A stretch of 64,000 nt of DNA from Stenotrophomonas sp. ASS1. Its GTDB lineage: Bacteria > Pseudomonadota > Gammaproteobacteria > Xanthomonadales > Xanthomonadaceae. Location of the stretch: positions 1,818,001-1,882,000 of the forward strand of contig NZ_CP031167.1 in NCBI RefSeq assembly GCF_004346925.1, read 5' to 3'. Below, in pieces: positions 1-64,000 of the stretch; position 1 is the stretch's first letter; each line of letters begins with the position of its first letter. Below the pieces are notes generated by a model. That model had not been told where the DNA came from. It was given only the letters and a program-made list of their open reading frames with translations, and ran no database searches. Made by a program: the position numbers and the translations under genes.

Positions 1-1811
1 GAATCCAGCCCCGAACCGAACTGCTCCAGGCCGATGCGGCAGCCCAGCGGTGCTACTTCGGCAAGGAACTGCTGTGCACTGCGCAGGTGAGTGAACACCT
101 TCGCTTCCGGCGCATGCAGCCACAGCCGTTCGCCGGGTACACCCTGAGCCTGCAGCTCGCGGCGCAGGGTAGCGATCATCTGCGGGTCGTCGAAGGATTC
201 CGGCGTCACTTTCACCAGCATCTGCGTGGCATGGCCTTCGCGTGCACGCTGGCCCAGCACCGCGATCGCCCGTGACACCACCCAGCGGTTGATGTCGGCC
301 AGCAGGCCGTGCTCCTCCGCGATACCGAGGAACGCGGTCGGGCTCAGCAGTTCGCCATTGTGCTCCAGGCGCAGGTAGGCCTCATACAGCTCCAGCGACT
401 CGCCCTGCAGGTTCAGCACCGGCTGGTAGTGCAGCTGGAAGCCGTCACCGGCCAGCGCTTCACGGATACGGGCGACCCAGCGCAGCACGCGTTCTTCCTC
501 CACGCGGTCGGCGGCGGCCGGGTCGAAGATGCGGCAGGTATTGCCCAGTTCTGCGGCGGCCTGCGTGCATTCGCTGGCGCGTGCCAGCACCTGGCCGATA
601 CTGGCGATCTTCTCGCCCACCTGCACGCCACCGATGCTGACCGTTACCGTGGCCGAGCGTGCGCCGATGCTGAAGACGTGCGCGGCGTAGGCTTCGCGGA
701 TGCGCTCGGCCAGTGCCACGGTCTGCGCGTACGGCCCGGCCTGCAGCACGGCGAAATTGTGTTCGCCGAAGCGGGCCAGCTGCGCGTCTTCGCCAACGAC
801 TTCGGCCAGCAGCGCGGCGAGCGCGCCGATCAGGGTGTCGGCCGAGGCCAGGCCAATGTCCGGCAGCAGGCGCGCGTAGTGGTCCGGCTCGATCAGCAGC
901 AGGCCGAACTGGCCTTCGCTGCGCCCGGCCTGGGCCACCGCGCTTTCCAGCTGCAGCATGAAGGTCGGGCGATTGAGCAGGCCGGTGACCTGGTCGCGCT
1001 GGCGCAGGTCCTCGACCTCACGTGCCAGCTCGGGGTCGAATTCCATGCGGCGGCGGAGCACCACCTGCAGGCAGGATTCGCCTTCGTAGGTGGCAGCGGC
1101 AAACTCCATCGTCGCCGGGAACGCGCTGCCATCCTCGTGGCGCGCGTCGAGCTGGTACTGCGGCGGCGGCGCCTCGCCACGGCTCAGCCCCTTCAGCAGC
1201 TGCTTGAAGCCCTCCACGTGCTGGGCGGCGACCATGTCCAGCAGCGAGATGCCTTCGATGTCGTCGAAATGCTCGTAACCGAACATCTCCAGATAGGCAT
1301 CGTTGGCGCGGATGTGCATGCCTTCATGCACGTAGGCGATGGGGTCGCGCGAGGAGGCGATCAACGCATCGCAGCGGCGCTCGGTTTCGCGCATCTGTGC
1401 TTCGATGCGGCGCAGGCCGCGACGCGCCTGCAGATCCACCCACTGGTCGCGGACCACGGCGAGCAGATGCTCCGGACGTTGGCGCAGGGCGAGGGCGCGG
1501 ATGCCGTGGCTGCTGGCCTGCACCAGTTCGTCTTCGTCGATGCGCTCGGCCAGCAGCACCAGCGGAATATCCTTGCCGCTGGCAGCAATATGCTGGGCCA
1601 CCAGTGGCAGCGGGATGCCCTGGGAGGGCGAAGCCAGCACCAGGTCGATGGCCTGGCTGGCCAGCACCTGGGCCAGCTCGGCTGCATCCTGCGGACGCCA
1701 CGGGCGTACCGCGATGCCGCTGTTGCGCAGGGTGCTGACGATGGCTTCGGCATTCTCGCCGCTGTCATCGACGATCAGCAGGCGGATGGTGATGTCGTTC
1801 GCGTTCTGCAT
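1..1811 (-). CDS. FimX-like REC-PAS-GGDEF-EAL protein (3' end outside window)
   Basis: The reading frame begins at an ATG (1811-1809) preceded by GGGGAG and runs off the left edge after about 603 codons. In order it shows a receiver-like domain (about 1-125), a PAS-like segment (about 150-260), a GGDEF-type domain (about 275-425) and an EAL-type domain (from about 455). Signature residues are degenerate: the receiver reads DLVLASPSQG, with no Asp where phosphorylation is expected; the GGDEF loop reads RFGEHNF; the EAL motif reads YEAYLRL; and the usual DDFGTG reads EQFGSG. This combination is typical of FimX, a catalytically inactive c-di-GMP effector that controls type IV pili. The domain calls are seen in the sequence; FimX identity is an inference from architecture and degeneracy. 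It is transcribed leftward, and no partner gene is visible. Confidence 0.8.
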   Translation of the reverse strand, partial: MQNANDITIRLLIVDDSGENAEAIVSTLRNSGIAVRPWRPQDAAELAQVLASQAIDLVLASPSQGIPLPLVAQHIAASGKDIPLVLLAERIDEDELVQASSHGIRALALRQRPEHLLAVVRDQWVDLQARRGLRRIEAQMRETERRCDALIASSRDPIAYVHEGMHIRANDAYLEMFGYEHFDDIEGISLLDMVAAQHVEGFKQLLKGLSRGEAPPPQYQLDARHEDGSAFPATMEFAAATYEGESCLQVVLRRRMEFDPELAREVEDLRQRDQVTGLLNRPTFMLQLESAVAQAGRSEGQFGLLLIEPDHYARLLPDIGLASADTLIGALAALLAEVVGEDAQLARFGEHNFAVLQAGPYAQTVALAERIREAYAAHVFSIGARSATVTVSIGGVQVGEKIASIGQVLARASECTQAAAELGNTCRIFDPAAADRVEEERVLRWVARIREALAGDGFQLHYQPVLNLQGESLELYEAYLRLEHNGELLSPTAFLGIAEEHGLLADINRWVVSRAIAVLGQRAREGHATQMLVKVTPESFDDPQMIATLRRELQAQGVPGERLWLHAPEAKVFTHLRSAQQFLAEVAPLGCRIGLEQFGSGLD

Positions 1812-1902
1812 GCACTGCTCCCCAATCTGCAAATCTAGATACACGATGCGCGGCGAACCGTCCATGCGCGCACCCCTTGCACGCATCGAACGGCGATGTG
1901 GT

Positions 1903-3087
1903 TCACACCACGCCACCGGCTGCGTGGCCGCTGGCCCAGGCCCACTGGAAGTTGTAGCCGCCCAGCCAGCCGGTCACATCCAGCACCTCGCCGACGAAAT
2001 GCAGGCCGGGTACGCGCTTGGATTCCATCGTCGAGGACGAGACCTCGGCGGTATCCACGCCGCCCAGGGTGACCTCGGCGGTGCGGTAGCCCTCGGTACC
2101 ACTGGCCACCAGCGGGAACGCGCCCAGCAGCTGTGCGGCCTGGCGCAGCACCGGCTCGTCCAGCTGGCGCACGGGCCGGTCGGGCAGCCAGTGTTCGCAC
2201 AACCGCTGTGCCAGCCGCTTCGGCAGTACCTCGCCCAGCACCGTGCGCAGCTCGGCGGCAGGACGTTCGCGCTTCATCTGGCGCAACCACTCGCCGGCAT
2301 CCTGGCCGGGCAGCAGGTCCAGCTCCAGCGCGTCGCCGGGTTGCCAGAACGAGGAGATCTGCAGGATCGCCGGGCCACTCACGCCGCGATGGGTCAGCAG
2401 CATGAAATTCTGGAAGCTCTTTCCGTTGCAGCGCGCCTCGATGGGCAGAGCGACGCCGCTGAGATCGGCCAGCCGTTCCTGGTGCTTGCCGCTGAGCGTC
2501 AGCGGCACCAGCCCGGCGCGGGTCGGCAGCACCTGGTGGCCGAACTGTCGGGCCACTTCATAGCCGAAGCCGGTGGCGCCCATGCTGGGAATGGAGAGGC
2601 CGCCGGTGGCCACCACCAGCGAGGCGCAATGGAACAGGCCCTGCGTGGTGTGCACGCGGAAACCATCGCTGCCATGCTCGATGCGCTGCACGCTGCAGTC
2701 GGTACGCACCTGCACGCCTGCCGCCTGGCATTCGTCCACCAGCATCTTCACGATCTGCTTGGACGAGACATCGCAGAACAACTGGCCCAGCTCTTTTTCG
2801 TGATACGCGATGCCGTGCTTGCTGACCAGCTCGATGAAGTGCCAGGGCGTGTAGCGCGCCAGTGCCGACTTGCAGAAGTGCGGGTTGGCCGACAGGAAGT
2901 TGGCCGGGGTGGTGCCGGTGTTGGTGAAGTTGCAGCGGCCACCGCCGGACATCAGGATCTTCTTGCCGACCTTGTTGGCATGGTCGATCACCTGCACCTG
3001 GCGGCCGCGCTGGCCAGCCGTGATCGCGGTCATCAGCCCGGCCGCACCGGCGCCGATGACCACTACGTCGCAACGGATCGTGCTCAT
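1903..3087 (-). CDS. BaiN/YhiN (HI0933) family FAD-dependent oxidoreductase
   Basis: 394 residues. The N-terminus carries a Rossmann dinucleotide-binding motif (VVVIGAGAAGLMTAITA), and GGGRCNFTN at about residue 50 is a hallmark of the HI0933/YhiN flavoprotein family. The C-terminus has the usual FAD-contacting end (LHFVGEVLDVTGWLGGYNFQ). Family members are cytosolic FAD/NAD(P)-dependent oxidoreductases; the physiological substrate is unknown for most, so no specific reaction is assigned. The ATG overlaps the stop codon of the upstream yaeQ-like gene by 4 bases (ATGA), so the two are co-transcribed and probably translationally coupled. Confidence 0.9.
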   Translation of the reverse strand: MSTIRCDVVVIGAGAAGLMTAITAGQRGRQVQVIDHANKVGKKILMSGGGRCNFTNTGTTPANFLSANPHFCKSALARYTPWHFIELVSKHGIAYHEKELGQLFCDVSSKQIVKMLVDECQAAGVQVRTDCSVQRIEHGSDGFRVHTTQGLFHCASLVVATGGLSIPSMGATGFGYEVARQFGHQVLPTRAGLVPLTLSGKHQERLADLSGVALPIEARCNGKSFQNFMLLTHRGVSGPAILQISSFWQPGDALELDLLPGQDAGEWLRQMKRERPAAELRTVLGEVLPKRLAQRLCEHWLPDRPVRQLDEPVLRQAAQLLGAFPLVASGTEGYRTAEVTLGGVDTAEVSSSTMESKRVPGLHFVGEVLDVTGWLGGYNFQWAWASGHAAGGVV

Positions 3088-3632
3088 GCCTTGGCGCGCT
3101 TGCGCCAGTTCGGGATCACGTCGAGCTGGATCTGGTCGTTGAGCAGCTGCACTTCACCGTCCTGGATCAGCACGCTCCAGCGCATGGCGCGCTGGATCTG
3201 CTGGCCCCAGCGCTCGACGAATTCACCGTCCAGATCAACCACCGAGAGATTGTCGAAGCGTGCCAGGCCCTTGCTCTGCTTGCCCCACCAGATCTCCGAG
3301 GCGTTGCCGCCGTAGTTGATCACCTGCACCTGGCGGCTGCGATTGCTGGCCTTGCGGATGCGCGATTCGTCCGGATGGCCCAGGTCGATCCACTGCAGGA
3401 TGTCGCCGGTGTAGTCGTGTTCCCACAGATCGGGCTCGTCATCGGTGCTCAGGCCGCGGCCGAATTCCAGGCGGTCGCCGGCGTTCAGCGCGAAGGCGAG
3501 CAGGCGCACCATCAGGCGATCGTCGGTCTCGGACGGATGCTGGGCCAGGGTCAGGTTGTGGGTCGCGTAGTAGCCGCGATCCATGTCGCTGATCTGCAGT
3601 TCGGCCTTGCGGATGGTGGCGGTGAGGGCCAT
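3084..3632 (-). CDS. yaeQ: YaeQ family protein
   Basis: 182 residues from the ATG at 3632; the frame is open further upstream but the family begins at MALTATIRKAELQ. The body matches the YaeQ family, a small cytosolic protein with a PD-(D/E)XK-like fold and no firmly established reaction. Recognisable blocks are DMDRGYYATHNLTLAQHPSE and the C-terminal LNDQIQLDVIPNW. It is the first gene of a two-gene leftward operon with the BaiN-like oxidoreductase, and it is divergent from the pseudouridine synthase gene. Confidence 0.88.
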   Translation of the reverse strand: MALTATIRKAELQISDMDRGYYATHNLTLAQHPSETDDRLMVRLLAFALNAGDRLEFGRGLSTDDEPDLWEHDYTGDILQWIDLGHPDESRIRKASNRSRQVQVINYGGNASEIWWGKQSKGLARFDNLSVVDLDGEFVERWGQQIQRAMRWSVLIQDGEVQLLNDQIQLDVIPNWRKRAKA

Positions 3633-3756
3633 GGGGGGTCCGTGGACTAAAGACGACAATGATAGAGGTTTGCTCCAGGGGTGTCCGTTGCCGGTCTGTC
3701 TGCGCAGCGTCAACGGTGGCACTCTTGCGCTCTTTCCCGTGGCCGGAGTGGACGCC

Positions 3757-4650
3757 ATGACCTTGCCCAGCCGCCTGCAGCTGCCACCCGGCCACTGGTC
3801 CAGCCTGCTCGATGGCCTGTGCGCGCGTTTCCCGCGCATCGGTCGCGCGCAATGGCAGGACCGCTTCGCCCGAGGCCGTGTGCAGGATGCGCAGGGCAGG
3901 GCACTGGCGCCGGACATGCCTTGGCAGGTGGGGCTGGAAATCCAATACTTCCGCGAGGTGGCCGACGAGCCGGTGATTCCGTTCGCCGAGACCATCCTGC
4001 ATCTGGATGCGCACCTGCTGGTGGCCGACAAACCGCACTTCCTGCCGGTGACGCCGGCCGGTGGGTATGTACGGGAAACCCTGCTGTCGCGCCTGGTCGC
4101 CCGCACCGGCAACACCGAGCTGGTGCCGCTGCACCGCTTGGACCGGCTGACCGCCGGCCTGGTGCTGTTTTCCACCCAGGCAGCCACGCGTGATGCCTAC
4201 CAGCGGCTGTTCCGCGAGCGGCGCATCGGGAAGACCTACGAGGCGCTGGCACCGGCGCTGCCGGGGCTGGAGTTTCCGCTGCAGCGGGACAGTCGTCTGG
4301 TGCCGGGGGAGCCGTTCTTCCGCATGGCCGAAGTGCCGGGCGAGCCCAATGCCCGCAGCCGGATCGAGCTGATCGAGGCCGAGGGGCCGGTCTGGCGCTA
4401 CCGGTTGCGGCCGGAAACCGGCCGCAAGCACCAGCTGCGCGTGCATATGGCGATGCTGGGCGCCCCCATCGAGGGCGATGACCTGTATCCGCAGCTGAGG
4501 CCGCGCCCGGATGAAACGGTCGAGTCACCCCTGCAGCTGCTGGCGCAGGGGCTGGCCTTCGACGATCCATTGAGTGGGGAGCCCAGGCGGTTCAGCAGTC
4601 AGCGTCGCCTGTGCCTGCCCGGCCAGAGCGGGTCCGGCCAGAGCGGGTAA
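3757..4650 (+). CDS. RluA-family pseudouridine synthase
   Basis: 297 residues from the ATG at 3757, which has GGAGTG 7 bases upstream; an in-frame extension upstream looks non-coding. The catalytic block HRLDRLTAGLVLF (Asp nucleophile in HRLD) and the preceding LLVADKPHFLPVTP are diagnostic of RluA-type enzymes, which convert uridine to pseudouridine in rRNA or tRNA. The C-terminal GRKHQLRVHMAMLG is the conserved family motif. An S4 domain is not evident, so it resembles TruC/RluA-like short forms. The exact RNA target cannot be told from sequence. It converges on yaiI with only 6 bases between the stops. Confidence 0.9.
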   Translation: MTLPSRLQLPPGHWSSLLDGLCARFPRIGRAQWQDRFARGRVQDAQGRALAPDMPWQVGLEIQYFREVADEPVIPFAETILHLDAHLLVADKPHFLPVTPAGGYVRETLLSRLVARTGNTELVPLHRLDRLTAGLVLFSTQAATRDAYQRLFRERRIGKTYEALAPALPGLEFPLQRDSRLVPGEPFFRMAEVPGEPNARSRIELIEAEGPVWRYRLRPETGRKHQLRVHMAMLGAPIEGDDLYPQLRPRPDETVESPLQLLAQGLAFDDPLSGEPRRFSSQRRLCLPGQSGSGQSG

Positions 4651-4656
4651 GGCCGT

Positions 4657-5145
4657 TCAGCGAACCGGGCGTCGCGCCAGCCAGCGGTCCAGCTCGGCCG
4701 CGAACAGCTGCCGGTCGCGCGGGCCCAGCGGCGGCGGGCCGCCGGTCTGCACCCCGGCGCCGCGCAGTTCTTCCATGAAATTGCGCATCGACAGCCGCTC
4801 GGCCATGTTGTTCGGCGTGTACAGCTGGCCGCGCGGGTTCAGCGCCACAGCCTTCTTCTCCAGCACCAGCGCGGCCAGCGGGATGTCCTGGGTGACGACC
4901 AGGTCTCCGGCAGCGACCCGTTCGACGATGGCGCTGTCGGCCACGTCCAGGCCCTGGGGCACCTGGATCGAACGCAACCAACGCGACGGCGGGGTGCGGA
5001 TCCACTGGTTGGCAACCAGGGTCAGTTCGATCCCGACCCGTTCAGCGGCCCGGAACAGGATGTCGCGGATGACAGTGGGGCAGGCGTCCGCGTCCACCCA
5101 GATGCGGGTGAGGGCGGGTTCAGCTTGGGTTTCAGCTTCAGTCAT
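4657..5145 (-). CDS. YaiI/YqxD family protein (DUF188)
   Basis: 162 residues. It shows the family signature [15 protein letters not shown] near the N-terminus and [19 protein letters not shown] in the middle, with Asp residues resembling a PIN-like/NYN nuclease fold. Function is not established for the family, although the fold suggests an RNA-directed nuclease. It is a single gene, convergent with the pseudouridine synthase gene. An Arg/Pro-rich C-terminal tail (WLARRPVR) closes the frame. Confidence 0.9.
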
Positions 5146-5446
5146 TTACCCAGTGTAGGGTAGGAAAATCCTGAATGGGGACTCGGGGTTAGCCTTGATC
5201 GGCTGCCAGCCCTTGTCACGTCTAGCGGGCGGGGCCAGCCGATGAACGTCCGGGCTATCGCTTTTTGCAGAAAACACGCGTATCGTTCGTCCCACTGTGT
5301 TTGCTAGGGTCACCGTGAATCGTGGCCTGGTGCAGTTGATCTCACGATCCGCTCATCGATCCGCTTTACCAACGCCTGCAACTCAGTCTCGGCCCCGATA
5401 CCCGGTGGCTGCGATTTTTTCAACATGTGTTTCAGGAGTTAGTCAA

Positions 5447-5656
5447 ATGTCTGATCGTCAGACCGGCACCGTCAAGTGGTTCAACGACGCCAAGGGCTTC
5501 GGCTTCATCACCCCGGAAAGCGGCCCGGACCTGTTTGTGCACTTCCGTGCCATCCAGGGCACCGGCTTCAAGACCCTGCAGGAAGGCCAGAAGGTTACCT
5601 TCATCGCCGTCCAGGGTCAGAAGGGTATGCAGGCTGACCAGGTGCAGGCGGTCTAA
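5447..5656 (+). CDS. Cold-shock domain protein (CspA family)
   Basis: 69 residues starting [22 protein letters not shown] lies 8 bases before the ATG. The frame is open upstream but the conserved protein starts here. It is a single five-strand OB-fold cold-shock domain with the RNP1 motif KGFGFI and an RNP2 motif LFVHF (Leu in place of the commoner Val). These proteins bind single-stranded nucleic acid and act as RNA chaperones. The 300 bases before the gene hold no other gene and could supply the long structured leader typical of csp mRNAs; a TAGGGT box at 5305-5310 is a tentative -10. A strong terminator follows at 5683. Confidence 0.95.
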
Positions 5657-5682
5657 TCCGTCTGCTACCGTTTGGTAGCCAG

Positions 5683-5714
5683 AACGCCGGAAGCGAAAGC
5701 TTCCGGCGTTTTTT
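5683..5714 (+). terminator. Rho-independent terminator of the cold-shock gene
   Basis: A perfect 12-bp stem (AACGCCGGAAGC, 5683-5694, with its complement at 5699-5710) closed by a GAAA tetraloop and followed by four more T residues. It lies 26 bases after the csp stop. Confidence 0.92.
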
Positions 5715-5725
5715 GTTGCCCGCTG

Positions 5726-5789
5726 TTTTGTAGAGTCGGGTTTGCTCGACCGCGTTTGAAAGCAGTCGAGCAAGCCCGACTCTACAAAA
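5726..5789. repeat. Inverted pair of GTAG-headed (SMAG-type) palindromes
   Basis: Two 25-base arms (5726-5750 and 5765-5789) are complementary except for one G-T pair, and each arm is itself a GTAG-headed unit (GTAGAGTCGGG...TCGAC). The 14-base loop separates them. It sits between csp and the GST gene, a typical SMAG dimer arrangement. Confidence 0.8.
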
Positions 5790-5844
5790 GGCATGCAGCC
5801 GGGCGGGCTAAGATCAGATGCATCCTCCCATCGCGGAACCGCCC

Positions 5845-6534
5845 ATGCGCATCGTCCACCACCTGGAAAACTCCCGTTCCCTGCGTGTGCTGTGGATGCT
5901 GGAGGAGCTGGGGCTGGACTACGAGCTGCGCCGTTATCCCCGCGATCCGAAGACGCTGCTGGCACCGCCCGAACTGCGCAACGTGCATCCGCTGGGCAAG
6001 TCGCCGGTGCTGCAGGATGGCGAGCTGGTACTGGCCGAATCCGGCGCCATCCTCGATTACCTTGCCGACCGCTACGACACCCAGCGCCAGCTGTCGCCGT
6101 CGCCGACGCCCGCCGAGGGTGCCGAGCGCATCGCTTACCGCTACTGGCTGCACTACGCCGAAGGCTCGGCGATGCCGCCGCTGCTGCTGACCCTGGTGAT
6201 GGGTCGCATCCGCAGCGCACCGATGCCGTTCTTCGCGCGCCCGATCGCACGCAGCATCGCCGACAAGGCCGAGCGCGGCTTCATCGGTCCGCAGCGGCGC
6301 CTGCACCTGGACTGGATGGAGCGCCGCCTGGCCGAAAGCCCGTGGTTTGCTGGCGAGCGCTTCAGTGCGGCCGACATCCAGATGAGCTTCCCGATCCAGG
6401 CCGCTGCCGCGCGCGGTGGTGGCCTCGACGACAAGCCGGCACTGCGTGGCTTCCTCAAGCGTATCGGTGAGCGCCCGGCCTACCTGCGTGCCGAGGCCCA
6501 CGGCGGCCACCTGCAGGCGCTCAGCGGCAATTGA
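5845..6534 (+). CDS. Glutathione S-transferase family protein
   Basis: 229 residues from the ATG at 5845; an earlier in-frame ATG at 5818 would add nine residues that look unlike the family. The N-terminal thioredoxin-like domain reads [19 protein letters not shown], followed by GKSPVLQDG (cis-Pro loop) and [12 protein letters not shown] (glutathione-binding Glu-Ser). The all-alpha C-terminal domain spans about 95-229 with the N-capping region [12 protein letters not shown]. The family conjugates or reduces electrophiles using glutathione; the substrate is not predictable here. selO starts 32 bases downstream on the same strand, so the two may be co-transcribed. Confidence 0.92.
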
Positions 6535-6566
6535 GGCGGGCGGCCGTCGTCCCCATCTTCAGCACC

Positions 6567-8132
6567 ATGGATACCGACAGCCCCCGTTTCGACAACCGCC
6601 TGCTGCATACCCTGCCGGGCGACCCCGAATCCGGCCCGCGCCGGCGCGAAGTGCTGGGCGCAGCCTGGTCGCCAGTGATGCCGACCCCGGTGACGGCGCC
6701 CACGCTGCTGGCCTGGGCACCGGACGTCGCCGAAATGCTTGGCTTCGATACCGCTGAGGTCGAGAGCGAAGGCTTCGCCCGTGTATTCGGTGGCAACGCA
6801 CTGTATGCAGGCATGCAGCCATGGGCGGCCAACTACGGTGGCCATCAGTTCGGCCATTGGGCCGGCCAGCTCGGCGACGGCCGTGCGATCTCGCTGGGTG
6901 AACTGGTCGCGCCGGATGGCCGCCACTGGGAGCTGCAGCTGAAGGGGGCCGGCCCCACGCCTTACTCGCGCGGCGCCGATGGGCGCGCAGTGCTGCGCTC
7001 GTCCATCCGCGAATTCCTGTGCAGCGAAGCGATGCACCATCTGGGGGTGCCGACCACGCGCGCGTTGTCGCTGGTCGGTACCGGCGACGACGTGGTGCGT
7101 GACATGTTCTACGACGGTCATCCGCGCGCCGAGCCGGGTGCCATCGTGTGCCGGGTATCGCCGTCGTTCCTGCGCTTTGGTTCGTTCGAGCTGCCTGCGT
7201 CGCGTGGTGAAACCGCCCTGCTGCAGCAGCTGGTCGATGCCTGCATCGCCCGTGATTTCCCCGAGCTGGAAGGGGAGGGCGAGACGCTGTACGGCGACTG
7301 GTTCACGCAGATCGCGGTGCGCACCGCCGAGATGATCGCGCACTGGATGCGCGTGGGTTTCGTGCATGGCGTGATGAACACCGACAACCTGTCCGTGCTC
7401 GGCCTCACACTTGATTACGGCCCTTACGGCTGGGTCGAGGATTTCGATCCGGACTGGACGCCGAACACCACCGACGCGCAGGGCCGCCGTTATCGCTTCG
7501 GTACCCAGCCGCAGGTGGCGTACTGGAACCTGAGCCGATTGGCCCAGGCGTTGTCGCCGTTGTTCGCCGATGTGGCGCCGCTGCAGGCCGGTCTGGCGGC
7601 CTACCAGTCCACCTTCGTGGCCTGCACCCGTCGCGATGCCGCAGCCAAGCTGGGCCTGGCCGCGGCCGACGATGACGACCTGCAGCTCTACCTGCGCTGG
7701 CAGCAGTTGATGCAGGACGGTGCCATGGACATGACCCTGGCCTGGCGCGCGCTGATGCGCCTCGATCCGGCGACACCGGATGCGGCGCTGCTGGACGCGG
7801 TGTACTACGACGAGGCGCGCCAGCAGGCGGTGCAGGCGCCGTTGCAGCAGTGGCTGCAGGACTACGCGGCACGGTTGCAGGCCGATCCGCTGTCGGCCAC
7901 TGAGCGCACGGCGAAGATGGCCGCGGCCAATCCGCTGTACGTGCTGCGCAACTGGTTGGCGCAGGAAGCCATCGACCGCGCCGAACAGGGCGACCTCAGT
8001 GGTGTTCATGCGTTGCAGGACGTACTGCGTGATCCGTACACCGAGCGTGCCGGGCTGGAGCATTTCGCCGGCAAGCGCCCGGCCTGGGCCGACAATCGCG
8101 CGGGCTGCTCGATGCTGTCCTGCAGCTCCTGA
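6567..8132 (+). CDS. selO: SelO/YdiU family protein adenylyltransferase (pseudokinase-type AMPylase)
   Basis: 521 residues from the ATG at 6567 ([12 protein letters not shown]). It carries the SelO kinase-like core: [17 protein letters not shown] (nucleotide-binding Lys and the SRGADG loop), [17 protein letters not shown], and the metal/catalytic segment [15 protein letters not shown] followed by DYGPYGW. SelO transfers AMP to Ser/Thr/Tyr of target proteins, linked to redox homeostasis. The length agrees with the bacterial family (about 480-520). The C-terminal residues CSMLSCSS include the Cys near the end seen in many members. No terminator follows; instead an array of repeats begins. Confidence 0.95.
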
Positions 8133-8215
8133 GGGTGGGTTTCGGCAGGGCTGCGCCCTGCACCCGCAGAGGCCAGATCAAAAGCCAAGGCAAGAGCTGG
8201 CTTCCGTGGTTTGGC

Positions 8216-8311
8216 GGGGTGGTGTCGGAGTGCGGGGACGCCGCAAGTACGTCCCTGTAGGCTTGGCAGCCGCATCCATGCGGCTGACACCCCGCACTCC
8301 GACACCGCCCC
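8216..8311 (-). repeat. Dispersed three-stem element, copy 1
   Basis: The outer arms GGTGTCGGAGTGCGGGG (8221-8237) and its exact complement (8290-8306) are extended by GGGG/CCCC after one mismatch. Read on the minus strand, the inside holds the hairpin GCCGCAT-GG-ATGCGGC and the block TACAGGGACGTACTTGCGGC followed by GTCCC, which closes a second hairpin (GGGACG with CGTCCC). The same core recurs at 8.5, 13.2 and 38.0 kb. Confidence 0.75.
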
Positions 8312-8338
8312 ACCTCTGACAGATTCCGGCGGCTGTTG

Positions 8339-8453
8339 GTAGGTGTCGACCTTGGTCGACACGGTAGATCCACGCCATGCGTGGATGCTCTTCGTTCAAT
8401 TCTCGAAACATTCGATTTCGATAGAGATCCATCCACGCATGGCGTGGATCTAC
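8339..8453. repeat. Cluster of three SMAG palindromes
   Basis: Units are GTAGGTGTCGACC/GGTCGACAC (8339-8362), GTAGATCCACGC-CAT-GCGTGGAT (8364-8386), and the reverse-oriented ATCCACGC-ATG-GCGTGGATCTAC (8431-8453). The last two form a head-to-head pair. Confidence 0.85.
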
Positions 8454-8466
8454 AGAAAGCAATGCC

Positions 8467-8672
8467 CGACAGATCGCAGAAATCTGTCGAAGGCGGGGTG
8501 GGTCCGGTTACGGGGGCGTGAGCCGCATGGGCCCGAGGCATGCCTCGGGCGGGTTGGGGAGGACGCCCAACCCCGGTCTTGCCATGTGCGCAGGACAGCG
8601 CACACGAGCAAGCGGCGACCGAGCTTACAGGGACGTACTTGCGGCGTCCCCGCACTCCGACACCGCCCCGCC
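8467..8672 (+). repeat. Dispersed three-stem element, copy 2 (chimeric)
   Basis: The left half (hairpin CGACAGAT/ATCTGTCG, then GGGTCCGGTTACGGGGGCG) matches copy 3. The right half (GAGC-TTACAGGGACGTACTTGC then CCCCGCACTCCGACACC) matches copy 1, so the outer arms are not complementary. In place of the usual first hairpin there are three others: the 20-base palindrome at 8531-8550, GGGTTGGG/CCCAACCC (8551-8573) and TGTGCGC/GCGCACA (8585-8604). This suggests recombination between two elements. Confidence 0.7.
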
Positions 8673-8781
8673 AGACCACGGAATCCGCTTTTGCTCTGGC
8701 GTTTGATCTGGCCTCTGCAGGTGCCGGGCGCAGCCCGGCCGATACCCCCAACAGGCAGGCGGCGCCCGGAACAGGTACCCT

Positions 8782-9345
8782 ATGCCGCCATCAGATAGCC
8801 AACGTGACATGACCGACGCCATCGTCGCTCCGCAGTGGGCCTCCCGCCTGCGCGACATCGCCGACTTCCCCAAGCCCGGCATCCTCTTCAAGGACATCAT
8901 GCCGCTGCTCGCCCACGGCGAGGACTTCCGCGGTGCCATCACCGCGATGGCCGACCGCTGGCGCGACCAGAAGCTGGACGCGGTGATCGGTATCGAATCG
9001 CGTGGGTTCATCCTCGGCGCCGCGATGGCGCTGGAACTGGGCGTCGGCTTCGTGCCGGTGCGCAAGCCGGGCAAGCTGCCGGGCCAGGTGCTGCGCGAGG
9101 AATACACGCTGGAATACCGCAGCGACTGCATCGAAGTGCACGCCGACGCGCTGTCGGCCGGCGCCCGCGTGGCGATCATCGATGACGTGCTGGCCACTGG
9201 TGGCACGCTGGTCGCCGCGCTGTCGCTGGTGCGCCGCCTGGGCGTTGACGTGGTCGGTGCCGGCGTGCTGGTCGAACTGGACGGTCTCGGCGGCCGCGCC
9301 CGCTGGGAAGCGGACCTGCCGCTGCACACCGAACTGGTGTTCTGA
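8782..9345 (+). CDS. apt: Adenine phosphoribosyltransferase
   Basis: 187 residues from the ATG at 8782; a second in-frame ATG at 8809 ([10 protein letters not shown]) gives 178 residues and is equally possible because neither has a clear ribosome-binding site. The PRPP-binding motif [13 protein letters not shown], the [12 protein letters not shown] segment and [12 protein letters not shown] are characteristic of Apt, which salvages adenine plus PRPP to AMP in the cytosol. Together with guaA and guaB elsewhere in the window it belongs to purine nucleotide supply. It is monocistronic, followed by a SMAG array and then the convergent dbpA gene. Confidence 0.95.
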
Positions 9346-9356
9346 TCGAAGGGTGG

Positions 9357-9509
9357 GTGCCAACCAAGGTTGGCATCTACCAGAGCGAATGGCCTGGAGC
9401 CGGTAGTTGCCAACCTTGGTTGGCAGCGCCTTTCGCGACTGGCGCCACGGATGGGCCAACCAAGGTTGGCCCCTACCAGGTCAGGTCGTTGCCAACCGAG
9501 GTTGGCAAC
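9357..9509. repeat. Array of four SMAG palindromes between apt and dbpA
   Basis: The units share the core GCCAACC-(A/T)(A/T)-GGTTGGC: 9357-9380 (reverse, ending in CTAC), 9403-9425 (GTAG head), 9453-9476 (reverse, CTACC) and 9488-9509 (no GTAG head). Alternating orientation in a convergent intergenic gap fits the REP pattern and could serve as a bidirectional transcription barrier. Confidence 0.88.
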
Positions 9510-9519
9510 GCTGCTTCAA

Positions 9520-10896
9520 TCACATCATCCGCACGCGGAAACGTCGGCCCTTGATCTTGCCGGCTTCCAGCTTGGCCACGGCCTTGTTGGCCTGCTCTCG
9601 CGCGATCGCCACATAGGAGCGGGTTGGGAAGATCGCGATCTTGCCGATGAACTTGCTCGACAGGCCGGCGTCGCCGGTCAGTGCACCGAGAATGTCGCCC
9701 GGGCGCAGCTTGTCGGTCTTGCCGCCGTCGATCCGCAGCGTGCGCATCGCGGCCTGCGGCAGCTCGGCCGGGCGCGAAGTCGCCAGCGGCGTCTTCTGCC
9801 AGTCCAGCGGCTGACCCATCTGCGCTTCGATGGCTTCGGCGCGGGTCTTCTCGCGGCCGGCCACCAGGCTGATCGCCAGGCCGCTGGCACCGGCACGGCC
9901 AGTACGGCCCACGCGGTGCTGATAGCTCTCCACGTCGGTCGGCAGCTCGTAGTTGATCACCGCCGCCAGCTCTTCCACGTCCAGGCCGCGTGCGGCCACA
10001 TCGCTGGCCACCAGTACGTTGCAGCTGCGGTTGGCCAGCAGCAACAACACTTCCTCGCGATCGCGCTGTTCCATGTCGCCATGCAGGGCCAGTGCGGAGA
10101 AGCCGAACTGCTGCAGTGAGTTGGCCACTTCGTCCACGTCCTTGCGGGTGTTGCAGAAGACCACCGCCGATTCCGGCGTGTACTTCAGCAGCAGGCCGGC
10201 CAGTGCCTTCTGGCGATGTGCCGGTTCCACCTCGCAGAACAGGTGGCGGATGGCTGGGGCCTGGTCGGCGCCTTCCACGGTCACTTCCACCGCGTCGCGC
10301 AGCAGGTCACGCGCCATGGCGCGGATGCTGTCGGGGAAGGTGGCCGAGAACAGCAGGCTCTGGCGATCCCTGTGGGTGCGGCCGGCGATCTCGCGGATCG
10401 GCTCTTCGAAGCCCATGTCGAGCATGCGGTCGGCCTCATCCAGCACCAGCATGCGCACCGCGCCCAGGTTCAGCGCACGCTTGCGTGCCAGTTCCTGCAC
10501 GCGGCCGGGCGTGCCGACCACCACATGCGGATCGTGGCCTTCCAGCGATGCCAACTGCGGTCCCAGCGGTACGCCGCCAACCAGCAGCAGCAACTTCAGG
10601 TTGGGGATGCCGGTGGCCAGCTTGCGGATCTGCTTGCCGACCTGATCGGCCAGTTCGCGGGTCGGGCACAGCACCAGCGCCTGCACACGGATCAGGCTGG
10701 GGTCGATGGACTGCAGCAGGCCCAGGCCGAAGGCGGCGGTCTTGCCGCTGCCGGTCGGCGCCTGTGCGATCACATCGCGGCCATCCAGGATGGCCGGCAG
10801 GCTCTGCGCCTGCACGGGGGTGAGGGTGGTGTAGCCGAGGGCGTCCAGGCCGGGCTGCAGGGCCGGGCTCAGCGGCAGAGTCGAGAAGTCAGTCAT
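9520..10896 (-). CDS. dbpA: ATP-dependent RNA helicase DbpA
   Basis: 458 residues from the ATG at 10896 (MTDFSTLPL); an in-frame extension to 10944 is not family-like. All DEAD-box motifs are visible: TPVQAQSLPAI (Q region), APTGSGKT (I), PTRELA (Ia), TPGR (Ib), DEAD (II), SAT (III), SDVAARGLD (V) and HRVGRTGRAG (VI). The C-terminal about 75 residues form the DbpA RNA-binding domain (LRPGDILGALTGDAGL, IAIFPTRSYVAI) that recognises hairpin 92 of 23S rRNA. It acts in large-subunit assembly. Single gene. Confidence 0.96.
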   Translation of the reverse strand: MTDFSTLPLSPALQPGLDALGYTTLTPVQAQSLPAILDGRDVIAQAPTGSGKTAAFGLGLLQSIDPSLIRVQALVLCPTRELADQVGKQIRKLATGIPNLKLLLLVGGVPLGPQLASLEGHDPHVVVGTPGRVQELARKRALNLGAVRMLVLDEADRMLDMGFEEPIREIAGRTHRDRQSLLFSATFPDSIRAMARDLLRDAVEVTVEGADQAPAIRHLFCEVEPAHRQKALAGLLLKYTPESAVVFCNTRKDVDEVANSLQQFGFSALALHGDMEQRDREEVLLLLANRSCNVLVASDVAARGLDVEELAAVINYELPTDVESYQHRVGRTGRAGASGLAISLVAGREKTRAEAIEAQMGQPLDWQKTPLATSRPAELPQAAMRTLRIDGGKTDKLRPGDILGALTGDAGLSSKFIGKIAIFPTRSYVAIAREQANKAVAKLEAGKIKGRRFRVRMM

Positions 10897-10954
10897 GGTG
10901 CATTGTACCCGTCCGCGCGGCCGGCCCCGTCCTGGGGCCTTCATCCATGTGGGT

Positions 10955-10974
10955 GCCGACCTTGGTCGGCACGC
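10955..10974 (+). repeat. Single SMAG palindrome
   Basis: GTGCCGACC-TT-GGTCGGCAC lies between the dbpA start and the yeiH-like stop. It has the arm sequence of the NACCTTGGTN subgroup, with a degenerate head. Confidence 0.75.
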
Positions 10975-10980
10975 TCCTGC

Positions 10981-12060
10981 TCAGCCCAGCACCGCCAGCA
11001 CACCCTGGTGGATCGCCAGCCCGCCGAACAGCAGCCAGCCGAACAGGATCAGCGCCAGCAGCAGCGGCTTCAGGCCTGCCTGGCGCAGCGCCGAGACGTG
11101 GGTGGTCAGGCCCAGCGCGGCCATCGCCATCGCCAGCAGCACGGTGTCCAGCTGCACCAGCCCCGCCTGCAGGCTGGCCGGCAGCAGATGCAGCGAGTTG
11201 AAACCGGCCACCGCCACGAAACCGAACGCGAACCACGGCACCACGATGCGCGCCTTACTGCCATCGGCGCTGGCCTTGCCGCCACGCGCCAGCCACAGCG
11301 ACAGCGCCACCAGGAACGGTGCCAGCAGCATCACCCGCACCATCTTGGTGATCACTGCGGTATCGGCCGCCGCTTCGTTGACCGCGCGGCCAGCGGCCAC
11401 CACCTGTGCCACTTCATGCACCGTCGCACCGGTGAACAGGCCGTACTGCTGCGCGTCCATCGCCAGCCAGCCGTGCGACTGCACCAGCGCATACAGGGCG
11501 GGATACAGGAACATCGCCAGCGTGCCGAACACCACCACCGTCGACACCGCCACCGTGACCTGCGCCGCACGGCCGCGCACTACCGGTTCGGCGGCCATCA
11601 CCGCCGCCGCGCCGCAGATCGCGCTGCCGGCACCGATCAGCATCGCCGCCTCGCGTTCCATCTTGAACACGCGCATGCCCAGCCAGCAGGCCAGGCCGAA
11701 AGTGCTGGCGACCACCAGCACGTCCATCAGCACGCCGGTGACGCCGACATGGCCGATGTCCTGGAAGGTCAGGCGCAGGCCGTACAGCACGATGCCGGCA
11801 CGCAGCAGCCAGTGCTTGGAGAAGCCAACACCGGCCGCGCTGCTCGGCGCCAGCCGCGGGTAGAACGTATTGCCGACCACGATGCCGGCGACGATGGCCA
11901 CAGTCAGCGCACTCAGGCCATGCGCCTGCAACCAGGGAAGCTCGGCCAGGTACAGCGACGCCGCCGCGATCAGGCCCACCAGCAGAAGGCCGGGCAGGCG
12001 CGGCTGCCAGCGTTGGCGCAGGGCGGGCAGGGACCAGGAGGAGAGAGCGGGGGCGTTCAT
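10981..12060 (-). CDS. YeiH family (UPF0324) putative sulfate exporter
   Basis: 359 residues from the ATG at 12060; a TTG further upstream would add ten residues. It is strongly hydrophobic with about ten membrane segments, e.g. LPGLLLVGLIAAASLYLAEL and a hydrophobic C-terminus. Conserved family pieces are GFSKHWLLRAGIVLYGLRL, AICGAAAV and TGATVHEVAQVVAAG. YeiH-like inner-membrane proteins are proposed sulfate/sulfite-related exporters. The divergent LysR gene 102 bases away matches the yeiE-yeiH arrangement of enterobacteria, supporting a sulfite or sulfur link, which remains an inference. Confidence 0.88.
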   Translation of the reverse strand: MNAPALSSWSLPALRQRWQPRLPGLLLVGLIAAASLYLAELPWLQAHGLSALTVAIVAGIVVGNTFYPRLAPSSAAGVGFSKHWLLRAGIVLYGLRLTFQDIGHVGVTGVLMDVLVVASTFGLACWLGMRVFKMEREAAMLIGAGSAICGAAAVMAAEPVVRGRAAQVTVAVSTVVVFGTLAMFLYPALYALVQSHGWLAMDAQQYGLFTGATVHEVAQVVAAGRAVNEAAADTAVITKMVRVMLLAPFLVALSLWLARGGKASADGSKARIVVPWFAFGFVAVAGFNSLHLLPASLQAGLVQLDTVLLAMAMAALGLTTHVSALRQAGLKPLLLALILFGWLLFGGLAIHQGVLAVLG

Positions 12061-12162
12061 GGCAGGGGCAGGGCTGGAGGGATGGGGCAAGCGTGCGCCT
12101 GCTTGATCGACCTGTAAAACGAATAATATTGGTGAAACCTACCTATCAAGCGGGTAACAGCC
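12061..12162. promoter_or_regulatory. Divergent control region of the yeiH-like and LysR genes
   Basis: The 102-base gap between divergent starts contains an AT-rich block (AATAATATT at about 12122) in otherwise GC-rich DNA, where a LysR regulator would be expected to bind and control both directions. No individual promoter is convincing. Confidence 0.45.
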
Positions 12163-13038
12163 ATGCGCCTCACCTTGCGCCAGCTTCAGGTCTTCGTCGC
12201 CATCGCCGATCACGGCAGCACCACCGCCGCCGGCCAGGCCATCGCCCTTTCACAGTCGGCCAGCAGTGCCGCGCTGCAGGAACTGGAGGCGCACTTCGGT
12301 ACCCCGCTGTTCGACCGCATCGGCCGCCGCCTGGCCCTGAATGGACATGGCCGCGCGCTGCTGGAGCCGGCGCGCACCCTGCTGGTCAACGCCGCCGATC
12401 TGGAGCGGCAGCTGGCCGCCGGCGGCGACCCGTCGCAGGGCGCACCGCTGCGGTTGGTGCTGGCCGCCAGCACCACCATCGGCAATTATCTGCTACCGCC
12501 GCGCATTGCCGAACTGCTGCGGCAGGCGCCGCAGGCGGAAGTCGACCTGCGCATCGACAACAGTGCCGGCGTGGTCGCCGCCGTGCAGCGACTGGACGTG
12601 GACGCCGGCCTGATCGAAGGCCCGTGCCACGAGCGCGGCCTGCAGGTCACGGCCTGGCAGCAGGACCCGCTGGTGATTGTGGCGGCCGCCGAGGCCCCCG
12701 CACGCTGGTCGCTGGATGAACTTCGCGGCGCACGCTGGCTGCTGCGCGAACCGGGCTCCGGCACCCGCGAAGCGGTGGAGCAGGCCTTGTTGCCGCACCT
12801 GCGCGGCTTCGCGCAGACCCTGCAGCTGGGCAATACCGAAGCGATCAAGCAGGCCGCCATCGCCGGACTGGGTCTGGCCTGTCTTTCTCGTCATGCGCTG
12901 GAAGAGCCGCTGGCCCTCGGCCGCCTGCGCGTGCTTGAGACCCCGTTGCCCGCCCTGCAGCGCACCCTGTGGCTGGTACGCCACCCCGGCAAGCAATGGT
13001 TGCCGGGGTTGCAGGCGTTGTTGGGGGAGGTGCAGTAG
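12163..13038 (+). CDS. LysR family transcriptional regulator (YeiE-like)
   Basis: 291 residues. The N-terminal winged helix-turn-helix (1-60: LRQLQVFVAIADHGSTTAAG...SQSASSAALQELE) is followed by a periplasmic-binding-like effector domain (about 90-291) with LVLAASTTIGNYLLPP. Pairing with the divergent yeiH-like exporter gene suggests it is the YeiE-type regulator of that exporter. LysR proteins usually repress themselves and activate the divergent neighbour when an effector binds. The ligand is not known; a sulfur-oxyanion is a guess from context. Confidence 0.88.
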   Translation: MRLTLRQLQVFVAIADHGSTTAAGQAIALSQSASSAALQELEAHFGTPLFDRIGRRLALNGHGRALLEPARTLLVNAADLERQLAAGGDPSQGAPLRLVLAASTTIGNYLLPPRIAELLRQAPQAEVDLRIDNSAGVVAAVQRLDVDAGLIEGPCHERGLQVTAWQQDPLVIVAAAEAPARWSLDELRGARWLLREPGSGTREAVEQALLPHLRGFAQTLQLGNTEAIKQAAIAGLGLACLSRHALEEPLALGRLRVLETPLPALQRTLWLVRHPGKQWLPGLQALLGEVQ

Positions 13039-13073
13039 CAGGGATCCGTCTTGCACTGCGCGAATTCCACGAA

Positions 13074-13112
13074 GGGGTCAGAGCCCGTTGCGCAGCAACG
13101 GGATCCGACCCC
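13074..13112 (+). repeat. GGGGTC-AGAG hairpin element, copy 1
   Basis: The outer arms GGGGTC/GACCCC enclose AGAG, an inner hairpin CCCGTTG-CGC-(A)GCAACGGG, and ATCC. A second copy on the opposite strand at 37880-37917 has CCCTTTG/CAAAGGG instead, a compensated G-C to T-A change. Confidence 0.7.
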
Positions 13113-13141
13113 GACCGATCGACAGTTCTTGCAGCGCTCAA

Positions 13142-13188
13142 CCACGCATGGCGTGGATCTACCGTGTCGACCAAGGTCGCCACCCACC
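13142..13188. repeat. Two SMAG palindromes
   Basis: CCACGC-ATG-GCGTGGATCTACC (13142-13163, reverse orientation) is followed directly by GTGTCGACCAAGGTCGCCAC and CCACC (13164-13188), the second with one mismatch in its arms. Confidence 0.78.
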
Positions 13189-13205
13189 AGAGCAGAATGC
13201 CGTTC

Positions 13206-13332
13206 CGACAGATCGCAGAAATCTGTCGAAGGCGGGATGGGTCCGGTTGCGGGGGCGTGAGCCGCATGGATGCGGCGACCGAGCTTACATGGACGTACTT
13301 GCAGCGTCCCCCGCAACCGGACCCACCCCGCC
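13206..13332 (+). repeat. Dispersed three-stem element, copy 3 (most complete)
   Basis: A leading hairpin CGACAGAT/ATCTGTCG (13206-13228) precedes the outer stem: GGCGGG (13231-13236) with CCCGCC (13327-13332), then GGGTCCGGTTGCGGGGG (13239-13255) with its exact complement at 13308-13324. Inside are GCCGCAT-GG-ATGCGGC (13261-13276) and GGACG (13291-13295) with CGTCC (13305-13309), around the conserved TACTTGC loop. This gives an outer stem plus two hairpins, a three-way-junction shape. Confidence 0.78.
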
Positions 13333-13370
13333 ATCCCACAGGAAACCAGCTTTTGACGTTGCTGTTGAGG

Positions 13371-13426
13371 TTGCCGGCCAGCGGCCGGCACTACCGCGGG
13401 TGCCGGGTGCAACCCGGCCGACGCCC
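13371..13426. repeat. SMAG palindrome and adjacent GC hairpin before uup
   Basis: TTGCCGGCC-AGC-GGCCGGCACTACC (13371-13395) is a reverse-oriented SMAG unit. It is followed by GGGTGCCGGGTGCAACCCGGC, ending at 13426, whose relatives also close the flanks of the element copies near 8.15 and 8.73 kb. Confidence 0.75.
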
Positions 13427-13446
13427 CCAACCCGTACAATATCCGG

Positions 13447-15327
<1,881 letters not shown>

Positions 15328-15333
15328 GCGTCT

Positions 15334-15371
15334 GCCACGGCCGTCTCGCCCGGCGGGCGGCTGTGGCTTTT
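15334..15371 (+). terminator. Probable terminator of uup
   Basis: GCCACGGCCG (15334-15343) pairs fully with CGGCTGTGGC (15358-15367, one G-T pair), and TTTTGATCT follows. It starts 7 bases after the uup stop. Confidence 0.75.
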
Positions 15372-15535
15372 GATCTGATTCCGCCTTGAAGCGAGCCGAG
15401 CACCGCAGGTCCGGCGAGGGCGAAGAGGCGCGGGTGTCTGAGCGCAGCGAGTTCCCGCGCCGTCCCTCGGTGGGCCGAGGAGCGCAGGGTACCGGTGCGC
15501 AGCATCGGCTCGCGGACGGCGGAGCGTTTCTTTTG

Positions 15536-15567
15536 GTTACTTTTCTTTGCGCGCAAAGAAAAGTAAC
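15536..15567. repeat. Perfect 32-base palindrome
   Basis: GTTACTTTTCTTTGCG (15536-15551) is followed directly by its exact reverse complement (15552-15567), with no loop. It lies in the 287-base gap between the convergent uup and cytochrome genes, at the end of a segment (15385-15535) that has no gene and no clear homology to the other repeats of the window. Confidence 0.85.
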
Positions 15568-15614
15568 GCCCATGAACGCCTCAGATTGCAGAAGTCATGA
15601 TCCGCGCAGAGCGG

Positions 15615-16076
15615 TCATTTAACCCCGTGCAGATCCCGCAGCTGGCTCGGCCGGCTGCCGAAATACGCCGCCAGATCAGCGATGTCCTGATCACTCAGGT
15701 CCTTCGCCTGTGGCGTCATCAGCGCATGCTGGCGGTCACCGGCACGGTAGGCCTGCAGCGCATGCGCCAGGTAGTCACCGTACTGCCCACCCAGCTTCGG
15801 GTAGGTCGCATCGATCGGCGCGTTGCCGTCGGCGCCGTGGCAGTCGAGGCAGCTCTGGTTGGTGGCCTTGCTCTTCACCTTGGCGCGGGCTTCACCGGCG
15901 GCCTCGCGGCCTGGTGGCAGGCCGGCAGAGGATGAAGAACCGTGTTCGCCGCTGGCATGGCCCGGGTCGGCGGCGGATTTCTCGCTGTTTTCCACCTGCG
16001 ACTGTGAACAGGCGGCCAGCAGCAGGGCAACGGACAGGGCGATGGCGTGACGCATCGGATGCGCGGCTTTCGACAT
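15615..16076 (-). CDS. Small c-type cytochrome (lipoprotein)
   Basis: 153 residues; an internal ATG at 16055 would give 146. The N-terminus reads MRHAIALSVALLLAACSQ after the first seven residues, a signal peptide with lipobox LAAC, so a membrane-anchored periplasmic lipoprotein is predicted. A single haem-attachment motif CLDCH lies mid-chain, and a Met in HALMTPQ could be the axial ligand. The family is the cytochrome c4/c5-like class of electron carriers. It lies 9 bases downstream of a second cytochrome gene on the same strand, so the two form a leftward operon. Confidence 0.88.
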   Translation of the reverse strand: MSKAAHPMRHAIALSVALLLAACSQSQVENSEKSAADPGHASGEHGSSSSAGLPPGREAAGEARAKVKSKATNQSCLDCHGADGNAPIDATYPKLGGQYGDYLAHALQAYRAGDRQHALMTPQAKDLSDQDIADLAAYFGSRPSQLRDLHGVK

Positions 16077-16085
16077 GGGCGGGCC

Positions 16086-16475
16086 TTACTTGACGGTGGA
16101 CAGGTAAACAGAGAGATCGGCGATCTCCTGTTCGCTGAAACTCATCGACTGCGCCTGCATCGTCGGATGCCTGCGCTTGCCCTGGCGGTACTCGGTCAGG
16201 GCCTGGGCCAGGTACTGCTGGGTCTGGCCGCCGATCTTCGGCACCCGGTAACTGGGGTAGGCGTTCTTGTAGCCGGTGATGCCATGGCACCCCTGGCAGG
16301 TGTAGGCCAGGACACGGCCATTGTCGAAGTTGCCGGTGGGGGCGGCAGGCGCCGGGGCAGCGGCGGGAGCCGGGGCCGGGGCAGGTGTGGCAGGAGCAGG
16401 AGCGGGCTGTGCGGCGGCCCCAAAGGGCAGGAGGACGGCCAGAGCGAGACAAGCGGCGAGCGGCTGCGGGCGCAT
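16086..16475 (-). CDS. Small c-type cytochrome (soluble, Pro/Ala linker)
   Basis: 129 residues from the ATG at 16475. A cleavable signal peptide (MRPQPLAACLALAVLLPFGAAA) precedes a Pro/Ala-rich linker (about 23-50) and one haem domain with CQGCH and probable axial Met in HPTMQAQSM. It is presumably a periplasmic electron carrier; the linker may let it reach membrane partners. It is the first gene of the two-cytochrome operon. The partner oxidase or reductase is not encoded nearby. Confidence 0.88.
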   Translation of the reverse strand: MRPQPLAACLALAVLLPFGAAAQPAPAPATPAPAPAPAAAPAPAAPTGNFDNGRVLAYTCQGCHGITGYKNAYPSYRVPKIGGQTQQYLAQALTEYRQGKRRHPTMQAQSMSFSEQEIADLSVYLSTVK

Positions 16476-16592
16476 GGTGTCGTTTCCGGGGATTCGGGTC
16501 TGGTCGTTCCGGCGTGGGGTACGGAACGACCCGAGTATAGCCCCAGGTTTCATCTAGCTGAAATGGGGGGCGGGCCGACCAGTGGCACGAAG

Positions 16593-16618
16593 ACACCATG
16601 ACCTTTGGGATATGGTGT
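16593..16618 (+). promoter_or_regulatory. Inverted repeat upstream of the RND efflux operon
   Basis: ACACCAT (16593-16599) and ATGGTGT (16612-16618) are exact complements separated by 12 bases, 64 bases before the adaptor start. The size and spacing suit a dimeric repressor operator. No regulator gene is adjacent, so the cognate protein is unknown. Confidence 0.5.
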
Positions 16619-16681
16619 TGCCGTGAAGTGGTGCATTACTTTGCTACCACACCTGTCCACGCATCCTCCAGGGATCTGACG

Positions 16682-17833
16682 ATGTCGCACCCAACCTTCC
16701 TGTCCGGCCGTCGCAGCGGAATCTGCGCTGCCGCACTGCTGATCTCCACCTCCCTGCTGCTGGGCGGTTGCGCCGCAGGGCCCAATTCCGAAGCCAAGGC
16801 CGCCGACACCAAGGAGGAGAAGAAGGTCGATGCGGTCCCGGTCGAAGTGGCCGTGGCCAGCCACCGTGCTGTCGCGGCCAGCTACACCGGTACCGCTGCG
16901 CTGGAACCACGCGCCGAGTCCCAGGTGGTGGCCAAGACTTCCGGCGTGGCGCTGGCGGTGCTGGTTGAAGAAGGCCAGCGGGTCACCGCCGGCCAGCCGC
17001 TGGTACGTCTGGACCCGGACCGCGCTCGGCTGGCTGTGGCGCAGAGCGAAGCGCAGATGCGCAAGCTGGAAAACAACTACCAGCGCGCGCAGAAACTGGT
17101 GGGCCAGCAGATGGTCAGCGCCGCCGACGTCGACCAGCTGCGTTACGACCTGGAAAACGTACGCGCGCAGTACCGCCTGGCCACGCTGGAACTGTCCTAC
17201 ACCACGGTGGTGGCGCCGATCTCCGGCGTGATCGCGTCGCGCTCGATCAAGACCGGCAACTTCGTGCAGATCAACACGCCGATCTTCCGCATCGTCGACA
17301 ACTCGCGGCTAGAAGCCACCCTCAACGTGCCCGAGCGCGAGCTGGCCACCCTGCGCGCCGGCCAGCCGGTGACGCTGGCTGCCGATGCGCTGCCGGGGCA
17401 GAGCTTCACCGGCACCGTCGACCGCATCGCACCGGTGGTGGATTCGGGCAGCGGTACGTTTCGCGTGGTCAGTGCCTTCGATGGCGCCGCGCACGCGTTG
17501 CAGCCCGGCATGTTCGGTCGCATCCGCATCGATTACGACCAGCGTGCCGATGCGCTGGTGGTGCCGCGCCTGGCGCTGCTCGACGATGGTGAGCCGGCGG
17601 TGTTCCGGGTGCGCGAAGGCAAGGTCGCACGCGTTCCGGTCAAGCTGGGTTACGCCGAGGGCCCGTGGGTGGAGATCCGTGATGGCCTGGCGGCCGGTGA
17701 TCAGGTGGTCACCGCTGGCAAGGTCGCCCTGCGCGACGGCACCGCAGTGCAGGTGATCGCTGATCCGAAGGCAAAGGCGAAGACGGTCGCAGCGGCCGCC
17801 AAGCCGGCAGACAAGGCCGGGAGCACGCAATGA
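16682..17833 (+). CDS. RND efflux periplasmic adaptor (membrane fusion protein)
   Basis: 383 residues from the ATG at 16682, with AGGGATC upstream; the open frame before it has no family character. A lipoprotein signal peptide ends in LLLGGCAA, anchoring it in the inner membrane facing the periplasm. It then shows the lipoyl-like half (ALEPRAESQVVAKTSG), an alpha-helical hairpin (about 110-170) and beta-barrel segments (APISGVIASRSIKTGNFV). The adaptor links an RND pump to an outer-membrane channel. The stop overlaps the first permease start by 4 bases. A Lys/Ala tail closes the protein. No TolC-like gene is in the operon, so a channel encoded elsewhere must be shared. Confidence 0.93.
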   Translation: MSHPTFLSGRRSGICAAALLISTSLLLGGCAAGPNSEAKAADTKEEKKVDAVPVEVAVASHRAVAASYTGTAALEPRAESQVVAKTSGVALAVLVEEGQRVTAGQPLVRLDPDRARLAVAQSEAQMRKLENNYQRAQKLVGQQMVSAADVDQLRYDLENVRAQYRLATLELSYTTVVAPISGVIASRSIKTGNFVQINTPIFRIVDNSRLEATLNVPERELATLRAGQPVTLAADALPGQSFTGTVDRIAPVVDSGSGTFRVVSAFDGAAHALQPGMFGRIRIDYDQRADALVVPRLALLDDGEPAVFRVREGKVARVPVKLGYAEGPWVEIRDGLAAGDQVVTAGKVALRDGTAVQVIADPKAKAKTVAAAAKPADKAGSTQ

Positions 17834-20800
17834 CCGCCCCGGGCCACGACCACGGTGCCTCGCCGGCGAGCGACGGCGCCGCCGCCAGCATGCGCGGCGG
17901 CCTGGTGGAATTCGCCACCCGCCGTCGCGTGACCATCGCCATGTGCACGGTCACGCTGCTGCTGTTCGGCCTGATCGCGCTGGGCAACCTCAAGGTCAAC
18001 CTGCTGCCCGACCTGAGCTACCCGACGCTGACCGTGCGCACCGAGTACACCGGTTCGGCGCCGACCGAAATCGAAACCCTGATCACCCAGCCGGTTGAAG
18101 AAGCGGTCGGCGTGGTCAAGAACCTGCGCAAGCTGAAGTCGGTCTCGCGCACCGGCCAGAGCGATGTAGTGCTGGAGTTCGCCTGGGGCACCAACATGGA
18201 CCAGGCCAGCCTGGAGGTGCGCGACAAGATGGAAGCGCTGAACCTGCCACTGGAGGCCAAGGCCCCGGTGCTGCTGCGCTTCAATCCGTCCACCGAGCCG
18301 ATCATGCGCCTGGTGCTGTCGAACAAGGTGGCGCCAACCAGCGATGCCGATGCGGTCCGCGAGCTGACCGGCCTGCGCCGCTATGCCGATGAAGACCTGA
18401 AGAAGAAGCTGGAGCCGGTCAGCGGCGTGGCGGCGGTCAAGGTCGGCGGAGGCCTGGAAGACGAGATCCAGGTCGACATCGACCAGCAGAAGCTGGCCCA
18501 GCTGAACCTGCCGATCGACACCGTCATCAAGCGCCTGAAGGACGAGAACATCAACATCTCCGGCGGCCGCCTGGAGGAGGGCTCGCAGCGCTTCCTGGTG
18601 CGCACCGTCAACCAGTTCGCCGACCTGGAGGAGATCCGCAACCTGCTGGTCACCACCCAGGCGTCGAACGGCAGCGCGGCCGACTCGGCGTTGCAGCAGA
18701 TGTTCAACATCGCCGCGTCGACCGGTTCGGCGGCGGCCATCGCGGCGGCATCGGCGGCGCAGAGCGCATCGTCCGGCGGTGGTTCCAGCGTGGTCGCCAA
18801 CGGTGTGCCGGTGCGCCTGAAGGACGTGGCCACCGTTCGCCAGGGCTACAAGGAGCGCGAAGCGGTGATCCGCCTGGGCGGCAAGGAATCGGTCGAACTG
18901 GCGATCTACAAAGAGGGTGACGCCAACACCGTGTCCACCGCCGAAGCGCTGCGCAAGCGCCTGGAGCAGATCAAGGGCACGTTCCCGTCCGACGTCGAGA
19001 TGACCACCATCGAGGACCAGTCGCGCTTCATCGAGCACGCCATTGCCGACGTCAAGAAGGATGCAGTGATCGGCGGCCTGCTGGCGATTCTGATCATCTT
19101 CCTGTTCCTGCGTGATGGCTGGAGCACGTTCGTGATCAGCCTGTCGCTGCCGGTCTCGATCATCGCCACGTTCTTCTTCATGGGCCAGCTCGGCCTGAGC
19201 TTGAACGTGATGTCGCTGGGCGGTCTGGCACTGGCCACCGGCCTGGTGGTGGATGACTCGATCGTGGTGCTGGAGAGCATCGCCAAGGCCCGTGAGCGTG
19301 GCCTGGGCATCCTGCAGGCGGCCATCGCCGGTACCCGCGAAGTGAGCATGGCGGTGGTCGCCTCCACCCTGACCACCATCGCGGTGTTCCTGCCGCTGGT
19401 GTTCGTCGATGGCATCGCTGGCCAGCTGTTCCGCGACCAGGCGTTGACCGTGGCGATCGCCATCGCGATCTCGCTGCTGGTGTCGATGACCCTGATCCCG
19501 ATGCTGAGCTCGCTGAAGGGACGGCCGCCGCTGGCGTTCCCGGAAGAAGCGCCGAACGAACCGTGGCAACCGCAGAACCGCTGGCAGAAGCCGGTTGCGC
19601 TGGGCCGTCGTGGCGCCGTGGCGACCGCGCGCTGGAGCTTCTACGCGCTGGCCTGGCTGGTCGTGCGGGCGTGGCGTGGCGTGGTGGCGGTGGTCGGCCC
19701 GGTGATGCGCAAGGCCAGCGATCTGGCGATGAAGCCCTACGCCGGCGCCGAGCGTGGCTACCTGCGCCTGCTGCCGAGCGCACTGGCGCATCCGGGCAAG
19801 GTGCTGGGTGTTGCCTCGATCATCTTCGTGGCGACCATGGCGCTGGTGCCGATGCTCGGTGCCGATCTGATCCCGCAGCTGGCGCAGGATCGTTTCGAAA
19901 TGACGGTGAAGCTGCCGGCCGGCACGCCGCTGAAGCAGACTGATGCACTGGTACGCGAGCTGCAGCTGGCACACGGCAAGGGCGAGGGCGTGGCGTCGCT
20001 GTACGGTGTCAGCGGCAGCGGCACCCGCCTGGATGCCAGCCCCACCGAGAGCGGCGAGAACATCGGCAAGCTGACCGTGGTGATGGAAGGCGGTGGCAAT
20101 GCACGCACCGAGGCCGAGATCACCGAGCGCCTGCGTGACACCATGGGCCAGCATCCGGGGGCACAGGTCGATTTCGCGCGGCCGGCGTTGTTCAGCTTCT
20201 CCACGCCGCTGGAAATCGAGTTGCGCGGGCAGGACATGGCAACCCTGGAAGTGGCCGGCCAGCGCCTGGCGGCGATGCTGCGCGGCAATGCGCACTACGC
20301 CGATGTGAAGTCGACGGTGGAAGAGGGCTTCCCGGAAATCCAGATCCGCTTCGACCAGGAGCGTGCCGGTGCGCTGGGCCTGACCACGCGCCAGATCGCC
20401 GACGTGGTGGTGAAGAAGGTGCGCGGCGATGTCGCCACCCGCTACAGCTTCCGTGACCGCAAGATCGACGTGCTGGTGCGTGCGCAGGAGGGTGACCGCG
20501 CCAGCGTGGAGAGCATCCGCCGGCTGATCGTCAACCCGGGCAGCACCCGTCCGGTCACGCTGGACGCGGTGGCCGAAGTGGTCGCCACCACTGGCCCCAG
20601 TGAGATCCACCGTGCCGACCAGACGCGGGTGGCGGTGGTGTCGGCCAACCTGCGCGACATCGATCTTGGCGCGGCCATGCGCGAGGTGCAGCAGATGGTC
20701 GCCGAGCAGCCGCTGGGTGCGGGCGTCGGCCTGCACATCGGTGGCCAGGGCGAGGAGCTGGCGCAGGCGGCGAAGTCGTTGATCTTCGCCTTCGGCTTGG

Positions 20801-21351
20801 CGATCTTCCTGGTCTACCTGGTGATGGCCTCGCAGTTCGAATCGCTGCTGCACCCGTTCGTGATCCTGTTCACCATCCCGCTGGCGCTGGTCGGTGCGAT
20901 CCTGGCGCTGATGCTGACCGGCAAGCCCATCTCGGTGGTGGTGTTCATCGGCCTGATCCTGCTGGTCGGCCTGGTCACCAAGAACGCGATCATCCTGATC
21001 GACAAGGTCAACCAGCTGCGCGAGGCCGGCGTGGCCAAGCACGAGGCGCTGGTGGAAGGTGCGCGCTCGCGCCTGCGGCCGATCATCATGACCACGCTGT
21101 GCACGCTGTTCGGCTTCCTGCCGTTGGCGGTGGCGATGGGTGAGGGCGCTGAAGTGCGCGCGCCAATGGCGATCACCGTGATCGGCGGCCTGCTGGTGTC
21201 GACCCTGCTGACCCTGCTGGTGATCCCGGTGGTGTACGACCTGATGGACCGTCGTGGCGATGCGTATTACCGCGAACGTGGCCGCAAGCATGCCGGTGAG
21301 ATCGAGCCGGGTGCAGTGGGCAGTGCGGCGGGTACGGAGGAACCGGCATGA
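17830..21351 (+). CDS. RND efflux permease, first subunit (HAE1/AcrB-like)
   Basis: 1173 residues, longer than the usual 1030-1050. The N-terminal TM1 (TIAMCTVTLLLFGLIALG), two large periplasmic loops and twelve membrane segments follow the AcrB plan. TM4 has the proton-relay pair in GLVVDDSIVVLES (about residue 474). The additional length comes from an Ala/Ser-rich stretch (about 280-323: AASTGSAAAIAAASAAQSAS) in the first periplasmic loop and a long charged linker (about 560-640) between TM6 and TM7. Family members are drug/proton antiporters. It is translationally coupled both to the adaptor and to the next permease. Confidence 0.93.
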   Translation: MTAPGHDHGASPASDGAAASMRGGLVEFATRRRVTIAMCTVTLLLFGLIALGNLKVNLLPDLSYPTLTVRTEYTGSAPTEIETLITQPVEEAVGVVKNLRKLKSVSRTGQSDVVLEFAWGTNMDQASLEVRDKMEALNLPLEAKAPVLLRFNPSTEPIMRLVLSNKVAPTSDADAVRELTGLRRYADEDLKKKLEPVSGVAAVKVGGGLEDEIQVDIDQQKLAQLNLPIDTVIKRLKDENINISGGRLEEGSQRFLVRTVNQFADLEEIRNLLVTTQASNGSAADSALQQMFNIAASTGSAAAIAAASAAQSASSGGGSSVVANGVPVRLKDVATVRQGYKEREAVIRLGGKESVELAIYKEGDANTVSTAEALRKRLEQIKGTFPSDVEMTTIEDQSRFIEHAIADVKKDAVIGGLLAILIIFLFLRDGWSTFVISLSLPVSIIATFFFMGQLGLSLNVMSLGGLALATGLVVDDSIVVLESIAKARERGLGILQAAIAGTREVSMAVVASTLTTIAVFLPLVFVDGIAGQLFRDQALTVAIAIAISLLVSMTLIPMLSSLKGRPPLAFPEEAPNEPWQPQNRWQKPVALGRRGAVATARWSFYALAWLVVRAWRGVVAVVGPVMRKASDLAMKPYAGAERGYLRLLPSALAHPGKVLGVASIIFVATMALVPMLGADLIPQLAQDRFEMTVKLPAGTPLKQTDALVRELQLAHGKGEGVASLYGVSGSGTRLDASPTESGENIGKLTVVMEGGGNARTEAEITERLRDTMGQHPGAQVDFARPALFSFSTPLEIELRGQDMATLEVAGQRLAAMLRGNAHYADVKSTVEEGFPEIQIRFDQERAGALGLTTRQIADVVVKKVRGDVATRYSFRDRKIDVLVRAQEGDRASVESIRRLIVNPGSTRPVTLDAVAEVVATTGPSEIHRADQTRVAVVSANLRDIDLGAAMREVQQMVAEQPLGAGVGLHIGGQGEELAQAAKSLIFAFGLAIFLVYLVMASQFESLLHPFVILFTIPLALVGAILALMLTGKPISVVVFIGLILLVGLVTKNAIILIDKVNQLREAGVAKHEALVEGARSRLRPIIMTTLCTLFGFLPLAVAMGEGAEVRAPMAITVIGGLLVSTLLTLLVIPVVYDLMDRRGDAYYRERGRKHAGEIEPGAVGSAAGTEEPA

Positions 21352-24300
21352 GTGTGGCCGAGTTCTCCATCCGCCGCCCGGTCACCACCATCATGTGTTT
21401 CGTGTCGCTGGTGGTGATCGGCCTGATCGCTTCGTTCCGGTTGCCGCTGGAAGCGCTGCCGGACATCTCCGCGCCGTTCCTGTTCGTGCAGATTCCGTAC
21501 ACCGGCTCCACCCCGGAGGAAGTGGAACGGACCATCATCCGTCCGGTCGAGGAGTCGCTGGCGACGATGACCGGCATCAAGCGCATGCGCTCGTCGGCCA
21601 CCTCCGAAGCGGCGCTGATCTTCATCGAGTTCAGCGACTGGGACCGCGACATCGCCATCGCCGCCTCCGATGCACGCGAGCGCATCGACGCGATCCGCAG
21701 CGACCTGCCCGACGACCTGCAGCGCTACAACGTGTTCAAGTGGTCCAGCAGCGACCAGCCGGTGCTGAAGGTGCGCCTGGCCAGCACCACCGACCTGACC
21801 ACCGCGTACGACATGCTCGACCGCGAGTTCAAGCGGCGCATCGAGCGCATCCCCGGCGTGGCCCGTGTCGACATCACCGGTGCGCCGCCGAACGAGGTGG
21901 AAATCGCCATTGATCCGAACCGCCTCAACGCGCACGGCTTGAGCATCAATGAACTGAGCGAGCGCCTGCGCACGCTGAATTTCTCGATCTCGGCCGGGCA
22001 GATCGACGACAACGGCCAGCGCGTGCGCGTGCAGCCGGTGGGTGAGATCACCGACCTGCAGGAAATGCGCGATCTGGTGATCAACGCCAAGGGCCTGCGC
22101 CTGGGCGATATCGCTGATGTGCGCCTGAAGCCGGCGCGGATGAACTACGGGCGCCGCCTGGACGGCAACCCGGCGGTCGGCCTGGACATCTTCAAGGAGC
22201 GCAGTGCCAATCTGGTGGAGGTGTCGCGCGCGGCACTGGCCGAGGTTGAATCGATCCGTGCCGAAGCGTCGATGCGCGACGTGCAGATCAAGGTGATCGA
22301 CAACCAGGGCAAGGCGGTGACCTCCTCGCTGCTGGAACTGGCCGAGGCCGGTGCGGTCGGCCTGATCCTGTCGATCACGGTGCTGTTCTTCTTCCTGCGC
22401 CATTGGCCGTCCACGCTGATGGTGACCCTGGCCATTCCGATCTGCTTCACCATCACCCTGGGCTTCATGTACTTCGTCGGGGTGACGCTGAACATCCTGA
22501 CCATGATGGGCCTGCTGCTGGCGGTGGGCATGCTGGTCGACAACGCCGTGGTGGTGGTGGAGAGCATCTACCAGGAGCGCGAGCGCATGCCCGGACAGCC
22601 GCGCCTGGCCTCGATCATTGGCACCCGCAACGTGGCCATCGCGCTCAGTGCCGGTACGCTGTGCCACTGCATCGTGTTCGTGCCGAACCTGTTCGGCGAG
22701 ACCAACAACATCAGCATCTTCATGGCGCAGATCGCGATCACCATCTCGGTCTCGCTGCTGGCCTCGTGGCTGGTCGCGGTCAGCCTGATCCCGATGCTGT
22801 CCGCGCGCATGGCCACGCCGAAGCTGGTGCACTCGCAGACCGGCGTGATCGCGCGCCTGCAGCGGCGCTACGCGACACTGCTGGACTGGTCGCTGCGCCA
22901 TCGTGGCTGGAGCCTGCTGGGCATCGTGCTGGTGGTGCTGGTCAGCCTGGTGCCGATGAAGCTGACCAAGGTCGACATGTTCGGTGGCGACGGCGGCAAG
23001 GACATCTTCATCGGCTACATGTGGAAGGGCGCCTACACCTACCGGCAGATGTCCGAGGAAGTGGCGCGTGTGGAGAACTGGATCGACGCCAACCGCGAGC
23101 GCCTGCACGTCAAGCAGGTGTATTCCTGGTACAGCGAGCAGGAAGGGAGCTCCACCGTGGTCACCCTGGACGAGAAGTACGCCAAGGACATCAAGGCGCT
23201 GCAGGAAGAACTGCGCAAAGGCCTGCCGAAGTCGGCCCGCACCGACTACTTCGTCGGCAACCAGGGCGGTGATGGCGGCGGTGGCGGCAACCAGGGCGTG
23301 CAGGTGCAGCTGGTCGGCGACTCCAGTTCGATGCTGCAGGAGATCGGCCAGGAAGTGGTGCCGCTGCTGGCCCAGCGTGCCGAGCTGCGCGATGTGCGCA
23401 TCGACAACGGCGAAAAAGGCGGCGAGCTGAAGGTGCGCGTCGACCGCGAGCGCGCCGCCGCATTCGGCTTCAATGCCGAGCAGGTAGCCAGCTTCGTCGG
23501 CCTGGCCCTGCGCGGTGCACCGATGCGCGAGTTCCGCCGCGGCGACAACGAAGTGCCGGTATGGGTGCGCTTCGCCGGTGCCGAGCAGAGCAGCCCGGAA
23601 GACCTGGCCGGTTTCAGCGTGCGCACCGGCGATGGCCGCAGCGTGCCACTGCTGAGCCTGGTCACCGTCGACGTTGGTTCGTCCGCCACCCAGATCGGAC
23701 GCACCAACCGCCAGACCACGCTGACCATCAAGGCCAACCTGGCCGAGAAGGTCACCGCGCCGGATGGCCGCAAGGCGATGGAGTCGGTGCTCAAGCCGAT
23801 GAACTTCCCGGCCGGCTATGGCTTCACCTTCGATGGCGGTGACTACGGCAACGACGACGAAGCGATGCAGCAGATGGTGTTCAACCTGCTGATCGCGCTG
23901 GTGATGATCTACGTGGTGATGGCGGCGGTGTTCGAGTCGCTGCTGTTCCCGGCGGCGATCATGAGTGGCGTGCTGTTCTCGATCTTCGGTGTGTTCTGGT
24001 TGTTCTGGATCACCGGTACCTCGTTCGGAATCATGTCCTTCATCGGCATCCTGGTGCTGATGGGCGTGGTGGTGAACAACGGCATCGTGATGATCGAGCA
24101 CATCAACAACCTGCGGCGCGGCGGCATGGGACGCACCCAGGCGCTGGTGGAGGGCTCACGCGAGCGATTGCGGCCAATCATGATGACCATGGGCACGGCG
24201 ATCCTGGCGATGGTGCCGATCTCGCTGACCAGTACGCAGATGTTCGGCAACGGCCCGGAGTACGCGCCGATGGCGCGCGCGATTGCCGGCGGCCTGGCGT

Positions 24301-24428
24301 TCTCGACCGTGGTCAGCCTGCTGTTCCTGCCGACGATCTATGCAGTGCTGGATGACCTGCGCAGTGCGGTCACGCGACTGATCCGCCGCGCCCGCGGTCT
24401 GGAGATCGTGCCGGGTACCCCGGTGTAG
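21348..24428 (+). CDS. RND efflux permease, second subunit
   Basis: 1026 residues, normal length for the family, starting in a 4-base overlap with the first permease. TM1 is VTTIMCFVSLVVIGLIASF. TM4 reads GMLVDNAVVVVES (about residue 395), so the second Asp of the usual DD pair is Asn. Two different permeases with one adaptor recall the MdtBC/MuxBC and SmeJK heterotrimeric pumps, where only one subunit needs the complete proton relay. A periplasmic Gly-rich loop GGDGGGGGNQG occurs at about residue 645. The stop codon TAG is also part of the GTAG head of a SMAG palindrome, and a terminator follows. Confidence 0.93.
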   Translation: MSVAEFSIRRPVTTIMCFVSLVVIGLIASFRLPLEALPDISAPFLFVQIPYTGSTPEEVERTIIRPVEESLATMTGIKRMRSSATSEAALIFIEFSDWDRDIAIAASDARERIDAIRSDLPDDLQRYNVFKWSSSDQPVLKVRLASTTDLTTAYDMLDREFKRRIERIPGVARVDITGAPPNEVEIAIDPNRLNAHGLSINELSERLRTLNFSISAGQIDDNGQRVRVQPVGEITDLQEMRDLVINAKGLRLGDIADVRLKPARMNYGRRLDGNPAVGLDIFKERSANLVEVSRAALAEVESIRAEASMRDVQIKVIDNQGKAVTSSLLELAEAGAVGLILSITVLFFFLRHWPSTLMVTLAIPICFTITLGFMYFVGVTLNILTMMGLLLAVGMLVDNAVVVVESIYQERERMPGQPRLASIIGTRNVAIALSAGTLCHCIVFVPNLFGETNNISIFMAQIAITISVSLLASWLVAVSLIPMLSARMATPKLVHSQTGVIARLQRRYATLLDWSLRHRGWSLLGIVLVVLVSLVPMKLTKVDMFGGDGGKDIFIGYMWKGAYTYRQMSEEVARVENWIDANRERLHVKQVYSWYSEQEGSSTVVTLDEKYAKDIKALQEELRKGLPKSARTDYFVGNQGGDGGGGGNQGVQVQLVGDSSSMLQEIGQEVVPLLAQRAELRDVRIDNGEKGGELKVRVDRERAAAFGFNAEQVASFVGLALRGAPMREFRRGDNEVPVWVRFAGAEQSSPEDLAGFSVRTGDGRSVPLLSLVTVDVGSSATQIGRTNRQTTLTIKANLAEKVTAPDGRKAMESVLKPMNFPAGYGFTFDGGDYGNDDEAMQQMVFNLLIALVMIYVVMAAVFESLLFPAAIMSGVLFSIFGVFWLFWITGTSFGIMSFIGILVLMGVVVNNGIVMIEHINNLRRGGMGRTQALVEGSRERLRPIMMTMGTAILAMVPISLTSTQMFGNGPEYAPMARAIAGGLAFSTVVSLLFLPTIYAVLDDLRSAVTRLIRRARGLEIVPGTPV

Positions 24429-24447
24429 TGGTCGAGCTTGCTCGACC
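24425..24447 (+). repeat. SMAG palindrome overlapping the permease stop codon
   Basis: GTAGTGGTCGAGC-TT-GCTCGACC. The TAG of the GTAG head is the termination codon of the second permease. Confidence 0.82.
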
Positions 24448-24474
24448 GTAATGCGCGCCAACGTGTTGTGGTGT

Positions 24475-24516
24475 GGGGGAGGCCGGTCGTAGTGGGGCGG
24501 CCTCCCCCTTTTTTTG
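24475..24516 (+). terminator. Rho-independent terminator of the RND operon
   Basis: GGGGGA-(A)-GGCC pairs with GGCC-TCCCCC (one bulged A) and is followed by seven T residues, about 45 bases after the permease stop. Confidence 0.85.
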
Positions 24517-24565
24517 ATGTTCTGCGCAGAGCATGCTCGGCCGATCTTTACGGTCGGCGTAAAGC

Positions 24566-24641
24566 GTGCCAACCAAGGTTGGCACCTGCCGGTCGCGCGC
24601 ACAGACGCCGTGCGGCCGGTAGCGCCGGGCCATGCCCGGCG
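24566..24641. repeat. Two SMAG palindromes before the TraB-family stop
   Basis: GTGCCAACC-AA-GGTTGGCAC (24566-24585, reverse, degenerate head) and GTAGCGCCGGGC-CAT-GCCCGGCG (24619-24641). Confidence 0.82.
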
Positions 24642-24652
24642 GGGCGTTGCAA

Positions 24653-25885
24653 TCAACCGGCGACCTTGCCCCACACCTTGAACGTGGTCAGCCACAGGCC
24701 CAGCATGCTGCCGATGTTGGTCAGCATGAAGGTCAGCACCACGCGGGTGACGCGGTTGCGATACCAGCCCTTCAGGCTCTGCGCATCGTCGCGCAGCTTC
24801 AGGAAGTCCTCATACGCCGGCTTGCGCAGGCGCGCTTCCACCAGGGCCGAGAATGCGCCGGTCGGGATGCTCAGGCGGAACGGCTTGAACGGCGCCACCG
24901 CGATCGCGGTGAGGATGCTCAGCGGATGGCCGCCGGCCAGCAGGCAGCCCAGGCCGGCCAGGCCGCCGGTATACATCGCCCAGGTTGCCAGCAGCTCGGT
25001 GCCTACGCCCAGGCCGCCGCGGTAGAAGCCTACGCCGATGCCGGTCGCCACGATCGCCAGGATGCCCAGCGTGAACCACGGGATGTTGCGCTTCTTCGGC
25101 ACCGCCTCCAGCTCGGCGCGCAGCGGCGCCGGTGCCTCGGTGTCGGTTTCCAGGTGGCGTGCCAGACCCGCCAGGTGGCCGGCACCGACTACGGCCAGTA
25201 CTTCGCGCTGGTGCGGGTCGTGTTCCTCGCGCAGGCGGGTGGCCATGTAGCGGTCGCGCTCGCCGATGATGGTCTCGTACAGCGCCGGGCTCTCGCTGGC
25301 GAACTCGCCGAAGCTCGACTCCAGCATGTCGCCCTGCTTGAGCTTCTCGATCTCGTTTTCGCCCACTTCCTCGGATGAGAACAGACCGGCGCCAAGCCCG
25401 GCAACCAGCTTCAGCTTGCCGAAGAAGCCCAGCCGCTGCGAGGCGCGGCGGAAGGTCAGGCCGACCTCGCGATCGATCAGGTGCACCGGCAGGTCGCGTT
25501 CGCGCGCCAGTTCCACCGCGCGTTTCAGTTCCGCGCCCGGCTCGATGTCGAGCTGTTCGGCCAGGCGACGCTGGTAGGCGGACAGGGCCAGGTTGGCGGC
25601 GAACAGGGCGACGCGGCCCTTGCGGATCACCTCGACCAGGTCGAGCTTGGCCAGCGTGTCCGGGTCGCTCAGCGCCTGCAGGCGCTGCGGGTCCAGTTCA
25701 ACGGCCACCGCGTCGAATCGACCGCTGTCGATGGCTTTCTCCACCGCCTCGACGCTGGCGCGTGAGACATGGGCGGTGCCCAGCAGGGTGTAGCGCACGC
25801 CGTCGCGTTCAACAACGCGTACCGGCTGGCCGGCGAACAGGTCGTCGCCGGTCTCGGGAAGGGTTTCGGTCATGGGTTCATTCAT
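24653..25885 (-). CDS. TraB/PrgY-family membrane protein
   Basis: 410 residues from the ATG at 25885, which overlaps the upstream acetyltransferase gene by 8 bases; an ATG at 25873 avoids the overlap and is also plausible. The N-terminal TraB domain shows YTLLGTAHVSRASVEAV, a central Glu-rich helix bundle and VVGAGHLAGL, motifs seen in TraB/PrgY/TIKI metalloprotease-like proteins. The C-terminal third has about four hydrophobic segments (IPWFTLGILAIVATGIGVG; LTFMLTNIGSMLGLWL), so it is an inner-membrane protein. PrgY sequesters or degrades a peptide pheromone; any peptide substrate here is unknown. Confidence 0.85.
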   Translation of the reverse strand: MNEPMTETLPETGDDLFAGQPVRVVERDGVRYTLLGTAHVSRASVEAVEKAIDSGRFDAVAVELDPQRLQALSDPDTLAKLDLVEVIRKGRVALFAANLALSAYQRRLAEQLDIEPGAELKRAVELARERDLPVHLIDREVGLTFRRASQRLGFFGKLKLVAGLGAGLFSSEEVGENEIEKLKQGDMLESSFGEFASESPALYETIIGERDRYMATRLREEHDPHQREVLAVVGAGHLAGLARHLETDTEAPAPLRAELEAVPKKRNIPWFTLGILAIVATGIGVGFYRGGLGVGTELLATWAMYTGGLAGLGCLLAGGHPLSILTAIAVAPFKPFRLSIPTGAFSALVEARLRKPAYEDFLKLRDDAQSLKGWYRNRVTRVVLTFMLTNIGSMLGLWLTTFKVWGKVAG

Positions 25886-26408
25886 TGGAAGGTGCAGTGT
25901 CGGCGCCATCGCCGAGCGCGCGCTGCATCTGCACGGTATCCAGCCAGCGGCCATGCTTGCGGCCGAGGCCACGGAACACGCCGACCAGCTCGAAGCCGAA
26001 GCGTTCGTGCAGCTTGATTGAAGCGGTATTGGTCGGTTCGCCGATCACCGCCACCATCTGCCGGTAGCCACGCGCCACGCAGGCATCGATCAAGGCCTGC
26101 AGCAGGCCGGTGCCCACGCCCTGGCCCTGGAACGCGGCATCGACGTAGACCGAGTTCTCCACGGTCCACTGGTAGGCAACGCGGGTGCGGTAGGTGTTGG
26201 CGTAGGCATAGCCGGCCACCTGGCCGTCAATCTCGGCGACCAGGTAGGGGAAGCCGCGGTCGATGATGTCGCGCATGCGGCGCAGCATCTCGGACGCGTC
26301 CGGGATGTCGTACTCGTAAGTGTTGACGAAGTCGGTCACTTCCACCGCGTAGATCGCGGTGATCGCGGCGATGTCGGCCGGGCCGGCATCACGGATGAGG
26401 ACGGCCAT
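25878..26408 (-). CDS. GNAT N-acetyltransferase (phosphinothricin acetyltransferase-like)
   Basis: 176 residues starting MAVLIRDAGPADIAAITAIY. The acetyl-CoA loop reads VDAAFQGQGVGTGLLQALI, and the chain has the PAT/YncA-like features ENSVYVD, AVIGEPTNTASIKLHERFGF and GRKHGRWLDTV. Close families acetylate phosphinothricin, methionine sulfone/sulfoximine or other small amines; the natural substrate cannot be decided here. It lies 14 bases downstream of aguB and overlaps the TraB-family gene, so the three are probably one leftward transcript. Confidence 0.9.
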   Translation of the reverse strand: MAVLIRDAGPADIAAITAIYAVEVTDFVNTYEYDIPDASEMLRRMRDIIDRGFPYLVAEIDGQVAGYAYANTYRTRVAYQWTVENSVYVDAAFQGQGVGTGLLQALIDACVARGYRQMVAVIGEPTNTASIKLHERFGFELVGVFRGLGRKHGRWLDTVQMQRALGDGADTAPSNE

Positions 26409-26422
26409 GCGCGGGCTCCGGC

Positions 26423-27310
26423 TCAGTCGATGTAGCGCTTGAGCAGGTCGCCGTAGGCATCGATGCGGCGGTCGCGCAGGAACGGCCAGATGCGGCGCAC
26501 ATGCTCGCTGCGCTGCAGGTCGACATCGCACAGCAGAACCGTGGCATCGGTGCCGGCTTCGGCCAGGAACTCGCCCTGCGGGCCCAGCACGTGGCTGTTG
26601 CCCCAGAACTGGATGCCGGAGGCGCCCAGCGGCGAGGCCTCGTGGCCGACGCGGTTGCAGCTCAGCACCGGCAGGCCGTTGGCCACGGCGTGGCCACGGT
26701 GGCTCAGCACCCAGGCGTCGCGCTGGCGGGTCTTCTCGTCCTGCACGTCGTCCGGGTCCCAGCCGATCGCGGTCGGGTAGAGCAGCAGCTCGGCGCCGGC
26801 CAGCGCCATCAGGCGTGCCGCTTCCGGGTACCACTGGTCCCAGCACACCAGCACGCCGAGGCGGCCCACCGAGGTATCGATCGGCTTGAAACCGATGTCG
26901 CCCGGGGTGAAGTAGAACTTCTCGTAGAAGCCCGGGTCGTCCGGGATATGCATCTTGCGGTACTTGCCGAGCAGCGTACCGTCCTTCTCGAACACCACGG
27001 CGGTGTTGTGGTACAGGCCGGCAGCACGGCGCTCGAACAGCGAGCCGACCAGCACCACGCCATGCTTCTTCGCCAGCGCGCCCAGGCGCTCGGTGCTCGG
27101 GCCCGGGATCGGCTCGGCCAGGTCGAACTCGTCCACCGATTCGTGCTGGCAGAAGTACGGGCCGTTATGCAGTTCCTGCAGCAGCACCAGCTTGGCACAC
27201 TGCGCAGCCGCCTCGGCCACGCGTGCTTCGATCACCGCCAGGTTGGCGGCGGCATCACCGTGGTTGCGCTCCTGGATCAGGGCGACGGTAAGGGGGCTGC
27301 GCGAGTTCAT
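26423..27310 (-). CDS. aguB: N-carbamoylputrescine amidase
   Basis: 295 residues of the nitrilase superfamily. The catalytic triad is visible: Glu in LLQELHNGPYF, Lys in GKYRKMHIPDD and Cys in LVCWDQWYPEAARL. It hydrolyses N-carbamoylputrescine to putrescine, CO2 and ammonia, the second step of the agmatine route. The first-step enzyme AguA is encoded directly upstream on the same strand, separated by about 160 bases holding two SMAG palindromes, which supports the assignment. Confidence 0.94.
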   Translation of the reverse strand: MNSRSPLTVALIQERNHGDAAANLAVIEARVAEAAAQCAKLVLLQELHNGPYFCQHESVDEFDLAEPIPGPSTERLGALAKKHGVVLVGSLFERRAAGLYHNTAVVFEKDGTLLGKYRKMHIPDDPGFYEKFYFTPGDIGFKPIDTSVGRLGVLVCWDQWYPEAARLMALAGAELLLYPTAIGWDPDDVQDEKTRQRDAWVLSHRGHAVANGLPVLSCNRVGHEASPLGASGIQFWGNSHVLGPQGEFLAEAGTDATVLLCDVDLQRSEHVRRIWPFLRDRRIDAYGDLLKRYID

Positions 27311-27390
27311 GCGGGGCGTTCCTGCGGGGGAAAACCTGCATGTTAGCGCGGATGGGCGGCGACGGCGTGTCGCGCGCTGAATGGGTGCTG

Positions 27391-27467
27391 GTAGTGCCGG
27401 CCGCTGGCCGGCAACCCCGTCAATCCATCAGGTATTGCATGGTTGCCGGCCAGTGGCCGGCACTACC
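27391..27467. repeat. Head-to-head SMAG pair between aguA and aguB
   Basis: GTAGTGCCGGCC-GCT-GGCCGGCAACC (27391-27416) and its inverted partner (27441-27467, core CCAGTGG), 24 bases apart. In the leftward transcript it would form a long hairpin between the two genes. Confidence 0.88.
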
Positions 27468-27472
27468 CATCC

Positions 27473-28510
27473 TCAGGCCTTCAACAACCCGGCCGGCAGC
27501 TGCATGGTGATGCAGTGCAGGCTGCCGTTCTGCCAGATCAGCGAGCGGCAGGGCACCTGCACGATCTCGCGGCCCGGGTGCGCCTGCGCCAGCACATCGC
27601 GGGCCAGGTCGTCGGCCGGGTCGCCGTAGGCCGGCATCAGCACCGCGCCATTGACGATCAGGTAGTTGGCGTACGACGCCGCCAGGCGGCGGCCTTCGTC
27701 GATCACCGGCTGTGCCCACGGCAGCGGGAACAGGCGGTATGGCTGGCCATCCTTGGTACGCAGCGCGGCCAGCTCATTGCCCATCGCCTGCAGTTCGGCG
27801 TAGTGCGAGTCGCTCTCGTCGTCACAGGCCTGGTAGACAATGCTGTCAGCCGAGGCGAAGCGGGCGAGGGTGTCGATGTGGGCGTCGGTGTCGTCGCCTT
27901 CCAGGTAGCCGTGGTCCAGCCACAGCACGCGGTCCTGCTGCAGCCAGTTGGCCAGGTCGGCGCTCAGGCTGGCGCGGTCGCGGTCCGGGTGGCGCTCGTG
28001 CAGGCACTTCCAGGTGGTCAGCAGGGTGCCTTCACCATCGGTTTCGATGCCGCCGCCTTCCAGCGCGAACGGAATGCTGCGCACCGGTGCGTCGTTGAAC
28101 ACGCCGGCCTGGTCGAGCACGCCCACCAGCTGGTCATCCAGGGTGGCGTCGAACTTGCCGCCCCAGCCGGTGAAGCGGAAATCCAGCAGCTGGAAGCCGC
28201 CGTCGGCGCGGCGCAGGGTGATCGGGCCGGAGTCGCGCAACCAGGTATCGTCGTAGGCCGCCGTGGTGAAGTGGACCTTGTCCATGTCGATGCGGTTGGA
28301 GCGCAGCCGCATCTCGGCATAGGTCTCCACATCGTCGTCGGCCACGCAGATCAGCACCGGCTGGAAGCGGGTGATGGCCGCGACCAGCGCGATGTAGGTC
28401 TCTTCCACCTGGCCCAGGCGGTCGGCCCAGTCGGTGTCGGCGGTGGGCCAGGCAATCAGGACGCCGCTCTGGGCTTCCCACTCGGCAGGAAAACGAAGGG
28501 TCTGGTTCAT
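27473..28510 (-). CDS. aguA: Agmatine deiminase
   Basis: 345 residues of the peptidyl-arginine-deiminase fold. Signature segments are VHFTTAAYDDTWLRDSGP, GGGIETDGEGTLLTT, LDHGYLEGDDTDAHIDTLA and the nucleophile Cys in GSLHCITMQLP near the C-terminus. It converts agmatine to N-carbamoylputrescine and ammonia. It is paired with downstream aguB, giving a complete agmatine-to-putrescine branch. The length fits the family (about 340-370). Confidence 0.95.
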   Translation of the reverse strand: MNQTLRFPAEWEAQSGVLIAWPTADTDWADRLGQVEETYIALVAAITRFQPVLICVADDDVETYAEMRLRSNRIDMDKVHFTTAAYDDTWLRDSGPITLRRADGGFQLLDFRFTGWGGKFDATLDDQLVGVLDQAGVFNDAPVRSIPFALEGGGIETDGEGTLLTTWKCLHERHPDRDRASLSADLANWLQQDRVLWLDHGYLEGDDTDAHIDTLARFASADSIVYQACDDESDSHYAELQAMGNELAALRTKDGQPYRLFPLPWAQPVIDEGRRLAASYANYLIVNGAVLMPAYGDPADDLARDVLAQAHPGREIVQVPCRSLIWQNGSLHCITMQLPAGLLKA

Positions 28511-28549
28511 GGTCTCGCTACACAGGCCCGCCCACGGCGGGTAAAGGGA

Positions 28550-28879
28550 TCAACGGATCGGCGGTTTCGGGCCGATTTCGTTCGGGTCCGCCTGGTTGGC
28601 CACCACGTCGATCACCTTCTGCTTCTCGAAGTAGACGGTGAACTGCGGGTACACCCAGCGGTTGATGGTCGGCCATTGCCGCTTCTGCCCGCCACGCGGC
28701 TGCAGCTGCTCGCTTGGCGCGCCGAACTGCGCCTGTACCTGCTGCATGCTCTGGCCGCGCAAGGGCAGGGCACCGGCCGGCTTCTCGCGGGCACGGTCGA
28801 CAAGCAGGGTATCGGCCAGCGCCGGCGTGGCGACGGCCAGGGTGGCCATCACGGCCAAGGCGGACAGGTAACGCTTCAT
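28550..28879 (-). CDS. Small secreted protein of unknown function
   Basis: 109 residues. A clear Sec signal peptide (MKRYLSALAVMATLAVATPALA) gives a mature periplasmic protein of about 87 residues containing GQSMQQVQAQFGAPSEQ and WVYPQFTVYFEKQKVIDVV. The GxSMxxVxxxFGxPxE pattern resembles the small BamE/SmpA-like alpha-beta repeat, suggesting a periplasmic scaffold; this is only a resemblance. It lies just upstream of aguA on the same strand (39 bases), so co-transcription is possible. Confidence 0.78.
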   Translation of the reverse strand: MKRYLSALAVMATLAVATPALADTLLVDRAREKPAGALPLRGQSMQQVQAQFGAPSEQLQPRGGQKRQWPTINRWVYPQFTVYFEKQKVIDVVANQADPNEIGPKPPIR

Positions 28880-28947
28880 CTCGATCTACTCCCCAGTGGT
28901 CAAGAAAGGCGATTACAGCAAAAACGGCAGGAAAAAGCCGCATAAAC

Positions 28948-28975
28948 AAAAAACCGCCCGAAGGCGGCTTTTTGC
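28948..28975 (-). terminator. Terminator of rpmJ
   Basis: On the minus strand CCGCC-TTCG-GGCGG with a UUCG tetraloop is followed by a T run; the plus strand also shows T residues, so it may act in both directions. It lies between the L36 stop and the start of the small secreted protein. Confidence 0.85.
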
Positions 28976-29025
28976 ATCGGGTCGGCCCCGCGTAGGGCCA
29001 GCCGCAGCCGCGAAGGCTGTTGGGC

Positions 29026-29151
29026 TTAGCGCTGACGCGCCTTGAAACGCGGGTTCGACTTGCAGATGACGAAGATCTTGCCACGACGACGCACGACCTT
29101 GCAGTCACGGTGACGGGCCTTCGCCGACTTCAGGGAGGACAGGACTTTCAT
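29026..29151 (-). CDS. rpmJ: 50S ribosomal protein L36, zinc-free type
   Basis: 41 residues, [20 protein letters not shown] to NPRFKARQR, from the ATG at 29151. It lacks the CxxC...CxxxxH zinc ribbon of the usual L36 and instead has the [12 protein letters not shown] block of the YkgO-like C-minus type. It is a component of the large ribosomal subunit near 23S domain VI. It stands alone, with a terminator downstream and cmk divergent. Confidence 0.95.
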
Positions 29152-29293
29152 GGCATACCTCGGCGTAAACAGTAGTTGTTCGGGTGGAGCGTGGCCGCGA
29201 TATGCGAAAGACAATCGGCAGTTGACGCTCGTTCAAGCCCGCCATTCTACCGGGCTTTTCCTCGTGGTTTCAAGTGGTTGCACAAAAGATCCC

Positions 29294-29321
29294 ATTGGGG
29301 GCGGCTGACAGGGGCTAGAAT
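29294..29321 (+). promoter_or_regulatory. Putative cmk promoter
   Basis: A TAGAAT -10 box at 29316-29321 with ATTGGG at 29294-29299 and a 16-base spacer, about 28 bases before the cmk ATG. The -35 match is weak. Confidence 0.45.
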
Positions 29322-29348
29322 GACCCCTTCACACGCTCTGGGAACCCC

Positions 29349-30026
29349 ATGAATCCACTCGCTCCCGTCCTGACCATCGACGGCCCTTCAGGGGCTGGCA
29401 AGGGTACCATCAGCCGCATCATCGCGCGCCGGATGGGCTGGCATTACCTGGATTCGGGCGCGCTGTACCGGGCAGTGGGCGTGGCCGCGAGCTGGGCAGA
29501 CATCGACACCTCCGACGCCTCGGCGCTGGTCCGCTGCACCTTTGATACCCACGTTCAGTTTGTCGAGCAGGGTGAAGCCATGCGGGTCATGGTGAACGGG
29601 ACCGATGCCACCGACGAGCTGCGCCTGGAGACCACCGGCGCGCTGGCCTCGGCCATCGCCGCCATTCCCGAGGTCCGGGCTGCCCTGAAGGAGCGCCAGC
29701 GCGCATTCAGGGAGCTGCCCGGCCTGGTCGCCGATGGCCGCGACATGGGCACGGTGATCTTCCCGGACGCCTCCTACAAGGTCTTCCTGACCGCCAGTGC
29801 CGAGGAGCGCGCCGAGCGCCGGCATAAGCAGTTGAAAGACAAGGGGGTTTCTGTTAACTTTGATGACCTCCTGCGCGAGATCATGGCCCGCGACGCCCGT
29901 GATGCTCAGCGTACCGTGGCGCCCCTGAAGCCGGCAGACGATGCTGTCCTCATCGACACCACAGGCATCGGCATCGCAGATGTCGTTGCCAGAGTGATGG
30001 ATCTGCTTCCGGTTCCGGCTGCCTGA
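29349..30026 (+). CDS. cmk: Cytidylate kinase
   Basis: 225 residues. The P-loop [16 protein letters not shown] opens the protein, and [11 protein letters not shown] and [13 protein letters not shown] are CMP-kinase signatures. It phosphorylates CMP and dCMP to the diphosphates in the cytosol. The order cmk-rpsA-ihfB is conserved in gammaproteobacteria and is kept here; rpsA follows after a 198-base leader. Confidence 0.96.
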
Positions 30027-30224
30027 TCCGTTCGCGCGGGAGCGCTGCCAGCAGCATCGGTGGTGGTCGCGCATAGCAGTGCTGTACCAGCCCCGTCGCG
30101 CAATGATGCGTGGCGGTTTTCCTACTACACACGACCTGCGTTTCCGGGGTCGACCAACAGGCGGGCGGTCGCCATTCCCCTGAAGGGGACGCCACCGACC
30201 CATGTGTCCAACAGAGTAAATCTA
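30027..30224 (+). promoter_or_regulatory. 198-base leader between cmk and rpsA
   Basis: No gene is supported. The region is the position where rpsA mRNA of other gammaproteobacteria folds into the structured translation-initiation region used for S1 autoregulation. There is no strong Shine-Dalgarno before the rpsA ATG (AACAGAGTAAATCTAATG), which is the known hallmark of S1 leaders. A rpsA promoter is expected here but no box is clear. Confidence 0.5.
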
Positions 30225-31910
30225 ATGACCGAATCATTTGCCGAACTGTTTGAAGCCAGCCAGGCCAATCTGGCCAAGCTGAAGCCGGGCGCCATCGTCA
30301 GCGGTACCGTTGTTGAAGTCCGCGGCGACGTCGTGGTGATCAACGCTGGCCTGAAGTCCGAAGGCATCGTGCCGATCGAACAGTTCCGTAACGACGCTGG
30401 CGAAATCGACGTCGCCGAAGGCGACATCGTCAAGGTCGCCCTCGACTCGATCGAGAACGGCTTCGGCGAAACCGTCCTGTCGCGCGAGAAGGCCAAGCGC
30501 GCGATGGTGTGGGACGAGCTGGAAGAAGCGTTGGAAAAGAACGAAACCATCACCGGTCGCATCAGCGGCAAGGTCAAGGGTGGTTTCACCGTGGACATCA
30601 AGGATGTCCGCGCCTTCCTGCCGGGTTCCCTGGTCGATGTGCGCCCGGTGCGCGATCCGGCCTACCTGGAAGGCAAGGAACTCGAGTTCAAGCTCATCAA
30701 GCTGGACCGCAAGCGTAACAACGTCGTGGTCTCGCGCCGCGCTGTCGTCGAAAGCGAGCACTCGGAAGAGCGCGAGCAGCTGATGGACAAGCTGCAGGAA
30801 GGCGCGATCCTGAAGGGTGTCGTCAAGAACCTGACCGATTACGGCGCGTTCGTGGACCTGGGCGGTATCGACGGCCTGCTGCACATCACCGACATGGCGT
30901 GGAAGCGCGTGCGTCACCCGTCGGAAGTCGTGAACGTCGGCGACGAGCTGGACGTCCGCGTGCTGAAGTTCGACCGCGAGCGCAACCGCGTTTCGCTGGG
31001 CCTGAAGCAGCTGGGCGAGGATCCGTGGGACAACATCGGCCGTCGTTACCCGGCCAACAGCCGCGTCTTCGGCAAGGTCTCCAACGTCACCGATTACGGT
31101 GCGTTCGTTGAGATCGAGCCGGGCGTCGAAGGCCTGGTGCACGTCTCCGAGATGGATTGGACCAACAAGAACGTCAACCCGTCCAAGGTTGTCCAGGTTG
31201 GTGATGAAGTCGAAGTGATGGTGCTGGACGTCGATGAAGAGCGTCGCCGTATCTCGCTGGGCATGAAGCAGGTTGCCGCCAATCCGTGGGAAACCTTCGC
31301 TGCCACCCACAAGAAGGGTGACAAGGTGTCGGGCCAGATCAAGTCGATCACCGACTTCGGCATCTTCATCGGCCTGGACGGCGGCATCGACGGCCTGGTC
31401 CACCTGTCCGACATCAGCTGGAACACCACCGGCGAAGACGTCGTTCGCAACTTCAAGAAGGGCGATACCCTGGACGCCGTCGTCCTGGCTGTCGATCCGG
31501 AGCGCGAGCGCATCTCCCTGGGCGTGAAGCAGCTGGAGCAGGATCCGTTCGGCCAGTACATGGCTGCCAATCCGAAGGGCTCCAAGGTCGAAGGCGTGGT
31601 GAAGGAAGTCGACGCCAAGGGCGCGATCATCGAGCTGGCTGACGGCATCGAAGGTTACGTCTCGGCACGCGACATCGCCAACGAGCGCGTTGACGATGCC
31701 ACCCAGCACCTGAAGGTCGGCGACAAGGTCGAAGCCAAGTTCGTGGGCATGGACCGCAAGGGCCGTACCCTGCAGCTGTCGATCAAGGCCAAGGACGACG
31801 CTGAAATGCGCGAAGTGCTGGAGGAATACCAGTCCTCTTCGGCTTCCAGCGGCACCACCCAGCTGGGCGCGCTGCTGCGTGCACAGCTGAACGGCAACAA
31901 GTCCGAGTAA
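30225..31910 (+). CDS. rpsA: 30S ribosomal protein S1
   Basis: 561 residues from the ATG at 30225 ([12 protein letters not shown]); the frame is open further upstream without family similarity. Six S1-type OB-fold repeats span the chain, recognisable by recurring YGAFV(D/E)-type segments such as [39 protein letters not shown] and [20 protein letters not shown]. It binds mRNA at the 30S subunit and promotes initiation on structured messages. The downstream hairpin separates it from ihfB. Confidence 0.97.
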
Positions 31911-31937
31911 TCGGCCTTACGCTGTTCGTTGTTTCCT

Positions 31938-31970
31938 GGACGGCCCGGGCATTGCCCGGGCCGTTTCAGG
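31938..31970 (+). terminator. Terminator-like hairpin after rpsA
   Basis: ACGGCCCGGGC-ATT-GCCCGGGCCGT followed by TTC: an 11-bp GC-rich stem with a short T run, 28 bases after the stop. It may be partial, allowing read-through to ihfB. Confidence 0.7.
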
Positions 31971-31997
31971 CTGAGATACCCCTGATGTGAGCCGGTA

Positions 31998-32303
31998 ATG
32001 ACCAAATCCGAACTGATCGAAATCCTTGCGCGCCGCCAGGCGCACCTGAAGGCCGATGATGTCGATCTGGCGGTGAAGTCGTTGCTGGAAATGATGGGCG
32101 GATCGCTGTCCGCCGGGGATCGCATCGAAATCCGTGGTTTTGGCAGCTTCTCGCTGCACTATCGTCCGCCGCGCCTGGGTCGCAACCCGAAGACCGGCGA
32201 ATCGGTTGCCCTGCCGGGCAAGCACGTCCCTCATTTCAAGCCGGGCAAGGAACTGCGTGAGCGGGTCAGCAGTGTGCTGCCGCTGGACGCCGATCCGGCC
32301 TGA
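31998..32303 (+). CDS. ihfB: Integration host factor subunit beta
   Basis: 101 residues starting [20 protein letters not shown]. It is a HU/IHF-fold protein; the beta-arm carries the intercalating Pro in [15 protein letters not shown], and [18 protein letters not shown] matches IHF-beta rather than HU. As a heterodimer with IHF-alpha it bends DNA at specific sites in recombination and transcription. Its place after cmk-rpsA agrees with IhfB identity. Confidence 0.95.
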
Positions 32304-32380
32304 GCCTCCCGTCGCGCCACCGCGTGCGAATCCAGCCGCGAGTCGGATAAGCTACGGACTCCTGCCACTGGAGCTGTCGC

Positions 32381-32665
32381 ATGAAGGTTTTTCGTCTGCT
32401 GGTCCTGCTGGCGGTTCTGATCCTTGGATTGATCATCGGTGCGGTCAACATGACCGCGATGTCGATCAACCTGCTGTTTACCCAACTGCATACCTCGGTG
32501 GGCGTGGCCCTGATCGCCGCGCTGCTGGTGGGTGTCATCGTCGGTGCCGGCCTGGTGCTGGTGAGCGTGGTCATTCCGCTCTACAGCCAGTTGCGCCGCG
32601 CCAACAAGTCCGCTGTCGCCACGCCGGCACCGGTTGCTTCCCCCCAATCTTTTGATGGACGCTGA
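32381..32665 (+). CDS. lapA: LapA family lipopolysaccharide assembly protein
   Basis: 94 residues with two membrane helices (LLVLLAVLILGLIIGAVN and VALIAALLVGVIVGAGLVL) and a short cytoplasmic tail: the DUF1049/LapA topology. It starts 6 bases before lapB in the same direction, the usual pairing. LapA with LapB helps control LPS synthesis through LpxC turnover and coordinates LPS assembly at the inner membrane. Confidence 0.9.
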   Translation: MKVFRLLVLLAVLILGLIIGAVNMTAMSINLLFTQLHTSVGVALIAALLVGVIVGAGLVLVSVVIPLYSQLRRANKSAVATPAPVASPQSFDGR

Positions 32666-32671
32666 TCGAAG

Positions 32672-33850
32672 ATGGATTTCGTCACCGAGTGGTTCTGGTT
32701 CTTCCTGTTCGTTCCGCTGGCCGCACTGGCCGGGTGGGTGATCGGACGGCGTGGTGGTCAACGCCACGGTGACAGCCAGGTCAGCCGCCTGTCCAGCACC
32801 TACTTCCGCGGCCTGAATTACCTGCTCAACGAGCAGCCGGACAAGGCCATCGAGCTGTTCCTGCACATCGCCGAGCTGGACAAGGAAACCTTCGAGACCC
32901 AGGTCGCGCTGGGCCACCTGTTCCGCCGCCGCGGCGAAGTCGACCGCGCCATCCGCCTGCACCAGGGCCTGGTCAACCGCCACGACCTCAGCGATGCGCA
33001 ACGCGTGCAGGCGCTGCTGGCACTGGGCGAGGACTACATGAAGTCCGGCCTGCTGGACCGCGCCGAGACCGTGTTCACCGAACTGGCCCAGCTGGATCAG
33101 CGTGCTCCGCAGGCACTCAAGCACCTGATCGGTATCTACCAGGCCGAGCGCGACTGGGAAAAGGCGATCGACAACGCGACCCGTTTCGAGGACGTCACCG
33201 GCGAGCCGATGGGCAAGCTGATCGGGCAGTTCGAGTGCGAACTGGCCGAACGCTTCCGCGGTGCTGGCAAGCTGGAAGAGGCGAGGGCAGCGATTGCCCG
33301 GGCCTACCAGGCCGATGCGATGTCGGTACGTGCCGGCATCATTGAAGGACGCTTGGAAACCGATGCCGGCAATCCGGAAGCGGCCGTGCGCGCCTTCGAG
33401 CGTGCCGCGCGCAACGACCCCGAATACCTGCCGGAGCTGCTGCCGGCGCTGATGCAGAACTACCGCAAGGTCGGCGATCTGGCAGGCGCACGCGCGTTCC
33501 TGTCGGAGATGACCGAGCACTACCGCGGCATCGCCCCGGTGCTGGCGCTGACCCGCCTGATGGAAGAGCAGGAGGGCGTGGCCCCGGCCCGTGCCTACCT
33601 GGGCCGCCAGCTCAAGGATCGCCCGTCGGTGCGTGGCGAGTCCGCGCTGATCGACCTGACCCTGGCTGAAGGCGCCGATTCCACGGCGACCCTGCACGAC
33701 CTGAAGCACATCACCGACCAGTTGCTGGTGCGCAATCCGGCCTATCGCTGCACCCGTTGTGGTTTCGGTGCGCGCACCCACCACTGGCAGTGCCCGAGCT
33801 GCAAGGAGTGGGGTACGGTCAAGCCGCTGCTGAACTACGCGGTGCTCTGA
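32672..33850 (+). CDS. lapB: Lipopolysaccharide assembly protein LapB (YciM)
   Basis: 392 residues. An N-terminal membrane anchor (WFFLFVPLAALAGWVIG) is followed by about nine TPR repeats (from residue 45: YFRGLNYLLNEQPDKAIELF) and a C-terminal rubredoxin-like zinc site, CTRCGF...CPSCKEWG. In E. coli LapB is an adaptor that promotes FtsH cleavage of LpxC, limiting lipid A synthesis. It is followed after 3 bases by a polyprenyl-phosphate sugar transferase gene. Confidence 0.95.
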   Translation: MDFVTEWFWFFLFVPLAALAGWVIGRRGGQRHGDSQVSRLSSTYFRGLNYLLNEQPDKAIELFLHIAELDKETFETQVALGHLFRRRGEVDRAIRLHQGLVNRHDLSDAQRVQALLALGEDYMKSGLLDRAETVFTELAQLDQRAPQALKHLIGIYQAERDWEKAIDNATRFEDVTGEPMGKLIGQFECELAERFRGAGKLEEARAAIARAYQADAMSVRAGIIEGRLETDAGNPEAAVRAFERAARNDPEYLPELLPALMQNYRKVGDLAGARAFLSEMTEHYRGIAPVLALTRLMEEQEGVAPARAYLGRQLKDRPSVRGESALIDLTLAEGADSTATLHDLKHITDQLLVRNPAYRCTRCGFGARTHHWQCPSCKEWGTVKPLLNYAVL

Positions 33851-33853
33851 TCC

Positions 33854-34843
33854 ATGCAGTGGCTCGTGATGGGCGCGCTGCTGGGCCTGGCCCTGCTGAG
33901 TGCGGCACTGACCTGGGCGGCGCGGGGTTACGCGCTGCGCCGGCAACTGTTTGACCAGCCGGGCGAGCGCCGCAGCCATAGCGTGGCGACACCCCGCGGC
34001 GGCGGCATCGCCATTGTCATCAGCCTGCTGGTGACCGCCGGTGTTGCCATGTGGGCCTGGCCCGAAGCGCGTCCGAGCCTGCTGGTCGCCAGCCTTGGCC
34101 TGGCGCTGGTGGCGGGTATCGGCTGGTGGGACGACCACCGGCCGCTGCCGGCCATGCGCCGCCTGATGGTGCACTTCATCGCCGCCGCGCTGCTGGCCGC
34201 GCTGGTCAAGGTCCACGGTGGCAGCTGGCTGCTGGCCGTACTGGTCCTGCTGTTCACCGCCTCGCTGATCAACATCTGGAATTTCATGGATGGGATCAAC
34301 GGCATCGCGGCCAGCCAAGCCATCGTGGTCGCGCTGGGGCTGGCGCCGCTGCTGCCCTGGCCGTACTCGCTGGTGGCGGTCGCGTTGGGCCTGGCCTGCC
34401 TGGGCTTCCTGCCGTTCAACTTCCCGCGGGCCCGGATCTTCATGGGCGATGTCGGGAGTGGCGCGCTGGGCTACGCGGTGGCGGCAGTGCTGGCACTGGC
34501 CAGCGTCAAGACCGACATCCACTGGATCCTGCTGCTGGTGTCGGCATCGCCGTTCCTTGTGGACGCAGGCTTCACACTGCTGGCGCGCATCATTTCCGGA
34601 CAACGCTGGATGGAACCCCATACCCAGCATGTCTACCAGCGCGCGGTGCAGGCAGGAGCCAGTCACGCCCAGGTAACAGGGATGTACTTTGCTTTGGGCC
34701 TGTTCAGTATTACAGTGCTTAATGTCTGCTCCAATTTGCAGCCGAGGTGGGAGGCTGCCGTGGCGTTCGCGTGGTTCATTGCGCTGAGCGTCCTCTGGCT
34801 CCTCCTGCGCAATGGATTGCGCCACCCAAAAGGAAATACCTGA
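33854..34843 (+). CDS. WecA/WbpL-like polyprenyl-phosphate glycosyl-1-phosphate transferase
   Basis: 329 residues, about ten membrane helices. The MraY/WecA-family catalytic motifs are present: WWDDHRPLPAMRRL (DD-box), NIWNFMDGINGIA (Asn/Asp of the second loop), and FMGDVGSGALGY. The enzyme transfers a sugar-1-phosphate (GlcNAc, QuiNAc or FucNAc type) to undecaprenyl phosphate to begin O-antigen or a related glycan on the cytoplasmic face. The downstream dehydratase/epimerase gene (WbpM-like) suggests a 6-deoxy-HexNAc donor as in the WbpL-WbpM pair; this is inferred. Confidence 0.9.
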   Translation: MQWLVMGALLGLALLSAALTWAARGYALRRQLFDQPGERRSHSVATPRGGGIAIVISLLVTAGVAMWAWPEARPSLLVASLGLALVAGIGWWDDHRPLPAMRRLMVHFIAAALLAALVKVHGGSWLLAVLVLLFTASLINIWNFMDGINGIAASQAIVVALGLAPLLPWPYSLVAVALGLACLGFLPFNFPRARIFMGDVGSGALGYAVAAVLALASVKTDIHWILLLVSASPFLVDAGFTLLARIISGQRWMEPHTQHVYQRAVQAGASHAQVTGMYFALGLFSITVLNVCSNLQPRWEAAVAFAWFIALSVLWLLLRNGLRHPKGNT

Positions 34844-34846
34844 CTT

Positions 34847-36760
34847 ATGGCTTCACCCTGGCGGGACAGAATCCTCGGCCTGATGCCGCGTTCGGCCATC
34901 GTCTGCCACGACCTGTTCATGGTCTGGGCATGCTGGCAGCTGCTCCACGCGGGGCGGTATTCGATCCTGGCCAACGCCCCCGAGCTCCCTCTCTGGAACG
35001 TTGACACCACGCTGGTGCTGCTGCTGCAGGGCATGGTGTTCTGGCGCGTGGGCCTCTATCGGGGCCTGTGGCGGTTCGCCAGCGTCAGCGACCTGCTGAA
35101 CATCTTCAAGGCCAGCTTCATCGGCATGGTCGCCATCGTGCTGGTGCTGATGTGGAAGCGCTTCGACGGCGTGCCCATGTCGGTGCTGGTGATCTATCCG
35201 TTCGCGCTGTCGGCGCTGCTGGGCGCGCCGCGCCTGCTGTACCGGGCCTGGAAGGACTATCAGGCACTGCAGTCGGACTCGTCCGCGCGCCGCGTGCTGA
35301 TCCTGGGTGCCGGCCAGGCCGCCGAGACCCTGGTCCGTGACCTGCGCCGTTCCGGTAATTTCGAGCCGGTCGGCCTGCTGGACGATGCGCCGCACCTGCG
35401 CGGCGCCAAGCTGCAGGGCCTGCCGATCCTCGGCACCCTGGACGATGCGCCGACAGTGGTCCGGGAGACGGCAGCCAAGCTGCTGGTGATCGCCATCCCG
35501 TCGCTGGACGCGGCGGGCATGCAGCGGATCGTCGCCATCTGCGAGAGCACCGGCGTGCCGTTCCGCACCGTGCCCAAGCTCAGCGACATCCTGCAGGGCC
35601 AGTCGCTGCCGGGGCAGCTGAAGGAAGTGGCGATCGAGGATCTGCTGGGCCGCAAGCCGATCATGCCGGACTGGAACCTGATCCGTGGCTGGCTGGGCGG
35701 GCGTACGGTGATGGTCACTGGTGCCGGCGGTTCGATCGGCTCCGAGCTTTGCCGCCAGTGCGCACGGCATGGTGCCGGCCGCATCATCCTGCTCGAGATC
35801 AGCGAACTGCTGCTGCTGACCATCGAAGGCGAGCTGCGGCGCAGCTTCCCCGATGTCGAGATCGAAGCGGTGCTGGGCGACTGCGGTGACCCGGCGGTGA
35901 TCCGCCACGCCCTGTCGCTGCATCCGGTCGACACCGCCTTCCATGCGGCTGCCTACAAGCACGTGCCGGTGCTGGAGCGGCAGCTGCGCGAAGCGGTGCG
36001 CAACAACATACTGGCCACCGAGAACGTGGCCCGCGCCTGCCTGGAAGCGCGCGTTGAGCATTTCGTGTTCATCTCCACCGACAAGGCGGTCGACCCGGTC
36101 AATGCACTGGGCGCCAGCAAGCGCTATGCGGAGATGATCTGCCAGAGCCTGGACCAGAAGTCCACGCATACCCGTTTCGTTACGGTGCGCTTCGGCAACG
36201 TGCTGGCCTCGGCCGGCAGCGTCGTGCCGCTGTTCCGCGAACAGATCCTGCGTGGCGGTCCGGTGACCGTCACCGACCCGGAAGTCAGTCGCTACTTCAT
36301 GACCATCCCGGAGGCCTGCCAGCTGATCCTGCAGGCGGCCGCTTCGGCATCGCATGGTGCGATCTATACGCTCGACATGGGCGAGCCGGTGCCGATCCGC
36401 GTGCTGGCCGAGCAGATGATCCGCCTGGCCGGCAAGCAGCCGTACAAGGACATTCCGATCATCTACACCGGGCTGCGTCCGGGCGAGAAGCTGCACGAGA
36501 CGCTGTTCTATTCGGACGAGGACTACCGTTCCACCGCGCACCCGAAGATTCTCGAGGCCGGTGTACGTACGTTCTCGCGTGACCTGGTGCTGGGCAATGT
36601 CCCGCGCCTGCGCGATGCCGTGGCTGGTTACGACACGACCAGCATCCAGGAGATCCTGTTCGCGACGATGCCGGAGTTCTCTCCCATCGAACAGGATGCT
36701 TACATTTCATCCGCTAAAGTCGTGCCCTTTCCGGCACGTGAGGCCAACAGGCACCAATGA
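34847..36760 (+). CDS. WbpM/CapD-family nucleotide-sugar 4,6-dehydratase (membrane-bound)
   Basis: 637 residues. The N-terminal 130 residues hold four membrane helices, the middle a first Rossmann-like domain (RRVLILGAGQAAETLVRDLR), and from about 285 the catalytic SDR domain: VMVTGAGGSIGSELCRQC, AAYKHVPVLE, FISTDKAVDPVNALGASKRY. The GASKR Lys and the STDK residues match the WbpM/FlaA1 group, which makes UDP-4-keto-6-deoxy-HexNAc for O-antigen. It ends in a 4-base overlap with galU, so the polysaccharide genes are one operon. Confidence 0.93.
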   Translation: MASPWRDRILGLMPRSAIVCHDLFMVWACWQLLHAGRYSILANAPELPLWNVDTTLVLLLQGMVFWRVGLYRGLWRFASVSDLLNIFKASFIGMVAIVLVLMWKRFDGVPMSVLVIYPFALSALLGAPRLLYRAWKDYQALQSDSSARRVLILGAGQAAETLVRDLRRSGNFEPVGLLDDAPHLRGAKLQGLPILGTLDDAPTVVRETAAKLLVIAIPSLDAAGMQRIVAICESTGVPFRTVPKLSDILQGQSLPGQLKEVAIEDLLGRKPIMPDWNLIRGWLGGRTVMVTGAGGSIGSELCRQCARHGAGRIILLEISELLLLTIEGELRRSFPDVEIEAVLGDCGDPAVIRHALSLHPVDTAFHAAAYKHVPVLERQLREAVRNNILATENVARACLEARVEHFVFISTDKAVDPVNALGASKRYAEMICQSLDQKSTHTRFVTVRFGNVLASAGSVVPLFREQILRGGPVTVTDPEVSRYFMTIPEACQLILQAAASASHGAIYTLDMGEPVPIRVLAEQMIRLAGKQPYKDIPIIYTGLRPGEKLHETLFYSDEDYRSTAHPKILEAGVRTFSRDLVLGNVPRLRDAVAGYDTTSIQEILFATMPEFSPIEQDAYISSAKVVPFPAREANRHQ

Positions 36761-37635
36761 GCAAGCGAATTCGCAAGGCAGTTTTTCCAGTGGCAGGGCT
36801 CGGGACGCGCTTTTTGCCGGCAACCAAGACGGTTCCGAAGGAGATGCTGCCGATCATTGATCGACCGCTGATCCAGTACGCCGTGGATGAAGCGATCGAA
36901 GCGGGCTGCGACACGCTGGTGTTCATCACCAACCGCTACAAGCATGCGGTCGCTGACTATTTCGACAAAGCCTACGAGCTGGAGCAGAAGCTCGAGCGCG
37001 CCGGCAAGCAGGAGCAGCTGGAGATGATCCGCCATGTGCTGCCCAATGGCGTGCGCGCGATCTTCGTGACCCAGGCCGAAGCACTGGGCCTGGGCCATGC
37101 GGTGCTGTGCGCCAAGGCCGTGATAGGTGACGAGCCGTTCGCGGTGCTGCTGCCGGACGACCTGATCTGGAGCCGCGGCGACGGCGCACTGAAGCAGATG
37201 GCAGACCTCAACGAGGCCAGTGGTGCCAGCGTGATCGCCGTTGAAGACGTGCCGCACGACAAGACTGCCAGCTACGGCATCGTTGCCACTGATGCGTTCG
37301 ACGGCCGCAAGGGTCGCATTTCGCAGATCGTGGAGAAGCCGAAGCCGGAGGACGCGCCGAGCGACCTGGCGGTGGTTGGCCGTTATGTGCTGAGCCCGAA
37401 GATTTTCGAGTTGCTGGAACAGACCGGCAGTGGTGCCGGTGGCGAGATCCAGCTGACCGACGCGATCGCGCAGCTGCTGAAGACCGAAGAGGTCGATGCC
37501 TACCGCTTCGAGGGCACCCGCTTCGACTGCGGCACGCACCTGGGGCTGGTGGAGGCGACGATCCGTTTCGCGTTGGACAACCCGAAGCTGGCCGGCCCGG
37601 CGCGGGAGAAGCTGGCGGCGATGCTGGCGGAATAA
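36757..37635 (+). CDS. galU: UTP--glucose-1-phosphate uridylyltransferase
   Basis: 292 residues. The nucleotidyltransferase signature VFPVAGLGTRFLPATKTVPK, the DEAIEAG segment and LLPDDLIWSRGDGALKQM are typical of GalU. It makes UDP-glucose from UTP and glucose-1-phosphate for LPS core, exopolysaccharide and trehalose. The ATG overlaps the stop of the WbpM-like gene. The end of this operon is marked by a 17-bp-stem terminator about 200 bases later, after a large inverted repeat. Confidence 0.96.
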   Translation: MSKRIRKAVFPVAGLGTRFLPATKTVPKEMLPIIDRPLIQYAVDEAIEAGCDTLVFITNRYKHAVADYFDKAYELEQKLERAGKQEQLEMIRHVLPNGVRAIFVTQAEALGLGHAVLCAKAVIGDEPFAVLLPDDLIWSRGDGALKQMADLNEASGASVIAVEDVPHDKTASYGIVATDAFDGRKGRISQIVEKPKPEDAPSDLAVVGRYVLSPKIFELLEQTGSGAGGEIQLTDAIAQLLKTEEVDAYRFEGTRFDCGTHLGLVEATIRFALDNPKLAGPAREKLAAMLAE

Positions 37636-37681
37636 GGGTTTTATCAAGCGCTCCGTGCGGCGTCTTGATTGATACGTGGGG

Positions 37682-37785
37682 GAGGGGGCGGATGGCCCTC
37701 TCCAAAACACGCCAAAGCCCTTCCATGGTGCTCGATGGCGCCATCCATGGCGCCAACGGTTTTGGAGAGGGCCATCCGCCCCCTC
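37682..37785. repeat. Inverted repeat with perfect 27-base arms
   Basis: The arm at 37682-37708 begins GAGGGGGCGGATGGCCCTCT and ends CCAAAAC; its exact complement is at 37759-37785. Between them is a smaller palindrome GGCGCCAT-CC-ATGGCGCC (37737-37754). An 11-base direct repeat TCCGTGCGGCG flanks the structure (37652-37662 and 37795-37805), a possible target duplication. It carries no coding capacity. Confidence 0.82.
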
Positions 37786-37839
37786 TCGACAGTTTCCGTG
37801 CGGCGCGGACGGGAAGGGCGGAATCAAAGGCAGAAGCAC

Positions 37840-37876
37840 AATCAAAAAAGGCAGCCTCTGGCTGCCTTTTTTGATT
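37840..37876. terminator. Bidirectional terminator between galU and the fad operon
   Basis: A perfect 17-bp stem AATCAAAAAAGGCAGCC with a TCT loop and complementary arm. The A and T runs give a U-tract in both directions, serving galU from the left and the thiolase operon from the right. Confidence 0.93.
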
Positions 37877-37879
37877 GTT

Positions 37880-37917
37880 GGGGGCGGATCCCTTTGCGCA
37901 GCAAAGGGCTCTGACCC
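37880..37917 (-). repeat. GGTC-AGAG hairpin element, copy 2
   Basis: Read on the minus strand: GGGTCAGAG, the inner hairpin CCCTTTG-CGC-(A)GCAAAGGG, then ATCCGCCCCC. Compared with the copy at 13074-13112 the inner stem has exchanged a G-C pair for T-A while staying complementary. Confidence 0.7.
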
Positions 37918-37976
37918 AAGACTTTGATCCTGCCTTTGCTCACCCCTCCGCCGCGCGGAATGTTGGCTGGCACGGG

Positions 37977-38067
37977 CGGGTGAGGCTGGCCGGGACTGTC
38001 AGCGGCATGGATGCCGCTGCCAAGCCTACAGGGATGTACTTGCGGCGTGTCCCGGGCAGTCTCACCC
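37977..38067 (+). repeat. Dispersed three-stem element, copy 4 (covarying outer stem)
   Basis: The outer arm GGGTGAGGCTGGCCGGGAC (37978-37996) pairs with 38049-38067 at 18 of 19 positions (one G-T, one mismatch), although it shares almost no sequence with the arms of copies 1 and 3. Hairpin 1 is GCGGCAT-GG-ATGCCGC, a compensated C-G to G-C change relative to the other copies. The core TACAGGGATGTACTTGCGGC is conserved. Confidence 0.75.
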
Positions 38068-38117
38068 ACCCGGGGCCCCACAGCAAACCGAAACGTCCGC
38101 CGGCAACGCTTTGAACC

Positions 38118-39326
38118 TTACAGCGCCTCGAAAATACCCGCTGCGCCCATGCCGGTGCCGATGCACATCGTCACCATGCCGTACTTCTGCTGGCGACGGC
38201 GCAGGCCGTGCAGCAGGGTCGCGGTACGGATCGCGCCGGTCGCACCCAGCGGGTGGCCCAGGGCAATCGCGCCACCCAGCGGGTTGACCTTGTTCGGGTC
38301 CAGGCCGCAATCGCGGATCACCGCCAGCGACTGCGCGGCGAAGGCTTCGTTCAGTTCAATCCAGTCCAGCTGGTCCTGGGTCAGGCCGGCCTGCTTCAGT
38401 GCCTTCGGGATCGCGGCGATCGGGCCGATGCCCATCACCTCCGGGCGCACGCCGGCTACCGAGAAGCTGACGAAACGAGCCAGCGGGGTCAGGCCGTAAT
38501 CCTTGATCGCCTGTTCCGAGGCCAGCAGCACGGCACCGGCGCCGTCGCTCATCTGCGACGAGTTGCCAGCAGTGACGGTGCCGCCGAACTGGCCGTTGCG
38601 GAACACCGGGCGCAGCTTGGCCAGGCCTTCAGCCGAAGAGTCCGGGCGCGGGCCTTCGTCGGTGTCGGCGATCTTGTTGCGGGTGATGATGCGCTGGCCG
38701 TCGGCCAGGTCAGGCAGGTGCGAGACGATTTCGTACGGGCTGATCTCGTCCTTGAACTCACCGTTCTGGATCGCGGCCATGGCCTTCTGGTGCGAGGCCA
38801 GGGCGAAGGCGTCCTGGTCTTCACGCGAGACCTTCCACTCTTCAGCCACCTTTTCGGCGGTGATGCCCATGCCGTAGGCGATGGCGACGTGGTCGTTGTC
38901 GAACACGCTCGGCGCCATGGCGATCTTGTTGCCCATCATCGGCACCATCGACATCGATTCGGTGCCACCGGCCAGCATCAGGTCGGCATTGCCCAGGCGG
39001 ATCGCGTCGGCGGCCTGCGCCACGGCCTGCAGGCCGGAGGAGCAGAAGCGGTTCACGGTCTGCGCGGCGATGGTGTTGGGCAGGCCAGCCAGCAGCACGC
39101 CGATGCGCGCCACGTTCATGCCCTGCTCGGCTTCCGGCATGGCGCAGCCGATGATCGCGTCATCGATGCGGTTGACGTCCACGCCCGGGGCCTGGGCGAC
39201 GACGCTGCGCAGCACGTGCGCAAGCATGTCGTCGGGGCGGGTGTTGCGGAACATGCCCTTGGGCGCCTTGCCAACCGGGGTACGGGTGGCGGCGACGATG
39301 TAGGCGTCCTGGATTTGCTTGGTCAT
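38118..39326 (-). CDS. Acetyl-CoA C-acyltransferase (3-ketoacyl-CoA thiolase)
   Basis: 402 residues from the ATG at 39326; a longer frame to 39377 reads through a SMAG repeat and is rejected. It has the thiolase nucleophile Cys in NRFCSSGLQAVA, the catalytic His in GGAIALGHPLGATGA, and the second Cys in MCIGTGMGAAG. It performs the last step of fatty-acid beta-oxidation, cleaving 3-ketoacyl-CoA with CoA. It follows the FadB/FadN-like multifunctional gene by 99 bases on the same strand, as the third gene of the TetR-led operon. FadI/FadA subclass is not decided. Confidence 0.93.
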   Translation of the reverse strand: MTKQIQDAYIVAATRTPVGKAPKGMFRNTRPDDMLAHVLRSVVAQAPGVDVNRIDDAIIGCAMPEAEQGMNVARIGVLLAGLPNTIAAQTVNRFCSSGLQAVAQAADAIRLGNADLMLAGGTESMSMVPMMGNKIAMAPSVFDNDHVAIAYGMGITAEKVAEEWKVSREDQDAFALASHQKAMAAIQNGEFKDEISPYEIVSHLPDLADGQRIITRNKIADTDEGPRPDSSAEGLAKLRPVFRNGQFGGTVTAGNSSQMSDGAGAVLLASEQAIKDYGLTPLARFVSFSVAGVRPEVMGIGPIAAIPKALKQAGLTQDQLDWIELNEAFAAQSLAVIRDCGLDPNKVNPLGGAIALGHPLGATGAIRTATLLHGLRRRQQKYGMVTMCIGTGMGAAGIFEAL

Positions 39327-39356
39327 TGCAGTGATCTCTCGAATTGGTTTTGCCGG

Positions 39357-39417
39357 TGTGCCCACCAAGGTGGGCACCTACCAGAGGCAGAGGGATGCCG
39401 GCCAGGGGCCGGCACCC
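39357..39417. repeat. Two SMAG palindromes between the fad genes
   Basis: GTGCCCACC-type unit in reverse orientation (39357-39381, ending CTACC) and GATGCCGGCC-AGG-GGCCGGCACCC (39395-39417). Confidence 0.82.
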
Positions 39418-39425
39418 GCCATCAA

Positions 39426-41798
39426 TCAGTTACGCAGCGGCTTGCCGGTCTTCAGCATGTGCGCGATGCGGGCCTGGGTCTTTTCCTGCTGGGCCAGTTC
39501 GACGAAGTGCTTGCGCTCCAGGGTCAGCAGCCACTCTTCGTCCACCAGGGTGCCGCGGTCGACCTTGCCACCGCACAGCACGGTGGCGATGCGCTCGGCG
39601 ATCTCGTAGTCGTACGGGCTGATGAAACGGCCTTCCAGCATGTTGACCAGCATCATCTTGAAGGTGGCGATACCCACGTCGCCGGCCACCTGGATGCGGC
39701 GTGCCGGCAGCGGCGGACGGTAGCCCGCTTCGGCCAGGGCGCGCGCTTCGGCCTTGGCGATATGCAGGGCCTCGTAGCTGTTGAACACCACCTTGTCGGT
39801 GCTGCGCAGCAGGCCCAGTTCCTTGGCGTTGACCGCCGAGTTGGAGACCTTGGCCATCGCCACGGTTTCGAAGGTCTTCTTCAGTTCGGCGAACACGTCA
39901 CCGCCCGGGCCTGCGGCCTGCGAGGCGCGCACAGCCAGTTCCTTCAGGCCACCACCGGCCGGCAGCAGGCCGACGCCGGCCTCGACCAGGCCGATGTAGC
40001 TTTCCAGGAAGGCCACGGTCTTGGCGCTGTGCATCTGGAACTCGCAACCACCACCCAGCGCCAGGCCACGCACGGCAGCCACCACCGGCACCAGCGAGTA
40101 CTTGATGCGCTGGCTGGTGCGCTGGAAGTTGGCGACCATCTCTTCGAACTGGTCGACCTTGCCGGCCTGCAGCAGGCCCAATGCACCGGCCAGGTCGGCA
40201 CCGGCGGAGAAGGGTTCCTTCTGCTGCCAGATCACCAGGCCCTGGAAGTCCTTCTCGGCGCGGCTGACACATTCCTGCAGGCCGTCGAGCACCTGGTCGG
40301 ACACGGTGTTCATCTTGGTCTTGAAGCTGACCACGGCGATGCCATCACCGTCGTGCCACATGCGCAGGCCGTCGTTCTCGAACACGGTCTCGCCCGGCGC
40401 GAACTTCTCGCCCAGCAGCGGATCGGGGAAGCGCTGGCGCTGATACACCGGCAGCGACGAGCGCGGTAGCTTGGCGTTGCGCGACGGGCTGTAGCTGCCC
40501 TCGGCGGCGTGCACGCCGTCGCGGCCATCGAACACCCAATCCGGCAGCGGGGCGTTGCTCATGCTCTTGCCGGCGACGATGTCATCAGCAATCCACTGTG
40601 CCACCTGCTTCCAGCCGGCGGCCTGCCAGGTTTCGAACGGGCCCAGCGACCAGCCGTAGCCCCAGCGGATGGCGAGGTCGACGTCGCGCGCGGTCTCGGC
40701 GATGTCGGCCAGGTGGTAGGCGCTGTAGTGGAACAGGTCGCGGAAGGTCGCCCACAGGAACTGCGCCTGCGGGTGCTGGCTTTCGCGCAGCTTGGCGAAC
40801 TTCTCCGCCGGGTTCTTGATCTTCAGGATCTCGACCACTTCCGGTGCGGCGGTGCGATCAGCAGCGCGGTAGTCCTGCTTTTCCAGGTCGAGGACGACGA
40901 TGTCCTTGCCGACCTTGCGGAAGATGCCGGCGCCGGTCTTCTGGCCCAGCGCGCCCTTGGAGATCAGCGCGTCCAGCCACTTCGGCGACTTGAAGAATTC
41001 ATGCCACGGGTCGTTGGGCAGGGTGTCGCCCATGGTCTTGATGACGTGGGCCATGGTGTCCAGGCCGACCACGTCGGAGGTGCGGTAGGTGGCCGACTTC
41101 GGGCGGCCGACCAGCGGGCCGGTCAGGCCGTCCACTTCATCGAAGCCCAGGCCGAACTGCTGGGTGTGGTGGATGGTGGACAGGATCGAGAACACGCCGA
41201 TGCGGTTGCCGATGAAGTTCGGGGTGTCCTTGGCGTACACCACGCCCTTGCCCAGGGTGGTGACCAGGAATTCTTCCAGGCCTTCCAGCACGGCGGCGTC
41301 GGTGGTGGTGGCCGGGATCAGCTCGGCCAGGTGCATGTAGCGCGGCGGGTTGAAGAAGTGCACGCCGCAGAAGCGGTGGCGCAGCTGCTCGGGCAGCACG
41401 TCGGCCAGCTTGTTGATGCCCAGGCCCGAGGTGTTGGAGGCCAGCACCGCGTGGTCCGCCACGAACGGCGCGATCTTCTTGTACAGGTCCTGCTTCCAGT
41501 CCATGCGCTCGGCGATGGCCTCGATAATCAGGTCGCAGTCCTTCAGCTGCTCCAGGCCGGACTCGTAGTTGGCCGGGGTGATGGCTTCGGCCAGCGACTT
41601 GCTGGCCAGCGGCGCCGGGCTCAGCTTGCCCAGGTTGGCGATCGCCTTCAGCACGATGCCGTCAGCCGGACCCTCCTTGGCGGGCAGGTCGAACAGCACG
41701 GTGTCGACGCCAGCGTTGGTGAGGTGGGCGGCGATCTGGGCACCCATGACGCCGGCACCCAGCACGGCGGCGCGGCGGACTAGCAGGGAATTGGACAT
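39426..41798 (-). CDS. 3-hydroxyacyl-CoA dehydrogenase/enoyl-CoA hydratase, FadN-type order
   Basis: 790 residues. The dehydrogenase half comes first (NAD-binding AAVLGAGVMGAQIAAHL; catalytic region ASNTSGLGINKL and CGVHFFNPPRYMHLAEL; C-terminal 3HCDH domain about 190-400), and the hydratase/isomerase-like half follows (about 480-700: VVAAVRGLALGGGCEFQMHS). This is the reverse of E. coli FadB and matches the FadN arrangement. It carries out the hydration and dehydrogenation steps of beta-oxidation. It lies 39 bases after the TetR gene and upstream of the thiolase. Confidence 0.93.
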   Translation of the reverse strand: MSNSLLVRRAAVLGAGVMGAQIAAHLTNAGVDTVLFDLPAKEGPADGIVLKAIANLGKLSPAPLASKSLAEAITPANYESGLEQLKDCDLIIEAIAERMDWKQDLYKKIAPFVADHAVLASNTSGLGINKLADVLPEQLRHRFCGVHFFNPPRYMHLAELIPATTTDAAVLEGLEEFLVTTLGKGVVYAKDTPNFIGNRIGVFSILSTIHHTQQFGLGFDEVDGLTGPLVGRPKSATYRTSDVVGLDTMAHVIKTMGDTLPNDPWHEFFKSPKWLDALISKGALGQKTGAGIFRKVGKDIVVLDLEKQDYRAADRTAAPEVVEILKIKNPAEKFAKLRESQHPQAQFLWATFRDLFHYSAYHLADIAETARDVDLAIRWGYGWSLGPFETWQAAGWKQVAQWIADDIVAGKSMSNAPLPDWVFDGRDGVHAAEGSYSPSRNAKLPRSSLPVYQRQRFPDPLLGEKFAPGETVFENDGLRMWHDGDGIAVVSFKTKMNTVSDQVLDGLQECVSRAEKDFQGLVIWQQKEPFSAGADLAGALGLLQAGKVDQFEEMVANFQRTSQRIKYSLVPVVAAVRGLALGGGCEFQMHSAKTVAFLESYIGLVEAGVGLLPAGGGLKELAVRASQAAGPGGDVFAELKKTFETVAMAKVSNSAVNAKELGLLRSTDKVVFNSYEALHIAKAEARALAEAGYRPPLPARRIQVAGDVGIATFKMMLVNMLEGRFISPYDYEIAERIATVLCGGKVDRGTLVDEEWLLTLERKHFVELAQQEKTQARIAHMLKTGKPLRN

Positions 41799-41837
41799 GG
41801 TGTAGGGCCTTTGTTGGTCAGCAGTTACTGGGTGGAA

Positions 41838-42491
41838 TCAAGGGGAAGCGGGCAGGGCGCTGGCGCGTGCGGCGGCGCGGAACCCGGCTTCGGCGAAATG
41901 GATCAGTTCGTGGGCGGCATGGGCACGATGCGCCGCTTCGGTGACACCGGCGGGACGCTTGATCAGCCCGAAGTCGGCCATGGCATAGGTGAGCGAGCCG
42001 GCCAGGAAATCCAGGCGCCAGTACAGCTCTTCCTTGCTCAGGTCGGGTGCGCATTCGGCAATCGCCTTGCCGAACGCACGCAGCACGTGACCGTAGTGGT
42101 CGGACAGGAACTTGCGCAGGTTGTCGTTCTTCTCCGCGTAGGCGCGGGCGATCACGCGCACGAAGGCGCCGCCGTTCTGGCGGTCCTGGGCCAGCGCCAG
42201 TGCCGGCTCGACGAAGGCGGCCAGCACCGGGCGCAGCTGCCCGGGGTGTTCGCTGCGGGCGCGCTCGAGCTGCGACAGGCGGGCGCCGGTCATCTCGTCC
42301 ATGCGGCGGCGGAACACCTCGTTGACCAGGTTTTCCTTGGAGCCGAAGTGGTAGTTGACCGCAGCGATGTTGACGTCGGCCTGGCTGGTCACCTGGCGCA
42401 GCGACGTGCCGGCGAAGCCGTGCTGTGCGAACAGCTCCTCGGCCGCGCCGAGGATGCGGTCCTTGGTCGAGAAGTGGGCGGGTTTGGCCAT
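41838..42491 (-). CDS. TetR family regulator (PsrA-like fatty-acid sensor)
   Basis: 217 residues from the ATG at 42491. The N-terminal HTH reads RILGAAEELFAQHGFAGTSLRQVTSQ...NIAAVNYHFGSKENL, close to PsrA. The C-terminal ligand domain includes FVRVIARAYAEKNDNLRKF. It leads the operon TetR-FadN-thiolase, and a PsrA-type palindrome lies 17 bases before its start, so autoregulation and repression of beta-oxidation relieved by long-chain fatty acids is the likely scheme (inference from site and context). Confidence 0.9.
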   Translation of the reverse strand: MAKPAHFSTKDRILGAAEELFAQHGFAGTSLRQVTSQADVNIAAVNYHFGSKENLVNEVFRRRMDEMTGARLSQLERARSEHPGQLRPVLAAFVEPALALAQDRQNGGAFVRVIARAYAEKNDNLRKFLSDHYGHVLRAFGKAIAECAPDLSKEELYWRLDFLAGSLTYAMADFGLIKRPAGVTEAAHRAHAAHELIHFAEAGFRAAARASALPASP

Positions 42492-42507
42492 CGGCGGGCG
42501 GACCTTA

Positions 42508-42525
42508 ATCAAACGATTGTTTGAT
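42508..42525 (-). promoter_or_regulatory. PsrA-type operator
   Basis: ATCAAAC-GATT-GTTTGAT, a perfect 7-base palindrome with a 4-base spacer, matching the CAAAC-N(2-4)-GTTTG consensus of PsrA. It lies 17 bases upstream of the TetR start, where it would cover the promoter of the fad operon. Confidence 0.8.
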
Positions 42526-42619
42526 ACTAGGACCAGACGGTAGCGTATGGCATTTTGCAGTGCAGCAAAAATGCCCGGACCGGTCAGATTTCACTCAGGT
42601 GGGTGAATGGGCGCAAAGG

Positions 42620-42694
42620 GTAGTGCCGGCCGCTGGCCGGCAACCGCAGGCAGCCCGTGGGGCGCCAGCCTGCCGGCCGGCGGCCGGCACTACC
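42620..42694. repeat. SMAG pair between the TetR gene and ndk
   Basis: GTAGTGCCGGCC-GCT-GGCCGGCAAC (42620-42644) and the reverse-oriented CCGGCCGGCGGCCGGCACTACC unit (42671-42694). They fill part of the 325-base divergent gap, which also holds the operator and the pre-ndk terminator. Confidence 0.85.
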
Positions 42695-42711
42695 ACGCTG
42701 CCGCTTTATCT

Positions 42712-42767
42712 TTTACAATTCGCCTACGTTTATCAGGCTAAGCCCGCGTCCCGACGCGGGTTTTTTT
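42712..42767 (+). terminator. Promoter-like box followed by a strong terminator upstream of ndk
   Basis: TTTACA (42712-42717) with a weak -10 candidate AGGCTA 17 bases later leads straight into a hairpin CCCGCGTC-CC-GACGCGGG (42743-42760) and seven T residues (42761-42767). ndk begins 49 bases after the T run. The hairpin would stop any transcript from this promoter before ndk, so it is either an attenuator or the end of an unrecognised short RNA. Confidence 0.7.
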
Positions 42768-42816
42768 CATGTTACCCTTCGGGCCATCAGCGGCCCGATT
42801 CCATTGGAGACATCCC

Positions 42817-43242
42817 ATGGCGCTGGAGCGCACCCTTTCGATCATCAAGCCGGACGCCGTTGCCAAGAACGTCATCGGCGAAATCTACGCCCGCTTCGAG
42901 AAGGCCGGCCTGAAGGTCGTGGCCGCCAAGTACAAGCAGCTGTCGCGCCGTGAAGCCGAAGGCTTCTACGCCGTGCACCGCGAGCGTCCGTTCTTCAACG
43001 CGCTGGTCGAGTTCATGATCTCCGGCCCGGTGATGATCCAGGCCCTGGAAGGCGAGAACGCCGTCCTGGCCCACCGCGACCTGCTGGGCGCCACCAACCC
43101 GAAGGAAGCCGCTGCGGGCACCATCCGCGCCGACTTCGCCGAATCCATCGATGCCAACGCCGCCCACGGCTCGGACTCGGTCGAGAATGCCGCGATTGAA
43201 ATCGCCTACTTCTTCGCCGCCACCGAAGTCGTTTCGCGCTGA
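42817..43242 (+). CDS. ndk: Nucleoside diphosphate kinase
   Basis: 141 residues from the ATG at 42817 with TTGGAGA upstream. The start [18 protein letters not shown] and the active-site His in [12 protein letters not shown] are diagnostic. It transfers the terminal phosphate between nucleoside triphosphates and diphosphates through phospho-His. It heads the conserved run to der; rlmN follows after 10 bases. Confidence 0.97.
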
Positions 43243-43252
43243 GAGTAATGCC

Positions 43253-44458
43253 GTGAACGAGGTCGTACAGTCCCCCGCCATCCAGCCGCTGCCGAAGTCG
43301 GCACCCACGGCTGGCAAGCAGAACCTGCTCGACCTCGATCGCGCGGGCCTGGAGAAGTTTTTCGTCGAGGTTCTCGGCGAGAAGAAGTTCCGTGCCCATC
43401 AGGTGATGAAGTGGATCCACCATCGCTACGTCACCGATTTCGATGAAATGACCGACCTCGGCAAGGTCCTGCGCGCCAAGCTGCAGGCCCATGCCGAGGT
43501 GCTGGTTCCCAACATCGTGTTCGACAAGCCCTCCGCCGACGGCACCCACAAGTGGCTGCTGGCGATGGGCGTGGATGGCAAGAACGCCATCGAGACCGTG
43601 TACATCCCGGACAAGACCCGCGGCACGCTGTGCGTGTCCTCGCAGGTCGGTTGCGGCCTGAACTGCACGTTCTGCTCCACCGCCACCCAGGGCTTCAACC
43701 GCAATCTGACCACCGCCGAGATCATCGGCCAGGTGTGGGTTGCCGCACGCCACCTGGGCAACGTGCCGCACCAGATGCGCCGCCTCACCAACGTGGTGAT
43801 GATGGGCATGGGCGAGCCGCTGATGAATTTCGACAACGTCGTGCGCGCCATGAGCGTGATGCGCGACGACCTGGGCTACGGCCTGGCCAACAAGCGCGTG
43901 ACCCTGTCGACCTCCGGCCTGGTGCCGCAGATCGACCGCCTGTCTGCCGAAAGCGACGTGTCGCTGGCGGTGTCGCTGCATGCGCCGAACGATGCGCTGC
44001 GCGAGACGCTGGTGCCGCTCAACAAGAAGTATCCGATCGCCGAGCTGATGGCCTCGTGCGCACGCTACCTGCGCGCCAACAAGCGCCGCGAATCGGTCAC
44101 CTTCGAATACACCCTGATGAAGGGCATCAACGACAAGCCCGAGCATGCCCGCGAGCTGGCCCGCCTGATGCGCCAGTTCGACAACGCGGTGCAGGCCAAG
44201 GATTCGGGCAAGGTCAACCTGATCCCGTTCAATCCGTTCCCGGGTACCCGCTACGAGCGCTCGGAAGAAGCGCACATCCGTGCCTTCCAGAAGATCCTGC
44301 TCGACAGCAACGTGCTGACCATGGTCCGCCGCACCCGTGGCGACGACATCGACGCCGCCTGTGGCCAGCTCAAGGGCCAGGTGATGGACCGCACCCGCCG
44401 CCAGGCGGAGTTCAACAAGACGCTGCAGGCGGGGAAGGGGAGCGATGCCGCGGCCTGA
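43253..44458 (+). CDS. rlmN: Dual-specificity 23S rRNA/tRNA adenine-C2 methyltransferase
   Basis: 401 residues from a GTG (43253), chosen because upstream frame continues into ndk. The radical-SAM cluster motif is [15 protein letters not shown], the methyl-accepting Cys lies in [13 protein letters not shown] near the C-terminus, and [15 protein letters not shown] is a family block. It methylates A2503 of 23S rRNA and A37 of some tRNAs. The 3' end overlaps pilF by 14 bases, so translation is coupled. Confidence 0.95.
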
Positions 44459-45230
44459 CCGCCTCTGGCTGGTTCTGTTCGCAGGCGTGCTGGCCGTTGC
44501 GGTCGGTGGCTGCAAATCCCATCCCAAGGCCAAGCTGGGCCCCAGCGAGGCGCCGGTCTACTCGGTCCGTGATCCGGACAGCGTGCGCCGCCAGGTGCGC
44601 CTGCAGGACCTGTTGGCCCTGGCCGCCCGCGACATGCAGGTAGGCAACCTCGATGCGGCCGAACGCAAGGCGCGCGAGGCGCTGAAGCTGGCCCCCGAGT
44701 CGCCCGATGCGCTGGTGCTGCTGGCCGGCATCGACGAGCGCCGTGGCCGGACCCAGCAGGCTGGTGAGAGCTTCCGCAGGGCTGCCGAGCAGGCGCCGCA
44801 GCGCGGGGACATTCTCAACAATTACGGCGCGTGGCTGTGCCAGCAGGGCCGGCCGGCCGAGTCGCTGGTCTGGTTCGATCGTGCGCTGCAGGCGCCGGGC
44901 TACGCCACGCCGGCCGAGTCCCAGGCCAATGCCGGGGGCTGCGCGCTGGATGCCGGCCAGTTCGAACGTGCCGAGCGCGACCTGCGTGCGGCGCTGGCAA
45001 CGCTGCCGGGAAACCCGGTCGCGCTGGAGGCGATGGCCCAGCTCAGCTTCCGCCAGGGCCGCTTCATGGAGGCCCGGGCCTTCGCCGAACGTAGGATTGC
45101 GGCTGCACCCGCAACGCGTTCCGTGTTACAACTTGCGTCTCAAATCGAAGCGCGGCTGGGTGATCGGGCGGCATCTGACCGCTATCTTCAGCGCATTCGA
45201 CAGGAATTTCCGCAGGAAGCGGGCTCCTAA
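44445..45230 (+). CDS. pilF: Type IV pilus biogenesis lipoprotein PilF (PilW)
   Basis: 261 residues. The lipoprotein signal [15 protein letters not shown] places it in the outer membrane, and about six TPR repeats follow (e.g. [41 protein letters not shown]). PilF pilots the PilQ secretin to the outer membrane. Placement between rlmN and rodZ is the standard arrangement. It may functionally pair with the FimX-like protein at the start of the window, since both serve type IV pili. Confidence 0.93.
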
Positions 45231-45248
45231 CTCCAGGGTTGATGCATT

Positions 45249-46121
45249 GTGATTGATGACCAGACTGTGAGCGCTCTCGAGACTGCGGCCGGCTGCGGCA
45301 GCCGCCTGCGCCAGGCCCGCGAGGCGGCCGGACTGACCCTCGAAGATGTCGGCTCGCGCCTGCGCATGCCGGTCCAGGTGGTCAAGTCGCTGGAAGAGGA
45401 ACAATGGCAGAAGCTGGGCGCGCCGGTGTTCGTGCGCGGCCAGCTGCGCAGCTACGCGCGCCTGCTGGACGTGGATGTGAGCCAGCTGCTGGAGCAGGCC
45501 CAGGTCGGCCCGGTGGTTCCGCCCACCCTGGTCAGCCATACCCACACCCCGCGTGCGCGCCGCATTGCCGAGAATCTCGGCCGTCGCGTGCTGTATGTCG
45601 GTATCACCGCGGTTCTGGCGGTGCCGGTGTGGTTCGCCACCCGTGGTCATTTTGATGGCAGTGCGACGCCGTCGCCGAACACCGCTTCGCTGGACGCGAT
45701 CCCGGCCGCTGTGCCGGTGACCCCGTCTGCCGCCGGCGTCGAGCCGGCCGCCGTGGCTGACGTGGCGAGCGCCCCGGCCAGCAAGCCGGCCGCCACCCCG
45801 TACGTAGCCTCGCTGGCCCCGGTGCCGCGTTCAGCCCCGGCACCAGCGGCTGCCGCCAACACGCTGGACATGCAGTTCAGCGGCGACAGCTGGGTCGATA
45901 TCGGCGGCCCGGACGGCGCTACCGTCGAGAAGGCGCTGATCAAATCCGGCGAGAGCCGCAGCTTCACGCCGGGCCAGGTGACCCGGGTGACCCTGGGCAA
46001 CGCCTCGGCGGTCCAGGTTCAGCAGAACGGCGCTATCGTCGATCTGACCCCCTACCAGCGAGCCAACGTGGCACGCTTTCAGGTATCCTCTGAAGGCTCC
46101 GTAGTCCCGGTTTCGCACTGA
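45249..46121 (+). CDS. rodZ: RodZ-like helix-turn-helix membrane protein
   Basis: 290 residues from a GTG. A cytoplasmic HTH (about 18-90: LRQAREAAGLTLEDVGSRLR, then RSYARLLDVD) precedes one membrane helix (about 115-133: VLYVGITAVLAVPVWFA), an Ala/Pro-rich periplasmic linker (about 135-205) and a C-terminal DUF4115 beta domain (MQFSGDSWVDIGGPDG...). This is the RodZ layout: it links MreB to the elongasome and maintains rod shape. ispG and hisS, which follow rodZ in pseudomonads, are absent here. Confidence 0.92.
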   Translation: MIDDQTVSALETAAGCGSRLRQAREAAGLTLEDVGSRLRMPVQVVKSLEEEQWQKLGAPVFVRGQLRSYARLLDVDVSQLLEQAQVGPVVPPTLVSHTHTPRARRIAENLGRRVLYVGITAVLAVPVWFATRGHFDGSATPSPNTASLDAIPAAVPVTPSAAGVEPAAVADVASAPASKPAATPYVASLAPVPRSAPAPAAAANTLDMQFSGDSWVDIGGPDGATVEKALIKSGESRSFTPGQVTRVTLGNASAVQVQQNGAIVDLTPYQRANVARFQVSSEGSVVPVSH

Positions 46122-46186
46122 GGCGCGGTTTCACCACCTTCGATTAATCCCAATGGTCCCTCCCGATGGGCGGGGCGAGAGTACGC

Positions 46187-46825
46187 ATGGCGATCGACGA
46201 TCTGCTCGACGAGCACGAACAAAGTGAACGCGTCCGCAGCTGGCTGCGGAAGAATGGCGCCAGCATCCTCGGTGGCGTAGTGATCGCCATCGGTGCCATT
46301 GCCGGTTGGCAGTGGTACCAGAAGGATCAGGGCGGCAAGCTGGCCTCGGCCAATGTCGAGTACCAGAAGGCGCTCGTTGGCCTGCAGCAGAACAAGCTCG
46401 ACGACGCCTCCAAGGCGGTCAAGGCGCTCGAAGCCGGCCCGTCCAGCATCTACGGCGACCTCGCGGCGCTGCAGCTGGCCAAGGCCCAGGTCGACGCCGG
46501 CAAGAACGAAGAAGCCCTGGCCACCCTGCGCGGCGTGAAGGTCGAAGGTGACCTGCAGCGCGTGGTCGACCAGCGTGTGGCCCGCCTGCTGGTGGCCACC
46601 GGCAAGAGTGACGAGGCGATCAAGCTGCTGGGCAGCGCCACCGACAGCAGCAGCCTGGAAATCCATGGCGACGCGCTGATGGCGCAGGGCAAGCGTGACG
46701 ACGCCCGTGCACAGTACGAGAAAGCGCTGAAGTCGCTGGACGTGGCAGCGCCGCAGCGGCGCCTGCTGGAAACCAAGGTTATGGACGCCGGCGGCACCGT
46801 TGCCGCCCCTGCGGAGTCGGTTTGA
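46187..46825 (+). CDS. YfgM family membrane TPR protein
   Basis: 212 residues from the ATG at 46187 (MAIDDLLDEHEQSERVRSWL). The cytoplasmic N-terminus, one membrane helix (about 29-46: GASILGGVVIAIGAIAGWQW) and a periplasmic TPR-like domain (YGDLAALQLAKAQVDAGKNEEAL) match YfgM, a SecYEG-associated ancillary protein that works with the chaperone PpiD. Its stop overlaps the bamB ATG by one base. Confidence 0.92.
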   Translation: MAIDDLLDEHEQSERVRSWLRKNGASILGGVVIAIGAIAGWQWYQKDQGGKLASANVEYQKALVGLQQNKLDDASKAVKALEAGPSSIYGDLAALQLAKAQVDAGKNEEALATLRGVKVEGDLQRVVDQRVARLLVATGKSDEAIKLLGSATDSSSLEIHGDALMAQGKRDDARAQYEKALKSLDVAAPQRRLLETKVMDAGGTVAAPAESV

Positions 46826-48033
46826 TGAGTCAGAAGGTCATGATCACCCGCGTCGCCACCGTGCTCCTGATGGGCATGGCCCTGACCGGCTGCAGCACCG
46901 TGAAGGGCTGGTTCGCCGGCAAGGACGCGGCCGCGAAGAAGGCACAGGAACCGGCTGAGCTGGTCAAGTTCGAGCCGACCGTGAAGGTCAACAAGGCCTG
47001 GTCGGTCAACCTCGGCAAGGGCGAGCGCCGCATCGGCGTGCGCCAGGGCCCGGCCGTGGCCAACGGCCACGTGTTCGCTGCGGCACTCACCGGTGGCGTG
47101 CACGCCATCGACCTGCAGACCGGCAAGAAGGTCTGGACCTGGGAGCCGAAGAAGGAAAAGAAGAAGGCCAAGCTGCGCCTGTCCGGCGGCCCGGGGGTCG
47201 GTGAGAACCTGGTCGTGATCGGCACGCTCGATGGCCAGGTCATCGCCCTGGACATCAACGACGGCAGCGAGAAGTGGCGCGCCCGTGTTCCGGGTGAAGT
47301 CATCGCCGCGCCGGCCATCGCCCAGGGCGCGGTCTACGTGCGCAGCAATGACGGCCGCATCACCGCGTTCGATGCCGGCAACGGCACCCAGAAGTGGTTC
47401 AACCCGAGCGAGCTGCCGGCGCTGACCGTGCGTGGCAACGCGCCGGTGGTGACCGGCCCGGGCGTGCTGTTCATCGGCAAGGACGAGGGCGCGGTTGCCG
47501 CCCTGGCCCAGCAGGATGGCCGCACCCTGTGGGAACAGAATGTGGGCAACGGTGAAGGCCGTACCGAGCTGGAGCGCATGGCCGATGTCGACGGTGCGCC
47601 GGTGCTGGATGGCAACACCCTGTTCGTGAGCAGCTTCAAGAACCAGACGATGGCCATTGAAGGCCCGACCGGTCGCCCGCTGTGGGCGCGCGACCATGGC
47701 GGTGCCGGTGGCGTGGCGGTCTCGTCTGGCAATGTGTTCGTCACCGACAACAAGGGCGGCGTGTTCGGCCTGGACAAGGCCAGCGGCGCGGCGATGTGGT
47801 CGCAGACCGCACTGGCCCGTCGCTCGCTGACCGGCCCGGCACTGCACGGCGACTACGTCGTGGTCGGCGACTACAAGGGATACGTGCACTGGCTGCAGAC
47901 CTCCGATGGTGCGATGGCGGCACGGGCAAAGAGCGGCGGTGACGCCCTGCTGGCCCAGCCAATCGTCGTAGACGGGGTGCTGCTGGTGCAGAACGTTGAT
48001 GGCAAGCTGACCGCCTTCCGGTTGGCAAATTAA
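46825..48033 (+). CDS. bamB: Outer membrane assembly lipoprotein BamB
   Basis: 402 residues starting at the ATG (46825) immediately overlapping the yfgM stop. The signal sequence ends [11 protein letters not shown] (lipobox). The body is an eight-bladed PQQ-type beta-propeller with recurring blocks such as [24 protein letters not shown] and [20 protein letters not shown]. BamB is the BamA-binding accessory lipoprotein of the beta-barrel assembly machine. der follows after 17 bases. Confidence 0.95.
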
Positions 48034-48050
48034 AAATTGGAGTAATCGCG

Positions 48051-49448
48051 ATGCTGCCTTTGGTCGCCCTGGTTGGACGGCCGAATGTCGGCAAGTCGAC
48101 TATTTTCAATGCGCTTACGCGCACCCGTGACGCGCTGGTCCATGACCAGCCCGGCGTCACCCGCGACCGCAACTACGGTGTCTGCCGTCTGGACGAGGAC
48201 AATCATTTCCTCGTCGTCGACACCGGCGGTATCGCGGAAGAGGAAGAGGGTCTGGCAGGGGCTACCACCCGCCAGGCCCGTGCCGCTGCGGCGGAAGCCG
48301 ACCTGATCCTGTTCGTGGTCGATGCCCGTGAGGGTACCTCGGCGATGGACGACGAGATCCTGGCCTGGCTGCGCAAGCTGTCGCGCCCGACGCTGCTGCT
48401 GATCAACAAGATTGACGGCACCGACGAGGACACCGTGCGTTCGGAGTTCGCCCGCTACGGCTTCGGCGAGATGCTGACCGTGTCGGCCGCGCATCGCCAG
48501 GGTCTGGACGACCTGCTGGACGAAGTGGTCCAGCGCCTGCCGGAAGAAGGCAGCGGCGAAGAGCTGGACAACGATCCGAACCGCATCCGCATCGCCTTCG
48601 TCGGCCGCCCGAACGTGGGCAAGTCCACCCTGGTCAATCGCATCCTCGGCGAGGAGCGCATGATCGCCTCCGACGTGCCGGGCACCACCCGCGACTCGAT
48701 CGCCGTGGACCTGGAGCGTGACGGCCGCGAATACCGCCTGATCGATACCGCCGGCCTGCGCCGTCGTTCGCGCGTGGACGAGGTCGTCGAGAAGTTCTCG
48801 GTGGTCAAGACCATGCAGTCGATCGAGCAGTGCCAGGTGGCCGTGCTGATGCTCGACGCCACCGAAGGCGTGACTGACCAGGACGCCACCGTGCTCGGTG
48901 CCGTGCTCGACGCCGGCCGCGCGCTGGTGATCGCCATCAACAAGTGGGATGGTCTGACCGAGTATCAGCGCGAGCAGGCTGAAACCATGCTGTCGCTGAA
49001 GCTGGGCTTCGTGCCGTGGGCCGAGTCGGTGCGCATCTCGGCCAAGCATGGCTCGGGCCTGCGTGAGCTGTTCCGCGCGGTGCACCGCGCGCACGAATCG
49101 GCGAACAAGACCTTCACCACCAGCGAAGTGAACAAGGCGCTGGAAGTGGCGTACGAGACCAACCCGCCGCCGACCATCCGCGGCCATGTCTCCAAGCTGC
49201 GTTACGTGCACCCGGCCGGTGCAAACCCGCCGACCTTCATCGTGCACGGCACGCGCCTGAAGGAGCTGCAGGAATCGTACAAGCGCTACCTGGAGAACTT
49301 CTTCCGCAAGCGCTTCAAGCTGATCGGCACGCCGGTGAGCTTCATCTTCCGCGAGGGCACCAACCCGTACGAGGGCAAGAAGAACGTCCTCACCGAGCGG
49401 CAGGTCAAGGCCAAGCGGCGCTTGATGAAGCACGTCAAGGGCAAGTGA
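48051..49448 (+). CDS. der: GTPase Der (EngA)
   Basis: 465 residues. Two tandem G domains each carry GRPNVGKST (about residues 8 and 186), with DTGGI/DTAGL switch II and NKID/NKWD specificity motifs, followed by a KH-like C-terminal domain (about 360-465) with [14 protein letters not shown]. Der is essential for 50S subunit assembly. It is the last gene of the ndk-to-der run, and a strong terminator follows. Confidence 0.97.
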
Positions 49449-49454
49449 TGCAGA

Positions 49455-49486
49455 GAAAGGCGGCCGCAGGGCCGCCTTTCTTGTTT
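49455..49486 (+). terminator. Rho-independent terminator of the ndk-der operon
   Basis: GAAAGGCGGCC-GCAG-GGCCGCCTTTC, a perfect 11-bp stem, followed by TTGTTT, 6 bases after the der stop. Confidence 0.92.
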
Positions 49487-49489
49487 GTG

Positions 49490-49566
49490 GTAGTGCCGGC
49501 CGCTGGCCGGCAACCCGATGATGCCTGGCGTGTTCACGAGGTTGCCGGCCAGCGGCCGGCACTACC
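49490..49566. repeat. Head-to-head SMAG pair after der
   Basis: GTAGTGCCGGCC-GCT-GGCCGGCAACC (49490-49515) and its inverted copy (49540-49566), 24 bases apart, nearly identical in sequence and spacing to the aguA-aguB pair at 27391-27467. Confidence 0.88.
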
Positions 49567-49586
49567 CCCACGTCTACAGATCTCGA

Positions 49587-50369
49587 TCAGGGCGGACTGC
49601 TGCGACGAGCGCGGCAATGCGGCAATGCGCATGGGATGCCTCGGCCGCGCCGCGATGTTGAAGCCGGTTGCACCTGGCTTGTGGCGGGGATCGATTCCGG
49701 CAGCTGCACCTGCCCGGTGATGCTTGCCCATACCAGGGTCGTACCCAGTGCACCTGCCAGGTACGCCACCGACACCGCCCCGATCAGCAGGCCCGCGGCA
49801 TGCTCCAGCCATGGAAGCAATCGGCAACACCCCTGTGCCCTGCGCGGATGGCTGCCGAGCCACGCCATCAGCAGGCCGAGCGACAGCGCGACGCCACTCA
49901 GGCAGGCCACGTAAGCGGCCTGGGTGCCCGTGTCGGCAACGAGGCCTGTAACCAGGGCTGCAATCGCGAACTGCAGCATCCAGTTGCTGCTGCTGGCGAG
50001 CGCCAGCAGGCATCCTGCTTCGGCGTGCGGCCAACGGGAGCGGGCGCGCAGGCCCGAGGGCATCTGCAGGGAAAGCGGAGAGAACGGGGTCAAGCCGGCG
50101 TCGCGCAGGCACATGCCCGCCAGGCGCAGCAGCAGGAGGCAGCCCGCGCACTGCATCGCCAGCGTCCACAGGCCGCGGTTTCCCAGCATGCCCGCTGCAA
50201 CGAAAGCCGTCGCACAGATGACGCCCGTACCGAAGGCGATACCGAACGACGCGGCCATGGCGGCGTGCCCGCCCGCGCCCATCGCGGTGCGCAGGATCTT
50301 CGCGTGATGCGAAGCAGGCAGGAGCATGGCGAAGCCGTACAGCACCGCGACGATGAAGAACTGCTGCAC
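49587..50369 (-). CDS. Divergent LysE/RhtB-type translocator lacking the PGPD motif
   Basis: 260 residues with about six membrane helices. The layout and spacing match LysE/RhtB exporters, but the N-terminal PGPD signature is replaced: FAMLLPASHHAKILRTAMG instead of LSPGPDFFLVART as in the next gene. It is about 50 residues longer than typical (200-210); the final part (QVQPASTSRRGRGIPCALPH) is low-complexity and probably added by loss of the original stop. It is leftward, 94 bases downstream of the intact LysE-type gene. Export function is doubtful; it may be a decaying paralogue. Confidence 0.65.
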   Translation of the reverse strand: MQQFFIVAVLYGFAMLLPASHHAKILRTAMGAGGHAAMAASFGIAFGTGVICATAFVAAGMLGNRGLWTLAMQCAGCLLLLRLAGMCLRDAGLTPFSPLSLQMPSGLRARSRWPHAEAGCLLALASSSNWMLQFAIAALVTGLVADTGTQAAYVACLSGVALSLGLLMAWLGSHPRRAQGCCRLLPWLEHAAGLLIGAVSVAYLAGALGTTLVWASITGQVQLPESIPATSQVQPASTSRRGRGIPCALPHCRARRSSPP

Positions 50370-50463
50370 GTAAACCTGCCACTGACCTACAGAAAGTGCA
50401 GAGTGTGGGCGGGTGTGAACGCGCGGTATTGAACGCCATTGCGACAGGCGCGAATCGCCGGCA

Positions 50464-51093
50464 TCAGCCGGCCCGCAGCGACACGACGATCCATAGCGCC
50501 AGTGCGATCATCAGTAGCCCTGCGGCCCGCTCCAGCCAGGGCAGGGCGCGTGCGAACCGACGCAGCACCCACGGGTGGCCGACCAGCGCGGCGACCAGCA
50601 GATCCCAAAGCAGGACGATGCCGAACATCCACGCGCCATAGAAGAACTTCGTTGCGGCGTTGGCCTGGGGGCCATTGAGCATTGCCGCCAACGTTGCGTA
50701 GAACAGCGCATTCTTCGGGTTCAGCAGCGCAGACAGGGCGCCCAGCCCTGCCGCCTTCCACCACCCGTGCGTATCGCCTGCGCGCGATTCCGCGGCAGGT
50801 GCCTGCAGCGTCGTCGAGCCCGCATGGCGCAGGAACAGCGTGCCGAGGTACAGCAGGAAGCCGCAGCCCGCCAACTGCACCGCAATGAACCCTGCGCTGC
50901 CTGCGCGCAGCATGGCAATTCCGGTGAAAGCGGCCACGATGAAGACGCCGTTGCCAACGGCGATGCCTGCGCAGGCGCCACTGGCGGTGCGCCAGCCAGA
51001 GGTGATCGCGGTGCGTGCAACGAGGAAGAAATCGGGACCGGGTGAGAGCAGGGCGAAAAAATGAACGGTGGCGATGATCAGGAACTGTTCCAT
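50464..51093 (-). CDS. LysE/RhtB family amino-acid exporter
   Basis: 209 residues, six membrane helices. The hallmark LLSPGPDFFLVARTAITSG is at residues 16-34, and GALSALLNPKNALFYATL is the conserved mid-chain motif (NPK). The family exports amino acids such as homoserine, threonine or lysine across the inner membrane. The AraC-type gene 74 bases upstream on the same strand is a likely regulator. The substrate is not predictable. Confidence 0.9.
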   Translation of the reverse strand: MEQFLIIATVHFFALLSPGPDFFLVARTAITSGWRTASGACAGIAVGNGVFIVAAFTGIAMLRAGSAGFIAVQLAGCGFLLYLGTLFLRHAGSTTLQAPAAESRAGDTHGWWKAAGLGALSALLNPKNALFYATLAAMLNGPQANAATKFFYGAWMFGIVLLWDLLVAALVGHPWVLRRFARALPWLERAAGLLMIALALWIVVSLRAG

Positions 51094-51167
51094 CGGGTCC
51101 GGCGGCGGCTGGCTGGGGCGCCAGTCTGGGGATGTGCCGCGCGGTGGTATTGAACGTTATTGCAGGC

Positions 51168-51983
51168 TCAGCGCCGGTACTGGCCTGGGGTCGCACCGGC
51201 GTGGGCCTTGAAGACCCGCTGGAAATGACTCTGGTCGGCAAAGCCCAGTGCATGCGCGACCACGGCCAGTGCCTGGCCTTCGCACAACCGTCGGCGAGCC
51301 TCCTGGATGCGCTGGTCGATCTGCCAGGCGTGTGGCGTCAGGCCCGTGGCACGTCGGAAGGCGCGGATCAGCTGGTAGCGGCTCATGCCTGCCAGCGATG
51401 CGAGTTCCTGCAGGGCCGGGGTGTGTTCAAGCCGCTGGCGCAGAACGTCCATCACCGGTTGCACCCGCTGCTGTAGTGCGGCGTCTTCAGGCGGGCCGGC
51501 GACGGCTACACCATCGTGTTCATCAAGATCGCCGACGAACGCGATCAGGGCTGCTTCCTTGACGCTGACCGCATCGTCGGAGAACAGCGTCTCGTTGAGC
51601 TGGCAGTACTGCTGGTAGCGCAGGCGATGGCTGGAAATCCGGATGGGTTCCTGCTGCCAGTCGGGTCCGGGCAGGCCGTCATACTCGGCGCGGACTTCGG
51701 CCATCCAGCGCGCATCCAGGTGCAACATCTGGTAGCTCCAGACCTGGCCGGGCAGGGGGTTGCAGGCATGCACGCGGCCTGCGGGTACGCCGACCAGATT
51801 GCCGGGTTGCAGCAGGCGCGGTCCTTCCGCCGCGCCGGTGAACACACTGCTGCCGGCGTCCACGGCGCCGATCGAGAAAGTGTCATGGCTGTGCGGGCGA
51901 TGGCAGGCGCGGCTGCCGCACGCCCGTCGGCTTTCGACGAAGGGCATGCGCGGGTCACGCCAGAATTCGGTGGCAGAGCGCAT
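51168..51983 (-). CDS. AraC family transcriptional regulator
   Basis: 271 residues from the ATG at 51983; the frame is open further upstream and an ATG at 52019 is an alternative. The N-terminal cupin-like effector domain (about 1-150: CHRPHSHDTFSIGAVDAGSS, LLQPGNLVGVPAG) precedes two HTH motifs (about 170-271: PALQELASLAGMSRYQLIRA and AVVAHALGFADQSHFQRVFK). It resembles regulators that control the adjacent LysE-type exporter. It is divergent from the rhodanese-MoeB gene across 89 bases. Confidence 0.9.
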   Translation of the reverse strand: MRSATEFWRDPRMPFVESRRACGSRACHRPHSHDTFSIGAVDAGSSVFTGAAEGPRLLQPGNLVGVPAGRVHACNPLPGQVWSYQMLHLDARWMAEVRAEYDGLPGPDWQQEPIRISSHRLRYQQYCQLNETLFSDDAVSVKEAALIAFVGDLDEHDGVAVAGPPEDAALQQRVQPVMDVLRQRLEHTPALQELASLAGMSRYQLIRAFRRATGLTPHAWQIDQRIQEARRRLCEGQALAVVAHALGFADQSHFQRVFKAHAGATPGQYRR

Positions 51984-52072
51984 GCAGCGGTTCCGGGATG
52001 CAGGGAGCAACGCCCGCATGGTGCCATGTTCGGGGCAAGGCGCGTCGAGGGTGTCTGCGCGATAATGCGGCC

Positions 52073-53209
52073 ATGAGCATCCAAGAGCTTTCCCCCGCGC
52101 AGGCACGCGAGCGCCTGGCCCATGGCGCCGTGCTGATCGATGTGCGCGAGGCGCATGAACGGGCCGGGGGCATGGCCGAGGGCGCGCGCGGCGTGGCCAA
52201 GGGGGAGCTGCAGGCCGACCCGGCCACGCATCTGCCAAAGCACGACCAGGAGATCCTGCTGATCTGCCAGAGCGGCAAGCGCTCGGCCGATGCCGCGCAG
52301 TTCCTGGTGAAGGCTGGATATACCAATGTGGCTTCCGTGAGCGGCGGCACCGTGGCCTGGCGCGAGCAGTCGCTGCCGCTGGTGCAGCCGCTGGCCAGCG
52401 CCGCCGACCGCGACTTCTACGACCGCTATTCGCGCCACCTGCTGCTGCCGCAGGTGGGCGAGGCTGGCCAGCGTACGCTGCAGCAGTCGCGCGTGCTGGT
52501 GCTGGGGGCGGGTGGCCTGGGCGCGCCGGCCGGCTTCTATCTGGCTGCGGCCGGGGTAGGGCATCTGCGCTTTGCCGACCATGACCGCGTGGAGCGCAGC
52601 AACCTGCATCGGCAGATCGTGCATACCGAAGCCAGCGTCGGCCAGCTCAAGGTCGATTCCGCGCGCGAGCGATTGCTGGCGCTTAACCCGTCGATCGAGG
52701 TCGAGGCGGTGCCGGAGCGGGTCACATCCGAGAATGTGGATGCGCTGCTGGAGGGCGTGGATGTGGTGCTGGACGGCTCGGACAACTTCCCGCTGCGCTA
52801 CCTGCTCAACGACGCCTGCATCAAGCACGCCAAGCCACTGGTGTATGCCGCCATCGAGCGCTTTGACGGCCAGGTAAGCGTGTTTGACGCTGGCCGCCAG
52901 CGTGGCGTGGCGCCGTGCTACCGCTGCCTGTTCCCGGAGCCGCCGCCGCCGGAGTTCGCGCCGAACTGTTCCGAGGCTGGGGTGCTGGGTGTGCTGCCTG
53001 GCCTGGCCGGGGTGCTGCAGGCCACCGAGGTGCTGAAGCTGCTGCTGGGCATCGGCGAGCCGCTGGTCGGCCGCCTGCTGCGCTTCGATGCGCTGGGCAT
53101 GCGCTTCCGCGATACCGGCATCCGGTCGGACCCGCATTGCCCGGTGTGCGCGCTGGGCGTGCCGTTCCCGGGGTATATCGATTACGCCGCGTTTTGCCGG
53201 GGCGGGTGA
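52073..53209 (+). CDS. Rhodanese-MoeB/ThiF fusion (E1-like adenylyltransferase)
   Basis: 378 residues from the ATG at 52073. An N-terminal rhodanese domain (about 1-100, active Cys in LLICQSGKRSADAA) is joined to a MoeB/ThiF E1 domain (about 110-378): VLVLGAGGLGAPAGFYL, HDRVERSNLHRQI, LDGSDNFPLRYL, Zn-binding CYRC and CPVC, and NCSEAGVLGVLPGLAGVLQA. Such proteins adenylate the C-terminus of a ubiquitin-like sulfur carrier (MoaD or ThiS) and pass sulfur to it. Most fusions have the rhodanese at the C-terminus, so the order here is reversed. The final about 92 bases, including the CPVC motif and stop, recur twice downstream. Confidence 0.93.
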   Translation: MSIQELSPAQARERLAHGAVLIDVREAHERAGGMAEGARGVAKGELQADPATHLPKHDQEILLICQSGKRSADAAQFLVKAGYTNVASVSGGTVAWREQSLPLVQPLASAADRDFYDRYSRHLLLPQVGEAGQRTLQQSRVLVLGAGGLGAPAGFYLAAAGVGHLRFADHDRVERSNLHRQIVHTEASVGQLKVDSARERLLALNPSIEVEAVPERVTSENVDALLEGVDVVLDGSDNFPLRYLLNDACIKHAKPLVYAAIERFDGQVSVFDAGRQRGVAPCYRCLFPEPPPPEFAPNCSEAGVLGVLPGLAGVLQATEVLKLLLGIGEPLVGRLLRFDALGMRFRDTGIRSDPHCPVCALGVPFPGYIDYAAFCRGG

Positions 53210-53870
53210 GTTCGGCTGGGGAATGCCTTGGTAGATGCCGACCTTGGTCGGCGCTCTCGTGCCAACCAAGGTTGGCACCTACCGAAGCGGGTGCATGGTT
53301 GGCGCCTACCGAAGCGGGCGCATGGTTGTCAGCTACCGAAGCGGCGCATGGTTTCAGGATCCCGCATCCGGCCGGACCCGCATTGCCCGGTGTGCGCGCC
53401 GGGCGTGCCGTTCCCGGGGTATATCGATTACGCCGCGTTTTGCCGGGGCGGGTGAGGCTGGCTGGGGAGTGGATTGGTAGATGCCGACCTTGGTCGGCGC
53501 TCTTGTGCCAACCAAGGTTGGCACCTACCGAAGCGGGTGCATGGTTGGCGCCCGCCGATGCGCATGCATGGTTGGCACCCATCGGCGCGCATGCATGGTT
53601 TCGGAATCCGGAATCCGGCATCCGGCCGGACTCGCACTGCCCGGTGTGCGCGCCGGGCTTGCCGTTCCCGGGGCATATCGATTACGCCGCGTTCTGCCGG
53701 GGTGGGTGAGGCTGGCCGGGGAATGCCTTGGTAGATGCCGACCTTGGTCGGCGCTCTTGTGCCAACCAAGGTTGGCACCTACCGAAGCGGGTGCATGGTT
53801 GGCGCCCGCCGATGCGCATGCATGGTTGGCACCCATCGGCACGCATGCATGGTTTCGGGATGATGCCGGG
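53118..53870 (+). repeat. Three tandem copies of the moeB 3' end with SMAG elements
   Basis: Units begin with GCATCCGG at 53118, 53364 and 53618 (246 and 254 bases). Each contains the last coding stretch of the MoeB fusion (the CPVC region through the GGTGAG stop), a GTAGATGCCGACC/GGTCGGC palindrome, a reverse GCCAACC/GGTTGGC palindrome ending in CTACC, and mini-repeats ending in GCATGGTT. Only the first copy is in frame with the gene; the other two are untranslated debris with a few substitutions. They fill the gap up to the antiporter gene. Confidence 0.9.
53231..53283. repeat. SMAG dimer (first of three) in the moeB tandem array
   Basis: GTAGATGCCGACC-TT-GGTCGGCGC (53231-53255) faces GTGCCAACC-AA-GGTTGGCACCTACC (53259-53283). 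The same dimer recurs at about 53477-53528 and 53731-53781 in the next two units. Confidence 0.85.
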
Positions 53871-53986
53871 GGTCACTCCTGGCATCGTTCCACCTCCAAG
53901 ACAATCCGGCGCAACATGCGTGCTATTGCCGTCATCGGCATTGCTCTATTGTTGAACCCGATTCTGGATCTTGGGGAACACACCGC

Positions 53987-55819
53987 ATGGCGGTAGAAGC
54001 AGCGACCAGCGAGCTGGTCAAGGTCGTGGCCCTGCTGGGCGCGGCGGTGGTGATGGTGCCCTTGTTCCGCCGGGCCGGCCTTGGCTCGGTGCTGGGCTAC
54101 TTCGCTGCCGGCCTGGCGATCGGACCGTTCGGGCTGGGCTGGTTCTCCGACCCGCAGGCGATCCTGCATACCGCCGAACTCGGCGTGGTGATGTTCCTGT
54201 TCGTGATCGGCCTGGAAATGCGGCCCTCGCACCTGTGGAGCCTGCGCAAGGAAATCTTCGGGCTGGGCACGCTGCAGATCGTCACCTGTGCGCTGGTGCT
54301 GACCAGCATCGCCAAACTGTTCGGCCTGCCGTGGCAGGTGGCCTTCATCGGCGCCACCGGCTTCGTGCTCACCTCTACCGCGGTGGTGATGCAGCTGCTG
54401 GCCGAGCGTGGTGACATCGCGCTGCCGTCGGGGCAGAAGATCGTTTCCATCCTGCTGTTCGAAGACCTGCTGATCGTGCCGTTGCTGGCGCTGGTGGCGT
54501 GGATGGGCCCGAGCGCAGGCAGTGCCGACGGCGAAGGCTCGCGCTGGCTGTCGGTCGCGATCGGCGTCGGCGCCATCGTCGGCCTGGTGCTGGTTGGCCG
54601 CTTCCTGCTCAACCCGCTGTTCCGCGTGCTGGCCGAATCGAAGGCGCGCGAAGTGATGACCGCCGCCGCGCTGCTGGTGGTGCTGGGTGCGGCGCTGCTG
54701 ATGCAGCTGTCCGGCCTGTCGATGGCGATGGGCGCGTTCCTGGCCGGCGTGCTGCTGAGCGAGTCGACCTTCCGTCACCAGATCGAGGCGGACATCGAAC
54801 CGTTCCGCGGCATCCTGCTCGGCCTGTTCTTCCTCAGCGTGGGCATGGCGCTGGACCTGGGCGTGGTGGCTGGCAACTGGCAGCTGATCCTCGGCCTGGT
54901 GCTGGCGTTGATGGCGGCCAAGGCGCTGTGCATCTACGTGGTGGCGCGCGTGATGGGCAGCGATCACGCGCAGGCGCTGGATCGTGGTGTGCTGATGGCG
55001 CAGGGCGGCGAGTTCGCCTTCGTGTTGTTCTCCGCCGCCGCATCGGCCGGCGTGATCGACCTGGAGATCAATGCCAACTTCACCGCCGTGGTGGTGCTGT
55101 CGATGGCACTGACCCCGCTGGTGGTGCTGGTCTACAAGCGCATCGCACCGAAGCCGACGGTGAACATGGACGGCGTGGACGAAGCCGATGGCCTGTCCGG
55201 CAGCGTGCTGCTGATCGGCTTCGGCCGCTTCGGGCAGGTCGCCAGCCAGTCGCTGCTGGCGCGCGACGTGGACGTGACCATCATCGACAACGATGTGGAG
55301 ATGATCCAGAGCGCGGCGCGCTTCGGGTTCAAAGTCTATTACGGTGATGGCACGCGTCTGGATGTGCTGCATGCCTCGGGTGCCGCCACCGCGCGGGCTA
55401 TTGCGGTGTGCGTGGACAAGGCCGAGGCGGCTGACCGCATCGTTGAACTGGTGGCGCATGAGTTCCCGCAGGCCAAGCTGATGGTGCGTTCGTTCGACCG
55501 CGAGCATTCGCTGCGGTTGATCCATGCCGGTGTCGATTTCCAGATCCGCGAGACGTTTGAATCGGCAGTGCTGTTCGGCCAGGCCGCGCTGGTGGAACTG
55601 GGGGCGGATGAGGATGATGCGGTGGAGATTGCAGAGCAGATCCGCCGTCGTGATGCCGAGCGCTTCGAGCTGGAGATTGCCGGCGGTGGCTTGAATGCCG
55701 GCGCACGGATGATCTACGGCAACAGCCCGCAGGGCGTACCGACGCCGACGCCGTTCACCGCGCCGAAGCGGGAGAGCAAGACACTGAATCCGCAGGATGT
55801 GCCGGAAGAGGAAGAGTAG
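53987..55819 (+). CDS. Kef-type K+/H+ antiporter (CPA2 family) with TrkA-N domain
   Basis: 610 residues. About twelve membrane helices (to about residue 385) include TSTAVVMQLLAERGDIALP and LFEDLLIVPLLALVAW, then a cytosolic TrkA-N/RCK domain (about 400-520) opening VLLIGFGRFGQVASQSLLA with IDND, and an acidic tail. This is the KefB/KefC layout: potassium efflux coupled to proton entry, gated by nucleotide or glutathione adducts in E. coli. No KefF/KefG ancillary gene is adjacent. The tail DVPEEEE ends just before a SMAG cluster. Confidence 0.93.
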   Translation: MAVEAATSELVKVVALLGAAVVMVPLFRRAGLGSVLGYFAAGLAIGPFGLGWFSDPQAILHTAELGVVMFLFVIGLEMRPSHLWSLRKEIFGLGTLQIVTCALVLTSIAKLFGLPWQVAFIGATGFVLTSTAVVMQLLAERGDIALPSGQKIVSILLFEDLLIVPLLALVAWMGPSAGSADGEGSRWLSVAIGVGAIVGLVLVGRFLLNPLFRVLAESKAREVMTAAALLVVLGAALLMQLSGLSMAMGAFLAGVLLSESTFRHQIEADIEPFRGILLGLFFLSVGMALDLGVVAGNWQLILGLVLALMAAKALCIYVVARVMGSDHAQALDRGVLMAQGGEFAFVLFSAAASAGVIDLEINANFTAVVVLSMALTPLVVLVYKRIAPKPTVNMDGVDEADGLSGSVLLIGFGRFGQVASQSLLARDVDVTIIDNDVEMIQSAARFGFKVYYGDGTRLDVLHASGAATARAIAVCVDKAEAADRIVELVAHEFPQAKLMVRSFDREHSLRLIHAGVDFQIRETFESAVLFGQAALVELGADEDDAVEIAEQIRRRDAERFELEIAGGGLNAGARMIYGNSPQGVPTPTPFTAPKRESKTLNPQDVPEEEE

Positions 55820-55824
55820 CCCCG

Positions 55825-55944
55825 GTAGTGCCGGCCGCTGGCCGGCTACCTCAGCGCACCACCCGTCGGTAGTGCCGGCCGCTGGCCGGCAAATACGGAA
55901 ACGTTCCGACGTCATGAGGTTGCCGGCCAGCGGCCGGCACTACC
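55825..55944. repeat. Three SMAG palindromes between the antiporter and folD
   Basis: GTAGTGCCGGCC-GCT-GGCCGGC units at 55825-55850 and 55869-55891 in direct orientation, and an inverted unit ending CACTACC at 55918-55944. Confidence 0.88.
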
Positions 55945-56031
55945 AGGTGGGGAATTACCCAAGCCGTGGCGGTGGGCGAGGGGGCCTGAATCGGGGACAA
56001 TGGCGTCCCCGCCGCCCCACGCCCGCTCCCG

Positions 56032-56910
56032 ATGACCGATTCCGCCTCCCCGCTTCCTGCCCGCATCCTTGATGGCCGCCGTATCGCCGAGGACCTGCTC
56101 GACAGCCTGAAGGTGCGCGTCGACGCCCGCGTGGCCGCTGGCGGCAGCCGCCCGGGCCTGGCCGTGGTGCTGGTCGGTGGCGACCCGGCCTCGACCGTGT
56201 ACGTGCGCAACAAGCGCCGTGCCGCCGAGAAGGTCGGCATCGAAGCACATGACTACGATCTGCCGGCCGGTACCACCGAAGCCGAGCTGCTCGACCTGAT
56301 CGACCAGCTCAATGCCGATCCGAAGATCAACGGCATCCTGATCCAGCTGCCGCTGCCGGGCATCCCCGACGCGCGCCGGCTGATCCAGCGCATCGACCCG
56401 CGCAAGGACGTGGACGGGTTCCACCCGGAAAACGTCGGCCACCTGGCCCTGCGCGAGTTCGGCCTGCGCCCGTGCACCCCGCGCGGCATCACCACGCTGC
56501 TGGGCCACACCGACCAGCCGGTGCGTGGCCGCAACGCCACCATCGTGGGCGTGAGCAACCACGTCGGCCGCCCGATGGGCCTTGAGCTGCTGATTGCCGG
56601 CTGCACCGTGACCAGCTGCCACAAGTTCACCCCCAAGGACGTGCTGGAACAGGCCGTGCGCAACGCCGACATCCTGGTGGTGGCGGTGGGCCGCCCCGGC
56701 ATCGTGCCGGGCGAGTGGGTGAAGCCGGGCGCGGTGGTGATCGATGTCGGTATCAACCGGTTGGATGACGGCCGGCTGGTGGGTGATGTCGGGTTTGAGG
56801 CCGCTGCCCAGCGGGCGAGCTGGATCACCCCGGTGCCGGGTGGCGTGGGCCCGATGACCGTGGCCACGTTGATGCAGAACACCCTGGAAGCCGCGGAAGC
56901 GCTGAGCTGA
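56032..56910 (+). CDS. folD: Bifunctional methylenetetrahydrofolate dehydrogenase/cyclohydrolase
   Basis: 292 residues. The catalytic Lys lies in [14 protein letters not shown], the NADP-binding segment in [15 protein letters not shown] and the C-terminal signature in [18 protein letters not shown]. It interconverts 5,10-methylene-THF and 10-formyl-THF, supplying one-carbon units for purine synthesis, which suits its position near guaB and guaA. Monocistronic; a tandem SMAG array follows. Confidence 0.96.
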
Positions 56911-56921
56911 CCTTTTGGGGT

Positions 56922-57196
56922 GGGTGCCGACCGTTGGTCGGCACAATGTGGACATGCGGATGACCCGCTCCTGGTAGGTGCCAACCTTGGTTGGCACGAT
57001 CTGTCCGGTGTCTGGACCCCAGATGGGGTGAGGGCCTCTCCCTGTTTGTGCCAACCAAGGTTGGCACCTACCAAGAGCCGGTCGTCGGCCTGCCTGTGGT
57101 GGGTGCCAACCTTGGTTGGCACGATCCGTCCGCCGCTGGACCCCAGATGGGGTGAAGGCCCCTCCCTGTTTGTGCCAACCAAGGTTGGCACCTACC
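56922..57196. repeat. Five-unit SMAG array with a tandem duplication
   Basis: Palindromes lie at 56922-56944 (GCCGACC arms), 56974-56997, 57048-57072 (reverse), 57101-57122 and 57172-57196 (reverse), the last four with GCCAACC arms. The stretch from 56978 to about 57075 is repeated at 57103 to about 57199: both contain the same forward unit, GGACCCCAGATGGGGTGA, CCTCCCTGTTTG-like spacer and reverse unit, a head-to-head dimer duplicated as a block. Confidence 0.9.
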
Positions 57197-57284
57197 AAAG
57201 GCGGTGCGTTTGGGTGCCCTGAACGGATCACCGCTGGCGCGACACTGTGTCGCGCAGAAATCCAATTCTGGCTACCAAAAATGC

Positions 57285-58800
<1,516 letters not shown>

Positions 58801-58801
<1 letters not shown>

Positions 58802-59385
58802 TGCGCTTGCGAACTGCTCTTGCGATTACGGGCAGCCTGCTGATGGCAGGCTGTTCGGTGTCCGAACCGCCGCCGCGCTCCGGGTCTCCGGGCGCGGCGG
58901 TTTCGCAAGTGAAGGACGTACAGGCGTGCCAGAACGCATTCTCGCTGCCGAAGGGCTGGCAGGTGCAGGCCGCTGGCGAACAGCGCTGGCTGCTGAAAGG
59001 TACTGGCGAGCGCCCGCTGCAGGTCACCCTGCAATGCATTTCCGAGCTGCTGCACGGGCCGGATGATCCGGTGCTGACGCCGGTACTGGGCGCGCTGGAG
59101 CCCGCACGGATGAGCGTGCGCTGGGCGTCCTGGGGCGCTGCGGATTCGGGCGTCTCGATGGCGGCGCTGCAACGGCGCACCGTGCCCGGCACCGAAGTGC
59201 AGGAAATCGCCGAGCTGCCGCGCGCTGACCGCTCCAACCCCAACGCACCGCATGGCCTGCTGATGCTGCGCTGGGACGAGGAAGACACCTCACATATTCA
59301 ACAACGCGAGGCGTTCATCGCCACGCTGACGCGGAGCCTTGAAGCGCCGGGCGCTGCGAAAAACACCACTGGAACGGCACCATGA
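58801..59385 (+). CDS. Hypothetical lipoprotein inside the gua operon
   Basis: 194 residues. The signal sequence [20 protein letters not shown] ends in a lipobox (LMAGC), predicting a membrane-attached periplasmic lipoprotein. The mature part (Pro-rich for 15 residues, then [35 protein letters not shown]) matches no family I recognise. It overlaps both guaB (1 base) and guaA (4 bases), an unusual insertion in the guaBA pair and evidence of co-translation. Two Cys remain in the mature region after the lipid-attached one. Confidence 0.75.
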
Positions 59386-60947
59386 CCAACATCCATAACG
59401 ACAAGATCCTCATCCTCGATTTCGGCGCCCAGTACACGCAGCTGATCGCCCGCCGCATCCGCGAGCTGGGCGTCTACTGCGAAATCTGGGCATGGGACCA
59501 CAACCCGGCCGAGATCGCGGCGTTCGGCGCCAAGGGCATCATCCTGTCTGGTGGCCCGGAATCGACCACGCTGCCGGGCGCCCCGGCCGCGCCGCAGGAA
59601 GTGTTCGACAGCGGCCTGCCGATCTTCGGTATCTGCTACGGCATGCAGACCCTGGCCGCGCAGCTGGGCGGTGCCACCGAAGCCGCTGACCAGCGCGAAT
59701 TCGGCCACGCCGAAGTGAACGTGATCAACCCGGATGCACTGTTCAAGGGCCTGAGCGACCACGGCGGCGAGCCGAGGCTGAATGTCTGGATGAGCCACGG
59801 CGACCACGTCTCCGTTGCGCCCCCGGGCTTCACCATCACCGCCACCACCGACCGCATTCCGGTGGCTGCCATGGCCAACGAAGAAAAGCGCTGGTACGGC
59901 GTGCAGTTCCACCCGGAAGTGACCCACACCCTGCAGGGCCAGGCGCTGCTGCGGCGCTTCGTGGTGGACGTGTGCGGCTGCCAGACCCTGTGGACCGCCG
60001 CCAACATCATCGACGACCAGATCGCCCGCGTGCGCGAACAGGTGGGCGATGACGAAGTGATCCTGGGCCTGTCCGGCGGCGTCGATTCGTCCGTCGTGGC
60101 CGCGCTGCTGCACAAGGCCATCGGCGAGAAGCTGACCTGCGTGTTCGTGGATACCGGCCTGCTGCGTTGGCAGGAAGGCGACCAGGTGATGGCGATGTTT
60201 GCCGAGAACATGGGCGTAAAGGTCGTGCGCGTGAATGCCGCCGACCGTTACTTCGCGGCGCTGGAAGGCGTGAGCGACCCGGAGGCCAAGCGCAAGATCA
60301 TCGGCAACCTGTTCGTTGAGATCTTCGACGAAGAGTCGAACAAGCTGAAGAACGCCAAGTGGCTGGCGCAGGGCACCATCTACCCGGACGTGATCGAGTC
60401 GGCCGGCAGCAAGACCGGCAAGGCGCATGTGATCAAGAGCCACCACAACGTGGGCGGCCTGCCGGAGCACATGAAGCTGGGCCTGGTGGAGCCGCTGCGC
60501 GAGCTGTTCAAGGACGAAGTGCGCCGCCTGGGCGTTGAACTGGGCCTGCCGCGCACCATGGTCTACCGCCATCCGTTCCCGGGCCCGGGCCTGGGCGTGC
60601 GTATCCTGGGCGAAGTGAAGCGTGAGTACGCCGAACTGCTGGCCAAGGCCGATGCCATCTTCATTGATGAGCTGCGCAAGGCGGATCTGTACGACAAGAC
60701 CAGCCAGGCGTTTGCCGTGTTCCTGCCGGTGAAGTCGGTGGGCGTGGTGGGCGATGCGCGTGCTTATGAGTGGGTGATTGCGCTAAGGGCCGTGGAGACG
60801 ATCGACTTCATGACGGCGCATTGGGCGCATCTGCCGTATGAGTTCCTGGGTACGGTGAGCAACCGGATCATCAATGAGTTGCGGGGGGTGTCGCGGGTTG
60901 TGTATGACATCTCGGGGAAGCCGCCGGCTACTATTGAGTGGGAATGA
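59382..60947 (+). CDS. guaA: GMP synthase (glutamine-hydrolysing)
   Basis: 521 residues. The glutaminase domain (about 1-195) has the nucleophile Cys in [15 protein letters not shown] and HPEVTHT; the synthetase domain has the ATP pyrophosphatase P-loop [15 protein letters not shown]; and the C-terminal dimerisation domain ends in TIEWE. It converts XMP to GMP. The 3' end (from about 60760) uses CTA, AGG, CGG, GGG and ATT codons much more than the rest of the gene. guaA 3' ends are known attachment sites for genomic islands, and a base-composition change follows. Confidence 0.96.
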
Positions 60948-61283
60948 GTTGAAAGAACGAGGGCGCCGAGAGGCGCCCTATTCTTGTGCTTCAGGTGTTC
61001 TAGCAAACGGCGCCCGCTTGTTTGCGGTATTGCTGTTGATCCTTCTCGGTAAGTCATGCTTGCTACCCAAGACCGAGACAAGCTTCAGAAGATGGTTGGT
61101 CAAACGCCGCTAATGAGGCATTTTCGTGGGAAATGCCGCATTTAATGGCTATGATTGCCGCATTTAGGTTGGTCGGACTCACATTTCCATGCACTCGCTC
61201 GTCTTCGAGTACAAGGTAGAGATCAACGCGCACTTTTGGCAGCTTAAGAACTAACTTGAAGTATTGATCGGGAGGAAGGGTGC
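60948..61283. other. 336-base gap after guaA (island edge)
   Basis: It contains the guaA terminator and then AT-richer sequence with no supported gene. A small hairpin GGCATTT/AAATGCC and a direct repeat TGCCGCATTTA (about 61116-61166) are present, and short frames here look random. No integrase gene or convincing second guaA end was found. GGAGG at 61271-61275 serves the downstream gene. Confidence 0.6.
60960..60986 (+). terminator. Terminator of the gua operon
   Basis: AGGGCGCC-GAGA-GGCGCCCT (8-bp perfect stem with a GAGA tetraloop, 60960-60979) followed by ATTCTT. Confidence 0.8.
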
Positions 61284-63986
61284 ATGACGCAGAGCCTGAA
61301 TGACGAATCGAGGAAACACATCGAGCAGGTTGCCAGTGAAACGTTGGCGCGACTCGAAAGCATCGCCAAAACGGCCAAGAGCAAGCTGCGCGATGAACGA
61401 TCCCTTGGGTTCGAGGCACTGGCAAGCATCAACACCATGACGTCCAGTTCAACCATCCAAAGGCTGGATCAGATCAGTCAGGCGAACCGCGAGAGCTATC
61501 AGTTGCTGGCTAAGGAGCCTGCTATCGCGCGCGTGGTGGTTATTGATGAAGATGGCGAACAGAAAACCTACTACATCTGCCGCACTACGCCGGTGTCGGG
61601 TTTTCCAAACTTGGCCAGCTACCGGGCTCCTGTTGGGCGACTGGCCTCATTGTCAATTGGCGCAGAGTTCACGCTGCCCAATGGAGCCGTCGTTGAAGTG
61701 CACGAGCGCGCCCAGATCCATCCCAATGCACTTGCCGATGGTTGGGACTCGCGCAACACCGTGGTTGAAGCAGAGGATTTCGGGCCGATCACCATCGAGT
61801 CCCTGCGTACGGTGCTGACGGAAGTTGTTGGAGCAGAAGTTACTGAAGACCTTCTCGGCCAATTGCTGGCCGAGGAGGCCGTCAAGGCCAACATTATCGA
61901 CGGAGTTCGCCGTAGCGTCATCACCAAGATGGGGCTGCGGGATCAACCCATTCTCGATCAGTATCAGGACGAAATTTTCCGTCTTCCTCTCGATAAGCGC
62001 CTGCTGATTCTTGGGCCGCCTGGCACTGGCAAAACAACGACCCTGATCCGCCGCCTCGGCCAAAAACTCGACACCGCTTTCTTGGAAGAAGGTGAACAAC
62101 GTCTGGTTGACGCAGTCGCCTCCGCCCAGGGCACGACCCACACCAAAAGCTGGTTGATGTTCACGCCGACCGAATTGCTCAAGCAGTACCTCAAGGAGGC
62201 TTTTGCGCGTGAAGGCGTTCCCGCCTCTGATCTGTGCATCAGAACGTGGCAGGACTATCGACACGGGCTGGCCCGAAATGCGTTCGGCGTACTCAGAACG
62301 GCATCCGGTGGCGGCACCTTTGTCCTGAAAGACGGAATGTCCAACTTGAGCGAAGCCGCACTGGAGCGGCCCATTCACTGGTTTGACGATTTCGATGCAT
62401 GGCAGCGCAAAGCCTATGTGCAGGAGCTGCATGATGCAGCCACTCTGCTTCACGATGCCAAGATCCCAGAGGTACTGAATCTCGGGGCACGTCTGCAAGA
62501 TATTTTGTCCAAGGCGGCCGATGGCGCACTGGTTCTCTTGTTTGGCTTGCTGGCCGCAGAAGTTACCAACGTGCAGGCACTCGCCGGCAGCCTGAAGGAA
62601 GGCTCTGACGCCAAGATCAAGGCCGCACTCAACCTGCAACTTAACCGCAATCGAGCCTTTCTGGATGAGTTGGCCCGAGTGATCGACAGTCTGCAGCACG
62701 CGCAAACAACGGATGTGGACGACCAGGACGACCCGGATACCGATGAGGAAGAAGACGCTGCGGCACCCCGCACGGTCCGTGCAGCCGCGCTCAGTGCATA
62801 CATGCAAGCGGTGCGTGCCCAAGCCCGGGCGACCGCATCCAAGCGCACGGTCAGCAAAGTGTCTCGCAATGGCAAGATCCTAGAGTGGTTGGGGGATCGT
62901 GGCCTGACGGAGGTAGATCGTGCAGATGTCGGCGCAAGTCTTCTGGTGCAGTCCAGCGCGCGCCGCTTCTTCAACCCGGTCAAGCGCTACCTTGACGGTA
63001 TCCCGAAGCGCTACCGCGCATTCAGACGCGAACGCCTGCCGGCCAATACTTGGTATCGCCACGAAGCTTTTGAAGCGCATGAAATTCACCCGCTAGAATT
63101 GGACATCGTATTGCTGGCCATCTTGCGCACCGGAGGCGACCTGATCAGTAGGCCCGACGTCCTGCGCGCCATCGACAGTCCCGCTTGGTCATCGCTCCAG
63201 CCGTTTCTGGGGCATTACCGCAACCAGATTCTGGTGGATGAAGCAACCGACTTCTCGCCCATCCAGCTTGCGAGTATGGCGGCACTAGCGGATCCACGAT
63301 TGCGCTCATTCTTTGCCTGCGGGGACTTCAACCAGCGCCTGACCACTTGGGGCGCACGCTCCGCTGATGACTTGAGGTGGGTGTTCGTCGATCTCGACAT
63401 CAAGGAAATCACCGTTTCCTACCGGCAGAGCAAGCAGTTGAACGATCTAGCCCGCGCAATGATCCGGGCAGTCGGTGGCACTGGGCAAGACGTCAGCTTG
63501 CCCGCGCACGTGGACAGTGCGGGTGTCGCGCCAGCCTTGCTAGAACATGCCACCAGCACAGAGGCCACTGTGGCGTGGCTGGCGGATCGCATACGCGAGA
63601 TCGAGTGCTTCGTCGGCCAGTTGCCATCCACTGCCATTTTTGTGAACGCCGAGGAGGAAGTCGTCCCTGTGGCCGAGGCACTCAACAACGCATTGAGCGA
63701 GCACAACATCCAGGTGATCGCCTGCCGCGAGGGGCAGACTGTCGGGCAAGAAGGCAACGTGCGCGTGTTTTGTGTGCAGCACATCAAAGGTCTGGAATTC
63801 GAAGCGGTGTTCTTTGTCGGCATTGACCAGCTTGCCATGCTGCAACCGGCGCTGTTCGACAAATACCTATACGTAGGCACCACCCGTGCGGCCACCTACT
63901 TCGGCGTGACTTGCCAAGGTACCTTGCCATCCGTCGTTGAGAGCCTGCGCGCGCACTTCTGCCTGGACTGGCAGCTGGATGGCTGA
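61284..63986 (+). CDS. UvrD-like SF1 helicase with Gre-factor-like N-terminal region
   Basis: 900 residues, GGAGG 8 bases upstream. Residues 1-75 are predicted helical coiled-coil; about 80-150 resembles the C-terminal domain of GreA/GreB (DEDGEQKTYYICRTTP; YRAPVGRLASLSIGAEFTL; GAVVEVHERAQI). The ATPase follows: Walker A LGPPGTGKTTTLIRR (about 242), motif II LVDEATDFSPIQLASM (about 648), SYRQSKQLNDLAR, motif V HIKGLEFEAVFFVG and motif VI YLYVGTTRAAT, an intact UvrD-type core with an acidic insertion (DDQDDPDTDEEEDA, about 475). Codon use is less GC-rich than neighbours, suggesting transfer. It may act on RNA polymerase (HelD-like) or in defence; both are inference. Confidence 0.8.
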   Translation: MTQSLNDESRKHIEQVASETLARLESIAKTAKSKLRDERSLGFEALASINTMTSSSTIQRLDQISQANRESYQLLAKEPAIARVVVIDEDGEQKTYYICRTTPVSGFPNLASYRAPVGRLASLSIGAEFTLPNGAVVEVHERAQIHPNALADGWDSRNTVVEAEDFGPITIESLRTVLTEVVGAEVTEDLLGQLLAEEAVKANIIDGVRRSVITKMGLRDQPILDQYQDEIFRLPLDKRLLILGPPGTGKTTTLIRRLGQKLDTAFLEEGEQRLVDAVASAQGTTHTKSWLMFTPTELLKQYLKEAFAREGVPASDLCIRTWQDYRHGLARNAFGVLRTASGGGTFVLKDGMSNLSEAALERPIHWFDDFDAWQRKAYVQELHDAATLLHDAKIPEVLNLGARLQDILSKAADGALVLLFGLLAAEVTNVQALAGSLKEGSDAKIKAALNLQLNRNRAFLDELARVIDSLQHAQTTDVDDQDDPDTDEEEDAAAPRTVRAAALSAYMQAVRAQARATASKRTVSKVSRNGKILEWLGDRGLTEVDRADVGASLLVQSSARRFFNPVKRYLDGIPKRYRAFRRERLPANTWYRHEAFEAHEIHPLELDIVLLAILRTGGDLISRPDVLRAIDSPAWSSLQPFLGHYRNQILVDEATDFSPIQLASMAALADPRLRSFFACGDFNQRLTTWGARSADDLRWVFVDLDIKEITVSYRQSKQLNDLARAMIRAVGGTGQDVSLPAHVDSAGVAPALLEHATSTEATVAWLADRIREIECFVGQLPSTAIFVNAEEEVVPVAEALNNALSEHNIQVIACREGQTVGQEGNVRVFCVQHIKGLEFEAVFFVGIDQLAMLQPALFDKYLYVGTTRAATYFGVTCQGTLPSVVESLRAHFCLDWQLDG

Positions 63987-64000
63987 ACAGCCCAACAAGA
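63979..64000 (+). CDS. Start of a downstream gene (partial)
   Basis: The ATG at 63979 lies inside the end of the helicase gene (8-base overlap, ATGGCTGA) and opens MAEQPNK before the window ends. The overlap implies translational coupling with the helicase. Nothing can be said of its function. Confidence 0.5.

What the first reader, a model, noticed from the sequence alone, without database searches (positions are those of the whole stretch)
8216..8311. Dispersed three-stem element with covarying outer stem: candidate structured RNA family
Four intergenic copies (8216-8311 minus strand, 8467-8672, 13206-13332, 37977-38067) share a core (hairpin around CATGGATGC, then TACA-GGA-GTACTTGC) but differ almost completely in the outer arms. 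In copies 1, 3 and 4 the arms are GGTGTCGGAGTGCGGGG, GGGTCCGGTTGCGGGGG and GGGTGAGGCTGGCCGGGAC, each paired with its own complement (17/17, 17/17, 18/19). Hairpin 1 also shows a compensated C-G to G-C swap in copy 4. Conserved loops with exchanged but maintained stems are the signature of selection on a folded RNA or DNA structure. I cannot match it to a named family. It could be a small RNA, an mRNA-end stabiliser or a mobile hairpin element.
Basis: partly seen in the sequence, partly recalled or inferred. Interest (0 to 1): 0.78.

Follow-up and report, generated by a model that had tools for sequence, protein, structure and literature searches.

The report
Dispersed repeat presenting two CsrA-docking loops
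A roughly 100-base repeat, present in at least 80 copies in this bacterium and found across many gamma-proteobacteria, keeps a three-stem fold whose two loops match the known docking site of the global regulator CsrA, so its RNA would likely bind CsrA and may soak it up.

Summary
Alignments of 43 and 38 copies give a three-way junction: variable outer stem P1, hairpin P2, an almost invariant A, and hairpin P3 with a conserved 3' bulge. In 24 of 29 pairs both sides have changed. Both hairpins end in an ANGGAN hexaloop on a C-G pair and mainly the N positions vary, as in the published high-affinity CsrA/RsmA site. Imperfect P1 pairs are far more often G-U than A-C (77 to 5), so the GGA-loop strand appears to be the one under selection. 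The element occurs in 66 of 369 sampled genomes of the class; 63 of 64 good-quality positives tested encode CsrA. It is not unnamed: Yersinia YPAL/RU-2 and Rfam TwoAYGGAY (RF01731) belong to the same family, and TwoAYGGAY was already predicted to bind CsrA. New here: the unification, the genome-wide dispersal in Stenotrophomonas relatives, the refined junction and the strand test. Likely mechanism: transcribed copies bind CsrA dimers and titrate them. Sense transcription was not shown, and gene-orientation data do not favour a cis mRNA role.

The parts
8213..8314 (-). Copy 1: full element, core 8225-8302; P2 hexaloop 8274-8279, P3 hexaloop 8251-8256 (minus strand)
   Evidence: R2 87.8 bits; arms paired
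8491..8672 (+). Copy 2: chimeric copy (left and right arms of two different types) with an insert (8531-8612) in the P2 loop; P3 with its ANGGA loop intact; forms a head-to-head inverted pair with copy 1
   Evidence: R2 8504-8659, 36.2 bits; arms mostly unpaired
13228..13335 (+). Copy 3: full element, core 13243-13320; P2 hexaloop 13266-13271, P3 hexaloop 13289-13294
   Evidence: R2 90.6 bits; at the orthologous site 7 of 30 loci examined are filled and 6 keep the repeat flanks without it
37682..37785 (-).
   Evidence: R2 64.9 bits; sequence; arms paired
37973..38072 (+). Copy 4: full element, core 37984-38061; P2 hexaloop 38007-38012, P3 hexaloop 38030-38035
   Evidence: R2 89.0 bits; alleles in related strains

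Best explanation
It is a dispersed, repeatedly amplified element of the TwoAYGGAY/YPAL type whose sense strand is predicted to fold into a three-way junction with two ANGGAN hexaloops, and its transcripts would likely bind the regulator CsrA/RsmA, perhaps one dimer per element, and so may act as scattered decoys that titrate it. Shown here: the covariation that defines the fold, the loop pattern, the strand asymmetry, the copy number, the spread over Gammaproteobacteria and the homology to TwoAYGGAY and YPAL. Inferred: CsrA binding (from the match to published recognition rules), bridging of both loops by one dimer (20 nt separate the two GGA motifs), and titration. Not shown: that the sense strand is transcribed, and how copies spread.
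For: (1) Loop chemistry. Among distinct 78-nt copies, both loops read A-N-G-G-A in 30 of 30 on loci brought in by the class search (L103-L132; best-scoring matches per genome, so somewhat favoured), 66 of 68 in the own genome, 20 of 23 in other family genomes, 35 of 38 in pattern-chosen loci and 23 of 27 in genus alleles. Both closing pairs are C-G in 30 of 30 of the first set. Loop positions 2 and 6 vary (P2 position 2: T 36, G 30, A 5; P3 position 2: G 36, T 23, A 6, C 6). Structural work on RsmE defines the high-affinity site as an ANGGAX hexaloop directly on a stem, closed by C-G in the complexes shown, with N and X looped out (PMC4005645, passages).

(2) Stems covary around the fixed loops: 24 of 29 pairs change on both sides, covariation score 0.645 against 0.160 shuffled and at most 0.108 slid. 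At the site of copy 3 arm and core types differ between strains while ANGGA stays in both loops in 7 of 7 filled alleles. At the site of copy 5, T-A is replaced by G-C at one pair and by C-G at the next.

(3) Strand. P1 inner pairs: G-U 77, A-C 5, other mismatches 70, over six slightly overlapping sets; 36, 0 and 31 in the 71-copy set. Outer arms outside the model, other genomes: G-U 53, A-C 6, other 23. Neutral decay of a palindrome should give G-U and A-C equally.

(4) csrA: one intact gene in this genome; 70 of 75 other element-positive genomes and 63 of 64 good-quality ones have it.

(5) Family: RF01731 matches coincide with R2 matches at 6 of 6 loci compared, and TwoAYGGAY was predicted to bind CsrA (PMC4333381, passages).

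(6) Arrays: six tandem copies in G601, 6 of 6 with ANGGA in both loops.
Against: No transcript was seen. Co-directional neighbours would read the element in sense 35 times and antisense 38 times (pooled), and in 88 of 135 placed copies the gene at the element's 3' side points at it, so its read-through would be antisense. No sigma-70-like promoter enrichment upstream: mean 5.81 against 6.08 in mononucleotide shuffles, 168 flanks. The one Rfam RNA record I found for the Yersinia repeat, Ysr224, is its antisense strand. The strand asymmetry is not uniform: own-genome outer arms, offsets 1-9, G-U 10 and A-C 9, and P2 plus P3 over all sets G-U 20 and A-C 10. The csrA association is weak because csrA is common: good-quality class genomes 55 of 56 against 225 of 258, p 0.015; all genomes 61 of 66 against 252 of 303, p 0.06. 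Five of 75 positives show no csrA, one (G253) 98% complete. Distribution is patchy (11 of 60 family genomes), which suits a mobile element better than an essential sponge. The conserved P3 bulge, junction A and junction G are not explained by CsrA.
Confidence: 0.6

Rival explanations
1. It is a non-autonomous mobile repeat whose folded sense strand, as single-stranded DNA or RNA, is the substrate of an unknown mobility enzyme; the loops are contacts for that enzyme and resemble CsrA sites by coincidence or as a side use.
For: Patchy presence with high copy number (76, 77, 58 and 49 matches in four genomes, none in 49 of 60; capped candidates). Near-identical arm classes within a genome. Sites with and without the element between strains. 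YPAL is described as recently mobile, with target duplications of 3-26 bp at or next to dyad symmetry (PMC2229807, passages). Selection at the moment of copying would also give the strand asymmetry and would not need sense transcription at every locus.
Against: No enzyme is known to me and none was searched for here. The constraint pattern (A, GGA and C-G fixed; positions 2 and 6 free) is the CsrA rule and would have to arise twice. Tandem arrays and the two Yersinia sequences read keep both loops.
Confidence: 0.22
2. It is an mRNA 3'-end stabiliser or attenuator: the long P1 stem at gene ends blocks exonucleases or polymerase, in either orientation, and the loops are incidental.
For: Copies sit at gene 3' ends and are rare between divergent genes (6 of 75 against an assumed 25%, p 0.0003). 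PMC2229807 (passage) says YPAL elements are read together with upstream genes (its word is co-translated) and might influence transcript stability. Antisense Ysr224 is recorded.
Against: A plain stabiliser needs neither two near-invariant ANGGA loops nor a junction, and would not be expected to show strand asymmetry.
Confidence: 0.1
3. The perfect arms are kept by DNA-level processes (template switching at quasi-palindromes, gene conversion between copies) without selection on a folded RNA.
For: Arm and core types are exchanged wholesale at orthologous sites, so many apparent compensations are copied rather than independent. Own-genome outer arms show no strand asymmetry at offsets 1-9 (10 to 9).
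Against: Such correction is symmetric, yet G-U exceeds A-C 77 to 5 in inner P1 and 53 to 6 in outer arms of other genomes. It does not explain covariation across the P3 bulge or the fixed unpaired loops.
Confidence: 0.06

Closest known systems
TwoAYGGAY RNA (Rfam RF01731)
   Same: Outer stem enclosing two hairpins with AYGGAY-type loops; tandem G-A in one stem (PMC4333381, passage), seen here in 44 of 75 own-genome copies; RF01731 matches fall on copies of this element at 6 of 6 loci compared; predicted CsrA ligand.
   Different: The Rfam model (168 positions) misses most copies: none in the window at threshold, and in G000 6 matches at E<=1 with 1 over threshold against 76 with R1. The dispersed, multicopy, inverted-pair organisation and the P3 bulge are not in the passages I read.
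YPAL / RU-2 repeat of Yersinia
   Same: The 168-bp repeat printed in PMC2759123 Table 1b and the Y. similis copy contain P1, P2 and P3 with both ANGGA loops (R2 58.7 bits for the latter). Intergenic, tens of copies per genome (43 in Y. pestis, 144 in Y. enterocolitica; PMC2847712, passage), described as mobile.
   Different: Described as a MITE-like DNA repeat; the passages I read do not mention CsrA, and no held paper contains both words YPAL and CsrA. Arms and flanks differ.
RsmX/RsmY/RsmZ and CsrB/CsrC sponge RNAs
   Same: ANGGAX hexaloops on C-G-closed stems that sequester CsrA/RsmE (PMC4005645, passages).
   Different: Those are sRNAs with several sites each; here two sites per element and many elements per genome. 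No Rfam match to them in the window or in four own loci up to E 5.
SMAG / GTAG-tagged REP elements of Stenotrophomonas
   Same: Dispersed intergenic palindromes in the same genome, seen by eye beside many copies.
   Different: Short GTAG-tagged palindromes (PMC3733652, passages; the SMAG label is recalled); no junction and no paired ANGGA loops.

Membership tests
TwoAYGGAY (RF01731) | Scores over the Rfam gathering threshold (43 bits) | tested here: not met
   Window copies: no match. One G000 copy of the same repeat passes with 44.1 bits and scores 95.6 bits with R2; 5 of 20 element-positive genomes have a passing copy. So the repeat family overlaps RF01731, but the window copies fall below its cut-off.
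TwoAYGGAY (RF01731) | Two hairpins with AYGGAY-like loops inside an outer stem | tested here: met
   the second loop base is N rather than Y (G is frequent).
TwoAYGGAY (RF01731) | Homology at the same places | tested here: met
   R2 and RF01731 hit the same stretch at 6 of 6 loci (lowest R2 score 32 bits, L328).
YPAL / RU-2 | Contains the internal inverted repeats and core of the 168-bp Yersinia repeat | tested here: inconclusive
   The core is shared; the terminal parts of YPAL outside P1 were not compared with Stenotrophomonas.
YPAL / RU-2 | Insertion with target-site duplication of variable length | tested here: inconclusive
   Filled and empty alleles exist at one site, but empty alleles keep part of the right arm sequence, so insertion and deletion cannot be told apart.
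CsrA/RsmA-sequestering RNAs | ANGGAX hexaloop on a stem closed by C-G | tested here: met
   closing C-G 30 of 30 in both hairpins of the CM-chosen diverse set; own genome 66 of 68 (P2) and 68 of 68 (P3). Exceptions exist: Saccharophagus P2 stems of A-U pairs.
CsrA/RsmA-sequestering RNAs | Demonstrated binding of CsrA and relief of repression | not testable with these tools
   Needs binding and reporter assays.
MITE with fixed terminal inverted repeats | Constant terminal inverted repeats shared by copies | tested here: not met
   Arms differ between classes and genomes and pair with their own partner.

The most novel reading that the evidence does not exclude
A selfish, lineage-amplified repeat that travels by carrying a docking site for the host's global RNA regulator: a genome-scale distributed CsrA sponge, re-expanded independently in many gamma-proteobacterial lineages, whose folded sense RNA is needed for its own propagation, a bacterial analogue of a SINE.
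Probability: 0.25. Interest if true: 0.86.

Novelty: new variant of a known kind. Interest (0 to 1): 0.64.

Why it matters
It joins three separately described or unnamed things (dispersed Stenotrophomonas hairpins, the Yersinia YPAL repeat, the orphan Rfam family TwoAYGGAY) into one family with one testable function. If CsrA binds it, this genome would carry about 160 potential high-affinity CsrA sites outside the usual mRNA leaders and sponge genes. It would also be a case in which a mobile repeat reshapes a global post-transcriptional network.

Tried and rejected
Minimum-energy folding of single copies gives a P3 helix that does not covary; it was replaced by the alignment-based structure. 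Literal sequence words in papers gave unrelated papers, except PMC2759123, which holds the Yersinia repeat. Own-promoter hypothesis: no enrichment. Cis mRNA orientation preference: none. Plasmid and phage records: no similar place with one 110-base query; two viral contigs match the P3 pattern. Weak Rfam matches to microRNAs and others I take as chance matches to long hairpins. PMC9788540 (passages) concerns two single-locus CsrA sRNAs, not repeats; in PMC12889724 the word intergenic does not occur. De Gregorio 2006, the primary YPAL paper, is not held and is cited through PMC2229807.

Rows dropped: A1 leaves out 5 insert-bearing copies and one duplicate. A3 uses 38 of the 58 matches (length 78, less redundant). 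One search uses 71 distinct copies of length 78 out of 145 rows. One search was given 100 of the loci fetched by then. Own-genome context uses 75 of 76 hits, those listed; other genomes 60 of 104, the other 44 falling inside a crude ORF call. Most of L133-L212 were found with a pattern that fixes P3 letters, so their P3 is not independent evidence; P1 and P2 are. The outer-arm count stops at two successive mismatches, which slightly favours G-U over A-C. Searches of more than 40 genomes with an RNA model scored 12, 15 or 79 candidates per genome, so copy numbers and positive genomes are lower bounds. That searches drew the same 369 genomes is taken from their matching handles.

Full report
WHAT IS THERE. 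The window lies at 1818001-1882000 of a 4.56 Mb single-contig genome. A covariance model finds the cores at 8225-8302 (-), 13243-13320 (+), 37984-38061 (+) and, interrupted by an insert, 8504-8659 (+). It also finds a fifth copy at 37696-37771 (-). Copies 1/2 and 5/4 form head-to-head inverted pairs. A first model scored 76 matches in the genome, 75 of them listed (79 candidates scored). Eight further places are not among the listed 75 (checked): 726618, 1815802, window 37696 and window 8504, and four insert-bearing copies. That makes 83 places, so at least 80 copies.

STRUCTURE. Alignment A1 (43 own-genome copies) and A3 (38 copies from ten genomes of the family) agree on one fold. P1 is the outer stem, 13 pairs modelled and up to about 10 more outside. 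P2 has 10 pairs, with a U.Y mismatch and tandem G-A in many Stenotrophomonas copies that become Watson-Crick pairs elsewhere. Then come an A (70 of 71 copies) and P3: three pairs, three more pairs, a hexaloop and a 3' five-base bulge YUYRC. On A3, 94.9% of 1044 pair cells are standard, 24 of 29 pairs change on both sides, and the covariation score is 0.645 against 0.160 shuffled and at most 0.108 slid. RNAalifold found the two lowest P2 pairs on its own. Shuffles do not correct for relatedness, and copies within a genome exchange sequence, so these counts are not independent events. R-scape was not available.

THE LOOPS. Both hairpins carry A-N-G-G-A-N on a C-G pair. In the 30 distinct 78-nt copies on loci L103-L132 this holds in 30 of 30 for both loops and both closing pairs; these loci are the best-scoring matches of their genomes, which favours intact loops. 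Less favoured sets: own genome 66 of 68, other family genomes 20 of 23, pattern-chosen loci 35 of 38, genus alleles 23 of 27 with ANGGA in both loops. Positions 2 and 6 vary between bases. PMC4005645 (passages) describes this as the high-affinity CsrA/RsmE site: an ANGGAX hexaloop directly on a stem, C-G closing pair, N and X looped out and variable. In the AT-rich Saccharophagus copies P2 has become a run of A-U pairs around a loop that is still AGGGA in three of four copies. The viral-contig copy L254 has a five-base AGGAC loop on a C-G pair, the N-less form that PMC4005645 reports for RsmZ stem-loops 3 and 4. The two GGA motifs are 20 bases apart. That one CsrA dimer likes such spacing is recalled, not tested.

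WHICH STRAND. If a palindrome decays neutrally, mutations should give as many A-C as G-U mispairs. In inner P1 the diverse 71-copy set has 36 G-U, 0 A-C and 31 other mismatches. Over six slightly overlapping sets the counts are 77, 5 and 70 (binomial p about 1e-17 for 77 to 5, an overstatement because copies are related). Outer arms in 91 copies of other genomes (one own-genome locus, L103, among them), which the model does not cover, give 53, 6 and 23. Against this, own-genome outer arms at offsets 1-9 give 10 to 9, and P2 plus P3 together 20 to 10. On balance the strand carrying the GGA loops is the one whose fold is selected, as RNA or as single-stranded DNA.

SAME SITE, DIFFERENT COPIES. 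Of 30 loci fetched for the site of copy 3, 7 (own genome included) have the element in several arm and core types with ANGGA in both loops, 6 keep the repeat flanks without it, 11 have other intergenic sequence and 6 could not be placed between both anchors (no R2 match in those 6 lacking it). At the sites of copies 4 and 5, related strains swap P2 and P3 types and show paired changes in P1 (T-A to G-C at one pair, T-A to C-G at the next). Over the three sites together, 23 of 27 distinct 78-nt alleles keep ANGGA in both loops. Copying between repeats is likely, so DNA-level conversion contributes to arm exchange.

SPREAD. 11 of 60 sampled family genomes and 66 of 369 sampled genomes of the class are positive. 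In a phylum-wide sample of 299, 18 are positive and all 18 are in the same class; the listing does not show how many of the 299 lie outside it. Named hosts by a P3 pattern include Xanthomonas, Stenotrophomonas, Halopseudomonas, Alcanivorax, Marinobacter, Microbulbifer, Rheinheimera, Methylomonas, Ectothiorhodospira and Yersinia similis. csrA is present once in this genome, intact, in 70 of 75 other positives and in 63 of 64 good-quality ones. In the class sample, good-quality positives have csrA in 55 of 56 and negatives in 225 of 258 (derived; p 0.015; all genomes 61 of 66 against 252 of 303, p 0.06). This is consistent with dependence on CsrA but weak.

CONTEXT. Of 75 own-genome copies, 29 lie between convergent genes, 40 in co-directional gaps (23 sense, 17 antisense) and 6 between divergent genes. 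With a cruder caller, 60 copies in other loci give 21, 33 (12 sense, 21 antisense) and 6. Copies thus sit at gene ends with no preference for sense reading. In 88 of the 135 the gene on the element's 3' side ends towards it and would read its antisense. No promoter enrichment was found upstream. These results argue against a simple cis mRNA role and leave open how sense RNA is made. In Yersinia the Rfam RNA Ysr224 (RF02770) is the antisense strand of the repeat (126.5 bits).

KNOWN RELATIVES. Rfam has no gathering match for the element in the window, and four own loci do not match TwoAYGGAY up to E 5. But searching RF01731 through 20 element-positive genomes gave matches at E<=1 in 11 and over threshold in 5. 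The six loci it returned all carry R2 matches at the same place. PMC4333381 (passages) predicted TwoAYGGAY to bind CsrA from its loops and mentions tandem G-A in one stem. PMC2759123 Table 1b prints the 168-bp Yersinia RU-2/YPAL repeat, which contains the element. PMC2229807 (passages) calls it recently mobile, with 3-26 bp target duplications at or next to dyad symmetry. No paper held contains both words YPAL and CsrA, and none of the five papers listed contains TwoAYGGAY together with YPAL. The library lacks most subscription papers and supplements were not searched, so a prior link elsewhere cannot be excluded.

JUDGEMENT. The element is a divergent, dispersed branch of the TwoAYGGAY/YPAL family. 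CsrA binding of its sense RNA is likely (about 0.75, my estimate). Titration of CsrA is the mechanism I commit to (0.6). The main rival is that the fold serves mobility. Arrays such as the six tandem copies in G601 would be strong sponges if transcribed.

Noticed in passing
window 8531-8612 and loci L004, L012, L025, L034, L036, L041, L042: Eight own-genome places carry the same insert in the P2 hexaloop just after ATGG; in three of them (L004, L034, L036) a different sequence also follows ATGG of the P3 loop. The insert contains two hairpins with AGGA in the loop in most copies.
   Followed up: partly
L259 (G601:C1:94431-95645) and L145:3121-3736: Tandem arrays of the element on one strand: six copies with about 227-bp period in G601 and four with about 180-bp period in a Saccharophagus MAG.
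   Followed up: partly
L195:7888-7994 (-): Rfam Yersinia sRNA Ysr224 (RF02770) is the antisense strand of the YPAL repeat, 126.5 bits.
   Followed up: yes
3' flank of many own-genome copies, e.g. window 13350-13375: Short TTGCTG/TTGACG/TTGCCG hexamer runs of variable length follow the element, then a GC hairpin before the neighbouring gene; another class has a T-rich run upstream instead (read by eye).
   Followed up: no
class with CCGTGG left flanks, e.g. G000:C1:3300748, 444900, 63422: A further outer inverted repeat (CCGTGG... with ...CCACGAGG) varies in its inner bases on both sides, suggesting an additional stem outside P1 (read by eye).
   Followed up: no
window 50186-50285 (-): Marginal Rfam match to PYLIS_2 (36.6 bits, gathering score 36), probably a chance match.
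   Followed up: no
window 8355-8450: GTAG-tagged REP-like palindromes (SMAG type, label recalled) lie between the two inverted copies 1 and 2.
   Followed up: no
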